A stretch of DNA of 64,000 nucleotides from Terriglobia bacterium. Its GTDB lineage: Bacteria > Acidobacteriota > Terriglobia > Acidiferrales > UBA7541. The first letter of the stretch is position 1. The number at the start of each line of letters is the position of its first letter. Below, in pieces: positions 1 to 64,000 of the stretch. The stretch is taken from NCBI GenBank assembly GCA_020073485.1, contig JAIQFB010000001.1, positions 248,001 to 312,000 on the forward strand, written 5' to 3'. A program made the translations under genes and the position numbers. The notes beneath the pieces were generated by a model, which made no database searches, was not told where the DNA came from, and was given only the letters and a program-made list of their open reading frames with translations.

Positions 1-2205
1 GCCGACACCGTCGCGTGGCTGCGCGACGCTCTGCGCGACAACTTGCGCACCAGTGCCGCCAGCGGAGGGGGAAGTGCCGCGGGGAAATTCCCTCTGCTCA
101 CGGCCCGCGCGGGCGCCATCGCCGACCTCCGGCCCCTCGCCGTGATGATTCGCCGGGCTGTGCTGCCGAACGGCGAAATCAGCGACGATGCTTCTCCCGA
201 ACTGCGGCGCATTCGCGGCAGCGTGGCCCACACGCGCGACGCCGTGCGGAAATCGCTCGAACGCATCCTGCGCGCCCGCGGCAGCGAGGCGGGCGAGGAT
301 TACGTCACGCTGCGCAACGACCGCTTCGTCATCCCCGTGCGTGCCGCCGACCGCCGCCAGGTGCAGGGTGTGGTGCACGCCGCCAGCGCCACAGGGCAAA
401 CCGTGTTCGTCGAGCCGTTCGAGACCATCGAATTCAACAACCGGCTCGTGCAACTCTCCGAAGAGGAAGCTGCGGAAATTACGCGCATGCTCGCGGAGAT
501 TTCCGACCGCCTGCGCGCAAATCTCGGCCCGCTGCGTTTTGCGGTGGAAACGATCGCCGAGCTGGATTCGGTCTTCGCGCGCGCGCGTTTCGCCCGCGAA
601 TTCGATGGCACTTTGCCGGAGTTCACCACCCGATCAGCCGCCGGCGATTCCACCGGGCAGCCGTCGCTAGAATTAAAGGACGCGCGGCACCCCGTGCTCG
701 CCGACACGTTGCGCGCGCACGGCCGCAGCATTGTGCCCATGTCCCTCGCACTCGGCGGCCCCTCGCCTTCGCCCGGGACGAGCGCGGAAACCGTGCTCGT
801 CATCAGCGGCCCGAATACTGGAGGAAAAACCGTCGCCCTGAAAACTGTCGGCATGGCCGTCCTCTCGGCGCAATGCGGAATTCCCGTCGCCGCCGAGGCG
901 GCGCGCCTGCCGCTGGTCGATCGTGTGCTCGTGGATATCGGCGATGAGCAATCGATTGCCGCCGATCTCTCCACGTTTTCCGCGCACATGCTGAATGTGC
1001 GCGCGATGCTCGAAGCGGCCACGCCCGATTCGCTCGTGTTGGTTGACGAGCTGGGCACGGGCACGGCTCCCGAAGAAGGCGCGGCCCTGGCCGTCGCCTT
1101 GCTCGATGAATTCCGCGAGCGCGGCTGCCTTACGCTAGCCACTACGCATCACGACCGCCTGAAGACCTACGCTTCGACCACGCCGGGCGTGCTCAACGCC
1201 GCCGTCGAATTTGATGAAATTAATTTGCGGCCGACCTACCGCCTGATGGTCGGCGTGCCGGGTGGTTCGAGCGGCATCGACATCGCGCGCCGCCTGGGGC
1301 TGCCCGCGCAAGTCATCGACCGCGCGCGCGCCCAGCTTTCGCCCGAAGCGCACGAAGCCGCCGCGCTGATCGCCTACCTGCATCGCAGCCGCGACGAACT
1401 CGAATCCCTGAAGCGCGAGGCCGTGCGCGCCGCGCAGGATTTCGCCGAGGAAAAAAAGCGCCTGCAGACCGAGTGGACCGACCGCCAGCGCACGCGCCTC
1501 AAGGAACTCGAGCACCAGTTCGCGCAGTTGCTCGAAAAGCACGAGAAAGAAGTGGCGCGCGCGATCGAAGCTATAAAAGAGCGCGAACTGCGCGCGCAAC
1601 TGGAAAAGCAAACGGGCCGGCGGCTCGTGAAAGCGCGCGGCGAGGCGCGCGAGGAAGCCGATGCCGCCACGGTCGCGCATCTTGCGGATTCCCAGGCCGA
1701 TCTGGGAATCGCCGCGGCGCAATCCGCAAAACCCGTCGCGGCGAGTGACCTCGTCCCCGGCGCGCGCGTCCGCGTGCGCGGCCTGCCCACTCCCGTGACG
1801 CTGCGCCGCCGCGACGACGCGAGCGCCGAAGTCGAGGCTGGGCCGCTGCGCATGAAAGTTCCCCTCACCGATATCACCGAAATCGTGGGCGCTCAGACTT
1901 CCGCGAAGGCGGGGCTGCCTCGCGGGGTTACCGTGCGCACGCAGCCGTCCGCCGAGCCCGCCGGAGAAGAAATCAATCTCATCGGCTGCACGGTTGAGGA
2001 AGCCACGCGCCGCGTCGACAAATTTCTCGACCAGGCTGCCCTCGCGGGTTCCTCGCAAGTGCGCATCATTCATGGCCACGGAACCGGCGCGTTGCGGCGC
2101 GGCCTTGCCGAATTTCTGAAAACGCATCCACTGGTCGAAGCCATCCGCTCGGAGGCCGAGGACCGCGGGGGACAGGCGATCACCATCGTCGAACTAAAGG
2201 AATAG
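1..2205 (+). CDS. mutS2: Endonuclease MutS2 (5' end cut by window)
   Basis: MutS2 is a MutS-family ATPase linked in other bacteria to suppression of homologous recombination and to rescue of collided ribosomes. The frame is open from base 1, so the start lies outside the window; 734 residues are visible and perhaps 50-60 are missing, judging from the usual family length. The Walker A motif GPNTGGKT is at visible residues 270-277 and Walker B (LVDELGTGT, with D349-E350) follows. A long charged coiled coil comes next. The C-terminal Smr nuclease domain (about 657-734) has the HGHGTG motif at 691-696. The last 32 codons are echoed by a relic at 4459-4554. In related genomes mutS2 often stands directly before dnaG (recalled, not checked); here about 4 kb intervene. 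Confidence 0.95.
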   Translation, partial: ADTVAWLRDALRDNLRTSAASGGGSAAGKFPLLTARAGAIADLRPLAVMIRRAVLPNGEISDDASPELRRIRGSVAHTRDAVRKSLERILRARGSEAGEDYVTLRNDRFVIPVRAADRRQVQGVVHAASATGQTVFVEPFETIEFNNRLVQLSEEEAAEITRMLAEISDRLRANLGPLRFAVETIAELDSVFARARFAREFDGTLPEFTTRSAAGDSTGQPSLELKDARHPVLADTLRAHGRSIVPMSLALGGPSPSPGTSAETVLVISGPNTGGKTVALKTVGMAVLSAQCGIPVAAEAARLPLVDRVLVDIGDEQSIAADLSTFSAHMLNVRAMLEAATPDSLVLVDELGTGTAPEEGAALAVALLDEFRERGCLTLATTHHDRLKTYASTTPGVLNAAVEFDEINLRPTYRLMVGVPGGSSGIDIARRLGLPAQVIDRARAQLSPEAHEAAALIAYLHRSRDELESLKREAVRAAQDFAEEKKRLQTEWTDRQRTRLKELEHQFAQLLEKHEKEVARAIEAIKERELRAQLEKQTGRRLVKARGEAREEADAATVAHLADSQADLGIAAAQSAKPVAASDLVPGARVRVRGLPTPVTLRRRDDASAEVEAGPLRMKVPLTDITEIVGAQTSAKAGLPRGVTVRTQPSAEPAGEEINLIGCTVEEATRRVDKFLDQAALAGSSQVRIIHGHGTGALRRGLAEFLKTHPLVEAIRSEAEDRGGQAITIVELKE

Positions 2206-2224
2206 TTGCGGGTCGAATCTGAAT

Positions 2225-2254
2225 TTATTCCGTTGCATCTTATCTGTGTATAAT
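2225..2254 (+). promoter_or_regulatory. Probable sigma-70 promoter of the peroxiredoxin gene
   Basis: A perfect -10 hexamer TATAAT is at 2249-2254, 27 bases before the peroxiredoxin start codon. The -35 region is poor: TTATTC at 2225-2230 with an 18-base spacer. A strong ribosome-binding site AGGAGG follows just upstream of the ATG. The local AT-richness between mutS2 and this gene also fits a promoter. Confidence 0.5.
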
Positions 2255-2280
2255 CTCTCGCACCCTCAGGAGGGCAAATC

Positions 2281-2937
2281 ATGCTGCGTATAAATGATGA
2301 AGCTCCGAATTTCACTGCCGAAACTTCGCAGGGGAAAATTAATTTCCACGAATGGATCGGCGACGGCTGGGCCGTTTTGTTCTCGCATCCCAAGGATTTC
2401 ACTCCGGTCTGCACCACCGAGCTTGGATACATGGCAGGCCTGCAGCCGGAATTCGAGAAGCGCAATGTCAAAATCATCGGCCTGAGCGTGGACCCGGTAT
2501 CGAGTCACGCCAAATGGGTCGCGGATATCGAAGAGACGCAGGGGCACAAGGTGAAATACCCCATGATCGGCGATCCGGAACTCAAGGTGGCCAAGCTCTA
2601 TGACATGTTGCCGGCCGAAGCGGGAGATAGCTGCGAAGGCCGCACTGCGGTCAACAACCAGACCGTGCGCACCGTGTTTGTGATCGGACCCGACAAGAAG
2701 ATCAAGCTGATGCTCAGCTATCCGATGAGCACCGGCCGCAACTTCGACGAAGTCCTGCGCGTGATCGACTCCATGCAACTCACGGCCAAGCACAAAGTGG
2801 CTACGCCGGTGAACTGGAAGCAGGGCGACGACGTCATCATCCTGCCCGCGGTTTCCGACGACGAGGCCAAGCAGAAATATCCCGGCGGATGGAAAGCGCC
2901 CCGGCCTTACCTGCGCATCGTGCCCCAGCCGAAGTAG
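2281..2937 (+). CDS. Peroxiredoxin, AhpC/Prx6 type
   Basis: A cytosolic thiol peroxidase that reduces hydrogen and organic peroxides. The thioredoxin-fold signature PVCTTE places the peroxidatic cysteine at C44. The length of 218 residues and the C-terminal extension with PGGWKAPRPYLR match the Prx6-like subgroup. A second cysteine (C118, in DSCEGRT) could act as resolving residue, but that is inference. The ATG start is preceded by AGGAGG at good spacing and by a TATAAT box. The MBL-rhodanese gene begins 26 bases downstream, so the two are probably co-transcribed and may both handle thiol or sulfur stress. Confidence 0.92.
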   Translation: MLRINDEAPNFTAETSQGKINFHEWIGDGWAVLFSHPKDFTPVCTTELGYMAGLQPEFEKRNVKIIGLSVDPVSSHAKWVADIEETQGHKVKYPMIGDPELKVAKLYDMLPAEAGDSCEGRTAVNNQTVRTVFVIGPDKKIKLMLSYPMSTGRNFDEVLRVIDSMQLTAKHKVATPVNWKQGDDVIILPAVSDDEAKQKYPGGWKAPRPYLRIVPQPK

Positions 2938-2963
2938 CCGTCGGCAATCGAGGAGCGTCCGCA

Positions 2964-4370
2964 GTGATCTTCAAACAGTTCTATCTGCCGTGCCTGGCTC
3001 ACGCCTCCTACATCATTGGAGATGAGGAGACAGGCACGGCAGCCGTCGTTGATCCGCAGCGCGACACGGACCAGTACATTTCCTTTGCGTCGGAACACGG
3101 CCTCAAAATCAAGCACGTCTTCCTGACGCATCTGCACGCCGATTTCGTCGCCGGGCATCTGGAACTGCGCGATCGCGTGGGAGCGGCGATTTATCTGGGC
3201 GCCGCGGCTAAAGCAGGGTACGCATTTACTCCGCTGCATCAGGGCGACGTCGTCGAATTCGGGCGCGTGCGCCTTCAGGCGCTGGAAACGCCGGGCCACA
3301 CTCCCGAGTCCATCTCCATCCTCGTTTTTGATTTGAATGTCAGCGATAAGCAACCCCAGGCGGTGCTCACCGGCGACACATTGTTCATCGGTGACGTGGG
3401 GCGGCCCGACCTGCGCGCGGCGCTGGGATGGTCGGCAAAAGATTTGGGCAGCCTGCTGTTCGATTCGCTGCACAGCAAGCTGCTGCCGCTGCCGGATTCG
3501 TGTCTCGTGTATCCGGCGCACGGCGCTGGTTCGCTGTGCGGAAAGTCGCTCAGCAAGGAGACGGTATCCACGCTGGGCGAACAGCGCAGGTTGAATTACG
3601 CGCTACAGCCCATGAGCAAGGAAGCCTTCATTCAGGTGGTGACCGCCGACCAGCCCGAAGCTCCGGCCTATTTCACCTACGACGCAGTCCTCAACAGCGA
3701 AGAGCGGCCCACGCTCGATCAAACCCTCGCCCGCGTGAACCCCATGACGCTCGACGACGTGCTGGCCTTGCAATCGGTTGGCGCGCAGATCCTCGACACG
3801 CGCGATGCCGGCGAATTTGCCTCGGCGCATCTGGCCGGCAGCATCAACATCGGACTCAACGGCCAGTACGCCACCTGGGCCGGCACGGTCCTGGACCGAA
3901 GCCATCCCATCGTCATCATCGCCGACCCTGGCCGCGAAAACGAATCGGCGACGCGCCTCGGGCGCATCGGCTTCGACCACATCGTGGGATATTTGAAGGA
4001 TGGATTGCAAAGCCTCGCGTCGCGGCCCGATTTGACGGTGAAAACAGATCGTCTCAGCGCGCCCTTCGCCGCGGAACTTTTATCCTCTCCTGAGCCGCCG
4101 CTCGCGATCGACGTGCGCACGGCGCGCGAACGCGACCAGAAATGCATCGCCGGAAGCTTGGGCATCCCGCTCAATCATCTGGTGGAAAATCGGGACAAAT
4201 TGCCGAAGGACCGTCCTCTGCTGGTCTATTGTGCGGGCGGCTACCGCTCGTCCATCGCCGCGAGTTTGCTCCAAAGCTACGGGTTCCGCAGCGTCAGTGA
4301 AATTGCCGGCGGTATCGTGGCGTGGGAAGCAGCGAACCTGCCGGTGCAAACTGCCCCGGCTTTGTCCTAG
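2964..4370 (+). CDS. MBL-fold hydrolase fused to two rhodanese domains (persulfide dioxygenase-like)
   Basis: A protein of the ETHE1/persulfide-dioxygenase-like group, expected to act in sulfane-sulfur metabolism in the cytosol. The N-terminal metallo-beta-lactamase domain has the metal motif HLHADFVAGH at residues 56-65, H112 in TPGHTPES, and YPAHGAG further on. Two rhodanese domains follow, about 258-350 and 365-462. The first has ADPGREN where the catalytic cysteine loop should be and is probably inactive; the second has an intact CAGGYRS loop with C423. The GTG start at 2964 was chosen because GAGGAG lies about 8 bases upstream and the MBL fold begins directly; the frame stays open upstream into the peroxiredoxin gene. 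Confidence 0.88.
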   Translation: MIFKQFYLPCLAHASYIIGDEETGTAAVVDPQRDTDQYISFASEHGLKIKHVFLTHLHADFVAGHLELRDRVGAAIYLGAAAKAGYAFTPLHQGDVVEFGRVRLQALETPGHTPESISILVFDLNVSDKQPQAVLTGDTLFIGDVGRPDLRAALGWSAKDLGSLLFDSLHSKLLPLPDSCLVYPAHGAGSLCGKSLSKETVSTLGEQRRLNYALQPMSKEAFIQVVTADQPEAPAYFTYDAVLNSEERPTLDQTLARVNPMTLDDVLALQSVGAQILDTRDAGEFASAHLAGSINIGLNGQYATWAGTVLDRSHPIVIIADPGRENESATRLGRIGFDHIVGYLKDGLQSLASRPDLTVKTDRLSAPFAAELLSSPEPPLAIDVRTARERDQKCIAGSLGIPLNHLVENRDKLPKDRPLLVYCAGGYRSSIAASLLQSYGFRSVSEIAGGIVAWEAANLPVQTAPALS

Positions 4371-4458
4371 CAATCTCGGAATCACTAACTTCAACATTAA
4401 GCCTCTGCGGAACCAGATTGGGGGTGTTCGTCGCAAGCCATTTTGCAACCGCCTAATT

Positions 4459-4554
4459 GAATCTTTTGCGACGCATCCGCTGGTTGAAGCCATTCTTTCT
4501 GAAGCCGAGGACCGCGGAGAGACTCCGATGACTGCGGGTGAATCGAAAGACTGA
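4459..4554 (+). pseudogene. Relic of a second mutS2 3' end (Smr-domain tail)
   Basis: These 96 bases align without gaps to the last 96 bases of mutS2 (2110-2205), stop codon included. About 46 of the first 60 positions are identical; the last third has drifted. The encoded tail shares THPLVEAI and SEAEDRG with MutS2, 19 of 31 residues by eye. There is no start codon, ATPase domain or upstream Smr portion, so this is not a gene. It stands between the MBL-rhodanese gene and the AT-rich nuclease-like gene. It may be the tail of a mutS2 from another lineage brought in with the downstream gene, or an old duplication. Confidence 0.8.
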
Positions 4555-4557
4555 GTG

Positions 4558-4587
4558 TTGTCAACGCCAAGTTTTTTCATGTATAGA
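4558..4587 (+). promoter_or_regulatory. Candidate sigma-70 promoter of the AT-rich nuclease-like gene
   Basis: TTGTCA at 4558-4563 and TATAGA at 4582-4587 are separated by 18 bases. They sit directly after the mutS2-tail relic and 28 bases before the TTG start at 4616, which has its own AGGAGG. This suggests the foreign-looking gene carries its own promoter. Confidence 0.45.
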
Positions 4588-4615
4588 CAGGTAAGATCCT
4601 TTTCAGGAGGGTGGA

Positions 4616-6403
4616 TTGTCTCCAATTCCAATCACTTACCCGACGTGGAAAGAAACGTTTGGTGTTCGTCCAACAGAAGATCAACTCCTGGACCAGATAC
4701 GTCATCTGGACAGGCTGCACACATTTTGGCTTCTCGCGAGAATAAATATTCTCCTAGCCTTGGATCGATTACATAGGGACCCAAAAGAAACGATTAGTTT
4801 GCAAACGCATTTGGTTAACACCTTCATTGACGAGGAGTTGTTCGAGAGCCTTAAGAAAAAGTTCGGTCCGGAAAGCCTACTTGATCGACAGCCATTCCAT
4901 TCCCTGCAGATTTTGATGCTCATGAAGAGAGTGATACTCGAGGGGGCCAGAGAGGGGGGCATCAGGCCAGATGTTGATAGAGAAGGAGCCCATCGCTTGG
5001 GGCGCTGCTTACTGATGGCGAGTGACTTTCTATTTGACGAAGAGAATTCCCAGGCTATTAGCGTGTCTCGCCCATCATCCAAAAGAAGAAAAATTGCTCT
5101 TCAGCTTCAAGTCGGATCAGGAATAGAAGTTAATAATCCGCCGTCGATAGACAAAAGCACAGTGCGAAGCGATATTGTCTTTAATGAGATCGCTGAGAAG
5201 ATAGGCGCGAAATTAGACGTTCGTGCTCTATTCCCAGTAAGAACTGGGCTGAATTTGGAAGCATATGTTGACCTAGTCTTCGGAGTCCTGACGCACTACA
5301 CCATTTTGGACTCCGCAGAATTGATCGAGAAAACGGGGCTTGCCTGTGTCAACATAAAAACCTACTTTGCGGAAGCGGATGCCAACTCAGTTGAAAGATT
5401 CTGGCAGTTGGAACTCACGACACTCGATGATTTAGAGGAAATTCTTCGAAAACCCTCTCTTTTGAAGCCACAGCATGATTTCATCGCTTTTCGGCAAAAG
5501 CCGTTTGTTCAAGTTGGGGAAGAGGATGCCGTTCCGATTCATGTTGGTTTTGTTCAAGAAAAACTAGAATCTGGATTGTTTTGGTCCATATTTCACTCGC
5601 TCGCCTCAGATGAAGAAAGGGCGTCCCTGTTCCGGGATTGGGGCTATCTGTTTGAACAGTATGTTTCTCAAACATTGCGCCAAGCTCTCGAGAATGCGCC
5701 AGAAACATATTTCGCTTTTCCAAAATTCACTGACAACGATGAGGAGGCATTTGACGGCATTGTCGTTGCAGGAGACTATTGCGTGGTTATGGAATACAAG
5801 GGGGGATTTCTTAAGGCTGAGGCCAAGTACGCCGAAGACGAAGACGAGTTCATTCGCGATACGGACAAGAAATTTGGAGCAGGTAAGAAGGCTGGTTTGG
5901 AGCAGTTGTGCCGAAAGGTCGGGGCCGTATTTGCTCCAAAAGGTCGCCAGAAACGACTGCTGCATGGGGTTGATCTTTCGAGCGTCAAAGTCGTCGTGCC
6001 GATGCTGATTGTCCAAGAGCCCTTTATTAGCTCCGAAATTACTGCGACATACCTTGCCGAAGAATTTGGCACCCTTAAGCGTAAACAAGAGATGGATCCG
6101 AGCATAACCTGCACGTTTCCCCTAATCCTGGACGTTTCTGAAGTGGAAAACCTCAAGCCATATTTGTCGAGTGCTAAGATTTCCTTCATTGACTGCATAA
6201 TGGAAAGAATTCGAATTGGAAGTAGCGGTTTCTTATCTTTTGGTGATTTTCTTCGGGAATACTTGAACGAAAGAAAGATTGTACCTATGAAAGATTCGGA
6301 GACGAGTGAGAGGTTTCGATTGATTATGAATAGAGTTTCAAAAAGATTCTTCAATAGGCCGTTCCCTCCGAATGAGGAGGCTGTTCCTCCGGCAAATGGC
6401 TGA
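4616..6403 (+). CDS. Unrecognised 595-residue protein with PD-(D/E)XK nuclease-like motif; AT-rich, probably acquired
   Basis: I do not recognise the family. The C-terminal half shows a nuclease-like pattern: a helix with YLFEQY (E347), then D380 in FDGIV, then the E393-Y-K395 triad 13 residues later, then a lysine-rich helix ending in GLEQL. This matches the E...D...ExK layout of PD-(D/E)XK enzymes such as restriction endonucleases. The N-terminal 340 residues are mostly helical with no motif I can name. A TTG start follows AGGAGG with 5-base spacing. Base composition is clearly lower in GC than the flanks (a sampled line is about 43%). The 3' end overlaps the dnaG start by 8 bases, so the last codons probably read former host sequence. 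A defence or mobile-element role is inference from composition, motif and position. Confidence 0.7.
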   Translation: MSPIPITYPTWKETFGVRPTEDQLLDQIRHLDRLHTFWLLARINILLALDRLHRDPKETISLQTHLVNTFIDEELFESLKKKFGPESLLDRQPFHSLQILMLMKRVILEGAREGGIRPDVDREGAHRLGRCLLMASDFLFDEENSQAISVSRPSSKRRKIALQLQVGSGIEVNNPPSIDKSTVRSDIVFNEIAEKIGAKLDVRALFPVRTGLNLEAYVDLVFGVLTHYTILDSAELIEKTGLACVNIKTYFAEADANSVERFWQLELTTLDDLEEILRKPSLLKPQHDFIAFRQKPFVQVGEEDAVPIHVGFVQEKLESGLFWSIFHSLASDEERASLFRDWGYLFEQYVSQTLRQALENAPETYFAFPKFTDNDEEAFDGIVVAGDYCVVMEYKGGFLKAEAKYAEDEDEFIRDTDKKFGAGKKAGLEQLCRKVGAVFAPKGRQKRLLHGVDLSSVKVVVPMLIVQEPFISSEITATYLAEEFGTLKRKQEMDPSITCTFPLILDVSEVENLKPYLSSAKISFIDCIMERIRIGSSGFLSFGDFLREYLNERKIVPMKDSETSERFRLIMNRVSKRFFNRPFPPNEEAVPPANG

Positions 6404-8162
6404 AGCCGGCTCATTCGCGGAACGCGTAAAACAGCAGGCGGACATTGTCCGCGTGGTGGGCGAATACGTCCGCTTGAAGAAATCCGGACAGAATTTCACG
6501 GGGCTGTGCCCGTTCCACTCTGAAAAGACGCCGTCGTTTGCGGTGCATCCGGTGAAGCAGATTTACCACTGCTTCGGATGCGGCGCGGGCGGCGACGTGT
6601 TCAAGTTCGTGATGGAGATGGACAAAATTTCGTTTCCGGAAGCGATTCGCGTGGTGGCGGAGAAATGCGGCATCGCGATTCCGCGCGCTCGGGAACGCAC
6701 ACCCGAGGAGCGCAAGGAGAATCAGCAGCGCACTTCGCTCGTGGACCTGCACCGCGAGGCGGCGGCGTTTTTCGTGCAGCAATTGAACGGCACGCCGGAA
6801 GGGCGCGCGGCGAAAGCGTATCTGCTCGATCGCGGACTCGACTCCGAAGCCATGGCGCGGTTCGGCATTGGTTTTGCACCGTCCGGCGGGGAAGCGCTGC
6901 TGCGCGCGATGAAACAGAAATATCCAGAAAAAGTTCTTGAGGCTTCCGGCCTGTTCAGCCGCGATCAGAACGGGCGCCTGTTCGACCGCTTTCGCCGGCG
7001 CGTGATGTTTCCCATCGCCAACGATTCGGGAAAAGTTGTCGCGTTCGGCGGGCGCGCCCTGGGCGACGACCTGCCGAAATATCTGAACTCGCCCGAGACG
7101 CCGATCTACTCCAAAAGTAACGTCCTCTATCACCTGGATCGCGCGAAGGAAGCCCTGCGGCAAAGCGATTTCGCCGTGCTGGTCGAGGGCTACATGGACG
7201 CGATTGCCGTGGCGCGCGCGGGAATTTCCAACGTCGTCGCCAGCTGCGGCACCAGCTTGACCGAGCCGCAGGTAAAACTTCTCAGCCGCTTCACGCGCCG
7301 CATCATCGTGAATTATGACCCGGACACGGCGGGGCAAGCGGCCACCGAGCGCTCGCTGACGATCCTGCTGGAACAGGGCGCCGAAGTGCGCGTGCTGGCC
7401 TTGCCCGGCGGCAAGGATCCGGACAGTTTCATCAAGGCCGAAGGCGCCGCCGCGTACACAAAATTATTGAAGGAAGCGCCGCCGTATGTCGACTATCTGA
7501 TTTCGCGCGCGCGCAAAATGGATATGACCACCGCGGAGGGAAAACTTCGCGCCGTGAATTTCCTGTTGCCTTACGTGCAGCGCGTGCCCGACCGCATCCT
7601 GCGCTCGGAGTGGGCCACGCGCATCGCACAGCAGCTGCGCATCGAGGAGCCGGTATTGCGCGAATCGATGCGCAAGGCCGCGAACGAACGCCGCAGCGAA
7701 GTGAAGGCCCGGCCCGAGCTGGTGGGCCGCGCCGGAAAGCCCGCCGAGCGGCGCCTGGTGCAGATCCTGATCGAATCCGAGGATTTCCGCGGTCGATTGG
7801 CGCAGGGAATTCGCGCTGAGGAACTTCACAAAGGTTTGGAAGTCGAGCGCATCCTCACCGTGCTGGTCGAAGCCTGTGAATCGGGCGAGCGCCCGGACGC
7901 GGCGACGTTGGCAGCAGCGCTGGAGGATCGCGACCGTCGGCTTTTATTTGAAATCGCGTTTGAATCGGCCGCCCCGTCCACCTGGGAGGAAGCCGAAAGC
8001 TGCCTCGCGGTGCTGCGCCGCCGCCGCGCCGAAGAGGAATTGGCCGTGGTGCAAAGACAAATCGAATCGCAGGCCGCCGCTGCGGGGGCGAGCGGCGAAA
8101 TGCGGAAGCTGCTGGAACGCAAGCAGGAATTGCGCCGTCGGCTGGATTCCCCCGCTCAGTAG
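6396..8162 (+). CDS. dnaG: DNA primase
   Basis: DnaG synthesises RNA primers at the replication fork with the DnaB helicase. The 588-residue protein has the CHC2 zinc finger (C38 and H41, then HCFGCG), the Toprim catalytic core (LVEGYMDA, later NYDPDTAG), and a C-terminal helical domain of the helicase-binding type. The ATG at 6396 was chosen because the product then begins a few residues before the conserved FAERVKQQADIV block. An in-frame ATG at 6372 would add eight residues. The GAGGAGG at 6374-6380 is rather far from the chosen start. rpoD follows after 441 bases, the classic macromolecular-synthesis arrangement. Confidence 0.96.
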   Translation: MAEAGSFAERVKQQADIVRVVGEYVRLKKSGQNFTGLCPFHSEKTPSFAVHPVKQIYHCFGCGAGGDVFKFVMEMDKISFPEAIRVVAEKCGIAIPRARERTPEERKENQQRTSLVDLHREAAAFFVQQLNGTPEGRAAKAYLLDRGLDSEAMARFGIGFAPSGGEALLRAMKQKYPEKVLEASGLFSRDQNGRLFDRFRRRVMFPIANDSGKVVAFGGRALGDDLPKYLNSPETPIYSKSNVLYHLDRAKEALRQSDFAVLVEGYMDAIAVARAGISNVVASCGTSLTEPQVKLLSRFTRRIIVNYDPDTAGQAATERSLTILLEQGAEVRVLALPGGKDPDSFIKAEGAAAYTKLLKEAPPYVDYLISRARKMDMTTAEGKLRAVNFLLPYVQRVPDRILRSEWATRIAQQLRIEEPVLRESMRKAANERRSEVKARPELVGRAGKPAERRLVQILIESEDFRGRLAQGIRAEELHKGLEVERILTVLVEACESGERPDAATLAAALEDRDRRLLFEIAFESAAPSTWEEAESCLAVLRRRRAEEELAVVQRQIESQAAAAGASGEMRKLLERKQELRRRLDSPAQ

Positions 8163-8603
8163 CATGGGCTGAATCTCATGCTCCTCGGAATCGTTGCATC
8201 GTCTTGTGGGACAGCTTGAGACATCCCCTGTTTGTGCCCGCTCCACCATTCGAAATACAATCCACATTGTAGTAACTCCTGCGAGACAAAATAGTTGACG
8301 CGTTTGCCCGCGGCCATGTAGGTTGAGGCGTTTCCTCTCGGCTGGACGGTGTAACGGAAGATGGGCAATTTGCATCATAAGTTGTGTGGGACGCGCCCCT
8401 GCGCACTTGGGGTGCAGGCGGACGGACGGCATGCGGCACCAGGCAATCAGTCACCTACCAGTGGGCATGTATTCTCAACCGCAGAACGAGGTACGAAACT
8501 TAAGTTCTCGTATGCGCGGATTTTGCCGATAGATGAATCGAGTATTCGGCGCATTCCGCGCCGTTGTGGGGTATAGGCTTCCGTTTCATTTTGGGAGGAT
8601 CCC
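8163..8603 (+). other. 441-base gap between dnaG and rpoD, no credible gene
   Basis: No open frame here has a ribosome-binding site together with protein-like composition; the minus-strand frames overlap dnaG or resemble nothing. The stretch probably holds the rpoD promoter and leader. A near-palindrome centred on AACTTAAGTT at 8497-8506, flanked by ACGA and TCGT with a one-base bulge, could be an operator. A TTGACG at 8295 has no good -10 partner. Confidence 0.5.
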
Positions 8604-10340
<1,737 letters not shown>

Positions 10341-10346
10341 GAAGTT

Positions 10347-11330
10347 TCAGGCGGGAAACTTATCCGGCTTGCTGTTTCGGAAAGTTCTTACCGGTTCCAC
10401 TCGATTCTCCATTTTCCACGCAGCAACAATTTGATCCAGCCCCTCGCGAACCGTGGGATACCGCGGCGCCCATCCAAAATCGCGCCGGAAGCGTGCGCTT
10501 GTGGTCCTCGTGGATCTTGTGAAGTAGGCCACGGCGTGCTCCCCGGCCAGCCATTTCGCAAGCCAGACGGGAATCCGCCGCGGACGGGGCGCGGCTAGTC
10601 TGGAAGCAAATATTTCCAGAAACTCGCGAACGGCAACGAGCTCGTCATCGACGACATGCCAGACGCCGTTGCGCGGCTGCTCCGCGACGGCCACGTACGC
10701 GCTCGCGGCATCGTCGGTATGAATCATGGACCACTTTGCGTTTCCCTTGCCGAAGATGGGAAGCTGGCGTTTGCGCAACGCGTCGGCCAGCATCCGCGTG
10801 TGGGCCGAATCGGGATCGTAGAAGAAGCCGCTGCGCATGATCGCCACGGTCATGCCCACCCTCGATCCAGCCTCGCGCGCAGTCGCTTCCGCGTCAATGG
10901 CCGATTGGATTACGGGCTCTGGTACAACGGGAGAATCCTAGTCGAATGGACTCTCGTCCTTCGGACGTGCCACCCACACGATGCTCTGTTGCAGGTATGT
11001 TTTCGCGCCGGTTTTTGCGGCGGCTTCGGTGAGGCAGCGCGTGCCTTCCCTGCGGATGCGATCGTTCATCGCCCAATCGGAGGGAGAGGGTTTCTGTTTC
11101 GTGGGAATGGCCGTAGCCGCATGCATTATGGTGTCGCAGCCGTCCGCTGCGCGGGCCAACGAATCGGCGTCAAACAGATCCGCGTAGCGCGGTTTGCCAC
11201 CAGCTGCCCTGACCGCGTTTTCGGAGTCCTGGCTGCGCACCAAACCAATCACCGAGTGGCCTTTCGAAATGAGTTGCCACGTGATTCGCCTGCCCAGCAC
11301 TCCGGAAGCGCCCGCGAGGAACACTTTCAC
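10347..11330 (-). pseudogene. NAD-dependent epimerase/dehydratase, interrupted by one in-frame amber codon
   Basis: An extended-SDR protein of about 327 residues. The N-terminal Rossmann motif is AGASGVLGRR; the C-terminal half has substrate-domain features (IHTDDAASAYVAV, then RRDFGWAPRYPTVREGL). Codon 131 is TAG (plus-strand 10938-10940), and both sides remain in the same frame with normal coding character, so only one base disrupts it. The usual YxxxK catalytic pair is not evident. The GTG start at 11330 was chosen because AAGGAG lies 8 bases upstream. The gene is a recent pseudogene, a read-through gene or a sequencing error. It is convergent with rpoD and lies downstream of the MFS gene on the same strand. 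Confidence 0.85.
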
Positions 11331-11473
11331 TGGCCCGCTCCTTCGCAATATTGGATGGCGAGAGTTGCCGCCTTTGGGATTTCACCACGGAAGGGCCGTT
11401 CCCCTGCGGGCAGAACCACGCGCCACCGGTCAAGAAATTGCATTTGGCATACCCAATTCATGGCTCGCACCGG

Positions 11474-12820
11474 CTACCCCGGGGAAGGTTCTGGAGTTTC
11501 TGGAATCCCGGGAGATAGGGCTCTCACCCGCAGCGCCGCCACCACCCCGCCGCCGTAAATCGCCCCCAGAATCACAAACGCGATCGACAGCGTGACGTTC
11601 TGCGCGAACCATCCCAGCGTGAAACTCATCATCACCTGCAGGATCGTGGAGATCACCGAAAACGCCGATTGCGTTCGCCCCATGAGGCGCGCCGGCACCG
11701 CGGTCATAATCGAAGATTGCGTTAGCACTCCGCCCAGCGCGCGGCACACACCAAACAGCGCGTTCATGGCCACCGCCACCGCCAGCAGGCGAGCGTAGGG
11801 AAATAGTGTATGGCCAATCGCTAGGATCGACAGTGCCATGATGAGCACAACATACGGCCGTTTTCGCGCCACCGAGCCCGCGGCGAGGCCTCCCACGATC
11901 GCTCCGCAGGCCCAGCCGGCTTCAATCCATCCGTATCCTTTAGCCCCCGCCGAGAGCAGGTTCCTGGCCAGGGCCACCACCAGAATATTCGCGCTGATCA
12001 CTCCCGCCATCATGCAGGAATAGGTGATTCCCAGCGCCAGCACGCGCGGCTGCTTGCGCAAATATTCCAGCCCCTCGATGATGTCCGCGAACACGCTGGT
12101 GGCCGGATGCATTTCTTCCTCGGTCCTCATGAACGACGGTTCGGACATTTCCGGAGGCGCTTCGATCGTGGGGGACGCGGACGTCAGCCGCGTGTTGTGC
12201 GCTTCATGAGGCGGGTAATATCCCTGCCGCAGCAGGAGCAGGCAAATCGCCGAAATCAGATATGTCGTGCCGTCGATCCCCAAAATTCCGCCCAGTCCGG
12301 ATCGTTCATAGATAAACCCGACCAGCGCGCCCGCCGCGGCCATTCCGCCCTGCACGGCGATGAGCACGGTGGCATTGGCCGTGATCAACTGCTCCCGCGG
12401 AACCAGTTCCTGGATCAGCGCGTTCGTCGTGGACCAATAGATCGCGAATCCCACGCCCAGCAGCAGCACCATCGAATACAGTTCCCACAGCGCCAGACGT
12501 CCCAGGAACGCCAGCGCAGCCGTGCTCAGGACCAGTACCGCGCGCGCCGCATCGATCGTGATCCCCAGATAGCGCCGGTCCACTCGATCGATCAGCACGC
12601 CCCCGAACGGCGGCACCACCAGTCCCGGCAGCGTCACTAGGATCACGATCCAGCTTACTTTTACCGTGGAATGCGTGGCCCCCAGGACATACCAGGTCAC
12701 ACCCGCGAAATTCATGCCCGTCCCAAATAGTGAAACCAGCATGGCCGTGAAAAAGAAGGGGAATCCCGGCACGTGAAACAACGCTTTCCAGCTGGTTGCC
12801 GGTTGAGGGTCGGAGGCCAT
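11474..12820 (-). CDS. MFS transporter, drug/siderophore exporter-like (MFS_3/EntS group)
   Basis: An inner-membrane major facilitator of 448 residues with about twelve hydrophobic segments and a hydrophilic central loop near residues 205-240. The inter-TM2/3 motif GGVLIDRVDRR matches the family loop G-x-x-x-D-R-x-G-R-R. Overall the sequence (FSVISTILQVMMSFTLGW and similar) resembles EntS/MFS_3 exporters rather than sugar importers. The ATG start has no strong ribosome-binding site. It is divergent from the kinase gene at 13084, with a 263-base gap that probably holds both promoters. Substrate unknown. Confidence 0.85.
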   Translation of the reverse strand: MASDPQPATSWKALFHVPGFPFFFTAMLVSLFGTGMNFAGVTWYVLGATHSTVKVSWIVILVTLPGLVVPPFGGVLIDRVDRRYLGITIDAARAVLVLSTAALAFLGRLALWELYSMVLLLGVGFAIYWSTTNALIQELVPREQLITANATVLIAVQGGMAAAGALVGFIYERSGLGGILGIDGTTYLISAICLLLLRQGYYPPHEAHNTRLTSASPTIEAPPEMSEPSFMRTEEEMHPATSVFADIIEGLEYLRKQPRVLALGITYSCMMAGVISANILVVALARNLLSAGAKGYGWIEAGWACGAIVGGLAAGSVARKRPYVVLIMALSILAIGHTLFPYARLLAVAVAMNALFGVCRALGGVLTQSSIMTAVPARLMGRTQSAFSVISTILQVMMSFTLGWFAQNVTLSIAFVILGAIYGGGVVAALRVRALSPGIPETPEPSPG

Positions 12821-13083
12821 TTCAGAATCGACTAAACCGTGTCCGCACTGGTTTCAGTGTAAACGCATGATGCCAATGGTTCAATGTCCAATGCTTTCTG
12901 GCGTGCCTGAATTCAGGTTTTGACAGCTGGAACGGGCCTGCTCGCATGCGCGCGAACCCGCTGTCTCCCTTTGCTCTAGAGCGTTTATCCGGTGTGAACG
13001 GTCTATTTATGACTTCTTTAGAGGGTCCCGGGTACCGTGAGGTTGGCGCTCGGGTTTCCCGGCGCGCTTGCTGGGCACATTCC

Positions 13084-14064
13084 ATGCTGATGATTCCGCT
13101 CCAACCCGGAGAGAAATTCGAGCACTTCCGCATCGAGACCCTAGTCATTCGCACCTCGATGACCACGATTTACCGGGCCACCGATTTGCGCACCGGCCAG
13201 CTCGTGGCCATCAAGATTCCTCACCCCGAGCTGGAATGCGATCCCACGTTTTACAGCCGCTTCCAGCGCGAACTATCCATCGGAAAGAAACTCCGCCATC
13301 CGGGCGTCGTGCAAACGATGGCCGAAGACGATCTCGATCAGCTGTGCATCGTCATGGAGTGGGTGGAAGGAAAATTCTTGCGGGAGATCATCACCAGGGA
13401 AGGAAAGCTTCCTTTGGAACGCGCGACGCGCATCGCGATCAACGTCTGCGAGGCCCTCGAATACATTCACGGCCAGGGCGTCGTGCATCGCGACTTAAAG
13501 CCGGAAAACATCATGGTCGGCGAGAACGACCGCATCAAGCTCATTGATTTCGGCATCTCCGGCGCCGAAGGCGCGCGCCGCCTGACCTTCTCCAAGCTTT
13601 CCAACGCCATGGGCACGCCCGACTATATTTCTCCCGAGCAAATCAAGCGCAAACGCGGCGACGCCCGCAGCGACGTCTACGCGCTCGGCGTGATCCTCTA
13701 CGAAATGCTGACTGCACAAACACCGTTTAACGGCCCCAATCCCTTCGCCGTGATGAACGACCGCCTGGTCAACGATCCCGATCCGCCGCGCGAATTGAAT
13801 CCCGAAATCTCGGCCGAAATGCAGGAAATTATTTATCGCGCGCTCGAACGGGATCCGGAAAACCGCTACGCCAGCGCCCGCGCATTTGCCGAGGACCTGG
13901 CGCATCCGGAAAGAGTTGTGGTCGTCGATCGTTCCGGGAAGCGGGAAGGGAAGCCGAAAGAAAAACCCGCTTCCATCTTAAAGAAGATCCTGTCCTACGC
14001 CATGCTGGCCATGATTCCCGTGGTCATTCTTACCCTGCTGCTGTTCGCGGCTCGCCTGAAATAA
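13084..14064 (+). CDS. Membrane-anchored Ser/Thr protein kinase (PknB family, atypical ATP loop)
   Basis: A Hanks-type kinase with catalytic lysine K44 in VAIK, HRDLKPEN at 135-142, DFG at 155-157, GTPDYISPEQ as the activation-segment end, and one C-terminal membrane helix (about 303-322). The kinase domain therefore faces the cytosol with almost no outer part (only AARLK). The glycine-rich loop is unusual: residues 20-32 contain no glycine where L-G-x-G-x-x-G is expected. The ATG at 13084 begins just before the conserved fold; the frame is open from 12946 and an ATG at 13090 is equally possible. No convincing ribosome-binding site is seen. Confidence 0.87.
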   Translation: MLMIPLQPGEKFEHFRIETLVIRTSMTTIYRATDLRTGQLVAIKIPHPELECDPTFYSRFQRELSIGKKLRHPGVVQTMAEDDLDQLCIVMEWVEGKFLREIITREGKLPLERATRIAINVCEALEYIHGQGVVHRDLKPENIMVGENDRIKLIDFGISGAEGARRLTFSKLSNAMGTPDYISPEQIKRKRGDARSDVYALGVILYEMLTAQTPFNGPNPFAVMNDRLVNDPDPPRELNPEISAEMQEIIYRALERDPENRYASARAFAEDLAHPERVVVVDRSGKREGKPKEKPASILKKILSYAMLAMIPVVILTLLLFAARLK

Positions 14065-14233
14065 TTTCCTCCATCAATACGGCGCCGGAAATTTCAGGTC
14101 CTCGCGCCCGCCCGATTACTCTTTCCGCATCACTGTACCGCCGTTCTATAGCCACGTACCGATTTGCCGATCAGCATGGAAACATGCCCGCTGGGCCAGG
14201 ACTGCACTTGCAGCCTGCCGGAAAGAAGAAGAA

Positions 14234-14869
14234 ATGCCGCGAACTCTATACTTCACTACAGCTTGTCTGCTTGCCCTGCTTTTCTGCGCCCCCGGGCGCG
14301 CGCAGGATTCACCCTCGCTGGGCGATCTGGCCCGGCAGGCGCAAAAGAACAAGACCAGCGCCCCCGCAAAGAAAGTCCTTACCAACGACGATATTTCCTC
14401 CGGGTCGCCTTCCGGCGCAGGGCTTGCTTCGTCCGGCCTGGGCGCGATCGCGCCGCCGGCCTCGACTGGGGCAAACGGCAATCGCGATGCAGGCTCTTCC
14501 GCGGAACAAGCCGTGGGGCGCATGGAATCGGTTATCCTCATGCTCGACTCCATGAATCGCGCGGATTTGGTGAGAGGCGCACTTCAGGGTGTGGACACGG
14601 ATTTCCCGGGCCGCAGCAATTGGGAAACGAGACTGTTTGCCGCCAAGCAACTCTATGTTTCGCGCGGCCGCGACCTGCTCCTTCGAGTCAAGCAGATTCA
14701 GGCTTCCGCCGAAGCCTTGCAGGGTTCTCACGACCCCAATGATCCTCGCGTGAAGGATCTCACTGTCCAAATGCAAGGCCTGGTTCGGGACGGCACCCGC
14801 ATGGACGCGGCATTCCAAGCGGTGATCCTGGAAGGCCGCGACCTTGCGACCCAAGCCCAGGCGCATTAA
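14234..14869 (+). CDS. Secreted protein of unknown function
   Basis: The 211-residue protein starts with a signal peptide (hydrophobic core CLLALLFCAPG, likely cleavage after GRAQ). A low-complexity Ser/Gly/Ala-rich stretch follows to about residue 95, then a helical domain rich in Q, R and A. The segment SLGDLARQAQKNK just after the signal resembles small exported proteins I associate with acidobacteria, but I cannot name a family. The purine run GGAAAGAAGAAGAA just before the ATG can serve as ribosome-binding site. It is 169 bases after the kinase gene and could be co-transcribed. Confidence 0.7.
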   Translation: MPRTLYFTTACLLALLFCAPGRAQDSPSLGDLARQAQKNKTSAPAKKVLTNDDISSGSPSGAGLASSGLGAIAPPASTGANGNRDAGSSAEQAVGRMESVILMLDSMNRADLVRGALQGVDTDFPGRSNWETRLFAAKQLYVSRGRDLLLRVKQIQASAEALQGSHDPNDPRVKDLTVQMQGLVRDGTRMDAAFQAVILEGRDLATQAQAH

Positions 14870-15036
14870 TCCTGGTTCCTTGTCTCAATTCGATAGGTTT
14901 GGATTGGTACTTCGGCTAGCCGCACTGGACCACGAGGTTTCGTGGCGCCGGCGTCCCGCCGGCGGTCTTGCGCTGCGGCACGAGCAATGCAATTGCCGCG
15001 GGGCGCCGGTGCCACGCACCCTCTCCCGAGCGGTTT

Positions 15037-15333
15037 TCACTTCCTCGCCGAAAACGGAATCCGCATTTTTCCTCTCACCACCAGCGCCACCAGAATCGCC
15101 GGCACCACCGAAAGCGCGCACAACGCCGCCAGCTCAGGCATCTCTGCGTGTCCCAGGAAAATCCACAGGATCAATGGCGCGTCGAACAAGATCACTAGCA
15201 CGGGTAGCAGCCGCAGGACCAGGCGCGTTTGCTTTTCCGCTTCTCCGCGGTTCCACCCGCATTGCGGACAATACGTCTTCCCCATCCCGGTCGCCGTGGG
15301 CATGTGGCATTGCGGACATTCCATTGACGGCAT
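15037..15333 (-). CDS. Small zinc-ribbon membrane protein
   Basis: A 98-residue protein with an N-terminal zinc ribbon (ECPQCH near residue 5 and YCPQCG near residue 21) followed by two hydrophobic segments (about 40-60 and 68-88) and a basic tail. This layout fits a membrane protein with a cytosolic metal-binding knuckle; the function is unknown. It starts 53 bases after the cupin gene on the same strand and is probably its operon partner. Confidence 0.65.
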   Translation of the reverse strand: MPSMECPQCHMPTATGMGKTYCPQCGWNRGEAEKQTRLVLRLLPVLVILFDAPLILWIFLGHAEMPELAALCALSVVPAILVALVVRGKMRIPFSARK

Positions 15334-15385
15334 GTCGCCACTATATTCCGGTTGCCGGCCGTTGTCTTTCGGTTTCCCGCGCGCG

Positions 15386-16033
15386 CTAAAAATTCCCCTG
15401 CGTGGGGCTGTACGGGCTGGCCAGGTATTTCAGCGATTGTTCCTCGCTCTTCAGCGGAAGAATCTTGTCCGGATCGAGCCGTACCATCACGTAGCGGATA
15501 TGATCGTCAATTTTCGTGAACCAGTGCCCGGTTCCCGCCGGGATGATGATCATGTCGCCCGCCTTCAATTCGTGAACCTCCGGATTCCTGATCGAGCTGG
15601 CGCTGAAGCCGGGACCATTTTGTTCACGCACGGTTTTCAGCGTGCCCGGCCGCGGCTTCGGGTCCACCAGGTCGGGCCCGGTCAGCAGCGTCGCCGAGCC
15701 TTCGATGATGTAGTAGACCTCGCTCACTTGCTCGTGCTCTGCCACCGCTTCCGCCACCTGGTTTTCCAGACTCGTTGCTTGGCCCAGTTTCCCGCGGTAA
15801 ATGCTCCCAATGCCCAGCTGCACTTTTCCGACGTCCACCGAGCGCACCTGCTGGTCCACCAGCTTGTGCTCGATGGCCCGCTGGTTGTAGCCGTCCAGCT
15901 CGCTTTTGGGGACATACACGGCCGAGCAGTGATTGCACGTGGGTTTCGGTTCCGGCTGCTGCGCGAGCACCGGGAACACGGCGGCCGCGAAACTCAGAGC
16001 CAGAATTTTCAGGAAGATTCGTTGTGCGCTCAT
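15386..16033 (-). CDS. Secreted cupin-domain protein
   Basis: The 215-residue protein has a signal peptide (ILALSFAAAVFPVLAQ) and a C-terminal single-domain cupin. The barrel shows HEQVSEVYYIIEGSATLL, then KAGDMIIIPAGTGHWF, with the glycines and histidines of cupin motifs 1 and 2. A CNHC pair close to the mature N-terminus could bind metal or form a disulfide. The ATG at 16033 was chosen for its GGAGGAG eight bases upstream and because the signal peptide then starts properly. The substrate cannot be read. It is divergent from the ABC ATPase at 16234. Confidence 0.8.
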   Translation of the reverse strand: MSAQRIFLKILALSFAAAVFPVLAQQPEPKPTCNHCSAVYVPKSELDGYNQRAIEHKLVDQQVRSVDVGKVQLGIGSIYRGKLGQATSLENQVAEAVAEHEQVSEVYYIIEGSATLLTGPDLVDPKPRPGTLKTVREQNGPGFSASSIRNPEVHELKAGDMIIIPAGTGHWFTKIDDHIRYVMVRLDPDKILPLKSEEQSLKYLASPYSPTQGNF

Positions 16034-16233
16034 TTGGCATTCTCCTCCGAAAACGTTTTGCAAGTTGGTTCGGAAACGGTTGGGCTATCTATACCCTAAG
16101 ATCGCGCGATGTTGGAGAAAAAAACTGCAGGCGCAGCCTGTGGACTCTTCCTTCAGTCGTAAATCTTCCTTTGAGGATTGATTGAGGAAGTTTGTGCGTC
16201 CCGGTCGTACGCAATCCGTCTTATGATGTAGCG

Positions 16234-17250
16234 ATGGCCCCACTGATCGAGCTGCGCGGACTCACCGTCGAGATACCCACGCCTGCGGGATGGATTCGTC
16301 CGGTGGACGATGTTTCGTTCGTGCTGGAAACGGGCGAGTCGCTGGGACTGGTCGGTGAATCGGGCAGCGGAAAATCGATGCTGGCGCTGGCCTTGATGGG
16401 ACTGCTGCCGCCCGGAGCGAAGGTGCGCGGCGAAGCGTGGTTTTCCGGCGCGAATGCTTCCTCTGCTTCGCGCGTCAATCTGCTTGCGCTCGGCGAACGC
16501 GAGAAGATCGCCGTGCGCGGCCGCGACATCGCCATGATTTTTCAGGAGCCGATGACCGCGCTGAATCCCGTGATGCGCGTGGGCGCGCAGATCGCCGAGG
16601 CGATTCGCGCGCACGAGCCGGGCATCTCGCGGGAAGAAATCCACCGCCGCGTCCTCGCCGCGCTCGAGCGCGCCGCCGTCCCCGAGCCCGCCGTGCGTGC
16701 GCGGCAATACCCGCACCAGCTTTCGGGCGGCTTGCGCCAGCGCGCCATGATCGCCATGGCGCTGGCCGGAAACGATGAAAGCGCGCCGCGCGAAAATGGC
16801 GCGGGAGGCAAGCCCCGCCTGCTGATCGCCGACGAACCCACCACGGCGCTCGACGTCACCGTGCAAAAACAGATTCTCGAATTGCTCGCCCAGCTTCGGC
16901 GCGATCTGGGCCTCGCGCTTCTCTTTATCACGCACGATCTCGGCGTGGTCGCGCAGGTCGCCGACCGCATCGCCGTATCCTATGCGGGCCGCATCGTCGA
17001 AACAGGCCCGTCGCGCGAAGTGCTCGCGCGCCCGCGGCATCCCTACACGGCGGGACTTCTGCGCGCATCGCCGCAACTGGTGCGGCACAAACTCGAGCCG
17101 ATTCCCGGTGCCGTGCCGGCGCTCACCGCTCTGCCTCCGGGATGCGCGTTTGAGCCGCGCTGCGCATTGCGTGTCCCCGAATGCGCCGCAGCCATGCCGG
17201 AGCTGCGCGACGCCGGCCCAGGACATACCGCACGCTGCATTTTGGTTTAG
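16234..17250 (+). CDS. Oligopeptide/dipeptide ABC transporter ATP-binding protein (OppD/DppD-like)
   Basis: A nucleotide-binding subunit of peptide-type ABC importers. It has Walker A GESGSGKS, a Q-loop in MIFQEPMTALNP, the signature LSGGLRQRAMIA, Walker B LLIADEPTTALD, the H-loop FITHDLG, and a C-terminal oligopeptide-transporter extension with PPGCAFEPRCALRVPEC, whose cysteines often hold an Fe-S cluster in relatives. The ATG at 16234 begins right before the first beta strand; the frame is open from 16192. No permease or binding protein is nearby. The OppF-like partner follows at 18436, beyond an inserted methyltransferase. Confidence 0.92.
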   Translation: MAPLIELRGLTVEIPTPAGWIRPVDDVSFVLETGESLGLVGESGSGKSMLALALMGLLPPGAKVRGEAWFSGANASSASRVNLLALGEREKIAVRGRDIAMIFQEPMTALNPVMRVGAQIAEAIRAHEPGISREEIHRRVLAALERAAVPEPAVRARQYPHQLSGGLRQRAMIAMALAGNDESAPRENGAGGKPRLLIADEPTTALDVTVQKQILELLAQLRRDLGLALLFITHDLGVVAQVADRIAVSYAGRIVETGPSREVLARPRHPYTAGLLRASPQLVRHKLEPIPGAVPALTALPPGCAFEPRCALRVPECAAAMPELRDAGPGHTARCILV

Positions 17251-17436
17251 TAGGACAGACTTTAGCCTGTCGGGTTTCTTGTTCTCAGGCCCGGACGTGG
17301 AGTGTCGCGGTAGAATCGGTTGAGGATTGCGAACTTTAATCTTCCGCAGGGCCGCGCAAACCTGGCAGGCTGCCCTTTGCCGGCTCAGGGTAAAAAGCCT
17401 GTCCTACTGGAACCGCGCCACAACTGGAAAAACACT

Positions 17437-18243
17437 ATGACCGATCAATCGACGCACCTCGACAAAGTCCGCGAGCGTTTCACCGCGACTGCCGAAGTGT
17501 TTTCGCAAAACGTTCGCGTCACGCGCAAGGCGGAAGCCGAGCGCCTTGCCGAACGCGCCACCGAGGGCCTTGCCCTCCAGGGCGAAGCCCTGGCCATCGA
17601 TCTTGCGTGCGGCCCCGGCACGTTCACGCGCCCGCTGGCCGCGCGCGTCGGCCGCGCCATCGGCGCGGACCTGACGCCGGCAATGGTCGAAAAAGCCCGC
17701 GCGGAGGCGGCGCGCGATGGCATCGCCAACATCGAATTCGTCTGCTCGGATGTTTACGCGCTTCCGTTTGCCGCGGGCGCCGCGCACATCGTCACCTGCG
17801 GCTACGCGTTTCATCACATGACCGATCCGGCGCGCGCCCTGGCGGAAATGGCGCGAGTCACCCGCCCCGGCGGCCGCGTCGCGATCATCGACATCATCGT
17901 TCCCGAAGGATTCGATCCGCGGCACCAAAATGCGATCGAGCGCGAGCGAGATCCCTCGCATACCGACACGCTGACGGTTGCGCGATTTTTCGAGCTGTTC
18001 CATGATGCCGGCCTCCGCGTGCGTTCCGCGGACGTCCACGAAAACTTCCACGATTTTGACTACTGGATGCGCAACGCCGGCAGCGCGCCCGGAGACGACA
18101 TTTACTCGCGGACTCGCCGGCTGATGGAAAAATTCATGATCGGCGACGTTTCGGGCTTCCGTCCGCGCGTTTCCGGCAAGGATGGCGCCGGACTCGAGTT
18201 CACGCACACGGTTTTGCTGATCGTCGGAGAAAAACCGGAATGA
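17437..18243 (+). CDS. Class I SAM-dependent methyltransferase (UbiE-like)
   Basis: A 268-residue methyltransferase. Motif I is DLACGPGTFTRPLA with an acidic residue at the second strand end (GADLTPAMVEKAR). Later come FVCSDVYALPF and the Rossmann post-motif RPGGRVAIIDI, the usual Methyltransf_11 order. The ATG at 17437 starts near the conserved domain; the frame is open upstream through a palindromic repeat and is not likely coding there. The acceptor substrate is unknown. Its position between the two peptide-transport ATPases is unusual. Confidence 0.85.
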   Translation: MTDQSTHLDKVRERFTATAEVFSQNVRVTRKAEAERLAERATEGLALQGEALAIDLACGPGTFTRPLAARVGRAIGADLTPAMVEKARAEAARDGIANIEFVCSDVYALPFAAGAAHIVTCGYAFHHMTDPARALAEMARVTRPGGRVAIIDIIVPEGFDPRHQNAIERERDPSHTDTLTVARFFELFHDAGLRVRSADVHENFHDFDYWMRNAGSAPGDDIYSRTRRLMEKFMIGDVSGFRPRVSGKDGAGLEFTHTVLLIVGEKPE

Positions 18244-18435
18244 GGATTCGGCCAGTCCGAAGTCTTCACGCCAATTCCGATCCGGGGAACGCCGCGCATG
18301 AGTTTCCATCGAGGCCGCGGGTTATTCGTGGTGCCGGCGCTGCCGGGCGTGGGACACAAATTGCGTTGAACCACGGCCGGCTCTGAAATATTTTTGAAAA
18401 AATTAAGGACAAGTCTCAGGAATCCGAGGACGCTG

Positions 18436-19239
18436 ATGCTCGCTCCGCTACTCGAAGCGCGAAACCTGAAAAAAACATTTTCCGCCCCGGGCGGCGCGTT
18501 CGCCATCGGCGCGGCTTCCGGCGTTCCGGCCGTTGACGGCGTGAGCCTGGAGCTTGCCGCGGGCGAAACGCTCGCGATTGTCGGCGAATCAGGCAGCGGC
18601 AAGACCACGCTGGCGCGCATGCTGCTGCGCCTGATCGAGCCGGACTCGGGTGAGTTACTGGTCGAGGGCCGCGATTTTCTGGCGGCGCGCGGCTCGCAAT
18701 TGCGCGCGCTACGGCGTGAGATGCAGATGGTGTTCCAGGATCCCTTCGCCTCGCTCGATCCGAGAATGCGCGTGGGATCCATTGTTGGCGAGCCGCTGGA
18801 AATCCACGAGCCGAATCTCGCGCGCGCCGCGCGCCGCGCCCGCGTCGTGGAAGTCCTGCGTGCCGTGGGCCTCGCGGAAGACGCGCTGGCGCGCTACCCG
18901 CACGAATTTTCCGGCGGCCAGCGGCAGCGCATCGGCATCGCGCGCGCCCTGGTCCTGCGCCCGCGCCTGGTGGTCGCCGACGAGCCGGTCTCCGCGCTGG
19001 ATGTTTCCGTCGGCGCGCAAATCCTCGAGCTGCTGCAAAATCTGCAGCGCGATTTCGCGCTCACCTATCTGCTGATTTCGCACAGCCTGCCCGTGGTCGC
19101 GCAGCTCGCGACGCGCATCGCCGTCATGCAGGGCGGCCGCATTGTGGAAACCGGCGCGGCCTCGCAAATCCTGAACGCCCCCGCGCATCCCTACACACAA
19201 TCGCTCATCGCCGCGATTCCCGCGCTGCCCGCAAGTTGA
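18436..19239 (+). CDS. Oligopeptide/dipeptide ABC transporter ATP-binding protein (OppF/DppF-like)
   Basis: The second ATPase of a peptide-type ABC importer: Walker [15 protein letters not shown]-loop [11 protein letters not shown], signature [15 protein letters not shown], Walker [15 protein letters not shown] and H-loop LISHSLPVV. It is 267 residues long. The ATG at 18436 has a modest GAGG upstream; a TTG at 18394 would add 14 residues. It pairs functionally with 16234-17250. The transporter's permeases are not in this window. Confidence 0.92.
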
Positions 19240-19266
19240 AAATGGATAGAGGGATTTTTATTTAGT

Positions 19267-19352
19267 TGTCATTCCGAGCGAAGCGAGGAATCCCTCCTTC
19301 TCTTACTCTTAACAAATTCACAGAGGGATTCCTCGCTTCGCTCGGAATGACA
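19267..19352. repeat. Palindromic repeat family A: perfect 30-bp inverted repeat
   Basis: Two perfectly complementary 30-base arms (19267-19296 and 19323-19352) flank a 26-base AT-rich loop. The arms begin TGTCATTCCGAGCG and carry the AGCGAAGCGAGG core. Related copies are at 28861-28939 and 44458-44546, with a half copy near 32785-32802. Here it separates the OppF-like gene from tgt, where it could end transcription. Confidence 0.9.
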
Positions 19353-19360
19353 CAACGTGA

Positions 19361-20569
<1,209 letters not shown>

Positions 20570-20596
20570 AGCGGGCGGTTCGGGTAACAAGCGGGT

Positions 20597-20654
20597 CCGG
20601 GCTCTACTTGGAGCCCGGCGCTATACCCTCCCGCTTGCGGGTGTCAGGGTATAG
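20597..20654. repeat. Palindromic repeat family C copy plus second hairpin, upstream of yajC
   Basis: CCGGGCTC (20597-20604) pairs with GAGCCCGG (20611-20618) around the loop TACTTG. Immediately after, CTATACCCT (20621-20629) pairs with AGGGTATAG (20646-20654) and encloses CCCGC-TT-GCGGG. The first hairpin belongs to the same family as the arrays at 26439-26526 and 43676-43760. Confidence 0.75.
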
Positions 20655-20779
20655 AGAGCCAAGGCAGCGGACGCCGCAGTCCTGAACTCATCGGTCCTTA
20701 AATGAGTGGCGGGGTTTGTATTGCCCGCGCTGGGTCAAGTTGTAAGAGCGATGCCGCAGGGTGTGGCGGAGTGAGAGTA

Positions 20780-21103
20780 ATGATGTTTTCCATAAAAACA
20801 CTGTTCTTAATGGCTCAGGCTACCGGTCCCGGAGGGATCATGGCCTTTGCCCCGCTGCTCATCATCATGGTCATTTTTTACGTGCTGCTGATCCTGCCCG
20901 CGCAGCGCCGCCAGAAGAAAACCACGCAAATGCTGGCCGCCCTGAAAAACGGCGATAAGGTGATTACCAACGGCGGAGTGTTCGGCACGATTGTCGGCTT
21001 GGAGGGAGACGCAATCCAACTCCGCATCGCCGACCAGGTGAAGGTAAAGGTCCTGCGCTCCGCCGTGGCCAGCCTCCAACCAGAAAGCAAGGAGGAGTCG
21101 TAA
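20780..21103 (+). CDS. yajC: Preprotein translocase subunit YajC
   Basis: A small inner-membrane partner of SecDF-YidC. The protein has one transmembrane helix (about 20-40, ending VLLILPAQRRQKK) and the conserved cytosolic part LKNGDKVITNGGVFGTIVG. The ATG at 20780 was chosen for GGAG about 8 bases upstream and a normal length of 107 residues; an adjacent ATG at 20783 is possible. The longer open frame from 20702 reads through intergenic sequence. Confidence 0.93.
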   Translation: MMFSIKTLFLMAQATGPGGIMAFAPLLIIMVIFYVLLILPAQRRQKKTTQMLAALKNGDKVITNGGVFGTIVGLEGDAIQLRIADQVKVKVLRSAVASLQPESKEES

Positions 21104-21144
21104 GGCCGGGGAACGATCCATTCCAGACTAACTTTTGCGAGTTG

Positions 21145-21160
21145 GTCCGCCGCGGCGGAC
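21145..21160. repeat. Palindrome family D (SacII-core 16-mer)
   Basis: GTCCGCCGCGGCGGAC is a perfect 16-base palindrome in the yajC-secD gap. The same CCGCCGCGGCGG core occurs at 34892-34905 and in a 30-base palindrome at 48950-48979. Confidence 0.7.
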
Positions 21161-21196
21161 AGCCCGCGCTCGTGGAGTCCTGAGCCAGTCCAAGCC

Positions 21197-22825
21197 ATGA
21201 ATTCCAACCTCAAGTGGAAAGCACTCTTCATACTAGGCGTCATTCTTGTTTGTCTTATAGGTTTGGTGGGACGCCCGGATTTTCCTCCCAAGTCCTGGGC
21301 CGGAATCAAATCGAATTTCTCGAATAGCATCAAGCTCGGCCTGGACTTGCAGGGCGGCACGCACCTGATTTTGCAGGTGCAGGTGCAGGAAGCGGTCAGT
21401 CAGGAAACGGATCAGACGCTCGACCACATCACGACCCTGCTGCGCGATAAGACCATCCGCTACGACGAGATTCGCAAGCTGAACGATACACAGATCCTGG
21501 TGCACAACATTGCGCCCGAGCAGGCCGGATCAGCCCGCAACGTGATTTCCGATCAGTTCCCCGACTGGAACATCTCCCCGGCCCCCGGAGAAGCCTCCGG
21601 CTACGTCGTCACCATGTCGCCGACCCGCATCTCCAACATCCAGCAACAGACCATGGATCAGGCCGAAGAAACCATTCGCCGCCGTATCGATGCGCTGGGT
21701 TTGACCGAGCCGCTCGTGGCTCCCTACGGCCAAGGCGACAACGAAATCATTGTCGAACTGCCCGGCGAGGGCGATCCCAACCGTGCCAAGAGCGTGATTC
21801 AGGCGGGCGGGCAGCTGGAATTGCACCTAGTTGTGGACCAGACGCCGTACTCCTCGGAAGCGGCCGCCATGGCGGCGCATGGCGGGATTCTTCCTCCGAA
21901 TGCGCAGCTCGTGCAGGGTAAGAGCACGGCATCCAGTTCCGGCCAGCCCGCTGCGGAAAGCTGGTACGTGATTGACCGAGTCCCGGTCGTGACCGGCCGC
22001 GATCTCCGCAGCGCCACCGCCGTGCGCAGTACAAAAAATATCGGCTTCTACGATGTGGATTTCACGCTGTCCACCGAGGCGGGCCGCCGGTTTGGTCCTT
22101 TCACCGAGCAGAATATAGGCAAGCAGCTTGGCATCGTCCTCGAGCACCGGCTGCAGACGGCTCCGGTCATTAACGGCCGCATCGACGACACCGGCGTTAT
22201 TGAAGGCCAGTTCGGAGAGCAGGAAGCCAACGACCTGGGCTTGGTGTTGCGCTCCGGAGCGCTCCCGGCTTCGATCAAATACTTGGAGGAGCGCACGGTT
22301 GGCCCGTCGCTCGGCGCGGACTCGATTCGCCACGGCGTGCAGGCCTCGATTGTCAGCCTGCTGGTCGTCTTGATCTTTATGGTTATCTATTATCACGTCT
22401 CCGGCGTGAATGCCGTCGTGGCGCTGTTTCTCAACCTGGTGATCCTGCTTGCGGCGCTTGCTTACTTTGGCGCTGTGCTCACACTGCCCGGTATTGCCGG
22501 CGTGATCCTGACGATCGGCATGGGTGTCGATTCCAACGTCCTGATCTTCGAGCGTATTCGCGAAGAGTTGCGGGCAGCGAAGGCGCCTGTTTCGGCCGTG
22601 GACATCGGGTTTAAGCGCGCCTTTTTGACGATCATTGATACGCACGTCACGACGATCGTTTCGGCGGCGTTTCTGTTCGTATTTGGAACAGGTCCGGTAC
22701 GCGGTTTCGCCGTCAGCCTGGCGGTCGGCTTATTGGCCAACCTGTTTACCTCCGTGTACGTCTCGCGCGTCATATTCGATTGGCACCTGTCGAAGATGCA
22801 GCGCGGCGCGGAATTGAGTATTTGA
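21197..22825 (+). CDS. secD: Protein translocase subunit SecD
   Basis: SecD, with SecF, uses the proton gradient to pull translocating proteins through SecYEG on the periplasmic side. The 542-residue protein has an N-terminal helix, the periplasmic P1 region with LGLDLQGGTHLIL, and a C-terminal five-helix RND-type bundle with GMGVDSNVLIFERIREEL and FGTGPVRGFAVSLAVG. The ATG at 21197 has no clear ribosome-binding site. secF follows after 132 bases that include a small GAGTAC/GTACTC hairpin at 22852-22868. Confidence 0.96.
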   Translation: MNSNLKWKALFILGVILVCLIGLVGRPDFPPKSWAGIKSNFSNSIKLGLDLQGGTHLILQVQVQEAVSQETDQTLDHITTLLRDKTIRYDEIRKLNDTQILVHNIAPEQAGSARNVISDQFPDWNISPAPGEASGYVVTMSPTRISNIQQQTMDQAEETIRRRIDALGLTEPLVAPYGQGDNEIIVELPGEGDPNRAKSVIQAGGQLELHLVVDQTPYSSEAAAMAAHGGILPPNAQLVQGKSTASSSGQPAAESWYVIDRVPVVTGRDLRSATAVRSTKNIGFYDVDFTLSTEAGRRFGPFTEQNIGKQLGIVLEHRLQTAPVINGRIDDTGVIEGQFGEQEANDLGLVLRSGALPASIKYLEERTVGPSLGADSIRHGVQASIVSLLVVLIFMVIYYHVSGVNAVVALFLNLVILLAALAYFGAVLTLPGIAGVILTIGMGVDSNVLIFERIREELRAAKAPVSAVDIGFKRAFLTIIDTHVTTIVSAAFLFVFGTGPVRGFAVSLAVGLLANLFTSVYVSRVIFDWHLSKMQRGAELSI

Positions 22826-22957
22826 GTTCCAGGGGCGACTAGAAATAAACAGAGTACGCGTAGTACTCGTGAGCCTAAAAAAAAGAAATCTGTTTTGGTT
22901 CATTTGGGGAACAAATCGCAAGTGATTGGTGTCCAACTCTAACGGGTCAGAGTGACC

Positions 22958-24169
22958 ATGGAATTTTTTAAACAAGCTGATATCGATTGGATGGGTAAGG
23001 CGAAGTACTTTTACGCCTTATCCGGGCTGCTGCTGATCATGGGGATGGCCTCTTTGATCTCCAAGGGCGGCCCCTACTACGGCATTGATTTTAAAGGGGG
23101 TACGGTTGTCGACGTGCGCTTTTCCGGTCCCCCGCCGATCGATACCATTCGAAACGGGCTGGCGCAGCAAGGGATCGGGAATAGCACTATCGTTCCCGTC
23201 AGCGACATTGCCCGGCCGAATTCGAACGAAGTCCTGATCAACCTGGAAGAAAAGGGCGAAGGCGCCGAGGCCCTGGACGCCGGGAAATCGGCCATTCTGA
23301 ATGCCCTGCACGCGACCCTGGGCGCCGGCGAGCCCGGCAAACAGGATTTCAACGCGGTGGGCCCGGAAGCAGTTGCGGATGCCTTGACGCGCAAGGATCC
23401 CCTTGCGGCAGGGGCGACGGCCGGGGACCGCTACACGCAACTCGCGAAGCAGATTGTCAGTTTTCGGGACAAGGATCGCGGCGGCATCGTCACTAACCTC
23501 AGCGATCTTTCCGGCGCGGGCGCAACCCCTTCGGTGATCGCCGCGCTGGGCGATTCGTTCTACACCAGTAACTTCGCCATCATTAACGTGGAAATTGTTG
23601 GCCCGAAAGTGGGCTCGGAACTTCGCCGCCAGGCCGTCATTGTCACCCTTTACGCTTTGGCCGGCATGCTGGTTTATATTGCATTTCGCTTCGAGTGGGT
23701 GTACGGTGCTGCCGCCGTATTGGCCGTGTTCCACGACGTGCTCATTACGCTGGGACTGTTTTCCATTTTTCATTTTGAGATTTCCCTGACTGTAATCGCG
23801 GCGCTGTTGACCCTGGTCGGGTATTCGATGAACGACACGATTGTGATTTTCGACCGTATCCGTGAAAACGCGCGGCTCATGCGCCGCGAGCCGTTCCACG
23901 TCATCGTGAACCGTTCCATCAACCAGACCTTGTCACGAACCATCCTGACCAGCGGCCTGACGTTTCTCACCGTCCTGGTTTTGTTCCTGATGGGCGGGCA
24001 GGTTTTGCGCGCTTTTTCCTTTGCGTTAGTGGTCGGGATTCTGGTAGGAACGTACTCAAGTTTTGGAATTGCCGCGCCTTTGGTGGTGGCCTGGAATCGC
24101 TGGAGAGGCCAGGACGCGGCGGTCGTAGCACCCGGAACCGCAGCCGGCAATAAGCTCCGGAAGACCTAG
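22958..24169 (+). CDS. secF: Protein translocase subunit SecF
   Basis: The partner of SecD. Helix 1 is followed by GIDFKGGTVVDVRF, and the C-terminal helical bundle has VGYSMNDTIVIFDRIREN and LMGGQVLRAFSFALVVGI. The ATG at 22958 gives MEFFKQ; a GTG two codons earlier (22952) is also possible. The periplasmic insert (about 60-200) is longer than in the enterobacterial protein. It is 35 bases upstream of tonB, suggesting read-through from the Sec genes into the Ton genes. Confidence 0.95.
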   Translation: MEFFKQADIDWMGKAKYFYALSGLLLIMGMASLISKGGPYYGIDFKGGTVVDVRFSGPPPIDTIRNGLAQQGIGNSTIVPVSDIARPNSNEVLINLEEKGEGAEALDAGKSAILNALHATLGAGEPGKQDFNAVGPEAVADALTRKDPLAAGATAGDRYTQLAKQIVSFRDKDRGGIVTNLSDLSGAGATPSVIAALGDSFYTSNFAIINVEIVGPKVGSELRRQAVIVTLYALAGMLVYIAFRFEWVYGAAAVLAVFHDVLITLGLFSIFHFEISLTVIAALLTLVGYSMNDTIVIFDRIRENARLMRREPFHVIVNRSINQTLSRTILTSGLTFLTVLVLFLMGGQVLRAFSFALVVGILVGTYSSFGIAAPLVVAWNRWRGQDAAVVAPGTAAGNKLRKT

Positions 24170-24204
24170 GGACACCCGGGGTTTTTCGGCAGGAGGAAAG
24201 TAGC

Positions 24205-24924
24205 ATGTTTGATGATTTGCTCGAATCTACAAATCAAAAGAAGAAGACCAACAAGGGTTGGTCGGTCATTCTTTCGGGACTTGTTCAGACTCTGATCTTG
24301 GGCATTCTGGTCCTGATCCCGCTGATTTATACCGAGGCGTTGCCCAAGGCCATGCTCTCGACCTTGCTCATCGCTCCGCCTCCTCCGCCTCCCCCGCCTC
24401 CCCCGCCGCAAGTGGTGAAGACGGTCATCAAGCCGGTTGCGCGCTTGATCCAATCCGGAAAGCTGATGCAGCCGCGCGCCATCCCCAAGGAAGTCGCCGT
24501 GTTTAAGGAAGCCGAGCTTCCTCCCGATGTGATTAGCAACACGGGAACCGCCGGCGGCGTGTTCGGCGGCATTCCCGGGCAGGGCATCATCGGCGGCGCG
24601 GCTCTTCCTCCGCCACCGAAAGCCGCGGCTCCCTCGCGCATCAAGCAGGGCGGAAATGTAACGGCTGCTTCGATCTTGACGCAGACCAAACCCGTATACC
24701 CCGCGCTGGCGCGGCAGGCCCGCATTCAGGGCAGCGTTGTGCTCCACGCGATTATCGACAAAGACGGCAAGGTCGCACAGCTTGAGGTGGTTTCCGGGCA
24801 CCCGCTGCTGGTGCAGGCCGCCTTGGACGCGGTGAAGCAATGGCGGTATAAGCCGACGTTGCTCAACGGCGATCCAGTCGAAGTCGATACGACCATCACC
24901 GTAACGTTCACAATGGGTGGATAG
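24205..24924 (+). CDS. TonB-family energy transducer
   Basis: A periplasm-spanning link between the ExbB/ExbD motor and outer-membrane TonB-dependent receptors. The 239-residue protein has a cytosolic N-terminus, one membrane helix (about 19-41), an unbroken eleven-proline run (58-68), a Gly/Pro-rich spacer and a C-terminal TonB domain with VYPALARQARIQGSVVLH and KQWRYKPTLLNG. GGAGG stands upstream of the ATG. The exbB and exbD genes follow, so the set can work as a unit. Confidence 0.9.
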   Translation: MFDDLLESTNQKKKTNKGWSVILSGLVQTLILGILVLIPLIYTEALPKAMLSTLLIAPPPPPPPPPPPQVVKTVIKPVARLIQSGKLMQPRAIPKEVAVFKEAELPPDVISNTGTAGGVFGGIPGQGIIGGAALPPPPKAAAPSRIKQGGNVTAASILTQTKPVYPALARQARIQGSVVLHAIIDKDGKVAQLEVVSGHPLLVQAALDAVKQWRYKPTLLNGDPVEVDTTITVTFTMGG

Positions 24925-24946
24925 TGCAGGACGGCGTCTCGGCGGG

Positions 24947-24970
24947 TCCGGGTTGCGCTTGCAGCCCGGA
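24947..24970. repeat. Hairpin related to repeat family C, in the tonB-exbB gap
   Basis: TCCGGGTTGC (24947-24956) pairs with GCAGCCCGGA (24961-24970) around GCTT, with one G-T pair. The rest of the 231-base tonB-exbB gap contains a further imperfect inverted pair (GGCCCCTCCGA near 25001 and TCGGAGGGCC near 25064) and no gene. Confidence 0.6.
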
Positions 24971-25155
24971 TCCGACAAAGGTCGGGCTCTTCAGGGGGCC
25001 CCTCCGACTACGGGCAGCCAATCAGGGTGCGTGAGTTCAGGATGTCAGCCGGGATCTGGAATCGGAGGGCCCCGGCCAGCAATTCTCAAACGAAATAACA
25101 GGGATGCGGGCTGTGCGCCTCGGCGGGCAGCCTGTCCAAAAAAGGAGCGAATCAC

Positions 25156-25878
25156 ATGCATGGCAATCTAGCGGCTTGGGCAATGAACCTGATCGTGCTG
25201 CAGGGCCAGTGGGACCTGAGGACGATGTGGGGCAACATGAGTATCATCGCGAAGGTAGTGGTGGGAATTCTATTCCTGCTATCCGCGTGGTCACTCGGCG
25301 TCATGATCGACCGCGTGCTGATGTACAGCGCGGCGCGCAAGCAGTCCCGCGTTTTCGTACAGCAGGTTGCCGGTGCGCTGCGTGAAGGCAAACTCGACGA
25401 AGCCATCTCCATCGCCGAGCGCAACAAGAAGAGCCACATCGCCAAGGTAGTCGCCACCGGCCTTTCCGAATTTCAATCCGCCTCCTCGCAGGTCGCGGAC
25501 ATGGAAGTGATTGAAGCGGCCAAGCGCGGCCTCGATCGCTCCGTGGCCATCGTGCACGCCGAAATGAAGCGCGGCCTTTCCGGCCTCGCGACCATCGGCT
25601 CGACCGCTCCGTTCGTCGGACTGTTCGGCACCGTGGTCGGCATCATCAACGCGTTCAAAGGCATCGAGACCACCAAAGCGACCGGGTTGTCGGCCGTCGC
25701 CGGCGGTATTTCCGAAGCGCTGGTCACCACCGCGCTCGGCCTGCTGGTCGCCGTGCCCGCCGTGTGGGCTTACAACTACTTCACCAACAAGGTCGAGGCT
25801 TTCGACGTCGAAATGGACAACTCCTCGATGGAATTGGTGAACTACTTCATCACGCGCCGGGCAGGCGGAAAGAAGTAA
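25156..25878 (+). CDS. exbB: ExbB/TolQ-family proton channel protein
   Basis: The inner-membrane motor subunit that powers TonB. The 240-residue protein has three hydrophobic segments (about 31-53, 143-168, 185-207) and the family block STAPFVGLFGTVVGIINAF. AAGGAG precedes the ATG. exbD begins 4 bases after the stop, indicating translational coupling. It could serve Tol instead of Ton, but the adjacent tonB argues for Ton. Confidence 0.92.
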   Translation: MHGNLAAWAMNLIVLQGQWDLRTMWGNMSIIAKVVVGILFLLSAWSLGVMIDRVLMYSAARKQSRVFVQQVAGALREGKLDEAISIAERNKKSHIAKVVATGLSEFQSASSQVADMEVIEAAKRGLDRSVAIVHAEMKRGLSGLATIGSTAPFVGLFGTVVGIINAFKGIETTKATGLSAVAGGISEALVTTALGLLVAVPAVWAYNYFTNKVEAFDVEMDNSSMELVNYFITRRAGGKK

Positions 25879-25882
25879 CTCC

Positions 25883-26335
25883 ATGTCATACAAGCCAAAA
25901 GCTGGACCGCAAATGTCGGCCCCGAACGTGATTCCGATGGCCGACATCATGCTGGTGTTGCTGATCATCTTCATGGTGGTCACGCCCATGCTCACCAAGG
26001 GTTTGTCGGTGGAACTGGCGAAGGTTTCCAGCCCGACCGACATGCCCAACGCGGATAAGGACGATGCCGTGATCGTTGGCATTTCCGCCAGCGGCGACGT
26101 CTACCTGGGCAGCACCAAGTCGGATATTTCGCAAGTCGCCGATCAGGTTCGCGACCGCATCTCCGGAAAACTGGACAAAACGGTTTTCGTGAAGAGCGAC
26201 GGTCGCGCCAAGTACGGCGACGTGGTCAAAGTGGTGGACGAGATTCGCTCCGCGGGCGTGGACAACGTCGGCTTGCTGACAGACAAGTCCGAGCAGTCCC
26301 GCCGCACCGCTCCACCGCCTCCACCGGCGGATTAA
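25883..26335 (+). CDS. exbD: ExbD/TolR-family protein (first copy)
   Basis: Biopolymer-transport subunit of the ExbB-ExbD motor. The 150-residue protein has one membrane helix, with the conserved aspartate in MADIMLVLLIIFMVV, and a periplasmic domain with KYGDVVKVVDEIRSAGVDNVGL. It ends in a proline-rich APPPPPAD tail. A strong GC hairpin follows the stop, so expression of the second exbD may be lowered or separate. Confidence 0.92.
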   Translation: MSYKPKAGPQMSAPNVIPMADIMLVLLIIFMVVTPMLTKGLSVELAKVSSPTDMPNADKDDAVIVGISASGDVYLGSTKSDISQVADQVRDRISGKLDKTVFVKSDGRAKYGDVVKVVDEIRSAGVDNVGLLTDKSEQSRRTAPPPPPAD

Positions 26336-26341
26336 TCCTTG

Positions 26342-26388
26342 CCGGGAAGCAGCGCCTCGGGGCGCCGCTTCCCGGATTTCTCTTGTTT
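26342..26388 (+). terminator. Rho-independent-type terminator between the two exbD genes
   Basis: CCGGGAAGC (26342-26350) pairs with GCTTCCCGG (26367-26375), with a second GC-rich helix inside, followed by ATTTCTCTTGTTT. The stem is strong but the tail is interrupted by C and G, so termination may be partial. Confidence 0.6.
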
Positions 26389-26438
26389 ACCTAGCCGTCC
26401 TGGCAAAGGCCAGGGCGCGGCAATTGTCTTACGGGCGC

Positions 26439-26526
26439 GTGCTCTACTTTTGGAGCCTGCCGATTTGGGGTGCGGGCTCTGCGTGGAGCCTGCGGATTTC
26501 GGGTGTGGGCGCTACTTGGAGCCCAC
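26439..26526. repeat. Family C repeat array, three units at 33-35-base spacing
   Basis: Three imperfect hairpins of the type GGGCTC-TACTT-GGAGCCC stand in a row (cores about 26441-26457, 26474-26493, 26505-26526), separated by short spacers containing GATTT-G. The same unit and spacing recur inside the nickel-permease gene (43676-43760). The array lies in the untranslated region before the second exbD. Confidence 0.8.
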
Positions 26527-26546
26527 GTATTAAAGGAGACACGAAA

Positions 26547-26975
26547 ATGGGAATGGACGTAGGATCAAAAGAAGGCGCGATGGCGACGATGAACGTCGTT
26601 CCGCTGATTGACATTCTCCTGGTGCTGATCATTATCTTCATGGTCATCACGCCGCTGACGCCGAAAGGCCTGGACGCGCTGGTGCCGCAGCCGGCGCCGC
26701 CGAACCAGAATCAGCAGCAGACGATCGAGCAGAAGACGATCGTAGTCCAGTTGCTGGATACCGGGAAGCTGAAGATCAACGAAGAGGACGCCACCTGGGA
26801 CACGCTCGGGCCGCGTCTTTCGGACGTCTTCAAGGAACGCGCGGAAAAGGTCGCTTTCGTCAAGGGTGATGACACGGTTCGCTTTGCCGACGTCGCCAAA
26901 GCAATCGACATCATGCGCAATTCCGGCATCGACAAAGTGGGCTTGATCACCGCCAATCTCGAAGCGGGAAAATAA
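26547..26975 (+). CDS. exbD: ExbD/TolR-family protein (second copy)
   Basis: A second ExbD paralogue of 142 residues. The helix has VVPLIDILLVLIIIFMVI with the motor aspartate, then a Q/N/P-rich linker and a periplasmic domain with VRFADVAKAIDIMRNSGIDKVGL. The ATG at 26547 follows AAAGGAG; the frame stays open upstream only through repeat DNA. Paired ExbD paralogues behind one ExbB occur in several phyla and may form mixed dimers. Confidence 0.92.
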   Translation: MGMDVGSKEGAMATMNVVPLIDILLVLIIIFMVITPLTPKGLDALVPQPAPPNQNQQQTIEQKTIVVQLLDTGKLKINEEDATWDTLGPRLSDVFKERAEKVAFVKGDDTVRFADVAKAIDIMRNSGIDKVGLITANLEAGK

Positions 26976-27234
26976 CGCTCCGGTTGGCGCGGACCGGTTT
27001 CGTATTCGGTGGTCGTCTGGGTTTTCGACCTCATTTTTTTGAAGATAAAGTTGCTTTGATCCGGGGCAATGCTGGTGTAGAGTGTGCGGCTGTGGCCCGT
27101 GCGAAGGGGTAATTGAATCGCGCGAGCGTATCGCCCGGCCAGTAAAAGCGTCGGAACGCGGCCGGTGCAAGGCTCAGAAGTTTCGTTGCCCTCTCGGGGG
27201 AATACAAAATATTCGCGGGGACGGTCTGTTTGCC

Positions 27235-28095
27235 ATGAATCTTTTTGCGCATTTTCGTTCTTCTAAAAATAAGAATTCCGTGGCGCTATTTGCCATGGCC
27301 ATCTTTGCCGTGGCCTTTGGAGCCGCGGGCTGCGACAAGCTCAAAGCCCGCGACCTGCTGAACAAGGGCGTCGCCGCCTACCGCGACGGCAAATTTGATC
27401 AGTCCATCGAGGATTTCAAGAGTGCCAAGGACCTTGATCCGACGCTGACCAATGCGCGCTTGTATCTGGCCACGGCTTACGCCACGCAATATATTCCGGG
27501 CGCGCCGTCGGACGAGAACATCCGCATGGGCAAGTCGGCGGTCCAGGAATTTCAGGACGTGCTCAGCATCCCCACGGAAAAAGATAATATCTCGGCGATC
27601 GACGGCATCGGCTCCATTCTCTACAACATGGCCGGAACTCCCTACAGCCGCGAGATGTTCGAGCAATCCAAGAGCTACCACATGAAGCACATCGCGCTGA
27701 AGCCCGAGGATCCCGAGCCCTACTACTGGATCGGCGTCATCGATTGGACGCTCTCCTATCGCTCGAACCTCGAAATGCGCGGCAAATGGCGCCTGGCGCA
27801 CCTGACAGCCAAGACCCTGAAGGACGACGATCCCATGCCGCCTGATGTTCGCACCGATTACATCAAGGAAAACGGCCAGATGATCGACGAAGGCATCACT
27901 AATCTTAGAAAAGCCATTGAACTTCGTCCTGATTACGATGACGCCATGGCCTATCTGAACCTCCTGCTCCGCCGCAAAGCCGACGAAGCGGCCACTCCGG
28001 ACGAGCGCGCCTCGTTGCTCAAGGAAGCCGACTCGCTGGTCGACAAGGCCAAGGAAATCAAGCAGAAGAAAATGGAAGCCCCGGCGAAGTCCTAA
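27235..28095 (+). CDS. TPR-repeat lipoprotein
   Basis: The 286-residue protein has a lipoprotein signal (AIFAVAFGAAGC) and then helical repeats of the TPR type, such as KGVAAYRDGKFDQSIEDF and ITNLRKAIELRPDYDDAM, which usually bind other proteins. The ATG at 27235 was chosen because the lipoprotein signal starts there; an open frame upstream to 27082 has no support. It closes the tgt-to-exbD run, with a strong terminator after it. Confidence 0.85.
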   Translation: MNLFAHFRSSKNKNSVALFAMAIFAVAFGAAGCDKLKARDLLNKGVAAYRDGKFDQSIEDFKSAKDLDPTLTNARLYLATAYATQYIPGAPSDENIRMGKSAVQEFQDVLSIPTEKDNISAIDGIGSILYNMAGTPYSREMFEQSKSYHMKHIALKPEDPEPYYWIGVIDWTLSYRSNLEMRGKWRLAHLTAKTLKDDDPMPPDVRTDYIKENGQMIDEGITNLRKAIELRPDYDDAMAYLNLLLRRKADEAATPDERASLLKEADSLVDKAKEIKQKKMEAPAKS

Positions 28096-28130
28096 CCGGC
28101 GCTTGGCAACTGCTCAGTATCGTGTTTAGA

Positions 28131-28160
28131 AAAGGCGGCCCTCAGGGGGGCCGCCTTTTT
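28131..28160 (+). terminator. Rho-independent terminator after the TPR lipoprotein gene
   Basis: AAAGGCGGCC (28131-28140) pairs with GGCCGCCTTT across an 8-base loop and is followed by a T run (TTTTTGTC). This is the clearest terminator in the window. Confidence 0.9.
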
Positions 28161-28212
28161 GTCATTTGCTCTCCGGTGCCGCGTGCCCCGTTCGCTTCGC
28201 AAGGAGTCCAGT

Positions 28213-28833
28213 ATGTCGACATCAAACCATGTGCCGAATGTTCCGCAAGTCAGGACCGAAGACATTACTCACCCGAAGCTGCGCGCGGTGATTGAGAAAG
28301 CCGTGGTCACCAAGAGCCCGCCGGTGGCGTGGTACTGCACCATGGCGCACAACCCCGAAGTCGCCGCCGCGTTTGCCACGTATTGGGAGATGCTGCACCG
28401 GGGCGGCACGGTGCCGCACGAAATCAAGGAATTGGCGCGCATCCAGATCGCCCAGATGGTCGGCTGCGAGTTCTGCGCCCGGCAGGTTTCTCCGCTGGCG
28501 TCCTCGATTACCGAAAGCGAAAAAATGAGCTGCGCCCTGCCCAATTGGGAGCACCCGGACCCTAAGACCCGCGCGGCGCTGCACTACGCCCGCACGCTTA
28601 CCCTCGACGATGGCCGCGACGCCGAAGTCTACGAGGAACTGCGGAAGTTCTACACCAACGCCGAGATCATCGAGCTGTCCGCTTTCTTCTGCTTCACCGC
28701 CGGCGGAAACCGCATGGCCAAAAGCTGGAGCATCGAGCCGCATGGCGAAGTCTCGGCGATTCCCGCTGGCGCCATGTCGATTCACGGTGGCCCAGCGCGG
28801 GAATCGAGCCGCGAGCACGCGCAAAAGGCCTAG
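28213..28833 (+). CDS. Carboxymuconolactone decarboxylase/AhpD-family protein
   Basis: A small helical protein of 206 residues with the AhpD-like redox motif CEFC (C85, C88) preceded by KELARIQIAQMVG, the family hallmark. Members are either decarboxylases or thiol-based peroxide-defence proteins; the CxxC favours a redox role. AAGGAG precedes the ATG at 28213. It stands alone between a terminator and a family A repeat. Confidence 0.85.
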   Translation: MSTSNHVPNVPQVRTEDITHPKLRAVIEKAVVTKSPPVAWYCTMAHNPEVAAAFATYWEMLHRGGTVPHEIKELARIQIAQMVGCEFCARQVSPLASSITESEKMSCALPNWEHPDPKTRAALHYARTLTLDDGRDAEVYEELRKFYTNAEIIELSAFFCFTAGGNRMAKSWSIEPHGEVSAIPAGAMSIHGGPARESSREHAQKA

Positions 28834-28860
28834 CAGACTGCGAAAAGCCTGGTTTTGTTC

Positions 28861-28939
28861 GTCATTCCGAGCGAAGCGAGGAATCCCTCCTGGGTTGATG
28901 TCAATGACGAGAGGGGTTCCTCGGTTCGCTCGGAATGAC
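28861..28939. repeat. Palindromic repeat family A, second copy
   Basis: Left arm 28861-28889 (GTCATTCCGAGCG...) and right arm 28911-28939 are complementary with two mismatches. Just after it (about 28997-29015) lies a GACGTCCCGCCGGCG motif similar to a GCCGGC hairpin near 14950. The stretch to rel holds no gene. Confidence 0.85.
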
Positions 28940-29111
28940 AGCATTTTGATTTTTCCGGAAACTGCCGGACTACGCCGCGACGCAACCACAAGCACCGCCG
29001 ACGTCCCGCCGGCGCCGCCAAAACCGGTTTCCCCGCAAGTAAGGCACGGGTAAGGCACCTCCGGAACTCTTTTCTCCCCCCGGGCATCAAATAGACTTAA
29101 AATAGAAAGCC

Positions 29112-31355
29112 ATGTCTTCGCTGGAAAAGCCGGCAGGATTGTCTTCGCTGGTCGGGGTTGGCGGCAGGACCGAGCGCACGACCCGCGCGCTACAGTCGCG
29201 GTTTATCGAGCTGGTCGAAAAGGTCCGCCAGACGCGCCCTGCAAGCGATATTGAGCTGCTGCGGCGCGCATTCGATTTCGCCGCCGAGCAGCACCGCACG
29301 CAGTTGCGCAAGTCCGGCGACCCCTACCTGTCCCATCCCCTGGAAGTCGCGCACATCCTGGCGGACATGAAGCTGGACATCACCACGCTGTGCGCCGCGC
29401 TGCTGCATGACGTGGTCGAGGACACGCGCATCTCCACGCAGCGCATCGCCGAACGGTTCGGGCCGGACATCGCCCGCCTGGTCGAAGGCGTCACGAAAAT
29501 CAATCGCCTGGATCTGCTCGCTCCCGAGGCCCGCCAAGCTGAAAACGTCCGCAAGATGCTGCTGGCCATGGTCAATGATGTCCGCGTGGTGGTCGTGAAG
29601 CTGGCTGACCGGCTGCACAACATGCGCACGCTGGGCTTCCTTGCGCCGGAAAAACAGCAGCGCATCGCGCGCGAAACGCTCGATATCTACGCGCCCATCG
29701 CGCATCGACTGGGAATGGGCTTGATCCGCGGCGAACTCGAGGATCTCGCCTTCAGCTACCTCGAGCCCGAAGCCTTCCAGGAACTGCAGAGAACCGTCGT
29801 CTCCAAGCGCAAGGAATTTGAAACTTTTCTCACCGAGTTGCAGGACACCATTCGCAAGCAGCTCGCCGAAAACGGCATCACCGCCGAAGTTGACGGCCGC
29901 GTCAAGCGGCTCTACTCCATCCACCAGAAGAGTCTCCGCCAGCACCGCACCATCGACCAGATTTACGACCTGCTGGCCGTGCGCGTGATTACGGACACCA
30001 TCCGCAACTGCTACGCGGCGCTCGGCGTAATCCATCAGGTCTGGCGCCCGGTTCCCGGCCGGTTTAAGGATTACATCGCCATGCCGCGCCCGAACCTGTA
30101 CCAGTCGCTGCATACCACGGTGATTCACGCGGGGCAGACGTTTGAGGTGCAGATCCGCACGCAGGAAATGCACCGCATCGCCGAGCAGGGCGTTGCCGCG
30201 CACTGGAGATACAAGGACGGCAAGGATGTTTCCGACGCCGACGACCAGCGCATTTTGTGGATGCGCCAGCTGATCGAGTGGGTCAAGGAAATGCAGGAAC
30301 CTTCCGAGTTCATGTCCACGCTGAAGGTGGATCTGTACCCCGAGGAAGTGTACGCATTTACTCCGAAGGGCAAAGTGCTGGCGCTGCCTAGGGGCGCGAC
30401 GCCCGTGGATTTCGCCTATGCCGTGCACACCGAAGTCGGCAACCAGTGCATCGGCGCGAAAGTGAACGGACAAATCGTGCCGCTGCGCCATCGCCTCACC
30501 AACGGCGACGTCGTTGAGGTGCTGACGCAGAAGGGCCATGTCCCCAGCCGCGACTGGCTGAATTTCGTGCGCACTTCCCGCGCCCGCAGCAAAATTCGCC
30601 ACCACATCAACTTCATCGAGCGCAGCCAGGCCACCGAAGTCGGGCGGCGTCTGCTGGAACGCGAAGCGCGCCAAGCCGGGCGCAGCCTCAAGAAAATTCC
30701 AGAGGCCGACCTGCTGCGCGTCGCCGGTGAATACGGATGCGCGAAGCTGGAGGATCTGTTCGCCGACCTAGGGTACGGAAAATTTTCCGCGCGGCAGATT
30801 ATTTCCAATGCCCTGGGCGAGGCGGTTGCGCCCGCAAAACCAGAAGGTCCGGTGGAGGAATCTGCCGCCAGCCTGGTGTCGACCGTCAAGCGCATGCTGC
30901 GCGTGGGCGAATCCACGCTGCAGGTCGGTGGCCAGGACGACCTGATGGTTTTCCGCGCCAAGTGCTGCAACCCGATTCCCGGGGATGAGATCGTGGGCTA
31001 CGTGACGCGCGGTCGCGGTGTCGCCGTGCACTCGAAATCCTGCCCCAACGTGCAGAATTTGTTGTACCAGGTCGAGCGGCGCATCGACGTCGAGTGGGGC
31101 GGCGCCGCCGGGGCCATCTATCCTGTTACGTTGTTGATTCGCGCGCAGGACCGGCCCGGCATGCTTGCCGACATCACCAGCGTCATCAGCGAAACCGGCT
31201 CGAACATCCGCACCCTGGGCAGCCATCCCGATAATCTGCACGCCCGCATCGACCTCACGCTGGAAATCACCGACCGCAAACAACTCGAACGCATCATCGC
31301 CAATATCAGAAAAATTTCCGGCGTGTTCGGCGTCGAGCGCCTCTACAAGGTCTGA
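29112..31355 (+). CDS. rel: Bifunctional (p)ppGpp synthetase/hydrolase Rel
   Basis: Controls the stringent response by making and breaking ppGpp. The 747-residue protein has the HD hydrolase domain (HDVVEDT with H99-D100), a synthetase domain with RVITDTIRNCYAALG and RFKDYIAMPRPNLYQSLH, a TGS domain (VYAFTPKGKVLALPRGATP) and a C-terminal ACT domain (RPGMLADITSVISETGSNI). The RxKD motif in the synthetase part is that of bifunctional Rel/SpoT enzymes, not of RelA, and the HD box is intact. The ATG start has only a weak GAAAG upstream. Confidence 0.96.
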   Translation: MSSLEKPAGLSSLVGVGGRTERTTRALQSRFIELVEKVRQTRPASDIELLRRAFDFAAEQHRTQLRKSGDPYLSHPLEVAHILADMKLDITTLCAALLHDVVEDTRISTQRIAERFGPDIARLVEGVTKINRLDLLAPEARQAENVRKMLLAMVNDVRVVVVKLADRLHNMRTLGFLAPEKQQRIARETLDIYAPIAHRLGMGLIRGELEDLAFSYLEPEAFQELQRTVVSKRKEFETFLTELQDTIRKQLAENGITAEVDGRVKRLYSIHQKSLRQHRTIDQIYDLLAVRVITDTIRNCYAALGVIHQVWRPVPGRFKDYIAMPRPNLYQSLHTTVIHAGQTFEVQIRTQEMHRIAEQGVAAHWRYKDGKDVSDADDQRILWMRQLIEWVKEMQEPSEFMSTLKVDLYPEEVYAFTPKGKVLALPRGATPVDFAYAVHTEVGNQCIGAKVNGQIVPLRHRLTNGDVVEVLTQKGHVPSRDWLNFVRTSRARSKIRHHINFIERSQATEVGRRLLEREARQAGRSLKKIPEADLLRVAGEYGCAKLEDLFADLGYGKFSARQIISNALGEAVAPAKPEGPVEESAASLVSTVKRMLRVGESTLQVGGQDDLMVFRAKCCNPIPGDEIVGYVTRGRGVAVHSKSCPNVQNLLYQVERRIDVEWGGAAGAIYPVTLLIRAQDRPGMLADITSVISETGSNIRTLGSHPDNLHARIDLTLEITDRKQLERIIANIRKISGVFGVERLYKV

Positions 31356-31429
31356 GCGCCATCCTCCTCCCGTTAATCTTCGAGGCACACGCCGATTCCG
31401 CCGCACGCTTCCTCGGCTACAATTAAACA

Positions 31430-32068
31430 ATGCCCTCTCCCGGCCCAACGCGTTTGCGCCGCAGCGTGCCGCTTGGATCGCTGCTCGCCCTTCTCTCGTT
31501 GCTATCCGCCTGCAAGCCGGCGCAAAAGCCGGACACCACGCAGCAGGATCAGATGCAGATGTGGCTCGACAACGTTCCGGAGCTGAAATCCCTGAACGTT
31601 TCCAACGCCGAAATCGCCGAGCTCCAAAAAGTGCATGAAGCCGGCCTTACCGACCCTTCCGCCGTCTCCCTGATCAAGCTGGCGCGCGACCGCCAAAAAC
31701 CGTTTACAGACGGACAGCCGATCGCGGATTTGCTGTCGGCGGGTTCCTCCGAACAGACTGTTCTGGAACTGGCACGGATGAACCAGTTGGGATTGTGGGC
31801 AGGCGAGGCGCGCGTGCTTCGTCTGGCGGGGCTCTCCGACAGAACGATTCTCGCGGTCGCGAGCCGCCGCTCGAAAGGGTTGCCCGTGCTTTCCGGAGAG
31901 ACGCTCGGCAAGTTGAAAAATGCCGGTTTGAGCGACACGGCGATCCTGGACATGGTCCAAAAGGGAACCTCCGAGAAAGACGCTTCCGCCTATATCTCGG
32001 AACGCGAACGCGCCGCCGGCGGCCACCATTTTGTCTACCAGGGACACGGCCGCAAAAAACTGGGATGA
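31430..32068 (+). CDS. Lipoprotein of unknown function
   Basis: The 212-residue protein begins with a lipoprotein signal (LLALLSLLSAC, lipid cysteine at about 28). Helical sequence follows with repeated short units such as LNVSNAEIAELQKVHEAGL and LKNAGLSDTAILDMVQKG, which resemble each other and may form repeats. No family recognised. It lies 74 bases after rel; the def gene follows. Confidence 0.7.
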   Translation: MPSPGPTRLRRSVPLGSLLALLSLLSACKPAQKPDTTQQDQMQMWLDNVPELKSLNVSNAEIAELQKVHEAGLTDPSAVSLIKLARDRQKPFTDGQPIADLLSAGSSEQTVLELARMNQLGLWAGEARVLRLAGLSDRTILAVASRRSKGLPVLSGETLGKLKNAGLSDTAILDMVQKGTSEKDASAYISERERAAGGHHFVYQGHGRKKLG

Positions 32069-32168
32069 TCGCGAAATTGGAGTACGCCCTGAAATTCCCC
32101 GCAATCGCCTCCCTAACCAGAAAAAGCAAATTCCCAAAGCGCGCCCTCGCGCGGAAATCGAGCCCCCG

Positions 32169-32765
32169 TTGAAATTGGAAATCGTGCAGGCGGGAAATTC
32201 GGTCCTACGGCAACTTGCACGTCCCCTGAGCCTCGCGGAAATCGCCGGCAAGGAAATTCAGAATTTAATCGAGGCCATGCGCGCCTGCATGCGGGAAGCG
32301 CCCGGCGTGGGGCTTGCGGCCCCGCAAGTGGGATTGCCGCTGCAACTTGCGGTTATCGAGGACCGTGAGGAATATCTGAAGGATGCCGCGACCGAGTATC
32401 TCCGGGAACGCGAGCGACGCCCCGTGCCGTTTCACGCCATCATCAATCCGGCGCTCACGGAAATGGATGATGACAAGGTTGAATTTTTCGAGGGCTGCCT
32501 GAGCCTGACGGGCTTTTCGGCCCTGGTGCCGCGCGCGCGCCGCGTGCGCGTGGAATGCCTGGACGAGCAGGGCAGGAAAAAAACGATCGAGGCGTCGGGA
32601 TGGTACGCGCGAATTCTGCAGCATGAAATCGATCACTTGCACGGAGGCTTGTACATTGATCGCATGCATACGAGGACATTTACGTCGGCCGGTAATTGGA
32701 CCGAGTTCTGGAAATCCAAGCCGATTAGCGAGATCCGCAAAACGCTCGATATAGGTTCTGTTTAG
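32169..32765 (+). CDS. def: Peptide deformylase
   Basis: Removes the formyl group from new N-termini. The three motifs are GVGLAAPQ at 46-53, EGCLS with C110, and HEIDH at 152-156, giving a Cys-His-His metal site. The start is uncertain: the TTG at 32169 gives a 198-residue enzyme of normal length, while another TTG at 32031 would add 46 residues that look non-coding and overlap the lipoprotein gene. Neither has a clear ribosome-binding site. Confidence 0.9.
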   Translation: MKLEIVQAGNSVLRQLARPLSLAEIAGKEIQNLIEAMRACMREAPGVGLAAPQVGLPLQLAVIEDREEYLKDAATEYLRERERRPVPFHAIINPALTEMDDDKVEFFEGCLSLTGFSALVPRARRVRVECLDEQGRKKTIEASGWYARILQHEIDHLHGGLYIDRMHTRTFTSAGNWTEFWKSKPISEIRKTLDIGSV

Positions 32766-32891
32766 GCGGACAAAATTGATCCCTCCCTTCGCTCGGAGTG
32801 ACGACTCTTAGGGTTTTTCCGCGGATGTATTGCCATCCGTTTCACAGTACTTTTTGACCCGCGCTGCCAGCCCCGGTAGAATCATTTCACC

Positions 32892-34439
32892 TTGACCGGG
32901 GCAACGCGGCTTCGGGCTTTTTTTTCGACGGGCTCCAGACGGAGCCTGCTTCCACTCAGTTTATGCGCGTGGGGATTTCTTGCGGCGGGCTGTACGCAGC
33001 CGCTCGGCCCAGGCTTCCATTTTGCCGGCCGCCAGACGGAAATTCGTCCCATCGCAGGGGCGCCCGGCACGCTTCACGTCCGCGTCGTCGATCACCTCAA
33101 TAATGCCGGAAACCGTAAGCTTTCATCGCTGGAGGTACGCTTGCCGGACGGGCCGGCCTTCGGAACACAAAATCTGCGTGTCTCCGTCGAAGGCAAGGAA
33201 ATTCTGCCGGAACACAGCTCGATCGTCGACCCTCGGATGATGCGCGCGGCATTCGATCCCATCTGGGAACAAAAACAGCGGAGCTTGATCGTTACCGAAT
33301 GGGACATGGCTCCGAAATCTTCGGCCCGCGGATCCGTTGCCGCCACTGCCGAGGGATTTTACATCGCCGATGAAACCGCCCTGCCTATCTGGCAAACACC
33401 CGCCGGCATTTTTTCCGTCGGCGCATCCGATCCGGAACGCGAATTATTGACAGTGCTTGCCCCGGCGGATTTTCGCATTCTCGCTCCGGGCAAGGCCTTG
33501 AAGCGTGCGAAAGGGGCGGCGGGAAACATGGTGTCCCAGGGCTTTCGCATCCGGCCGGACAAGGATTTTTTGCCCTACGTAATCGCCGGACGCTATCAGG
33601 AATTGGTGATCAGGGAGCGGGAAGGCGCGGTGAGTTTTTGGACGTTCCGGCCCGTCGATCCGCAAGCCGCCAATACGGCGGCCGCGCGACTGGCTTCCTC
33701 CATGCACGCGCTGTCGGATTACTTTGGTCCCCTGCCGAATGGAAAAGCCGCGGTTCACATTGTTGAATCCCCGGGCGATCTGCCTATAGAATTCGGAAGT
33801 TTGGAAAGCGTTCCACCCGAGGGGCTCCCCGCGCCGTCCCAGGCCCCCGGCGCGATCGCGGACCCTGCCTATGGCGGAAATTCGTTTCCGGCGGGAGCGC
33901 TGCTCGATTCGCGCGCCGTGGCGCAAGGAGTCGCCGACGAAAACGTGCTGCAACTCGCGGAATACGAGTTGGCGCGAACCTGGTTCGGCTGGCGCGTCCG
34001 GCCGACTCCGGAAGCGCAGATTCTGATGGGCCGCGGAGTGGGCCTGTTTGGGCTGGTCGTTGCCGCGGAATCTCGTGGGCCGGACCAGCGCCGGGCCATG
34101 ATCGTGTCGCTGCTCGAGCGTTACGACCGGGCGCGGGCGGTCGCACCCGACAGGCGATTGATGGAGCCGCCCTTCGGATATTCGCGGGCCGAGCGCATTT
34201 CCACCGGCTATCGCGGGGCATTGCTTCTTGTTGCACTCGAGGACCTTTGCGGCCATGATGCGTTGCGCGAGGCCTTCCGGCAGATCGTTCGTTCCCGCGC
34301 GGGGGAGGAAGCGGGATACGAAGAATTGCGCGCCGCCGCCGAATCGGCATCGGGGCGCGACCTTGCCGAATTTTTTCGTCGCTGGCTGAATCAGCCCGGC
34401 GTCCCGGAGGAGCTTCGCGGCCGTTATGCCCAGCTGTGA
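32892..34439 (+). CDS. Lipoprotein related to M1-family aminopeptidases, zinc site lost
   Basis: The 515-residue protein starts at a TTG and has a lipoprotein signal (LCAWGFLAAGC). The order of elements (all-beta N-terminal half, then ENVLQLAEYELARTWFG, then a helical C-terminal part) follows the M1 gluzincin fold. Where M1 enzymes carry HEXXH followed by QWFG or QWWG, this protein has Y358-E-L-A-R362 then TWFG, so both zinc histidines are missing. It is probably a non-catalytic binding or chaperone-like relative. The M1 assignment rests on this pattern alone. ridA follows with a 50-base gap. Confidence 0.7.
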   Translation: MTGATRLRAFFSTGSRRSLLPLSLCAWGFLAAGCTQPLGPGFHFAGRQTEIRPIAGAPGTLHVRVVDHLNNAGNRKLSSLEVRLPDGPAFGTQNLRVSVEGKEILPEHSSIVDPRMMRAAFDPIWEQKQRSLIVTEWDMAPKSSARGSVAATAEGFYIADETALPIWQTPAGIFSVGASDPERELLTVLAPADFRILAPGKALKRAKGAAGNMVSQGFRIRPDKDFLPYVIAGRYQELVIREREGAVSFWTFRPVDPQAANTAAARLASSMHALSDYFGPLPNGKAAVHIVESPGDLPIEFGSLESVPPEGLPAPSQAPGAIADPAYGGNSFPAGALLDSRAVAQGVADENVLQLAEYELARTWFGWRVRPTPEAQILMGRGVGLFGLVVAAESRGPDQRRAMIVSLLERYDRARAVAPDRRLMEPPFGYSRAERISTGYRGALLLVALEDLCGHDALREAFRQIVRSRAGEEAGYEELRAAAESASGRDLAEFFRRWLNQPGVPEELRGRYAQL

Positions 34440-34489
34440 ATACGGGCGTCTTTCAAAAAATCATCGGACAAACACACCAGGAGGATTGC

Positions 34490-34867
34490 ATGATCGATAC
34501 GGTCGCCACCGACAAGGGACCCAAAGCCATAGGGCCATATTCGCAGGCCGTGCGGGCAAATGGATTCGTTTTTCTTTCGGGCCAGATTGCTCTCGATCCC
34601 AAGACGCAGCAGATTGTCGAAGGCGGCATCTCGTACCAGACCGAGCGCGTGTTCGAAAATCTGAAGGCCATTCTGGAGGCCGCGGGATCTTCCCTGAATC
34701 AGGTGGTCAAGACCACCGTGTTCCTCGCGGACATGACCGAATTCGGCGCCATGAATGAAGTGTATTCCCGCTATTTTGTCAACAACCCTCCCGCGCGCTC
34801 GACCATCGAAGCGTCGCGCCTCCCGCGCAACGTTCGCGTCGAAATTGACCTGATCGCCCTGCTTTGA
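34490..34867 (+). CDS. ridA: RidA-family reactive intermediate/imine deaminase
   Basis: Hydrolyses 2-aminoacrylate and related enamines released by PLP enzymes. The 125-residue protein has the expected IGPYSQAV start region, VFENLKAILEAAGSS, and PPARSTIEASRLPRN with the catalytic arginine. The ATG at 34490 follows AGGAGG closely; an upstream ATG at 34436 overlapping the previous stop is less likely. Confidence 0.94.
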   Translation: MIDTVATDKGPKAIGPYSQAVRANGFVFLSGQIALDPKTQQIVEGGISYQTERVFENLKAILEAAGSSLNQVVKTTVFLADMTEFGAMNEVYSRYFVNNPPARSTIEASRLPRNVRVEIDLIALL

Positions 34868-34891
34868 CTATGTTAGGTTCAGCCGCCGCGG

Positions 34892-34905
34892 TCCGCCGCG
34901 GCGGA
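34892..34905. repeat. Palindrome family D, second copy
   Basis: TCCGCCGCGGCGGA, a 14-base perfect palindrome after ridA, preceded by another GCCGCCGCGG. It is the same core as at 21145 and 48950. Confidence 0.65.
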
Positions 34906-35044
34906 TGCCCTTGCGGCCGGACCATCGACCGGCCGCATCTGGATTTGCATCTTCATTCCCCGTGGTTTTAGTTTGGAAAGCGCGAATCTTGGGGTAGATT
35001 GGTAGTAGTAGCTACCTTAGCCTAACCCGTGGGGGAGGCTCGTC

Positions 35045-36613
35045 GTGTCCTTTCAAGAGAAGATGCAATCGCCAGCGCCCGACAGGACTTCCGCGTCTGT
35101 CTTCTTCTCTGCCTGGAGGAGGTTCTGGGCCGGAATTTTTCACGCCCATTCCTCGGCCGTCCGCCAGGAACACCTTTCCCTGAGCCAGGACTTTCCCAAG
35201 CAAGACTGCACTCCCGAGCTGCGCGGACTGCTCGACATGCTGCAATCTATCCGCAAACGAATCCTGGCTAATAATTTTCTGGGGGGATGGACGGCTTGGT
35301 CGATCTGGATTCTGATTGGCCTGATCGTGGTCCTGGCGATCAGCCCGAAGTTGGCGTTCGCCATGATCCTGGCGGCATTCCTGGCTGCGGCTGGGGCCGG
35401 CGTGATTTTGCTTTGGACCTGGCGCACGCGCCTTTCCACCTATCAAACCGCGTGCCGGCTCGATTCCGCCGCCAGCCTGCAGGACCGCGTATCCACGGCC
35501 ATTTACCTGGGCGACACGAAGAATCCCGACACGATGATCGAGCGGCAGCGCGGAGATGCCTTGGCGCGAATTGCAAAACTGGACCCACGGGGATTATTTC
35601 CACTGCAGGCTCCTGTCACCGCGCGCCGCGCCGCGGCGCTTGTTCTGGTGGTGGCCGCGCTCTACGCCTACCGTCTGCACCACAAGCCCCCCCTGGTGGC
35701 GCTGCTGCAATCCACGGCGCGGTCGCCGCTGGTCCAATCCATCATTTCTCCCCTGGTGAATGCCATGGAGAAGGACCTGCAAAGAACTCTTGCGCTGGTC
35801 TCATCCAAGCCGGATGTGCTTTCCGACGAAACACGACAGGGCGATGCCGCGCTCTCCAGTGACGATCTATGGCAATCCAACAATGAAAAGGGAGCCGACG
35901 CGAAGGAAGGACAGCAGGAAGCGCTCGAAACCGCCGACGGAGCATCGCCGCAGGACCAGATGCAGCCTCCCAACGATCAAAATGCTCCATCCTCGCAATC
36001 CGAGCAAGAGGGAATGGACAGCCCGCAAGCCAAGGACGGCAAGAATTCAAGCGACAGCGGCGGAAATAATTCCCAGAAGAAATCCAGCGGGCAGGGCTCG
36101 CAAAACTCCAAGGAATCGCTGAGCCAGTCGCTGATGCAGGCCCTGAAAAACATGATGTCGAATTCGCCGAACCAGAAATCGAACGACAACGGAAGCAAGC
36201 AGTCGCAGCCGAACACGCAAGGCGCTCCGCAATCGGGAGATTCCCATCAGCCCGGGAATTCCGAAAGCGACAAAAAGGGTGATTCGCGGGGCAGTTCCGA
36301 TGCCAAACAGAAGGCTACACAAAGCGCCAGCAACGGCGCCGGAAGCCAGCAAGGCTTGAAGGACCTGCGCAAGGAACTGGATGCCCATCCGGTCAACGCC
36401 GTGCCCGATCGCGTGGCGCTGGAGGCCAGCGGCTTCAAGGACCAGACGCGCATGCGGGTCGATACCGAAACCGGCGCGGCGCAAATGGCCCTGCGCGACG
36501 CCTCGCCTCAGGCCCAGGCCGTTATTAACGGCGCGGAACAAGAAAATATTCCCCCGCGCTACCGCTTGTACGTGCAGCGCTATTTTGAACACGCCGACAA
36601 GGCCAGGCCGTAA
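35045..36613 (+). CDS. Membrane protein with long Gln/Ser/Asn-rich tail, first gene of the MoxR/VWA operon
   Basis: I do not recognise a named family. The 522-residue protein has two adjacent helices (about 83-125), a third near 190-207, a low-complexity region (about 270-430) of Q, S, N, K and D, and a compact conserved-looking C-terminus (KDLRKELDAHPVNAVPDR...PPRYRLYVQRYFEHADK). The GTG start has GGGGGAGG upstream. Its place at the head of a MoxR-DUF58-VWA operon suggests a structural or assembly role in that membrane complex, like the accessory proteins of Bat operons. Confidence 0.75.
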   Translation: MSFQEKMQSPAPDRTSASVFFSAWRRFWAGIFHAHSSAVRQEHLSLSQDFPKQDCTPELRGLLDMLQSIRKRILANNFLGGWTAWSIWILIGLIVVLAISPKLAFAMILAAFLAAAGAGVILLWTWRTRLSTYQTACRLDSAASLQDRVSTAIYLGDTKNPDTMIERQRGDALARIAKLDPRGLFPLQAPVTARRAAALVLVVAALYAYRLHHKPPLVALLQSTARSPLVQSIISPLVNAMEKDLQRTLALVSSKPDVLSDETRQGDAALSSDDLWQSNNEKGADAKEGQQEALETADGASPQDQMQPPNDQNAPSSQSEQEGMDSPQAKDGKNSSDSGGNNSQKKSSGQGSQNSKESLSQSLMQALKNMMSNSPNQKSNDNGSKQSQPNTQGAPQSGDSHQPGNSESDKKGDSRGSSDAKQKATQSASNGAGSQQGLKDLRKELDAHPVNAVPDRVALEASGFKDQTRMRVDTETGAAQMALRDASPQAQAVINGAEQENIPPRYRLYVQRYFEHADKARP

Positions 36614-36698
36614 TCCGGATCGCCGGGAAAAGTTGCCGGGAAAAGTCAGCGGAAAAAGATATTTGAAAAATCAGGACGCGGAACCCAAGGATGGATTC

Positions 36699-37718
36699 AT
36701 GACCAGTTCGGTGGGAACACAAGGCCCCATGAGCGACCAGCCCCTGGGCCAGCAGGCGGAATTTCTTGCCGAAAAAATAGGCGAGGTCCGCCGCGAGATT
36801 TCCAAGGCGATTGTCGGACAGACGGAAGTGGTCGACGGAGTACTGATCGCGCTGCTGGCGGGCGGACACGTGCTTCTCGAAGGCGCACCGGGCCTGGGAA
36901 AAACCATGCTAGTCCGCACGCTCGCGCAAGCCGTGGCCCTGAAATATTCGCGCATTCAGTTCACGCCGGATTTGATGCCCGCCGACGTTATCGGTACCTC
37001 CGTGGTGCAGGAAAACGGGGAAGGCAGAAAATCGCTGGGATTTCAGCCCGGCCCGATATTCGCAAATCTCCTGCTGGCCGATGAAATCAACCGCGCCACG
37101 CCGAAAACGCAATCGGCGCTGCTCGAGGCCATGCAGGAGAAGCAAGTCACCGTGGCGCACACCTCGCACCAGCTTGAGGAGCCCTTTTTCGTGATGGCGA
37201 CGCAAAACCCGCTCGAAATGGAGGGGACCTACCCGCTTCCCGAGGCGCAGCTCGACAGGTTTTTATTTAAACTGCGTGTGCCGTTTCCGGGGCGCGAGGA
37301 ATTGCACGACATTCTGGACCGCACCACGCAGAGCTCGACGGTCACGGTGCGGCCGGTGGTGAACGGCCCGCAAATTCTGGAAATGCGGCAGGTGGTGCGC
37401 ATGGTGCCGCTGGCGCCGCACGTCCAGGAATACGTGGTGAAGCTCACGCTGGCCACGCATCCCGAGGGCCGGGAAAATATTCTGGCGAGCAAATATATCC
37501 GCTACGGCAGTTCGCCGCGCGGCGCGCAGACCTTGATCCTTGGCGGCAAGGTGCGCGCCCTGCTCGACGGGCGCTACAACGTCAGCCTCGAGGACATTCG
37601 CGCCCTGCTGCTGCCCGCGCTCCGCCACCGCATCATCCTGAACTTCGAAGCCCAGGCGGATGGCCGTACGCCCGACGATCTGCTCGAGGAGATCGCCGGC
37701 AAGATCACTTCAAACTGA
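36699..37718 (+). CDS. MoxR-family AAA+ ATPase
   Basis: A chaperone-like AAA+ ATPase that works with VWA-domain proteins. The 339-residue protein has Walker A EGAPGLGKT, Walker B LLADEINRA, sensor-1 VMATQNPLEMEGTYPLPEA and the MoxR C-terminal lid. The ATG at 36699 follows AAGGA; an in-frame ATG at 36729 is possible. The frame extends upstream into the previous gene without support. DUF58 and VWA genes follow directly. Confidence 0.93.
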   Translation: MTSSVGTQGPMSDQPLGQQAEFLAEKIGEVRREISKAIVGQTEVVDGVLIALLAGGHVLLEGAPGLGKTMLVRTLAQAVALKYSRIQFTPDLMPADVIGTSVVQENGEGRKSLGFQPGPIFANLLLADEINRATPKTQSALLEAMQEKQVTVAHTSHQLEEPFFVMATQNPLEMEGTYPLPEAQLDRFLFKLRVPFPGREELHDILDRTTQSSTVTVRPVVNGPQILEMRQVVRMVPLAPHVQEYVVKLTLATHPEGRENILASKYIRYGSSPRGAQTLILGGKVRALLDGRYNVSLEDIRALLLPALRHRIILNFEAQADGRTPDDLLEEIAGKITSN

Positions 37719-37803
37719 CGATCGAATGTCCAGGGGGGGCTGCGGCATGGCGCACTGAGGCGCCGGGCCGTGGGAAAGTTTTTTTCGTTTTCACAAAATA
37801 GCC

Positions 37804-38694
37804 ATGAGTTCGCCACTGCTGCTGGATCGCGAATTTCTGAAAACGCTCGAACAGGTCACGCTTTTGTGCCGCGCCAACCTGGCCGGCGCGGTGGGCCCCG
37901 AGCACCGTTCCCGCACGCGCGGGCCCGGAATGGAGTTCGCCGATTACCGCCGCTACAGCTTTGGCGACGACCCGCGTTCCCTGGACTGGAGCGCCTACCT
38001 CCGCCTCGGAAAACTGTTCCTGAAAATTTACGAAACCGAGCAGCATATTCCCGTGCGCATCCTGCTGGATCGCAGCGAATCCATGGACTGCGAAACTTCC
38101 GGGGAATCGAAATTCATCTACGCGCAGCGGCTCGCGGCCACGTTCGCGTACCTCGCGCTCTTGCACCTGGACACCGCGGCCGTGATTCCCTTTGCCGCGC
38201 GCCTCCACAAGCCGCTGATTGTCTCCGGTGGGCGCGACCGCTTGTGGCCCGTGCTCGAATTTCTCGGCGAACAGAGTTGCGGCGGCGGCACCGACCTGTT
38301 CGGGGCGGTCAAGGAATTCATGGGCGCATTTTCATCCCGCGGAATCGTCATCCTGATCTCCGATTTCTTCGACGAGCAGGGCTGCGAGCGCGCCGTCGAG
38401 ATGCTGCGTTCGGCGGGCCACGATTTCGTGCTGCTGCAGGTGCACAGCGCCGAAGAGCAGCGGCCTACGGCGTCCGGCGAGCTGATTCTGGAAGACGTGG
38501 AAACGCACGCGCAGCGCACCGTGGAATGCTCGCCGCAAAATACGGCGCTCTATGAGCAAAGGTTCCTGGAATTTTCCTCGCGCTTGCGGCGCCTGGCATT
38601 GCGCAATGGCGGTCGCTACGCCCGCGCCCTCACCAGCGTCTCCTACCAGGAATTCGTTCTGCGCGGCCTGCGCAGCGGGCAGGTGCTGGCATGA
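37804..38694 (+). CDS. DUF58-domain protein (VWA-like)
   Basis: The 296-residue protein has the DUF58 signature EFADYRRYSFGDDPRSLDW and a metal-site-like LLDRSESMD. It is the usual partner of MoxR ATPases. No membrane helix is apparent. Its last 4 bases (ATGA) overlap the next start, indicating translational coupling. Confidence 0.92.
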   Translation: MSSPLLLDREFLKTLEQVTLLCRANLAGAVGPEHRSRTRGPGMEFADYRRYSFGDDPRSLDWSAYLRLGKLFLKIYETEQHIPVRILLDRSESMDCETSGESKFIYAQRLAATFAYLALLHLDTAAVIPFAARLHKPLIVSGGRDRLWPVLEFLGEQSCGGGTDLFGAVKEFMGAFSSRGIVILISDFFDEQGCERAVEMLRSAGHDFVLLQVHSAEEQRPTASGELILEDVETHAQRTVECSPQNTALYEQRFLEFSSRLRRLALRNGGRYARALTSVSYQEFVLRGLRSGQVLA

Positions 38695-40676
38695 ACTGGC
38701 AGGCGCTCAGTCCGCTGCAAATCGCCGGCGTTTGGGCGGCGCTGGCGGCGCTTGCACTCTGGCTCTACCTGCACCACCGGCGCCCGCAGCACCGCAAGGT
38801 TTCCACGCTGCGTTTCTGGGCCAGTGTGCAACCGGTTTCGCAGCCGCGCCGCCGGCAACTGCGCGAGCCCTGGGCCCTGCTGGCCCAAGTTTTGTTCTTG
38901 CTGCTGCTCGTGCTGGCGCTGGCCAATCCTCGGTGGGGAGCGGTGTTCGAGGGCCGCACCGTCGTCATCGTCTTTGACGCTTCCATCTGGTCGCAGGCGC
39001 ACCCCGCGGGAGGAACTTCCTGGATCGACCGCGAGCGCGCGGAAGCGTTGCGCCTGGTCGATTCATTGCCATCGAACGACCGCGTGCTGCTGCTTCGCGC
39101 GGAGGCCGATGCGCCGCCGATCCTTCCGTTCACCGCGGACCATGCGGCGTTGCGCCGCGCCATCGAGAACGCCCAACCTTCGAGCGGCGTCGCCGACATC
39201 CCCCGGGCGCTGGAAATGGGCAAGGCGGCCCTGGCGGGCTCCCGGCGCGGCCTTCTGGCGTACGTCGGCCCCGGAATGCTCGATAATGAGCAGGCGCGGC
39301 ACCTCGAGGAATTTCGCGCGGCGTTAGAAGCACCCTCCGATTCCAGCGTACCGCCGCAATTTCTGGTGCGCCTTGCCGATGATCGCGCAACCCTGGAAAA
39401 TCGCGGCATCACGCGGCTTTCCCTTCGCCGCGACACGGCGCAGCCCGATCGCTGGCATTTGCTCACCCAGCTGAAAAATTACGGCGACGCCAAAGCGGAC
39501 GCTGTGCTGAAGCTTTCGGTCAATGGCCAGCCGCTCGGCCAGCGGCAGATCTCGCTCGCCCCGCGCGAACTGGCCAACACCGAAAATGAATTCGTCTGGG
39601 ATCAGGGAGGATTGCTGCAGGCGGAAATCGGTCCCTCCGACGAACTGGACGCGGACAATCGCGCTGTCGTTTCGCTCCCCACATTCCGCACGGTCCGCGT
39701 GGCTGTTTTTGCGAACCCGAGTTCTCCCTTCGCCGCCAATCTGCTTTCGGTGCTGTCCAGCAACCCCTACGCGCAGGCGCAGATTTTCTCCCCGGAAATG
39801 GCCGCGAGCGTTTCGCCCGACGTGGCGATTTATCGCGGCACGAGCCTGCCCGCCGAGATCGCATCCAATTCCATCTGGTTTCTCAGCGGGCCTTCGGCAG
39901 CGAACTCCCGGTCCATGCGCGTGACCCGGTGGAGTTCGCAGCATCCCGTAACGCGCTGGGTTCGCACCCAGGATGTGAGCGTGCACAACACCGCCACTCT
40001 CACCCCGCTGCCGAACGATACCGTTCTGGCCTACACCGATGAAAATCCACCGGCGCCGCTGATCCTGGCCCGCGAGCAAAATGGGCGCAGGATCCTGATC
40101 GTCGGCTTCGATCCTCAGGACTCCAATTTTCCGCAGGAGTCTGCCTTCCCGCTGTTCATGGCCGGGGGCATGGAATGGATGACGCATTCGGTGGAGGAAG
40201 CGGCGGACTCGCTTTCCACCGGGGAGCTGGACGTTGCGGGACCCGTGACGCGAATCGTTTCTCCGTCCGGTCGGGATGTGGCGTTTGCGCGCAAGGGTTC
40301 GGACGCGCATCTGCTTGCTCTGGAAACTGGAACCTATCGCGTCGTCGGCCCCGGCGGAGAATCAAGCCTCGCCGTCAATGCGCCCTTGCTGCCGGAGCAG
40401 CAGATGAAAGTCGCGCCCGCGGAAACGGCAGGCGTCGAAGGCGAGCCGCTTCCGCCCGTGAGCTGGGATTTGTGGCGGTGGCTGGTCCTGCTGGCCATCG
40501 TTGCGCTCTGGCTGGAGTGGTGGCTGTATTACTCCTCGCGCGAGCGCCAGCGAAACGCGGAGATTCGCGAAACGCCCGCGAGCGACGCGCTGCAAAAATC
40601 GGACCTTGAACTCGAGGAACGCGAGGAATCGGAACTTCGGAATCCGAAAGTCCCATCCGGGATTTCGTACCGGTGA
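38691..40676 (+). CDS. BatA-type membrane protein with degenerate VWA domain
   Basis: The 661-residue protein has two N-terminal helices of the BatA_N type (about 9-25 and 60-80), a VWA-like domain whose metal motif is degenerate (VFDASIWSQ instead of DxSxS), a beta-rich central region, and a C-terminal helix (about 588-606) followed by a charged tail rich in E. It probably forms a membrane complex with the neighbouring MoxR, DUF58 and VWA proteins. It overlaps the previous gene by 4 bases. Confidence 0.85.
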   Translation: MNWQALSPLQIAGVWAALAALALWLYLHHRRPQHRKVSTLRFWASVQPVSQPRRRQLREPWALLAQVLFLLLLVLALANPRWGAVFEGRTVVIVFDASIWSQAHPAGGTSWIDRERAEALRLVDSLPSNDRVLLLRAEADAPPILPFTADHAALRRAIENAQPSSGVADIPRALEMGKAALAGSRRGLLAYVGPGMLDNEQARHLEEFRAALEAPSDSSVPPQFLVRLADDRATLENRGITRLSLRRDTAQPDRWHLLTQLKNYGDAKADAVLKLSVNGQPLGQRQISLAPRELANTENEFVWDQGGLLQAEIGPSDELDADNRAVVSLPTFRTVRVAVFANPSSPFAANLLSVLSSNPYAQAQIFSPEMAASVSPDVAIYRGTSLPAEIASNSIWFLSGPSAANSRSMRVTRWSSQHPVTRWVRTQDVSVHNTATLTPLPNDTVLAYTDENPPAPLILAREQNGRRILIVGFDPQDSNFPQESAFPLFMAGGMEWMTHSVEEAADSLSTGELDVAGPVTRIVSPSGRDVAFARKGSDAHLLALETGTYRVVGPGGESSLAVNAPLLPEQQMKVAPAETAGVEGEPLPPVSWDLWRWLVLLAIVALWLEWWLYYSSRERQRNAEIRETPASDALQKSDLELEEREESELRNPKVPSGISYR

Positions 40677-40722
40677 ATTCTTATCGTGGATTTTGGATTT
40701 AGGATAATGGAATTTTGAAGCC

Positions 40723-43275
40723 ATGACCTTCGACCATCCCATCTTTCTGCTGCTGCTCGTGCTGCTGCCCGTCCTGTGGATCTGGATGCGGCGCATGCCC
40801 GGTGCTTCGCCCGTGTGCTTGGCGCTGAAATGCGCCGCGTTCACCGCACTGGCGATTGCTCTGGCCGATCCCTGGGCGGCGCTGCGCGTCGAGCACTTGG
40901 CGGTCACCGTTCTTATGGATACTTCCGCCAGCATGCCGCTGGAATCGGTGCAGCGCGGCGAAGCCATGCTGCGCGATCTGGTGCGCAAGAAATCGGGCGC
41001 GGAGTTGCGCCTCATCACCTTCGCCGAACATCCCAATCTCCGCGAAGTTCCCGCGCAAGCCGACCAGGTCCGCATTCCGCAAGGCGTCGATCCAAAAGAG
41101 GGCATGGCCACCAACGTCGAAGACGCACTGCAACTCGCCCTCAGCACTTTTCCGCCGCAGGGCGCGCGGCGCATTCTGCTGATCAGCGATGGCAACGAAA
41201 ATCGCGGCCATGTGTTGACCGAAGCCCTGCGCGTAAGAGAGCGCGGCGTCGCGGTCTACACCGTGCCCGCCGGGGGCACCGCGCCGCTGCCCGTGAAGGT
41301 GGAAAGCGTCGCGTCTCCCCAGGATGTTTTTTCGGGTGAGCATTTTACGTTGTCGCTGCGCCTGGAAAGCGGCGGAGAATTGAAAACACGTGTGTGGATT
41401 ACAACGCAGGGCCAGGAAATCGGATCGACAACTGCGGATTTGCGGCCCGGCTCCAACCAAGTGGATGTGGACGCGCGCATCTCGGCCAGCGGCGTGAGTC
41501 TGATGCAGGTGCATATCTCCAGCGCGGGCTCCGAGCAGGTGCTGGTCTCGCAAGCGGTGACGGTGCGCCGCCCGCGCATCCTTTACGTTTCTGGCGGCGG
41601 CGAAACTTCCGCTCCGCTGCTCGACACCCTCAAGCGCGCCGACGTCGACGTGGAGCAGGCCACGGCGTTCCCGGTCCTTCACCCGGCCCGCGATTGGGAC
41701 GCGGTGATCCTCGACAACTATCCCGATCACGACCTCGCGCCGGATGAAGACTTGGCGCTCGAACGCTATGTCTACGCGGGTGGAGGGCTGGTCTTCATCG
41801 CCGGAGACAGCAACGCGAAGCTAGCCACCGAACCCAAGACGCCCTTCGAGAAAATGCTGCCGGTGCATGCGCAGCCTCCGCCGGAAAAACCCACCGCCGT
41901 GGCCCTGGTGCTGGATAAATCCGGAAGCATGAGCGGCCCGAAAATCGAAATGGCCCGCGACGCCGCCCGCGCGAGCATCAAGACGCTGCGCCCAATCGAT
42001 CTCATTGGCGTGATTTCATTCGACGAAACATTTAACTGGGTGATCCCGATGGGGCCGGCCGGATCGCTCGAGGACAAGAGCAAGCTCATCAACCAGATCA
42101 CCGCCAATGGCGGCACAAAGATTTATCAGGCCGTGCAATCCGCGTTTGACGCCATTGTGGACCAGAAAGCGACGCACAAGCACATCATCCTGCTCACCGA
42201 CGGCGTTTCGACGCCCGGCACGCAGGAGGATTTTCCGAAGCTCGAGCGCGACGCGCTTGCCAAGCACGTCATCATCTCCACCATCGGCGTGGGCGATTAC
42301 ATCAACCGCGAACTGCTCGACGAGCTGGCCCGCAAGACCAAGGGAAAATCCCATTTCGTCGAAAATCCCGAGACCATTCCGCAAATCATCAACGCCGAGG
42401 TCAAATCCACCGAAGACCTGGCCATTCAGGAACGTCCCGTGCGCGCCGTCCGCGTGCGCCCGGTGGAATTTACCGATGGAATCGATTTTACGAAGGCGCC
42501 GCGCCTGCTCGGTTTTGTGCAGGCGGAGGCCAAGGAAAATTCGGAAACCATTCTGCGTGTGGATGGGAAAAAGCCGCTCCTGGTGCGCTGGCGCTATGGA
42601 CTGGGCCGCGTGACCGCATTCATGTCCGATGCCAAGAGCCGCTGGGCCGAGCCCTGGGTGCGCTGGGAGTCGTTCGGAACACTGTGGCCGCAAATGGTTC
42701 GCGATGTCTCTCATCGAGACCGCACCGTGCGCGCCGGTGTGCGCCCCGGCGCCCGCGAGGGCGAAGCCGTGGTCTTTTACGACGTGCTCGCGGACGCGGG
42801 CAATCCCGCCGCCGAGACTCTCACCGGCGCTGCCGCCCCGCACATTCTGGTCGAGGTGCCCGGCGAATCCCCGCGTTCGATTCCGCTTGAGCAGACCGCG
42901 CCGGGCCATTTTGAGGCGCGCATTCCCGCCGATCAGGGAGGCCTCTACCGGATCGTTTCCGGCAGTTCCGAGCTGGTCCTGCCCGAAGCGGGTTTCTATC
43001 ACGAATCAGATGAGACCAAGCCGCAAGCGATTAATACGGCGCTGCTCGGCGAGATCAGCCGCGTGACCGGCGGCCGCATGCATCCGTCGCTCGAGGAACT
43101 CCTTACCGACAAAGGCAGCCTGGTTCGCGAACGAAAACCGCTGTGGGCTTACTGGCTCATCCTCGCGTTGGCGTTGAATCTTCTGGAAGTCGCGCTGCGT
43201 AAGGGGTTCTTCGAGCGCCTCGCGACATGGCTGCGGCGCCTATCTTTGCCCGGGTGGCGCCGCCAACCGGCGTAG
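40723..43275 (+). CDS. Large VWA-domain membrane protein (Bat/glutamine-amidotransferase-like)
   Basis: The 850-residue protein has N-terminal helices, a first VWA-like domain (VTVLMDTSASMPLE), a GATase1-like segment (YAGGGLVFIAGDSNAK), a second VWA domain with an intact metal site (LVLDKSGSMSGPK, later ILLTDGVSTPG), and a C-terminal helix (about 805-822) with a basic tail. The ATG is 46 bases after the previous stop. It closes the five-gene operon; a perfect palindrome begins at the base after its stop codon. Confidence 0.88.
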   Translation: MTFDHPIFLLLLVLLPVLWIWMRRMPGASPVCLALKCAAFTALAIALADPWAALRVEHLAVTVLMDTSASMPLESVQRGEAMLRDLVRKKSGAELRLITFAEHPNLREVPAQADQVRIPQGVDPKEGMATNVEDALQLALSTFPPQGARRILLISDGNENRGHVLTEALRVRERGVAVYTVPAGGTAPLPVKVESVASPQDVFSGEHFTLSLRLESGGELKTRVWITTQGQEIGSTTADLRPGSNQVDVDARISASGVSLMQVHISSAGSEQVLVSQAVTVRRPRILYVSGGGETSAPLLDTLKRADVDVEQATAFPVLHPARDWDAVILDNYPDHDLAPDEDLALERYVYAGGGLVFIAGDSNAKLATEPKTPFEKMLPVHAQPPPEKPTAVALVLDKSGSMSGPKIEMARDAARASIKTLRPIDLIGVISFDETFNWVIPMGPAGSLEDKSKLINQITANGGTKIYQAVQSAFDAIVDQKATHKHIILLTDGVSTPGTQEDFPKLERDALAKHVIISTIGVGDYINRELLDELARKTKGKSHFVENPETIPQIINAEVKSTEDLAIQERPVRAVRVRPVEFTDGIDFTKAPRLLGFVQAEAKENSETILRVDGKKPLLVRWRYGLGRVTAFMSDAKSRWAEPWVRWESFGTLWPQMVRDVSHRDRTVRAGVRPGAREGEAVVFYDVLADAGNPAAETLTGAAAPHILVEVPGESPRSIPLEQTAPGHFEARIPADQGGLYRIVSGSSELVLPEAGFYHESDETKPQAINTALLGEISRVTGGRMHPSLEELLTDKGSLVRERKPLWAYWLILALALNLLEVALRKGFFERLATWLRRLSLPGWRRQPA

Positions 43276-43299
43276 TAGGACAGGCTGAAGCCTGTCCTA
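43276..43299. repeat. Palindromic repeat family B, perfect 24-base copy between convergent genes
   Basis: TAGGACAGGCT-GA-AGCCTGTCCTA directly follows the stop of the VWA gene and lies 18 bases from the stop of the convergent nickel-permease gene, with TTAAAA after it. It could act as a two-way terminator. Related copies: 49809-49890, 51436-51471, 61750-61820, and halves near 17251-17270 and 17398-17408. Confidence 0.85.
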
Positions 43300-43317
43300 T
43301 TAAAAGCGTTCTACGGT

Positions 43318-44328
43318 TTACCTTGGAATCCAGCTGGCGTGGCCGGTAAACAACCCGTCGACAAATCCAATCTGGTAACACAAAAATATTCCGAACGCGA
43401 GACTCAGCAATCCCGATGCCAGCGCGAGCCCTCGATTCAAGCGCACAAAATGCCGCATCGAATATGCGAATGGAATCGCGATGGCCGCGGTGATCAGCAT
43501 CATCCCCGCCACGGTTCCCAATCCGAAAATCAACAGATAGCCGATCGCCCAGCTCGCACGGCTGATCGTCGCCAGAACCAGCAGAGCCACCGCGGCTGAT
43601 CCCGCAAGGCCATGCACGATTCCCACCAGCAACGGGCGCACGATATGAAACAAGCTCAGCTTTTTCCACCATCCGGGTGCGGGTTCCGCTTGGAGCCCGC
43701 TGGAAGCGGGTGCGGGCTCTACTTGGAGCCCGCTGGAAGAAAGTCCGGGCTCTACTTCTGCGCTGGACGCCTCAAGTGAAGCGTCGAGCCCGCCGGAAAA
43801 TGATGCGTATTCTCCCTGCAGTCCCTGCAGAGACGGATCGGGTTCTTCTTGCTCGTCTTGGCGCGCCGTGGAGAGCTCGCCCTCCACTACAGTCCAGCCG
43901 GGGAGGGAAAACGCCTCATTGGTAATCGGCTCTGCATCTTCCTCATGGGCATGAAACAGTTGGCGGCCGAGAAACCAATGACAATGCGCGTCGCGGCCCA
44001 TCCCCCGAAGCGTGATCCATTCCATCGCGCGTTGCAGCGCGCCCGTCAGGTTCAGCACGCCCAGCAGGATCAGCATGAATCCCACCGAAAGTTCCATGCT
44101 CAGGCCCAGCCGCGGCGGAATGGTCAGCTTGAACAGAATAATCGCGGACCCGACCAGAAGAATCGTGAACGTATGCCCCAACCCCCAAAACACGCCGATG
44201 AGCGCGGCGTGGAAAATGTTCCGCTCGCGGCTGACGATGGTGGTAACGGCAATCACATGGTCGGGATCGGTGGCATGGCGCATGCCCAGAAAGAATCCCA
44301 ACAGCGAAATGGAGAGCAGCGTGATCAT
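43318..44328 (-). CDS. Nickel/cobalt permease of the NiCoT/UreH type
   Basis: An inner-membrane protein placed downstream of the urease genes. The first helix carries GMRHATDPDHVIAV, the H-x4-DH metal-transport signature. Six to seven hydrophobic segments are visible, split by a hydrophilic loop (about 135-222). The loop contains an 11-residue repeat SSGLQxEPAPA that is the translation of a family C palindromic DNA array. The ATG at 44328 begins just before helix 1; a TTG at 44400 would add 24 residues. A nickel supply role is inferred from the motif and from ureA-G next to it. Confidence 0.88.
   Translation of the reverse strand: MITLLSISLLGFFLGMRHATDPDHVIAVTTIVSRERNIFHAALIGVFWGLGHTFTILLVGSAIILFKLTIPPRLGLSMELSVGFMLILLGVLNLTGALQRAMEWITLRGMGRDAHCHWFLGRQLFHAHEEDAEPITNEAFSLPGWTVVEGELSTARQDEQEEPDPSLQGLQGEYASFSGGLDASLEASSAEVEPGLSSSGLQVEPAPASSGLQAEPAPGWWKKLSLFHIVRPLLVGIVHGLAGSAAVALLVLATISRASWAIGYLLIFGLGTVAGMMLITAAIAIPFAYSMRHFVRLNRGLALASGLLSLAFGIFLCYQIGFVDGLFTGHASWIPR
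43676..43760. repeat. Family C repeat array inside the permease coding sequence
   Basis: Two full hairpin units (43679-43700 and 43712-43733; the second is GCGGGCTCTACTTGGAGCCCGC shortened here to its core GGGCTC/GAGCCC) and a partial third (from about 43744) stand at 33-base spacing. Being a multiple of three, the spacing keeps the reading frame of the permease and makes an 11-residue repeated linker. Confidence 0.85.
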
Positions 44329-44457
44329 CTGGTAGTTCCGGCCGTTCCGGTAATACAGAACCGTGCCCGCCGCCGCGAACATGCTGCTGCGCCGCGCCAA
44401 GTTCCTCGTTAGCGTTGTAGCACGCGCGAATCAAAATGCGGGAAAAATGTCTTTCCC

Positions 44458-44546
44458 GTCATTCCGAACGAAGCGAGGTATCTCTCTGGAGTTGAAAATC
44501 AAAGGAAGGAGAGATTCCTCAGCCGCAGGAGCGGGTTCGGAATGAC
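44458..44546. repeat. Palindromic repeat family A, degenerate third copy
   Basis: Left arm 44458-44486 (GTCATTCCGAACGAAGCGAGG...) and right arm 44511-44546 (GAGATTCCTC...TTCGGAATGAC) pair at both ends but differ in the middle, where CAGCCGCAGGAGC replaces the usual core. It lies between ureD and the permease gene; the rest of this 261-base gap shows no gene. Confidence 0.75.
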
Positions 44547-44589
44547 GAAGTATTGGTTTCGCAAACTCCCCGGAGCTGGGGATATTCGT

Positions 44590-45450
44590 TCAATACTTTC
44601 GATGATCGAACGCGGGAGCCTGCACCACAAGTTCGCGCGCCGCATCCCACAATTTCCGGTTCATCGAAGTCATGTCCGAGGCCGAGCGCGCCAAAAAGCG
44701 TACCACGCAGCCCCTCCACGAAACGAGGCTCACCCCTCCCCAAACGTGCGCCTCGCGATCCAGTTCCGCATGCATCGCGGCGGCCACGGAAAGCCAGTCA
44801 TCCGGTCCATCCGCAAAAATGCCCAGACACGCCATGTAATCGAATTCTTCCATCAACCCGATCTCGCGCGGATTTCGCGAGGAGGGAACGATCCTTGTCC
44901 GGTTGTGGAACACCGGCTTGCCGCATTGGAACACTTCCATTCGCGAATCCATTTCCGTAAAACTCCACCGCTCGCCATGCGCCACGCGGCCCGACGCCAT
45001 CGAATCCAGAACGATCGCCCGGCTCCCCGCGGCCATCTCCACGCGCAGCGATTGGCGCAGCGCGGAACGCTCATGAGGAATCACGTGGTCGGGAAGATAT
45101 TCCAGCGTGGCTCCTTCGCCCAATTGTATCTTGGTGTCGAGTATCGCGGGCTGCCCGGCCGTGCGGTAGATTCGAGTCGCCGAAGGCGTCGTCAAGCACA
45201 CGCGCGTTCCGGCTTGCTGAATAATCTCCGTGACCAGATGATCGCCTCCCAGCACTCCCCCGGTGGGATTGAGCAGCATCAGGTACGCAGTTCCATCGTC
45301 CAGCGTGAGCGGCGCCATGGCCTGTAGCGGCAGCGTGAAACGCGACTCGCCCAGAATCGTGCGCGCGCCGCGCCGCTCGAATTGCAGACGGAGAAATCCG
45401 TCGCGCCCGACTCGTTCGGGATTCGGCTCAGGATTTCGTTCGCTATTCAA
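44590..45450 (-). CDS. ureD: Urease accessory protein UreD (UreH)
   Basis: Scaffold protein that binds apo-urease and, with UreF and UreG, delivers nickel. The 286-residue protein has the family features [22 protein letters not shown] and HVIPHERS. Its start overlaps the ureG end by 8 bases. It is the last accessory gene of the cluster. Confidence 0.94.
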
Positions 45451-46051
45451 AGAGCAGGGAGTGGCGGATCCATTCGATGATGGTGTCCACTCCCGTGCCG
45501 GTTTTGAGATTGGTGAAGACGTAAGGCCTCTCTCCGCGCATCTTTTTGGCGTCGCGATCCATCACCGCGAGGTCCGCGCCCACGTAGGGCGCCAGATCGA
45601 TCTTGTTGATGACCAGAATTCCGGATGTCATGATGCCCGGCCCGCCCTTTCGCGGAATTTTGTCGCCCTCGGCCACGTCGATCACATAGATCGTGGCATC
45701 CACCAGCTCCGGGCTGAACGTGGCGGCCAGATTGTCGCCTCCACTTTCGATGAACAAAATATCGAGCTCCGGAAAACGCCGCTGCAGCGCGGCGGACGCT
45801 TCCAGATTCACCGAGGCGTCTTCGCGAATGGCCGTGTGCGGGCATCCCCCGGTTTCGACGCCCAGAATCCGGTCGGGAGTCAGCACGCCGCGCCGCGTGA
45901 GAAATTCCGCGTCCTCGCGCGTGTAAATATCGTTGGTGATCACCGCCAGTTGATAATTCGATTTCAGGCGCGAGCACAGCGATTCCACCATCGCCGTCTT
46001 GCCCGATCCCACGGGCCCGCCGATTCCAATCTTGAGCGGCTTGGGAATCAC
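45443..46051 (-). CDS. ureG: Urease accessory GTPase UreG
   Basis: SIMIBI GTPase that powers nickel insertion into urease. It has the P-loop [38 protein letters not shown] with the nickel-binding Cys-Pro-His, FIESGGDN and the base-specificity motif NKIDLA. The start is GTG at 46051: the sequence GTGA overlaps the ureF stop by 4 bases and gives 202 residues, the normal length. A longer open frame upstream is antiparallel noise inside ureF. Confidence 0.96.
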
Positions 46052-46731
46052 GACCGGAACAGCCTCGCTTCCAGCGTCGCGTGGCGCATGCTGGCGATCT
46101 CCAGAGCCGGAGCGAATGACCACATGTCGGAGGGGCCCTTGCCCTGCGCTTCTCGCGCGAGATCTGCGATCAGCGGCCGGATGTTCCACAGAATGCGCTG
46201 CCCGGCGAGCTGCCCGAGCGGCAGCAATCGAAGTGCCGCGCCCACCATCGCCGCGCTGGCCGAATACAAATATGCGCTGGCCATTTCCGGCGCTGGCCAC
46301 CCCATCACGCCTCCGATCATTCCGAAAACAATCGCGTGATGGCACGGCGAAAGTTCCGCCGCCACCGTGTCCCCGTATTCCGCCAATAGCGCGTGACTCG
46401 CGAAATGATTTGCGACGCGAAGCGTTTGCCGGCCCATCTGCCGGCTGGCGTCGCGCAATTCGCTTGCGGGTTTCATGGCATCGAGCGTTTCATCGAGAGA
46501 GATGCACGCAGCCAGGTCTCCCGCCTGAGCATTCTGCCCCGCGCACAACATCGCTACCAGATCGGTGGGACCCGCCGAGCCGCCCAGATACGCGCGAAGG
46601 AAATTTTCCACACCCGCCGCATCGGCCACGCCGCCGGACTGAACGTAAGATTCCAGTCCGAGCGAGTGCGCGTAAGCCCCCGCGGGGAAAAGGCTGTCCG
46701 TAAATTGCAGCAGGCTGAGAAAATTATCCAT
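46048..46731 (-). CDS. ureF: Urease accessory protein UreF
   Basis: All-helical partner that couples UreG GTP hydrolysis to nickel transfer. The 227-residue protein starts with the typical [21 protein letters not shown] and later has [11 protein letters not shown] and [12 protein letters not shown]. It overlaps ureE by 8 bases and ureG by 4 bases, so the accessory genes are translationally coupled. Confidence 0.95.
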
Positions 46732-47185
46732 GTGCTTGCAGTCGTGAACTCCCGATGGGATCGAATACCGCCTGTTTTCGCTCCCACGGCGCGCCCAGAC
46801 GTTCCATCAGCCGGATCATCGCCTTATCGTCCGGCACCAATATTTTATTTTCGTGAAGAGCCAGAGGAAAATGCAAATTGCCCACCTCGAATGCAATTTT
46901 CACCGCGTTTTTGTAATCCGGCGGGAAGATTTCGAGCACGGGTTCCGCTGCGCCTTCCATTTTCAAATACCAGTCCGGCCCAATCCAGAGAATGGCGCCG
47001 GGCGTTAGCACCGTTCCTGTAACAAGCGCGAAGCCGATTTTTCTCCCCTTCGCCGTCGTGAAGCGCCCGCGCGCCCAGCGCCGCTGCTCCCAGGCAAGAA
47101 CAAGCTTGTCCTCTTCCTTTGCCTGCAAATCTTGTAGGTTTACCGGGGAAACCAAACGGTCGATGATGAGCGCGTCGCCCCACAT
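46724..47185 (-). CDS. ureE: Urease accessory nickel chaperone UreE
   Basis: Nickel-delivery protein of 153 residues. The N-terminal peptide-binding domain contains WEQRRWARGRF; the metal-binding domain has the conserved IAFEVGNLHFPL with its key histidine. It lacks the His-rich C-terminal tail found in enteric UreE and ends SSRLQAHG. It starts 3 bases after ureC. Confidence 0.93.
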   Translation of the reverse strand: MWGDALIIDRLVSPVNLQDLQAKEEDKLVLAWEQRRWARGRFTTAKGRKIGFALVTGTVLTPGAILWIGPDWYLKMEGAAEPVLEIFPPDYKNAVKIAFEVGNLHFPLALHENKILVPDDKAMIRLMERLGAPWERKQAVFDPIGSSRLQAHG

Positions 47186-47188
47186 TTT

Positions 47189-48908
47189 CTAGAACAGGAA
47201 GTACCGCTGTGCCATGGCCAACACTTGCGCCGGCTCGCAGGTCAGTAGCACTCCGTCGGCGCGCACTTCGTAGGTGTCCGGATCGACTTCGATCTTCGGC
47301 AGCGCGTCGTTGTGGATCATGTCGCGCTTGGTGAGCCCGCGGCACCGGTTGACCGCTACGCATTTCTTTTTCAGTCCGAGCGTGGCCGGCAATCCCGAAT
47401 TCACCGCGGCTTTCGACAAAAACGTCAGCGAAGTGGAATGCAGCGCGCCGCCAAAGCTGCCGAACATGGGCCGGTAAATCACCGGCTGCGGTGTGGGGAT
47501 CGACGCGTTGGCGTCGCCCATTACCGACCATGCAATCATGCCGCCCTTCACGATCATCTCCGGCTTCACCCCGAAAAACGCGGGCTTCCAAAGCACCAGG
47601 TCCGCGAGTTTTCCGGTTTCCACCGAACCGACTTCGTGTGAGATGCCGTGCGCAATCGCGGGATTGATCGTGTATTTCGCGACATAGCGTTTCACGCGCA
47701 CGTTGTCGCTTCCGGATTTTTCGCCGGCGAGCACGCCGCGCTGCTGTTTCATTTTGTCCGCGGTCTGCCAGGTGCGCGTGATCACTTCGCCGATGCGCCC
47801 CATGGCCTGCGAATCCGACGACATCATGCTGATCGCGCCCAGATCGTGCAGCACGTCTTCGGCCGCGATCGTTTCGGCGCGGATGCGCGATTCGGCAAAC
47901 GCGACGTCCTCGGGAATCGATGGGCTCAGGTGGTGGCATACCATCAGCATGTCCAGATGCTCATTGAGCGTATTCACCGTGAACGGCATCGTGGGGTTGG
48001 TCGACGAAGGCAGGCAATTCAGTTCGCCACACACCTTGATGATGTCGGGAGCGTGGCCTCCCCCGGCGCCTTCGGTGTGATACGTGTGAATCGTGCGCCC
48101 CTTGAACGCGCGAATGGAATCCTGCACGAAGCCCGCTTCGTTGATCGTGTCGGTGTGAATAGCGACTTGTACATCATGTTCTTCGGCGACGGAGAGTGCG
48201 CAATCGATGGCCGCAGGCGTCGTCCCCCAGTCTTCATGCAGCTTCAGGCCGATGGCGCCCGCCTCGATCTGCTCGCGCAGCGGCGCGGCGGAGGAAGAAT
48301 TTCCTTTGCCCAGAAATCCCAGATTTATCGCAAATCCGTCGGCCGATTCCAGCATGCGGTGCATGTTCCACGCGCCCGGTGTGCACGTGGTGGCGTCGGT
48401 GCCCGTTGCGGGGCCCGTGCCGCCACCGATCAATGTCGTCAGCCCTCCGGAAAGCGCGGTCTCAATGAGCTGCGGGCAAATAAAATGCACGTGCGAATCG
48501 ATGCCGCCCGCCGTGACGATTCTTCCTTCCCCCGGCAATCACTTCGGTTCCCGCGCCGATGATCATTCCCTGCGTCACGCCGCTCATCACGTCCGGATTG
48601 CCCGCCTTGCCGATGCCCGTGATGCGGCCGTTGCGAATGCCGATGTCCGCCTTATAGATGCCGCTGTGGTCCACGATCATCGCGTTCGTGATCACCAGGT
48701 CGAGCACGCCGTCGGCCGCCACCGCCGTCGAGGATTGCCCCATGCCGTCACGAATCGATTTGCCGCCTCCGAATTTGGCTTCGTCGCCGGGCGTGGTCAG
48801 ATCCTTTTCGATTTCGATGAATACTTCCGTGTCGGCGAGGCGCACGCGATCGCCGGTCGTCGGCCCGTAGAGGTCGGCGTACTGGCGGCGTGGAATTTTC
48901 AGGCTCAT
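47189..48908 (-). CDS. ureC: Urease subunit alpha UreC, interrupted by a +1 frameshift in a G5 tract
   Basis: The catalytic nickel subunit. Two frames make one protein: 48908 down to about 48533 gives the N-terminus ([20 protein letters not shown]... to TEVIAG), and 48538 down to 47189 gives the rest. A run of five G on the minus strand (C5 at 48529-48533) should be four to continue the frame as [12 protein letters not shown]. All active-site elements are present after the shift: [15 protein letters not shown] with the carbamylated lysine, [22 protein letters not shown], the flap MVCHHL and SSDSQAMGR. Intact neighbours and conserved residues favour a sequencing or assembly error, but true inactivation or slippage cannot be excluded. 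The ATG at 48908 is 74 bases from ureB. Confidence 0.9.
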
Positions 48909-48949
48909 GGGTACGTTTCTTGCAATCTAGTTTGTTGGTCGCATCGCAG

Positions 48950-48979
48950 TAGAGCCATCCGCCGCGGCGGATGGCTCTA
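48950..48979. repeat. Perfect 30-base palindrome (family D core) between ureB and ureC
   Basis: TAGAGCCATCCGCCG (48950-48964) is followed without any loop by its exact complement, ending GGCTCTA at 48979. The SacII-like centre matches copies at 21145 and 34892. As RNA it would form a long hairpin between the urease beta and alpha genes. Confidence 0.85.
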
Positions 48980-48982
48980 GTC

Positions 48983-49339
48983 TTAAAAACCCTCTTCGGC
49001 GGCGCGTTTCAACGCACGCGGCTTCGTCGTTTCGTTTGCCGGGCCGCTCGTCAGGCCATTGAGGCCATGAACGATTTTGGAACCGCCGATTTCAACCAGG
49101 GCAACTTTCTTTGCGTCGCCGGGCTCGAACCGCACCGCAGTTCCGGCCGGAATATTGAGCCTCATGCCAAAGGCCGCGCCCCGGTCAAACCGCAGCGCGC
49201 GGTTCACCTCAAAAAAATGAAAGTGGGAGCCCACTTGAATGGGCCGGTCGCCCGTGTTGGCAACCTCGAGTGTGATTTCGCGGCGGCCCTGATTGGCGAT
49301 CACGTCGCCGTCCGCCAATTTGTATTCACCGGGAATCAT
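48983..49339 (-). CDS. ureB: Urease subunit beta UreB
   Basis: Structural urease subunit of 118 residues: MIPGEY start, then [35 protein letters not shown] and the closing GLTSG. The C-terminal extension after this ([18 protein letters not shown]) is normal in length. It lies 40 bases downstream of ureA. Confidence 0.96.
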
Positions 49340-49379
49340 GGGTACCTTTCGCCCGTTCAGGTTGAAATGCCTGTTCTAC

Positions 49380-49682
49380 TTAACGAATCGGGTGGTGCAC
49401 CGTCACCAGCTTGGTGCCATCCGGAAACGTTCCTTCCACCTGCACTTCATCGATCATCTCGGCGACGCCTTCCATGACGTCCTCCTGCTTGAGAATCGTC
49501 GCGCCATATTCCATCAAATCGGAAACCGAGCGGCCGTCGCGAATTCCCTCCAGGAGTTCCGCGGTGATCAGCGCCAGCGCCTCGGGATAATTGAGCCGAA
49601 GGCCGCGCGCCCGCCGCTTGCGCGCAAGGTCCGCAGCCGTGGCGATCATGAGTTTGTCGATTTCCCGTGGCGTCAGGTGCAT
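49380..49682 (-). CDS. ureA: Urease subunit gamma UreA
   Basis: The smallest urease subunit, 100 residues, beginning [20 protein letters not shown] and containing [10 protein letters not shown] and the [17 protein letters not shown] end typical of UreA. Separate A, B and C genes are the usual bacterial arrangement. It is the first gene of the cluster; the operon promoter should be in the 273-base divergent gap upstream. Confidence 0.97.
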
Positions 49683-49808
49683 TTCTTATTTTCCGTGTAA
49701 AGCTACCGAGCGCAACTCCGCCAAAATCCGCGCTCCTGCGAATCATAGCGAAGCGTCTGCCGATTGACCATGCAAAATCCAAATGCTCAGCATCGCGATC
49801 GGGGTTTT

Positions 49809-49890
49809 GTAAGACGGGCACTCTTGCCTGTCCGGTTCTGGTGGGCAACATGGCAAATCTAAACCGGACAGGCAGGAGTGCCTGTCCTAC
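49809..49890. repeat. Family B long inverted repeat in the ureA/transporter divergent gap
   Basis: Left arm 49809-49837 and right arm 49862-49890, 29 bases each, pair with only three mismatches (all transitions). Each arm itself contains a CAGGCA...TGCCTG-type small palindrome. It lies between two divergent genes, so it cannot be a simple terminator for either and may be regulatory or mobile. Confidence 0.85.
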
Positions 49891-49955
49891 CACATCTCTG
49901 TTATTCCCAGCCGCCCGTAGTGTATGATCCTTCGACCGACAATTTAAAAATCAAA

Positions 49956-51368
49956 ATGCTCAATTACCTCGAACGTCAGACCACGCTGACCGGAAATCAA
50001 CGCCGGATTATCGCCGCCGCCGTGCTGGGCGACATGCTCGAGTTCTTCGACTACTTCCTCATTGGATATGTGGTGGCCTTCATTGCCGGGCCCTGGAAGC
50101 TCACCTTCGGCGAATCGGCCGTCATTCTCCTTTCTTCGGGATTCGGGGCCATGTTCGGCGCCGTCTTTTACGGATGGCTGGCGGACAAGATCGGCCGCCG
50201 CAAAGTTTTTCTTATGACGGTGATCAATTTTTCGATCGCCACCGGCATTCTGACGTTCACTCCCGACAACGCCTGGATTTTTCTCTCGGTTTTCCGGTTC
50301 CTGATCGGATTTGGCGTGGGGGGCTTGTATTGCGTTGACCTTCCCCTTGTCCAGGAATTTGTCCCGGCCTCAAAGCGCGGCATGGTGGGAGGCCTGGTAA
50401 CCGCCGCTGTGCCCATCGGAGTCCTCCTGGGGGCCGCTTTGGGCGCTTACGCTACGCCCTATGTGGGCTGGCGAGGGCTTTTCGCGATCGGCATGGTGCC
50501 CGGGCTGCTCACCCTGTTGATTCGCGCCTGGGTCCCGGAATCGCCCCGATGGCTCATCCAGATGGGGCGGGTGGACGAAGCCCGCAAATCGCTGGCCTGG
50601 GCCTTGGAAATACAGCCAGACGCCTTGCCATTGAGCGCGCCAGAGGGGCAGAGGCTGCCAGTGTCCCGGCTTTCGGACATCTTCCGGTACCCGCGAAGCC
50701 TGGCCGTCTCCTGGATAGCCAATCTAGGGGCGCAAACGGGCTATTACGGGCTTACTTTGTGGGTTCCGACACTGCTGGTGCAACTGTTGGGCATAACTCC
50801 CGCTCGGGCGTCGTATCTTCTTATTTTTGTTAACTTTGCAGGTTTATTTGGGCGGATCGGCCTCTCCTACCTGTCGGATGCGATCGGCCGAAAGCCGTCC
50901 GGCGCCATCGCGAGTTTTGGTGCCGCGATCCTGATGATTCTGGCCGCCATTTATCACAACGTTTTCGTCGGCGGCGTATCCCTGTTTTGGCTGCTTCTTA
51001 TTGTAAACAATGCCTTTGCGGATGGAGGGTTCGCTATCGTGGGCCCCTACTCGGCCGAAGTTTGGCCCGTGGCCCTGCGGACTACCGGAATGGGTTCCGC
51101 TTACGGGTTCGGCGGTCTGGGCAAGGTGATCGGGCCGCTGGGGCTGGCGCTCATCGTTGGTTCTTCCAACATCATTACGCCAAAGGCGTCGGTCGCGGCG
51201 CTCTTTCCGGCCTTTACCTACCTGGCTTGTTTTTTCGCCATGGCAGGGCTCGCCTATATGTTTATCGGGATGGAAACAAAGGGCCAATCGCTGGAAACAA
51301 TCGAGCAGGCTTTGGACGCGGGCAGGTCGCCTGCATTGGAATCTGCCAAGACCGAAGAACAACGCTGA
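49956..51368 (+). CDS. MFS transporter (sugar/organic-acid symporter-like)
   Basis: A 470-residue inner-membrane symporter with twelve helices. The TM2-3 loop has GWLADKIGRRKVF; the central loop begins PESPRWLIQMGRVDEARKSL, the sugar/aromatic-acid porter signature; the second half repeats YLSDAIGRKPSGA. The helix-1 sequence DMLEFFDYFLIGYV resembles aromatic-acid:H+ symporters. The ATG at 49956 starts close to helix 1; no good ribosome-binding site. Substrate unknown; it is next to a dehydrogenase and a cyclase-family hydrolase that could process an imported acid. Confidence 0.88.
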   Translation: MLNYLERQTTLTGNQRRIIAAAVLGDMLEFFDYFLIGYVVAFIAGPWKLTFGESAVILLSSGFGAMFGAVFYGWLADKIGRRKVFLMTVINFSIATGILTFTPDNAWIFLSVFRFLIGFGVGGLYCVDLPLVQEFVPASKRGMVGGLVTAAVPIGVLLGAALGAYATPYVGWRGLFAIGMVPGLLTLLIRAWVPESPRWLIQMGRVDEARKSLAWALEIQPDALPLSAPEGQRLPVSRLSDIFRYPRSLAVSWIANLGAQTGYYGLTLWVPTLLVQLLGITPARASYLLIFVNFAGLFGRIGLSYLSDAIGRKPSGAIASFGAAILMILAAIYHNVFVGGVSLFWLLLIVNNAFADGGFAIVGPYSAEVWPVALRTTGMGSAYGFGGLGKVIGPLGLALIVGSSNIITPKASVAALFPAFTYLACFFAMAGLAYMFIGMETKGQSLETIEQALDAGRSPALESAKTEEQR

Positions 51369-51435
51369 TTGCCATTTGCCTTACGCAGTTGTCCTCCACT
51401 CTTCATATGTGAAATCCATTGGGTGCGTGGGAAAG

Positions 51436-51471
51436 TTCCAGTAGCACAGGCTGAAGCCTGTGCTACTGGAA
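51436..51471. repeat. Palindromic repeat family B, perfect 36-base copy between convergent genes
   Basis: TTCCAGTAGCACAGGCT and its exact complement are separated by GA. It lies 67 bases after the transporter stop and ends 1 base before the stop codon of the convergent dehydrogenase gene. Position and symmetry suit a two-way terminator. Confidence 0.85.
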
Positions 51472-51472
51472 C

Positions 51473-52363
51473 CTACTTCCGCCGCCGCGGATTGTTGGCC
51501 ATCTTTTCGAGCACGGCGCACACGGCTCCGGTATCTTCCGCGCCCAGGCCCATGGCCATCGCCGCGGTATAGAAGGGCGCGCTGGCTGACAACAACGGCG
51601 TCGGGCAATTGATCTTCCGCGCGTAGTCCCCGATGATGGTCATGTCCTTCTGCCAGGTCTGCACCTTCATGGTGGCTTCGGAATAATCTCCCTTCACCAT
51701 CATCGGGCCGCGCAATTGCAACATGCGCGAACTTCCCGCTCCGTCCGCCACCACTTTCAATACCAACGCGGGATCGAGCCCCGATTTCATGGCCAGCACC
51801 ATGGCTTCGGCGGCGGCCACGTTGTGAATGGCCACCAGCAGGTTCGCGACAAATTTTACTTTCGAGCCCGCGCCAAACGCACCGACGTAGTAATGCGCGC
51901 GCGCAAAGCCCTCCAGCACCTTGGCGGTGCGGCGGTAAGATTTCCGGTCGCCGCTCGCATACACGATCAGATCCTTGACGCGCGCCTGCGCGCCCGTGCC
52001 GCTCAGCGTGCAATCCAGCAGAATCGCGCCGCGCGCCGCGAGGCGATCGCGGGCTTCTTCCTTCGCCGGGATCGGCAGCGTGCTGGTCTCCACGACAATC
52101 TGATTGGCTCGCGCCGATTGCGCCAGTTCCGCCGCGATGTCCAGCAGCGCCTGGGCCGACGGCAGGGAAGTCACCAGGATGTCGCAGCGCTTGACCACTT
52201 CCCGGCAGTTCCGCGCGACACTTCCTCCCGCCTTGCGATGGCTCTGAAGGGCTCGCGGGAGCACGTCATAGCCCACCACTTGGAATCCTGCCTTCATGAG
52301 ATTGGCCGACATGGCCGACCCCATGATGCCCAGCCCGATCATGCCCACAGGTTTTGAATCCAT
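51473..52363 (-). CDS. NAD(P)-binding 3-hydroxyisobutyrate dehydrogenase-family protein
   Basis: A beta-hydroxyacid dehydrogenase of 296 residues with the dinucleotide motif VGMIGLGIMGSAMSANL, a substrate-binding region TLSGTGAQA (usually SGG) and a helical C-terminal domain with GAGSKVKFVANLLVAIHN, in which the catalytic lysine is kept. The ATG at 52363 follows AAGGGA; the frame is open further upstream without support. Substrate unknown. The gene is convergent with the MFS transporter. Confidence 0.88.
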   Translation of the reverse strand: MDSKPVGMIGLGIMGSAMSANLMKAGFQVVGYDVLPRALQSHRKAGGSVARNCREVVKRCDILVTSLPSAQALLDIAAELAQSARANQIVVETSTLPIPAKEEARDRLAARGAILLDCTLSGTGAQARVKDLIVYASGDRKSYRRTAKVLEGFARAHYYVGAFGAGSKVKFVANLLVAIHNVAAAEAMVLAMKSGLDPALVLKVVADGAGSSRMLQLRGPMMVKGDYSEATMKVQTWQKDMTIIGDYARKINCPTPLLSASAPFYTAAMAMGLGAEDTGAVCAVLEKMANNPRRRK

Positions 52364-52557
52364 GGTTTCCCTTTCTATTTTTGCCGCAGCAGGTGAAATG
52401 CAATGCGTTACTCTAGCAGAATGCTTCGCCGCCGTAAGAAAGTTACGCCGGAATTCTCCGCTTCGGCACAAAAAGACCCTGCTGTCCGGAAGAATTTCTC
52501 ATGGTATCGTATTCGTTTGCGCGAATGCTTTTAACTCTCCCGTGAGGATTGCGGCCC

Positions 52558-53520
52558 ATGACCAAACCGAATGACAAATTGACGCTCCAGGATATTCAAA
52601 ATACATCCGAACGCCTGAAGAATTGGGGGCGCTGGGGCGCCGATGACGAAGCCGGCACGCTCAACAATGTTTCGCCGCAGGATATCGTCAACGCCGGCCG
52701 CCTGATCCGCAAAGGGAAAGCCTTTTCGCTGGCGCTGAATTTTGACAGCAACGGGCCGCAGAGCGGCATGTGGGGCAATCGCTTCAATCCGATCCACACC
52801 ATGATTGCGACGGGCACTGACGCCGTCGCCGGCCGCCAGGAATCCATCAAAATCCGCTACGCCGACGACATGGTCACCATGCCGCTGCAGTGCGGGACGC
52901 AATGGGACGCGCTCGGCCACATCTTTAACGGCGAAAAAATGTGGAACGGCTACGACGCGCGACTGGTGGACGCCAACGGCGCGCAAAAGAATGGCATTGA
53001 AAAGGTAAAAGACAGAATGGTCGGCCGCGGCGTGCTTCTGGACGTGGCACGCTTCAAGGGCGTGGACTCGCTCGAAGACGGCTACGGCATCGGCACCGAA
53101 GAGCTGGAAAAATGCGCCGCCGCCCAGGGCGTGGAAATCCGCAAAGGCGATTTTGTCATCTTCCGCACGGGGCACATGGAGCGCTGCCTGAAGGCGGGCT
53201 CGTGGGCGGGCTACGCGGGCGGAAACGCCCCCGGCCTGCATTTTGAAACCGCCGAGTGGATTCGGCGCACGGACATCGCCGCGATTTGCGCCGACACCTG
53301 GGGCTGCGAGGTCCGCCCCAACGAAACCGACGTCGCCCAGCAACCCTGGCACTGGGTGGTCATCCCCATGATCGGCATCAGCATGGGCGAAATTTTCTAC
53401 CTGAAAGACTTGGCCGAGGACTGCGCGCAGGACCACGTCTACGAATTCTTTTTCTGCGCCCCGCCGCTTCCAATTACCAAGGCGGTCGGGTCGCCCGTCA
53501 ACCCCATCGCAATCAAGTAG
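52558..53520 (+). CDS. Cyclase/kynurenine formamidase-family hydrolase, Gln variant of the metal motif
   Basis: A 320-residue protein of the cyclase superfamily. The canonical motif HxGTHxDxxxxH appears as Q111-CGT-Q115-W-D117...H122, with both leading histidines replaced by glutamine. Other family features are kept: FRTGHMERCLKAGSWAGYAG, ETAEWIRRTDIAAICADTWG and the late HWVVIPMIGISMGE. Glutamine variants of this kind seem to form a subfamily (recalled, not checked), so activity cannot be ruled out. The ATG at 52558 has GAGGAT upstream. Role unknown. Confidence 0.82.
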   Translation: MTKPNDKLTLQDIQNTSERLKNWGRWGADDEAGTLNNVSPQDIVNAGRLIRKGKAFSLALNFDSNGPQSGMWGNRFNPIHTMIATGTDAVAGRQESIKIRYADDMVTMPLQCGTQWDALGHIFNGEKMWNGYDARLVDANGAQKNGIEKVKDRMVGRGVLLDVARFKGVDSLEDGYGIGTEELEKCAAAQGVEIRKGDFVIFRTGHMERCLKAGSWAGYAGGNAPGLHFETAEWIRRTDIAAICADTWGCEVRPNETDVAQQPWHWVVIPMIGISMGEIFYLKDLAEDCAQDHVYEFFFCAPPLPITKAVGSPVNPIAIK

Positions 53521-53541
53521 GCATCCGGCAAGAATGTTTGG

Positions 53542-53604
53542 ATTGGTGGGCCTGGGTAGACTTGAACTACCGACCTTCCCGATCTGATCGGGACGCTCTA
53601 GCCA
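53542..53604 (-). repeat. Duplicated 3' part of tRNA-Ile (tRNA relic, direct repeat)
   Basis: Bases 53542-53576 are identical to 53847-53881 (35 bp: CCA end, acceptor 3' strand, T arm and part of the variable loop of tRNA-Ile). After a 17-base spacer in both places, CGCTCTAGCCA (53594-53604) matches again. The 17-base spacer is the anticodon arm; here it has a different sequence but still forms a perfect 5-base stem and 7-base loop. The 5' acceptor strand is absent, so it cannot be a normal tRNA. It forms the distal border of the GIY-YIG gene. Confidence 0.9.
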
Positions 53605-53836
53605 GCGCTTCAATGTAGCCCCGGCTTTTCATGCTTTTCACTTCACGTTCCCGCCGCATGGCATCAGATCGAGTCGGATACTCTTCTGAATGGAAAAGAA
53701 CCCAAGGCCCTCGATTCCTGGTCGATGGAGTCCGCTTATTGTTGTGTTCAAGGATTCGCTTGGAGAGATTTTCTGTGTGACCAGTGTAAAAGCGGCCTGT
53801 ACTTTCACTTTGCAGCACGTAGAAGTAATAGATCAT
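53567..53836 (-). CDS. Small GIY-YIG nuclease-domain protein inside a tRNA-Ile duplication
   Basis: An 89-residue single-domain GIY-YIG protein (YhbQ/UPF0213-like size). It has YYFYVLQ, then GRFYTGHTENLSKRILEHN with the catalytic-type arginine, and a downstream glutamate in RREREVKSMKSR. The start is ATG at 53836, only 12 bases after the CCA end of tRNA-Ile, with no ribosome-binding site seen, so it is probably expressed from the tRNA promoter. The last residues (ARASRSDREGR) and the TAG stop are encoded by the duplicated tRNA segment. The gene plus one repeat copy makes a 305-base unit. Mobility is inferred from the direct repeats. Confidence 0.85.
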   Translation of the reverse strand: MIYYFYVLQSESTGRFYTGHTENLSKRILEHNNKRTPSTRNRGPWVLFHSEEYPTRSDAMRREREVKSMKSRGYIEALARASRSDREGR

Positions 53837-53848
53837 GAGGGGAATTAT

Positions 53849-53925
53849 TGGTGGGCCTGGGTAGACTTGAACTACCGACCTCACCCTTATCAGGGGTGCG
53901 CTCTAGCCACCTGAGCTACAGGCCC
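53849..53925 (-). tRNA. tRNA-Ile (anticodon GAT), CCA encoded
   Basis: Reading the minus strand, GGGCCTG pairs with CAGGCCC, the D arm has GCTC/GAGC, the anticodon stem CACCC/GGGTG encloses CTGATAA (anticodon GAT), the T arm is GGTAG-TTCAAGT-CTACC, and ACCA ends it at 53849. All four arms fold. It is outside any rRNA operon in this window and carries a GIY-YIG gene at its 3' side. Confidence 0.95.
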
Positions 53926-53956
53926 AACACAACTTAGGCTACCAACTGTGTCGAAC

Positions 53957-53986
53957 ATCATAACGGGCGGGAGAGCGAGGGGTCAA
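53957..53986 (-). promoter_or_regulatory. Sigma-70 promoter of tRNA-Ile
   Basis: On the minus strand TTGACC (53986-53981) and TATGAT (53962-53957) are 18 bases apart, 31 bases before the tRNA 5' end. This is one of the best promoter matches in the window and should also drive the GIY-YIG gene. Confidence 0.7.
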
Positions 53987-54064
53987 GTCGAGAGCCTGCC
54001 TGAGGTAAATTCATGTCAGCCAACATCTGGCGGGTTCCACAATCTGCTACAAGAGAAACAACGA

Positions 54065-54085
54065 GGGCCTGCACCCGGCAGGCCC
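54065..54085 (-). terminator. Probable terminator of the small secreted protein gene
   Basis: GGGCCTGC and GCAGGCCC pair around a 5-base loop, 25 bases after the stop of the minus-strand gene at 54110, and are followed on that strand by TCGTTGTTTCTC, a weak T-rich tail. Confidence 0.55.
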
Positions 54086-54109
54086 CCTGAATCAAACTTC
54101 TCTACAGCC

Positions 54110-54580
54110 CTACTGCTTGTCCCAATGCGTCTCGTTATTCAAAGTCTTACCGTCGGGCAGGATTCCCTTGGCCACGATCTCCAGCGTCTTTCCGTCCTTG
54201 GAGACCGTGAAGGTTGTTGATTCGACTACCTTTCCGGCCTTCGTGAAAGTTGCCGTCATCTTGTTGGCGCCTGCCTTTTTGGAAGTGATCTTGTCCGATC
54301 CGTTCGGGATCGCACCCATGGTCGGATACTCTTTTCCATCCCCATTGATCGTGTAGGAGTAGCCTGTGGTCTTCCCGGCAGCGTTCACGCCCGTAATGTT
54401 CACGCTTCCGTCTGCGTTCCAGGTGCGCGATTGGCTCTGCGGCGGCGGTCCCGGATCGAATTTGGATGCCGCTACGTTCAGCTTCCAGGTCCCCACGAAC
54501 GGGTTGCTCTGGGCCAGTACCAGGCTTCCGGCGGCCAGAACCATGATGCAGACTGCAAGAATCGATAGCTTTCGTTTCAT
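54110..54580 (-). CDS. Small secreted beta-rich protein, function unknown
   Basis: The 156-residue protein has a signal peptide (MKRKLSILAVCIMVLAAGSLVLAQ) shortened here to its core LAVCIMVLAAG, then a lipocalin-like start (NPFVGTWKLNVAASKFDPGP) and repeated beta-strand pairs. The GTWKLN...KF pattern recurs in small exported acidobacterial proteins (recalled, not checked); the role is unknown. The ATG at 54580 follows GGGAG; the frame upstream to 54766 is not likely coding. Confidence 0.72.
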   Translation of the reverse strand: MKRKLSILAVCIMVLAAGSLVLAQSNPFVGTWKLNVAASKFDPGPPPQSQSRTWNADGSVNITGVNAAGKTTGYSYTINGDGKEYPTMGAIPNGSDKITSKKAGANKMTATFTKAGKVVESTTFTVSKDGKTLEIVAKGILPDGKTLNNETHWDKQ

Positions 54581-54772
54581 CCTTACTCCCCTTTGCTTTC
54601 TATTTGGATCCAAATGATTTGGAACGATACGCCGGAGATTACGCCGGGCGCGCGGCAACGTCAAGCGCCGCAAAGCCAGGTTGGACGTAAGATACCCGAT
54701 CCGCTTGAGGGGCCGCCGCCCGGTAGCGTATGATTCATCGGCGGGGATCAGCGCGGAATGGCGCATTAAACC

Positions 54773-55384
54773 ATGCTCACACGCAAAATCGGAGAGGGCG
54801 GGCGCTGGCTGCTCGAGAAGATCGTGGACGTGGTCGCCTCCACCGGCATCAACCCGAACTTGCTCACCTTCTTCGGGCTGCTGGTGAATTGCTGGGCGGC
54901 GGTTATGTTCGCACTGGGAAAATTCCGCGCCGGCGCCATGATCATTTTCTTCGCCGCATTCCTGGACATGCTCGACGGGCAGGTGGCGCGCCGCGAGAAG
55001 CGCGTGACCGCCTTCGGCGCATTTTTCGATTCCACCCTGGACCGCTACTCGGACATGGCGCTGTACATGGGATTGCTGGTGTATTACGCGCAGGCCGGAC
55101 GGGGGTCCTACGTGATTCTGGCGGCGGTGGCCACGGCCGGATCGGTGATGGTCAGCTATTCGCGTGCGCGTGCCGAGTCGCTGATTCCCCTGTGCAAGGT
55201 GGGATTCATGGAGCGTCCCGAGCGAATGGTCCTGCTCATCCTGGGCGGATTATTCAATCGCATGGCGCCTGCGCTCTGGGTCATTTCCGTGGTGGCCACC
55301 CTTACGGTCATTCACCGCATCTTTTTCACCTGGCGGGAAACCAAGGCCGGCCGCACGCTGCCGGGAATCCGCCTCTCGCTGTAG
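54773..55384 (+). CDS. CDP-alcohol phosphatidyltransferase
   Basis: A membrane enzyme that joins CDP-diacylglycerol or a similar CDP-alcohol to an alcohol acceptor. The 203-residue protein has the full signature D-G-x2-A-R-x8-G-x3-D-x3-D, read as DGQVARREKRVTAFGAFFDSTLDRYSD shortened here to DGQVAR, FGAFFD and DRYSD. Several helices follow. The acceptor (inositol, glycerol phosphate or other) cannot be told. It is convergent with the acyltransferase gene, 16 bases away, and probably works in the same lipid route. Confidence 0.88.
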   Translation: MLTRKIGEGGRWLLEKIVDVVASTGINPNLLTFFGLLVNCWAAVMFALGKFRAGAMIIFFAAFLDMLDGQVARREKRVTAFGAFFDSTLDRYSDMALYMGLLVYYAQAGRGSYVILAAVATAGSVMVSYSRARAESLIPLCKVGFMERPERMVLLILGGLFNRMAPALWVISVVATLTVIHRIFFTWRETKAGRTLPGIRLSL

Positions 55385-55400
55385 TTCATTTCCTGACAAC

Positions 55401-56210
55401 TCAGTTTTTTTGCGATGCATCACGCGCTTCATCAATCGGCCGCGAAATAATGGCGTGCACGCGGTCGCGCAGCGCCGGAACATCTTCCTTGCGCAGGTCC
55501 TTCGTTTCGATCACATCGTGCAAATATACCGTCACGGTTCCCGGACGCAGTAGCCAGCTGGTTTTCTTGTTAAATTCAAACGCTCCCACCACGCTCACCG
55601 GCACGATCGGCGTTCCGAACTGCAGCGCCATGCGGAACACGCCGTCCTTGAACGGGCCCACGCGCCCGTCGCGCGTTCGTTGCCCCTCGGGAAACACGGC
55701 CAGGCTCACTCCGGAATCGATCGCCGCGCGGCTCAATCGCCACATGCGCTTCAAGTCCGAGGGGCGGTTCTGGTCCGGCACGGGCACGTTGCCGAAACGT
55801 TTCATCATCCAGCCATACACGGGAATGCGGAAGTGCGATTCCAGCTCCAGCCCGCGGAAAAATTGCGGAATCGTGGCATAGAGCACGAAGGGATCGAACA
55901 GGTTGACGTGGTTGACCAGGAAAAACACATTCCGCGCGGGATCGAATCCCGGCGCGCGCCGCACCACCAGCTTCGCTCCTGCAAGCTTCATGGTGACGCG
56001 GCAGAGCATCCGCTGCGCGCCGTCATTCTTGCGCGGATCGACGAATATCCCCAGCAGCACCAAAAAACTGCACACCGGAAAAAAATACGCCGCGCAGAGC
56101 AGCCAGCGGTACGTGCTGCGCACAATCGCCCACGCGCGCCGCGCGCCTCGTTCGCCGGGCGATCCGGTCGCCGCGGGAACCGCCACCTGCTGTCCGCTTT
56201 CGCCGTTCAT
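55401..56210 (-). CDS. 1-acyl-glycerol-3-phosphate acyltransferase-like (PlsC family)
   Basis: A membrane-associated acyltransferase of 269 residues with motif I NHVNLFD (NHx4D), motif III FPEGQRTRDGRVGPFKDG and VPVSVVGAFEF near the end. One or two helices are near residues 35-55. Its start overlaps the end of the diacylglycerol-kinase-like gene by 4 bases. It is the last gene of a run that begins beyond the right edge of the window. Confidence 0.88.
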   Translation of the reverse strand: MNGESGQQVAVPAATGSPGERGARRAWAIVRSTYRWLLCAAYFFPVCSFLVLLGIFVDPRKNDGAQRMLCRVTMKLAGAKLVVRRAPGFDPARNVFFLVNHVNLFDPFVLYATIPQFFRGLELESHFRIPVYGWMMKRFGNVPVPDQNRPSDLKRMWRLSRAAIDSGVSLAVFPEGQRTRDGRVGPFKDGVFRMALQFGTPIVPVSVVGAFEFNKKTSWLLRPGTVTVYLHDVIETKDLRKEDVPALRDRVHAIISRPIDEARDASQKN

Positions 56211-57103
56211 ACCATCACGTCCATCGCACCGGGGAGCACTTCGAGCGATTCCACTTCCAGCGTGAGCACTTCGCCGTCCACCACAACGTCGACGGGGCCC
56301 TTCAAATCGAATTCGATGCGGGACGCCGTGCGGCGCGACGCCAGCCTGTGTTTCATGTGCGTCCCGTCAAATAACTTCGGCAGATTGCGGATCAATCCCA
56401 ACCGCCCGATCGGCCCCCAATGCACATATTCAATCGTCCCGCTGTCGACGGCCGCGTCCGGCGCGATCATCATTTTACCGCCGGTATACTTGCTGTTGCT
56501 GAAGGCCACGAACAGGCAGCGGCGGACGTCGCTCTCGCCATTGGCGCGCAAAGGAAACGGCCGGCGCCGCAGCCGCGCCAGCGAGACCAGCACGCCCACC
56601 AGATAGCCGAACTCTCCCAGAAATTTCAAGCGGCGATTGGTCAGCGTGGCAACGTCCGCCGCGAATCCCATATTCAGCGTGTTGATGTAAAAAAGCGATT
56701 CTCCCGCGTGGTTGAGCTGAATGACGTCGCAGGGCCGCCTGCGATGCGCGAGGATGGCTTCAATAGCGTACTCAGCTCCTCGATCGGTGAAATCGCGCAG
56801 GAAAGAATTCCCGGTTCCCAGCGGGAGGAATCCAAGCGCGGCGCGCCCGCCGGTGAGCGCGGCAGGGAACACACCATTGACGATCTCGAAGCCCGTGCCA
56901 TCGCCTCCCACGGCAATAAAATTGCGATAGCCTGCCGCGTAAGCCTCATGCGCCAGAATCGTGGCTTCACCGGGGGCGCGCGTCTCGCGCACTTCCAGCG
57001 CCATGCCCGCGGCGCGCAGCCGCTCGAGCGCCGCCGGAGCAAGTTTTCCGCAGCGCCCCCCGCCCGCCGCCGGATTCACGATCGTGAAATAGGTTTCGTT
57101 CAC
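56207..57103 (-). CDS. Diacylglycerol/sphingosine kinase-family lipid kinase
   Basis: The 298-residue protein has the DAGK catalytic features: VNPAAGGGR at the start, [13 protein letters not shown] and [13 protein letters not shown], then a C-terminal beta domain ([17 protein letters not shown]). The likely reaction is phosphorylation of diacylglycerol or a related lipid alcohol. It overlaps both neighbours by 4 bases, so it is translated with the acyl-ligase and the acyltransferase. Confidence 0.9.
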
Positions 57104-58815
57104 AGGGAAACCATCGCACTGCGGTCCAGATGCTTGCCGATTTCTTCTGCGAGCACGGCGCGCCTGATTTTCATGGCGGCGTTGCGCGGGAAGTCCTGGT
57201 CCCAGACGATATAGCCGCTGATTCGCTTGTAATTCAGGAGCAGCCCGTTGCGCCGGGAAATTTCAGCGCGTAAAGCGTAGTCCACCACATGGCCCGGCTC
57301 GGGACGAATCACAAGCAAAAGTTGTTCCCCGGTCATGGTGCGCTGCGGCCACACATAATTGGCCGCGAAGATGCAAAATTCTTTTACGGCTATACCTTCG
57401 TAAGTGTTTTCGATGTCCTCGGGATAGATATTTTTCCCCTCGGCGGTGACGATCATGTTTTTCTTGCGCCCGAAAAGCTGCAAGTGGCCTTCCGCGTTGA
57501 CGCGGCCCAGGTCGCCGGTCATCAGCCAGCCATCCACCAGTGTTTCCGCGGTTAATTCCGGCTCGTCGAGATAGCCCGACATCACCGTCTTGCTTCGCAC
57601 CGCCACCTCGCCTACACCGTCGGCGTCCGGCGTAATAATACGAATCTCCATCCCTCTCACGGGTCTGCCGACCGTTTCTGGCCGGAAAGGCTTGAGATCG
57701 TTGAGCGTGATCGCTGTGCACGCTTCCGTGCAGCCGTATCCGTTGTAAATCGGAATGCCGAGATCGTGAAAAAATTCCATCAAGGTCGGCTCTGTAAATG
57801 CGCCGCCCACGAGCAAGGCGCGAAGCTCCCCGCCGAACGCCTTGTGGATATCCTTCAGGAGGATTCGGCTAAGCCCGAGCCGCGGCTGCTGCTTGGTGCA
57901 CGCGCGATTCAGCGCGATTAGCAGATCGAGCACACGCCGCTTGCCCGCCGGAAGCGCCGCGAATCTCTCCTTCAATCCGCGCTGCAGATTTTTCAGGATC
58001 AGTGGCACCACCGCCATGTACGTGACTTTGTAACGGGTGAATGCCTCACGGATAAATTCCGGCCGCAGCGTTCGCAAGTGGATTACGGCGCCTCCGCCAG
58101 TAAACGGCATGATGAATCCGCCCATGAAATCGATCGCATGATTTGTGGGAATGATGCTCAGGTAACGCGAGCCAGGACAAAATGGAAACACCGGCGAGAC
58201 CGCCCCGCACTGTTCCAGATAATTTTCATGCGTCAGCACGCACCCGCGAGGATGGCCGCCGGTGCCGGACGAATACACGATGCATGCCATATCGATCCGC
58301 AAGCGAGGCCGGAATTCCGGCGCACGGTCCGCATGGAAATCTTCCCAGCGCTGGGCGCTCGCGAGATCGGCGTTCGGCGGGGCCTCCGTCACCAGTACCT
58401 TGCGCAACTGATGCTCTTGAAACGAGGGCGATTGGGTGATGGCGCGCCACAGCGGGTATTCCACGCACAGCACTTGCGCCTTGGAATGCGCCAGCAATTG
58501 CAGATGCTCGGCGGCGGAGAGTTTGTAATCGAGCGGCACGACGACGCCGCCGGAAAAAAACACGGCGTACGCCGAGATCAGCCACTTGGGCTGATTGGTC
58601 ATGATGATCGCGGCGCGGTCCCCGGCCGCAAATCCGGAATCCTGCAGAGTCGCCGCCAGCGGTTCGGCCGCCTCCTGGAATTGCCGGTAGGTGAGGCGCG
58701 ACTTCTCCCGCTCACGGTCGGCCTCGATCAGGCAGACTTCGTCCGGCCAGCGCGCAAGGGCATCGCGGAGCGCCGCTCCCAGCGATTCGTATTTCGTCAG
58801 GTCGAGCATACCCAT
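57100..58815 (-). CDS. AMP-dependent acyl synthetase/ligase (first copy)
   Basis: An ANL-superfamily enzyme of about 571 residues that activates a carboxylic acid as acyl-AMP. The P-loop is [15 protein letters not shown], with arginine in the usual lysine place; YNGYGCTEA and [11 protein letters not shown] follow, and the catalytic C-terminal lysine is in [11 protein letters not shown]. The start is one of GTG 58821, ATG 58815 or ATG 58809; none has a clear ribosome-binding site. The adjacent carrier protein suggests loading onto ACP rather than CoA (inference). Confidence 0.88.
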
Positions 58816-58897
58816 TGCCACAGAGGCACACAGACACGGAGAAAAACAAGATTATAGGGGGAAATCACGGACGGAATCGCTTTATTCGGCGTGTCGA

Positions 58898-59140
58898 TCA
58901 GAGCCTCGATTGGATGCGGGAAGCCAGAGTAGAAAAGTCGCTAACGCCCTGGACTTCGTAGTCGGGCAGCTCCACGCCGAAATGATTTTCCAAGCGCGTG
59001 AGGAGTTCGAGCGCCTGCAGGCTGTCGATCCCCAGCTTCTTATAGAAATCGTCGCTGGCCTGAAGCCCGGCGCGCGGCACCTTGAAATGAGTCGCGGCCA
59101 GAGTCAGGATCTCTTCGGTCGTCTGTTCGATGGTTTTCAT
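58898..59140 (-). CDS. Acyl carrier protein
   Basis: An 80-residue acidic helical protein with the phosphopantetheine attachment site at S40 in GIDSLQALELL. The ATG at 59140 follows GGAAG; an ATG four codons earlier (59152) is possible. It sits between a crotonase and an acyl ligase and is not beside fabD or fabF, so it is probably a dedicated carrier for this cluster rather than the housekeeping ACP. Confidence 0.9.
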   Translation of the reverse strand: MKTIEQTTEEILTLAATHFKVPRAGLQASDDFYKKLGIDSLQALELLTRLENHFGVELPDYEVQGVSDFSTLASRIQSRL

Positions 59141-59191
59141 GATCGCTTCCATTTTACAGGAACAATGCGCTGTTCCGCCACGAGCGGCGCG

Positions 59192-60004
59192 TCACGGCAG
59201 ATAAGGCATCGCGTCTGTGCTCTCCACGAATTTGCGCAGAGCCTCCATCACGGCAGGCCGCGTGAAAAGCTCGCAGAAAATGTCGATCTCGCGGCGCAAT
59301 TCCTCGTCGGGAAGCGGCTTGATGAATTGTTTCGCGGCTGCCGCTGTGGTGCGGTCGAATTTCGTTGTCTGCGCGGCGGTCGCCCGCGCCAGGCGCAGGG
59401 CTTCGCCTTCGGCCGCCACCTGGCTGGCAAGTCCCACTGCCAGCGCCTTGGTCGCATTGATGCTGCGCCCGGTCAGAAGCAAATCGCGGACCACCGCGTT
59501 CCCCACATCGCGCTTCAGCCGCGGGATGCCGCCGAAGCACGGAATAATTCCCAGGCGCAATTCCGGGAAACAGAAGCGCGCCATCTTGTCCGCGACGATC
59601 AGATCGCAGGCCAGCGCCAGCTCAAAGCCTCCGCCGAAGCATACACCGTGAACCGCCGCGATGGTCGTCAGCGGCGAAGTGTCCAGCCGGTTCATCACCG
59701 CATGAATCCTCTGCAGAAAATCGCGAACTCCCTTGACGGCGGAAGCCATCTCCATCTTCTGCGCCTGCGTGTAGAGTTCGCGCAAATCCGCGCCCGCCGA
59801 AAATCCCGCTTTCTGTTTGCTGTAAATCACCAGCGCGCTGGCCTTCAATTCCAGCGCGGGCAGCATGGTGACGAAGCGTTCGAGGTCCTCGAGCATGGCG
59901 AGGCCGATTTCATTGGCCGGCGCGCGGTCCAGCGCCAGCTCGATGACGCCGTCGGTCATGTGCCAGGAAAGCGATTTGCCTTTGAATTCGTCCATTGTGT
60001 TCAT
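59192..60004 (-). CDS. Enoyl-CoA hydratase/isomerase-family protein
   Basis: A crotonase-fold enzyme of 270 residues. The oxyanion-hole segments are FSAGADLRELY and HGVCFGGGFELALACDLIVA. The usual catalytic glutamates are not both evident; the second segment has PELRLGIIPCFGG with one glutamate. It could be a hydratase, isomerase or decarboxylase acting on the carrier-bound acyl chain. The start was set at ATG 60004; 59995 is another choice. Confidence 0.85.
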   Translation of the reverse strand: MNTMDEFKGKSLSWHMTDGVIELALDRAPANEIGLAMLEDLERFVTMLPALELKASALVIYSKQKAGFSAGADLRELYTQAQKMEMASAVKGVRDFLQRIHAVMNRLDTSPLTTIAAVHGVCFGGGFELALACDLIVADKMARFCFPELRLGIIPCFGGIPRLKRDVGNAVVRDLLLTGRSINATKALAVGLASQVAAEGEALRLARATAAQTTKFDRTTAAAAKQFIKPLPDEELRREIDIFCELFTRPAVMEALRKFVESTDAMPYLP

Positions 60005-60061
60005 CAATTCATTGAGCGAGCGCGGACGCAAGAAAATCCATTCCTGTGTTCATCCGCCCCA

Positions 60062-61741
60062 TCATTCCGGTTTCGCGTACATCCCATCAATATCCTCCGC
60101 AAAACGCGCGGCGATGGCATCGCGACGCAGCTTGCCGTTGGCCGTCAGCAGGCCGTTTTCGATCGTGAACGGTTCCTTCACCCAGCGAAACGCGCGAATC
60201 TTCCGGTAATGCGGCAGTGTAGCGTTGAGTTGCTCCAATTGCGATTCGATTTCCCCGCTAGCAACTTCACCGGTGACGATTGCCGCAAGAAAGCTGCGGC
60301 CGTTGCCGACCAGCACCACTTGCTGCGCCCCGCGAATGGCGCGGACCAGTTCTTCCTCGATGGGTTCCGGCGCGATATTGTGCCCGGAATTTAGAATGAT
60401 GAGATTCTTGATTCTTCCGGTGATGCGCCAGTTTCCCTGCGCGTCCACTTCGCCCTGATCGCCGGAGTGGAACCAGCCGTCGCGCAGCACCGCGGCCGTT
60501 TGTTCCGGGCGGCGCCAGTAGCCCGGGAAAATATTCGGCCCGCGGACCAATATTTCATCGTTCTCGCCCAGTTTCATCTCGATGCCGGGAATGGCGGGCC
60601 CCACACGGCCGGGATCAATGCGCGCGGGATCGTCCATCGTGCAGATGGCCGTGGTTTCGGTGAGGCCGTAAACCTGGAGCACGCGAATTCCCAGCATCAT
60701 GAAAAAAAGCTGCGTATCGCGCGCCAGCGGAGCTGAGCCGCAAATCAGCGCGCGAAGATTCGGCCCCAGCCGCTTGCGTATGGAGGGAAAAATCACCAGA
60801 CCCGCCAGGCCCAGCCAGAAGAAATCCCACGTATGCGGGGCTTTGGCATTGACCCGCGTCCACGCCGCCGTCGCGTGATCGAAAATCCTGGCGATCATCC
60901 CGCCGCGCTTGCGAATGTTTCCCTCGACCCCCGAGCGAATGCGCTCCAGCAGCGTCGGCACGTTCAGAAAATAATTTGGCGCGGCGACGCCGATCTCCTC
61001 GGCAAGTTTCGTGAGATCCATGGACATGGTGAGAACGCTGGTCCTCGAGAGGCACGACAGCAGCAGAATCCACGACCCGGCGAAACAAAACGGCAGGTAA
61101 TGAAAGACGCGATCCGGCGTTTCGCGCGGGCCCATCAGTTGGTCGAGCCGAGCCCCGGTGCAGGAAAGCATGTGGCCGAGATTCGCCACAGTCAGCATCA
61201 CGCCTTTGGCCTCGCCGGAAGTTCCGGAAGTGTAGAGGATGGCGACCGTGTCGGTTGGTTCGAGCGCAAGGGGTGGGCCGTGCACGGGCTCAATAGATAG
61301 TGGCGTGGACGTGAACATATTTTCGAGCAGAGCCATTCGCGGCGGATCCGGCCACGCGGCCAGGATCGCATCGCGCAGCGCCGCGTCGCCGCAGCAAATG
61401 AAGTTGGGTTCGGCATCGTGCAGCATCGCGGCCAATTCCGCGGGTGCCTGGCGGGCATAGAGTGGAACGGCGATTAACCCCTCGGCGATGATCGCAAGAT
61501 CGAGCGCGGCCCAGCGGATGCTGTTGGGGGCGATCAGCGCGCAGCGATCGCCTTTTGTAAGGCCCGCGGCGCGCAAAATGGCGCGAGCGGACGCGATTTG
61601 TCCGAGCAACTCCGAACCCGTCGCGGTATTTTGCGCGGCGGCCTCGCCGGTTGGGGTCATGCCTCCCACATGTGCCTCCGCCAGGAGCACACGATCCGGC
61701 GCCGCCTGCAACCGCGAGAAAATGTTTTCGAGAAAATTCAT
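60062..61741 (-). CDS. AMP-dependent acyl synthetase/ligase (second copy, long-chain type)
   Basis: A second ANL enzyme of 559 residues, with canonical P-loop [44 protein letters not shown] and the catalytic lysine in [11 protein letters not shown]. It differs clearly from the ligase at 57100, so the two are not a recent duplication. The ATG at 61741 starts the conserved protein; the frame upstream reads through a family B repeat. It probably activates a fatty acid for the same pathway. Confidence 0.9.
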
Positions 61742-61749
61742 TTTGATTG

Positions 61750-61820
61750 GTGGCACAGGCTTCAGCCTGTGGGTTTTCGTCCGAGATGGCCCAATCCCCA
61801 CAGGCTGAAGCCTGCGCCAC
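61750..61820. repeat. Family B inverted repeat upstream of the second acyl ligase
   Basis: Left arm 61750-61773 (GTGGCACAGGCTTCAGCCTG...) and right arm 61797-61820 pair with one mismatch. Each arm also has the self-complementary AGGCTTCAGCCT-type core. It ends 9 bases before the ligase start codon, so it lies in the leader or between two co-directional genes. Confidence 0.85.
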
Positions 61821-61868
61821 TAAGACGCCGTCGCTTTACATTCTTGCGAATTGCAAAGTGTAAAAAAC

Positions 61869-63305
61869 TCAATTCCCGGCCGCCGCGGCCGCCGCGCCAT
61901 CATAAGTTTCAAGCAGGCGCTGGACATTCGGGCTCAACGGCGGAAGATACTCTTCCCACCCGTGCACCCCCGAGCGCACCGGAAATTCCGGATAGCACGT
62001 GTGCACCGCGCGTTCCAGGAACACGCCCATGCGCGCCATGGTCTTCAGATTGCGCACCACCGAATGCGCGATGCCGTTACGCACGCCGTCGGCGTCCGCC
62101 GCGAGGCTCTCCAGCACCACGAGCAGCTTCGCCTCCAGGTCCGGATCGTCCACGGTCAGCAGGAGATGTTCGTGGCCGCGTTCGCGCAGCAGATTCCGTA
62201 TGCGCTCGTCCATCGTGATTCCGGCGGAAGGCACCAGCCCCGGCATGGACGTCACCATGGCGTGATAGCGCGAGGAAACCAGCAAGCTGCAGCAGCGCAG
62301 GACGCTCACCAGTTCGTACATATCGTGCGCATCGGACGTGAATACCGGCGCGCCTCCGAGTTGCGGCGCAAGCGCTTCGCACGCGCGCGTATCCAGGCGT
62401 TCCATGGCCACCAGGATCGGAAACACGTCGTGCTTCGCGCGAAACGCTTTTACAGCTCCAGCGATTGATCCGAGATATTTTTGATACGCGGCGTCCACCG
62501 CCGGGCCGGAATTATGGAAGTAAACCGAACTGTAGTGGCTTTCCTTGTACGCGCCGAAGCATTTCCGTGCGATCAATTTCGCCACCGAAGGTTTTACAGG
62601 CCACCAGAAGGGATTGATCGGGCACACCGCCAGCACCGGCGTCCGCCCATCCCAACCGGCGGCGGCCAGGGCCTTACGTCCGAATTCGGCCGGGTGTGGC
62701 TCGAAGGTCCATGCGGTGTCCGTACCGAGTTCGGTGGGAACGCCAAGTTTGCTCAATATTCCCTGCGATTCCTCATTGCGCGTGATGACCAGCGAGCGGC
62801 GGCAGTAATGTGCGCACATCTTTTCGAGCATCGGATCCATGGCGCCCGCTTCTCCGCCGTAGCCGATGGAAAGTTTATTTTCGGCGGCGGCGATGCCCAG
62901 CGCGCCGATGGTCATGGTCGAAAGGGCGTTGGCGAATTTGCTCTTGAACATTGACCCTTCGCAGGCGATCACACCGTCGTACTTCCTCACTTCGCGAAAC
63001 AGGAACGGGGGAAAGATCATGGGGAGCTGCACCTGGCGGGTTCCGGAAAAATATCCGCGCGACCGTTCCGGATCGAAGGTCATCACGCTGAGGGCGACAT
63101 TTTTTTCGCCTAGCACACGCCGCACCTGCCGCAGCATTTCTTCCACGCGCACATCGGAGCCCGTATTGCGCGTGCCGTTGTAACCGGCAAACAGCAGCTT
63201 CAGCGGTTCGCCCTCCTGCCACGCCCGCCCCGCGCCGAACTTCCAGAGCGCGCGTGACATTTCGATCAGCGAGCTCGTCCAGGCTTCCAGGACGAAATCC
63301 ATCAT
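61869..63305 (-). CDS. Polysaccharide pyruvyl transferase-family protein
   Basis: The 478-residue protein fits the CsaB/polysaccharide-pyruvyltransferase fold: LLFAGYNGTRNTGSD at the start, then FPPFLFREVRKYDGVIACEGSMF, and in the second half SSRYHAMVTSMPGLVPSAGITMDERI, where the family has its R-x-H loop. The ATG overlaps the stop of the upstream gene (ATGA). Some relatives act on glycans, others probably on lipid or envelope material; the substrate here is unknown. Confidence 0.8.
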   Translation of the reverse strand: MMDFVLEAWTSSLIEMSRALWKFGAGRAWQEGEPLKLLFAGYNGTRNTGSDVRVEEMLRQVRRVLGEKNVALSVMTFDPERSRGYFSGTRQVQLPMIFPPFLFREVRKYDGVIACEGSMFKSKFANALSTMTIGALGIAAAENKLSIGYGGEAGAMDPMLEKMCAHYCRRSLVITRNEESQGILSKLGVPTELGTDTAWTFEPHPAEFGRKALAAAGWDGRTPVLAVCPINPFWWPVKPSVAKLIARKCFGAYKESHYSSVYFHNSGPAVDAAYQKYLGSIAGAVKAFRAKHDVFPILVAMERLDTRACEALAPQLGGAPVFTSDAHDMYELVSVLRCCSLLVSSRYHAMVTSMPGLVPSAGITMDERIRNLLRERGHEHLLLTVDDPDLEAKLLVVLESLAADADGVRNGIAHSVVRNLKTMARMGVFLERAVHTCYPEFPVRSGVHGWEEYLPPLSPNVQRLLETYDGAAAAAAGN

Positions 63306-64000
63306 GGATGAAGCCCTCGCGCGTCTCCCACCGCTGCGGCCGCTGCATTTTCGCCAATCCGCGCGGCCTCGCCGGGCCAATCCAGGTACGGATACGTGAA
63401 CTTGTGATCGCGGCTGAACCGCAGCAGCGGATAACAATATTTCGAGAACGGCTCCGGCTTGCGGCCCATTTCCGCCACCACGCGCGAATTTTCAAACACC
63501 GTGTCCCACACCAGGTACGGCATGAACACTTTCAGCAGCGAAGCGCTTCGGCCGATGCCGTTTCGATAGTGGGCAAGCCAGTTTACCGCGCCGGAAAAGG
63601 GGCGCTCCAGCTCCGGCCAGTACAACGGCTGCATTTTTCCTGCGGCACCCGCCAGCGCTCGCGTCAACTGGCCAAAGGTTTCCGAGCCGGTGCCCGACGA
63701 GAGGTGATAAATCTCGTGCGCCGGATTCTCTTTCTGGTGCAGCAGGACCACCGATTCCGCCACGTAATCCACGGGAACGATATCGATCCGGTCGGTCGAG
63801 CGGAACGGCAGAAACGGCAATCCGGCGAGAAAAACAAACGCGCGCACCATGTCGAATTGCGTGGTTTCCGCGCGGCGGCTGTCTCCCAACACGATGCTCG
63901 GGCGAAACACCGTTCGCGAGACGTCGGGAAGCAGTTCGCGCACCATGTGCTCGGTGAATTTTTTCGTACGCGCGTAGGGATCGTAGTCCGAGCGGTTCCA
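63302..64000 (-). CDS. NAD(P)-dependent reductase/epimerase (SDR type), 5' end cut by window
   Basis: Open to the right edge, with 232 residues visible. The first of them include YDPYARTKKFTEHM, which carries the YxxxK catalytic pair of extended SDRs. FRPSIVLGDSRRAETTQFD and DIVPVDYVAESVVLL follow, as in thioester-reductase and male-sterility-type (NAD_binding_4) enzymes that reduce acyl thioesters. With the acyl ligases and carrier protein nearby, reduction of a bound acyl chain is plausible but not proven. The N-terminal Rossmann motif lies outside. Confidence 0.82.
   Translation of the reverse strand, partial: WNRSDYDPYARTKKFTEHMVRELLPDVSRTVFRPSIVLGDSRRAETTQFDMVRAFVFLAGLPFLPFRSTDRIDIVPVDYVAESVVLLHQKENPAHEIYHLSSGTGSETFGQLTRALAGAAGKMQPLYWPELERPFSGAVNWLAHYRNGIGRSASLLKVFMPYLVWDTVFENSRVVAEMGRKPEPFSKYCYPLLRFSRDHKFTYPYLDWPGEAARIGENAAAAAVGDARGLHP

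Follow-up and report, generated by a model that had tools for sequence, protein, structure and literature searches.

Small GIY-YIG nuclease genes beside bacterial tRNA genes, with hairpin-bearing pseudo-tRNAs: a candidate homing cassette

A GIY-YIG nuclease gene of 89 codons lies directly behind a tRNA-Ile gene and ends inside a second, hairpin-bearing copy of the 3' part of that tRNA. The same architecture recurs at other tRNA genes, where the nucleases cluster by tRNA isotype, filled and empty versions of a site occur, and a hairpin takes the place of the anticodon arm in the copy. We infer that the nuclease cuts tRNA genes and that the cassette moves. It is somewhat probable that the unit is a free-standing homing-endonuclease cassette dedicated to one tRNA isotype, which would enter at the anticodon arm and carry the displaced tRNA half. 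The findings suggest that such cassettes are little-noticed selfish DNA that breaks and at once repairs a tRNA gene. The hairpin-bearing pseudo-tRNA, the clustering of the nucleases by isotype and the mirror form described below are absent from the original prediction for this DNA.

The tRNA-Ile locus and its nuclease

The window is the whole 64-kb stretch of DNA that was analysed, taken from a genome of 5.05 Mb. The only tRNA called in it by ARAGORN is tRNA-Ile(GAT). The parts of the cassette all lie on the minus strand:

53849..53925, minus strand: intact tRNA-Ile(GAT), called by ARAGORN, with a cloverleaf-like RNA fold and a cassette-free counterpart in five congeners
53837..53848, minus strand: leader of 12 nt from CCA to start codon, without a Shine-Dalgarno-like motif
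53567..53836, minus strand: GIY-YIG nuclease ORF, 89 aa plus stop, its last codons within the pseudo-tRNA
53594..53604, minus strand: D-arm-like bases of the pseudo-tRNA, also coding, from the 63-nt repeat at 84%
53577..53593, minus strand: perfect hairpin of a 7-bp stem and a 3-nt loop, in place of the anticodon arm
53542..53576, minus strand: copy of the tRNA 3' part (T arm, acceptor 3' strand, CCA and 2 nt), identical to the tRNA

The tRNA-Ile is presumed to be both the target and the restored host gene of the cassette. ARAGORN and a Pfam match to PF01541 (E = 3.3e-15) confirm the original prediction of a tRNA-Ile ending at 53849 and an 89-residue GIY-YIG ORF 12 nt past its CCA. The predicted 35-base identical repeat (53542-53576 and 53847-53881) with the ORF end inside it is likewise present; the ORF starts with ATG at 53836, and its stop codon (53569-53567) falls within the second copy of the tRNA 3' part. 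Similarity extends more widely over 63 nt at 84%, the tail bases are identical in 33 of 33 positions, and the stretch that differs between the two copies is the 17-nt perfect hairpin (53577-53593) at the anticodon-arm position. The RNA folding energy of this hairpin is -9.3 kcal/mol (z = -2.65); in the fold of the pseudo-tRNA region both the hairpin and the T-arm pairing are retained. Sequences of the form TCCCG-n-CGGGA are not enriched across the window (4 found vs 2.39 expected), enrichment being limited to the pseudo-tRNAs. A group I or other tRNA intron, which would split the mature tRNA and need splicing, does not fit, the tRNA-Ile being called uninterrupted. Between the repeats lies the GIY-YIG ORF alone, with no integrase gene, and no integrase was found among the ORFs at 50000-58000 when their translations were judged and four Pfam scans were run. 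The same genome holds a second, decayed copy behind a tRNA-Arg(ACG) (L004), which persists without a pseudo-tRNA.

The protein is nearly all GIY-YIG domain and lacks a separate DNA-binding domain. The core residues Y6, Y17, G19, R27, H31 and E63, which we take to have the catalytic roles of the GIY-YIG core, are invariant across 10 rows; the domain and the conserved residues place the protein in the GIY-YIG superfamily, and the I-TevI-like architecture, with a DNA-binding domain after the GIY-YIG domain, is not present. The closest solved sequences are the UPF0213 proteins 1zg2 and 1ywl. A fold search with an AF2 model (pLDDT 85.5, pTM 0.75) matched UPF0213 1zg2 (E = 9.1e-6), Slx1 (7cq3; E = 3.8e-3, TMq 0.70) and, weakly, I-TevI (E = 0.82). 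A search of NCBIfam returned a group I intron endonuclease below threshold and nothing else, and a search of PHROGs returned no match.

Distribution, pseudo-tRNAs and site occupancy

PF01541 was searched in 89 genomes of the window's family, excluding UvrC-sized frames and one 276-aa UvrC-like fragment. The matches listed comprise 110 deduplicated GIY-YIG domains of 60 or more residues; rows aligned over a shorter stretch, among them the decayed L004, L068 and L074, were dropped from this set. Among the matches listed, 32 of the 110 rows lie within 100 nt of the end of a same-strand upstream tRNA (28 of them within 25 nt), 12 have the start of a same-strand tRNA no more than 230 nt downstream, and the other 66 have no tRNA within these limits. 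In L105, counted among the 32, the pseudo-tRNA-Met with its hairpin is itself called as a tRNA by ARAGORN. By a rough estimate from about 50 tRNAs in 5 Mb, a random gene would start within 25 nt of a tRNA about once in 10,000 cases; 28 of 110 is therefore not chance, and the expected tie of a GIY-YIG subfamily to tRNA 3' ends is borne out. The placement of the ORF behind a tRNA after a short leader also holds; 29 of 30 leaders in the family are 1-19 nt long, and none of the 30 has a Shine-Dalgarno-like motif. The tRNAs adjoined are Ile, Arg, Ala, Val, Gly, Pro and Asn, with Met, Lys, Trp and Leu adjoined at greater distance or in the mirror form. By a hand tally that includes decayed copies, 21 of 89 family genomes have a copy that begins within 25 nt of the end of a tRNA. 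Homologues lying mostly away from tRNA genes had been named as evidence against the cassette; 66 of the 110 listed do lie away, yet 43 of these belong to one separate clade, and none of the 43 begins within 25 nt after a tRNA.

This tRNA-free sister clade (L002, L028, L108, L117 and others) is flanked by a dispersed palindromic repeat of the GTCATTCCGA type. The repeat lies at most 400 nt from 39 of the 43 loci, on both sides in 32, in mixed orientations; it was found near 0 of 30 tRNA-type cassettes and at 5% of random window places, a background taken from one genome. Within the window it occurs at 19267/19339, 28860/28927 and 44457/44534. The association is like the REP/RAYT partnership.

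On a tree of the 110 rows (81 columns, few forks well supported), the context labels need 22 changes vs 43.1 when shuffled, a value as low in 0 of 200 shuffles; the clustered labels are Ile, Ala, Val, Arg, Gly and Trp. On a tree of 89 rows that includes 42 loci from other groups, the amino-acid labels need 29 changes vs 65.3 (0 of 200). Asn nucleases from Verrucomicrobiota, Planctomycetota and Acidobacteriota form one group on the latter tree, and Pro is the least clustered of the large groups (8 changes in 10 rows, 27 of 500 shuffles as low). Such clustering ties the nuclease itself, or else its history, to a single tRNA.

A GTDB scan was made with patterns from tRNA-linked seed proteins, and fractions among its best 80 of 185 relatives are not unbiased. 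These best 80 comprise 19 family loci and 61 outside the family. Of the 61, 42 are tRNA-linked, 29 by a tRNA no further than 100 nt upstream and 13 by one no further than 230 nt downstream; the remaining 19, some of them at contig ends, lack a tRNA within these distances. Rows linked to tRNA come from 17 named phyla. A phage or plasmid gene was rejected as an explanation, the matches amounting to two plasmid records, one phage record (E 1e-5 or better) and eight IMG/VR loci. Two IMG/VR contigs classed as viral carry cassette-like loci, one with an Arg tail repeat of 40 nt (L261) and one with a 90-nt repeat that includes a TCCCGAT hairpin (L262); both contigs may be chromosomal fragments.

For the hairpin and tail-agreement counts, ten-odd GTDB duplicates of family loci were taken out by hand. 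The pseudo-tRNA was analysed at 68 deduplicated loci whose upstream tRNA lies no more than 100 nt away, and a match in at least 24 of 33 bases counted as a tail copy. A tail copy lies downstream in 44 of the 68, and none is recognisable at this threshold in the other 24. In 43 of the 44 loci that have the copy, start-to-start spacing is 297-380 nt, in agreement with the predicted unit of nuclease plus one repeat. A perfect hairpin of at least 6 bp at the anticodon arm, sought in the 49 nt ending just within the tail copy, is present in 37 of the 44 vs 2.91 expected from shuffles. Nineteen of the 37 hairpins start with TCCCG, and very similar stems occur in distant groups. The seven hairpin-less loci include both Gly loci, where inspection revealed a palindrome that overlaps the tail and lies partly beyond the tested stretch. 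The upstream tail and the pseudo-tRNA tail of a locus differ by 18 mismatches in total over 27 loci (0 of 5000 permutations as low), an agreement far exceeding that between loci of the same tRNA. With tails near-identical within each locus, a foreign, donor-derived tail is not visible.

Identity between both copies continues for 6-15 nt past the CCA in 5 of 32 loci, the tandem copies L075 and L243 excluded. Its interpretation as a target-site duplication is weakened by L067, which has a decayed second ORF start behind its pseudo-tRNA; the identity runs on into this start, so that nested or tandem cassettes explain at least L067. Tandem or nested copies are present at L075, L006 and L018, and the tRNA-Ile of L017 is inverted. 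After their pseudo-tRNAs, L022 and L013 have a common sequence, TTGTCCAGCCC..GAGAC..GGGTAACAG, that resembles the end of another repeated element.

In the mirror form, a copy of the tRNA 5' part with a hairpin or palindrome precedes the ORF and the intact tRNA follows it. Of 14 loci tested, 6 have this form (two Arg, two Met, one Lys and one Trp); the 5'-part copy is absent in the remaining 8, which are all Trp and comprise every Trp locus except L012. The Arg hairpin pattern has 19 occurrences in 13 of 89 family genomes and none for the reversed control. Nine Arg-hairpin loci were inspected, two being views of one place. Pseudo-tRNAs stand on both sides of the tRNA and ORF in three places (G049, G050, G054). 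A repeat where the ORF is missing had also been held to count against the cassette, and two loci, L301 and L315, do carry a hairpin-bearing pseudo-tRNA-Arg upstream of a tRNA gene with no detectable GIY-YIG ORF; they are read as relics or ORF-less derivatives. The tRNA of L315 is read as His(ATG) by ARAGORN.

Occupancy was compared at 22 of 30 tRNA-Gly(TCC) loci fetched, some of which ended at contig ends or met another gene. Two of the 22 are filled (G079, G039). In the empty site of G041, of the same genus as G039, the tRNA-Gly runs directly into 50 nt and then tuf; in G039 those 50 nt up to tuf come after the pseudo-tRNA tail, with 45 of 50 identical by eye. Filled and empty versions of one site are thus present at tRNA-Gly/tuf, and the match of the flanks identifies the cassette plus one tail as the inserted unit. 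The native flank sits behind the downstream tail, and both tails are alike within loci. In G037 the distance from tRNA-Gly(TCC) to tuf is 352 nt, vs about 50 nt in three congeners; the place where relatives carry the GIY-YIG cassette is taken there by another insert (L274), which has a 97-aa ORF. After tRNA-Ile, inspection of six copies from five congeners revealed no cassette, one copy (L161) having just 108 nt before the contig end. Sites thus lie empty in relatives at the tRNA-Gly/tuf of G041 and, as far as the inspected sequence extends, at the tRNA-Ile of five congeners. The upstream flank of the congener tRNA-Ile resembles that of the window in four congeners and not in G085; the post-CCA flanks are unalignable by eye with the window's downstream flank and gave no empty-site match. 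The search for an empty L067 site in its genus gave, in G030, a tRNA-Ile followed by a decayed ORF start, and unrelated flanks at the other copies inspected.

Homing and its alternatives

If the unit homes, the nuclease would cut a cassette-free tRNA gene in or near the anticodon arm, and repair from a cassette-bearing copy would insert the nuclease gene, the hairpin and one tRNA tail by gene conversion. The homology would be the tRNA itself, with resolution in the common tail, so that entry could be independent of the flanking DNA; the hairpin position points to the anticodon arm as the junction. The tRNA 3' part borne by the cassette would complete the host tRNA on the left, and the displaced native tail would remain on the right as a pseudo-tRNA with the hairpin as its anticodon arm. 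The ORF would be co-transcribed with the tRNA from the tRNA promoter, and the hairpin may keep the right-hand copy from acting as a tRNA or as a target. Against homing, the intact tRNA should be a target for the nuclease too, the two tails of a locus are so alike that no imported one stands out, the protein has no DNA-binding domain and matches I-TevI weakly in fold, the downstream flank of the window cassette gave no empty-site alignment, 24 of 68 loci are without a tail copy and 8 Trp loci are without a 5' copy.

The main rival is a hairpin-directed mechanism, which is considered unlikely. A structure-specific nuclease would act on the hairpin as a cruciform or single strand, as TnpA-REP or IS200/IS605 do on palindromes, and the tRNA tail repeat would be a by-product of insertion. 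The close likeness of the stems across distant groups (TCCCG at the start of 19 of 37), the branched-DNA nuclease Slx1 among the best fold matches, the palindromic repeats within 400 nt of 39 of 43 sister-clade loci (both sides in 32) and the ORF-less hairpin copies L301 and L315 are all consistent with it. However, clustering by isotype requires that something of the tRNA sequence be recognised, the hairpin is internal to the tRNA copy and not at both ends of most units, and to our knowledge no GIY-YIG enzyme joins DNA.

A broader reading, entertained here as rather unlikely, is that small GIY-YIG nucleases form a general bacterial class of palindrome-partnered mobile genes with a tRNA branch and a repeat branch. 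One branch would build hairpin-bearing pseudo-tRNAs in tRNA genes, isotype by isotype; the sister branch would mobilise dispersed palindromic repeats, as RAYT does for REPs, by an unrelated chemistry.

That nuclease and pseudo-tRNA are a functional pair, a toxin or defence acting on the tRNA or its gene with the pseudo-tRNA RNA as decoy or regulator, is improbable. In its favour, the ORF runs into the pseudo-tRNA, which still pairs in its T arm, folds with the hairpin and matches the nuclease in isotype. Against it, the distribution is patchy (copies within 25 nt of a tRNA end in 21 of 89 genomes), decayed copies like L004 persist without a pseudo-tRNA, and we know of no GIY-YIG ribonuclease. 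Least credible are relics of integrase-type elements that have kept a single cargo gene. Such elements classically attach at tRNA 3' ends, and the direct repeat looks like attL/attR, but the unit is uniformly small over many phyla, the hairpin recurs where the anticodon arm should be, mirror forms have 5'-part copies, the nuclease lineages cluster by isotype, and the translations of the ORFs at 50000-58000, with four Pfam scans, revealed no integrase.

If the homing reading is true, the tRNA genes of many bacteria house selfish nucleases near the minimum size for such enzymes, and a unit of about 300 bp breaks an essential gene and supplies the repair without integrase, intron or transposase. 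It would account for odd proteins whose ends are read from tRNA sequence, for extra tRNA-like fragments that trip annotation programs and for some tRNA duplications. Nature would also supply in these cassettes very small nucleases for a range of tRNA isotypes, and target recognition by an 85-residue domain would become testable.

Comparison with known systems

The literature covered on bacterial GIY-YIG enzymes and tRNA genes, with subscription papers and preprints largely outside its scope, describes no such cassette, and the accessible sections of the GIY-YIG survey by Dunin-Horkawicz (PMC1564403) hold nothing on one. UPF0213 and other small GIY-YIG proteins (1zg2, 1ywl) have the same fold and size as the window protein, and the accessible descriptions of these matches mention no tRNA-linked cassette. 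REP/RAYT systems (TnpA-REP), so far as the available excerpts describe them, likewise combine a single nuclease-type gene with palindromes, but the enzyme family is different and association with tRNA is not part of REPs.

Closer in target is SegB, a free-standing GIY-YIG enzyme that, according to the available text, breaks DNA within phage tRNA genes, and for enzymes of this type the donor allele is said to be cut poorly (PMC13096335). In the portions available of PMC2988022 and PMC13096335, SegB and other free-standing GIY-YIG enzymes of T4-like phages likewise have the nuclease gene beside tRNA genes, but the cut sites of free-standing enzymes are placed there hundreds or thousands of bases from the gene, and SegB had no isotype preference in a survey, whereas the present cassettes cluster by isotype. 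Compared with SegB as there described, the cassettes occur in cellular chromosomes of many phyla, encode about 85 aa and include a pseudo-tRNA with a hairpin.

Closer in layout are the mobile ORFs of fungal mitochondria (Glomus/Rhizophagus, Allomyces), in which, by the accessible part of PMC3630166, an inserted endonuclease ORF brings a substitute 3' end and the displaced native 3' end stays downstream, as is proposed for the cassette. They differ in that they occupy protein-coding mitochondrial genes and are mostly LAGLIDADG, with GIY-YIG in atp9, and that part of the source describes no hairpin-bearing copy (PMC3630166). On the best reading of these comparisons, the cassette would resemble phage SegB in its target and the fungal mitochondrial mobile ORFs in its layout.
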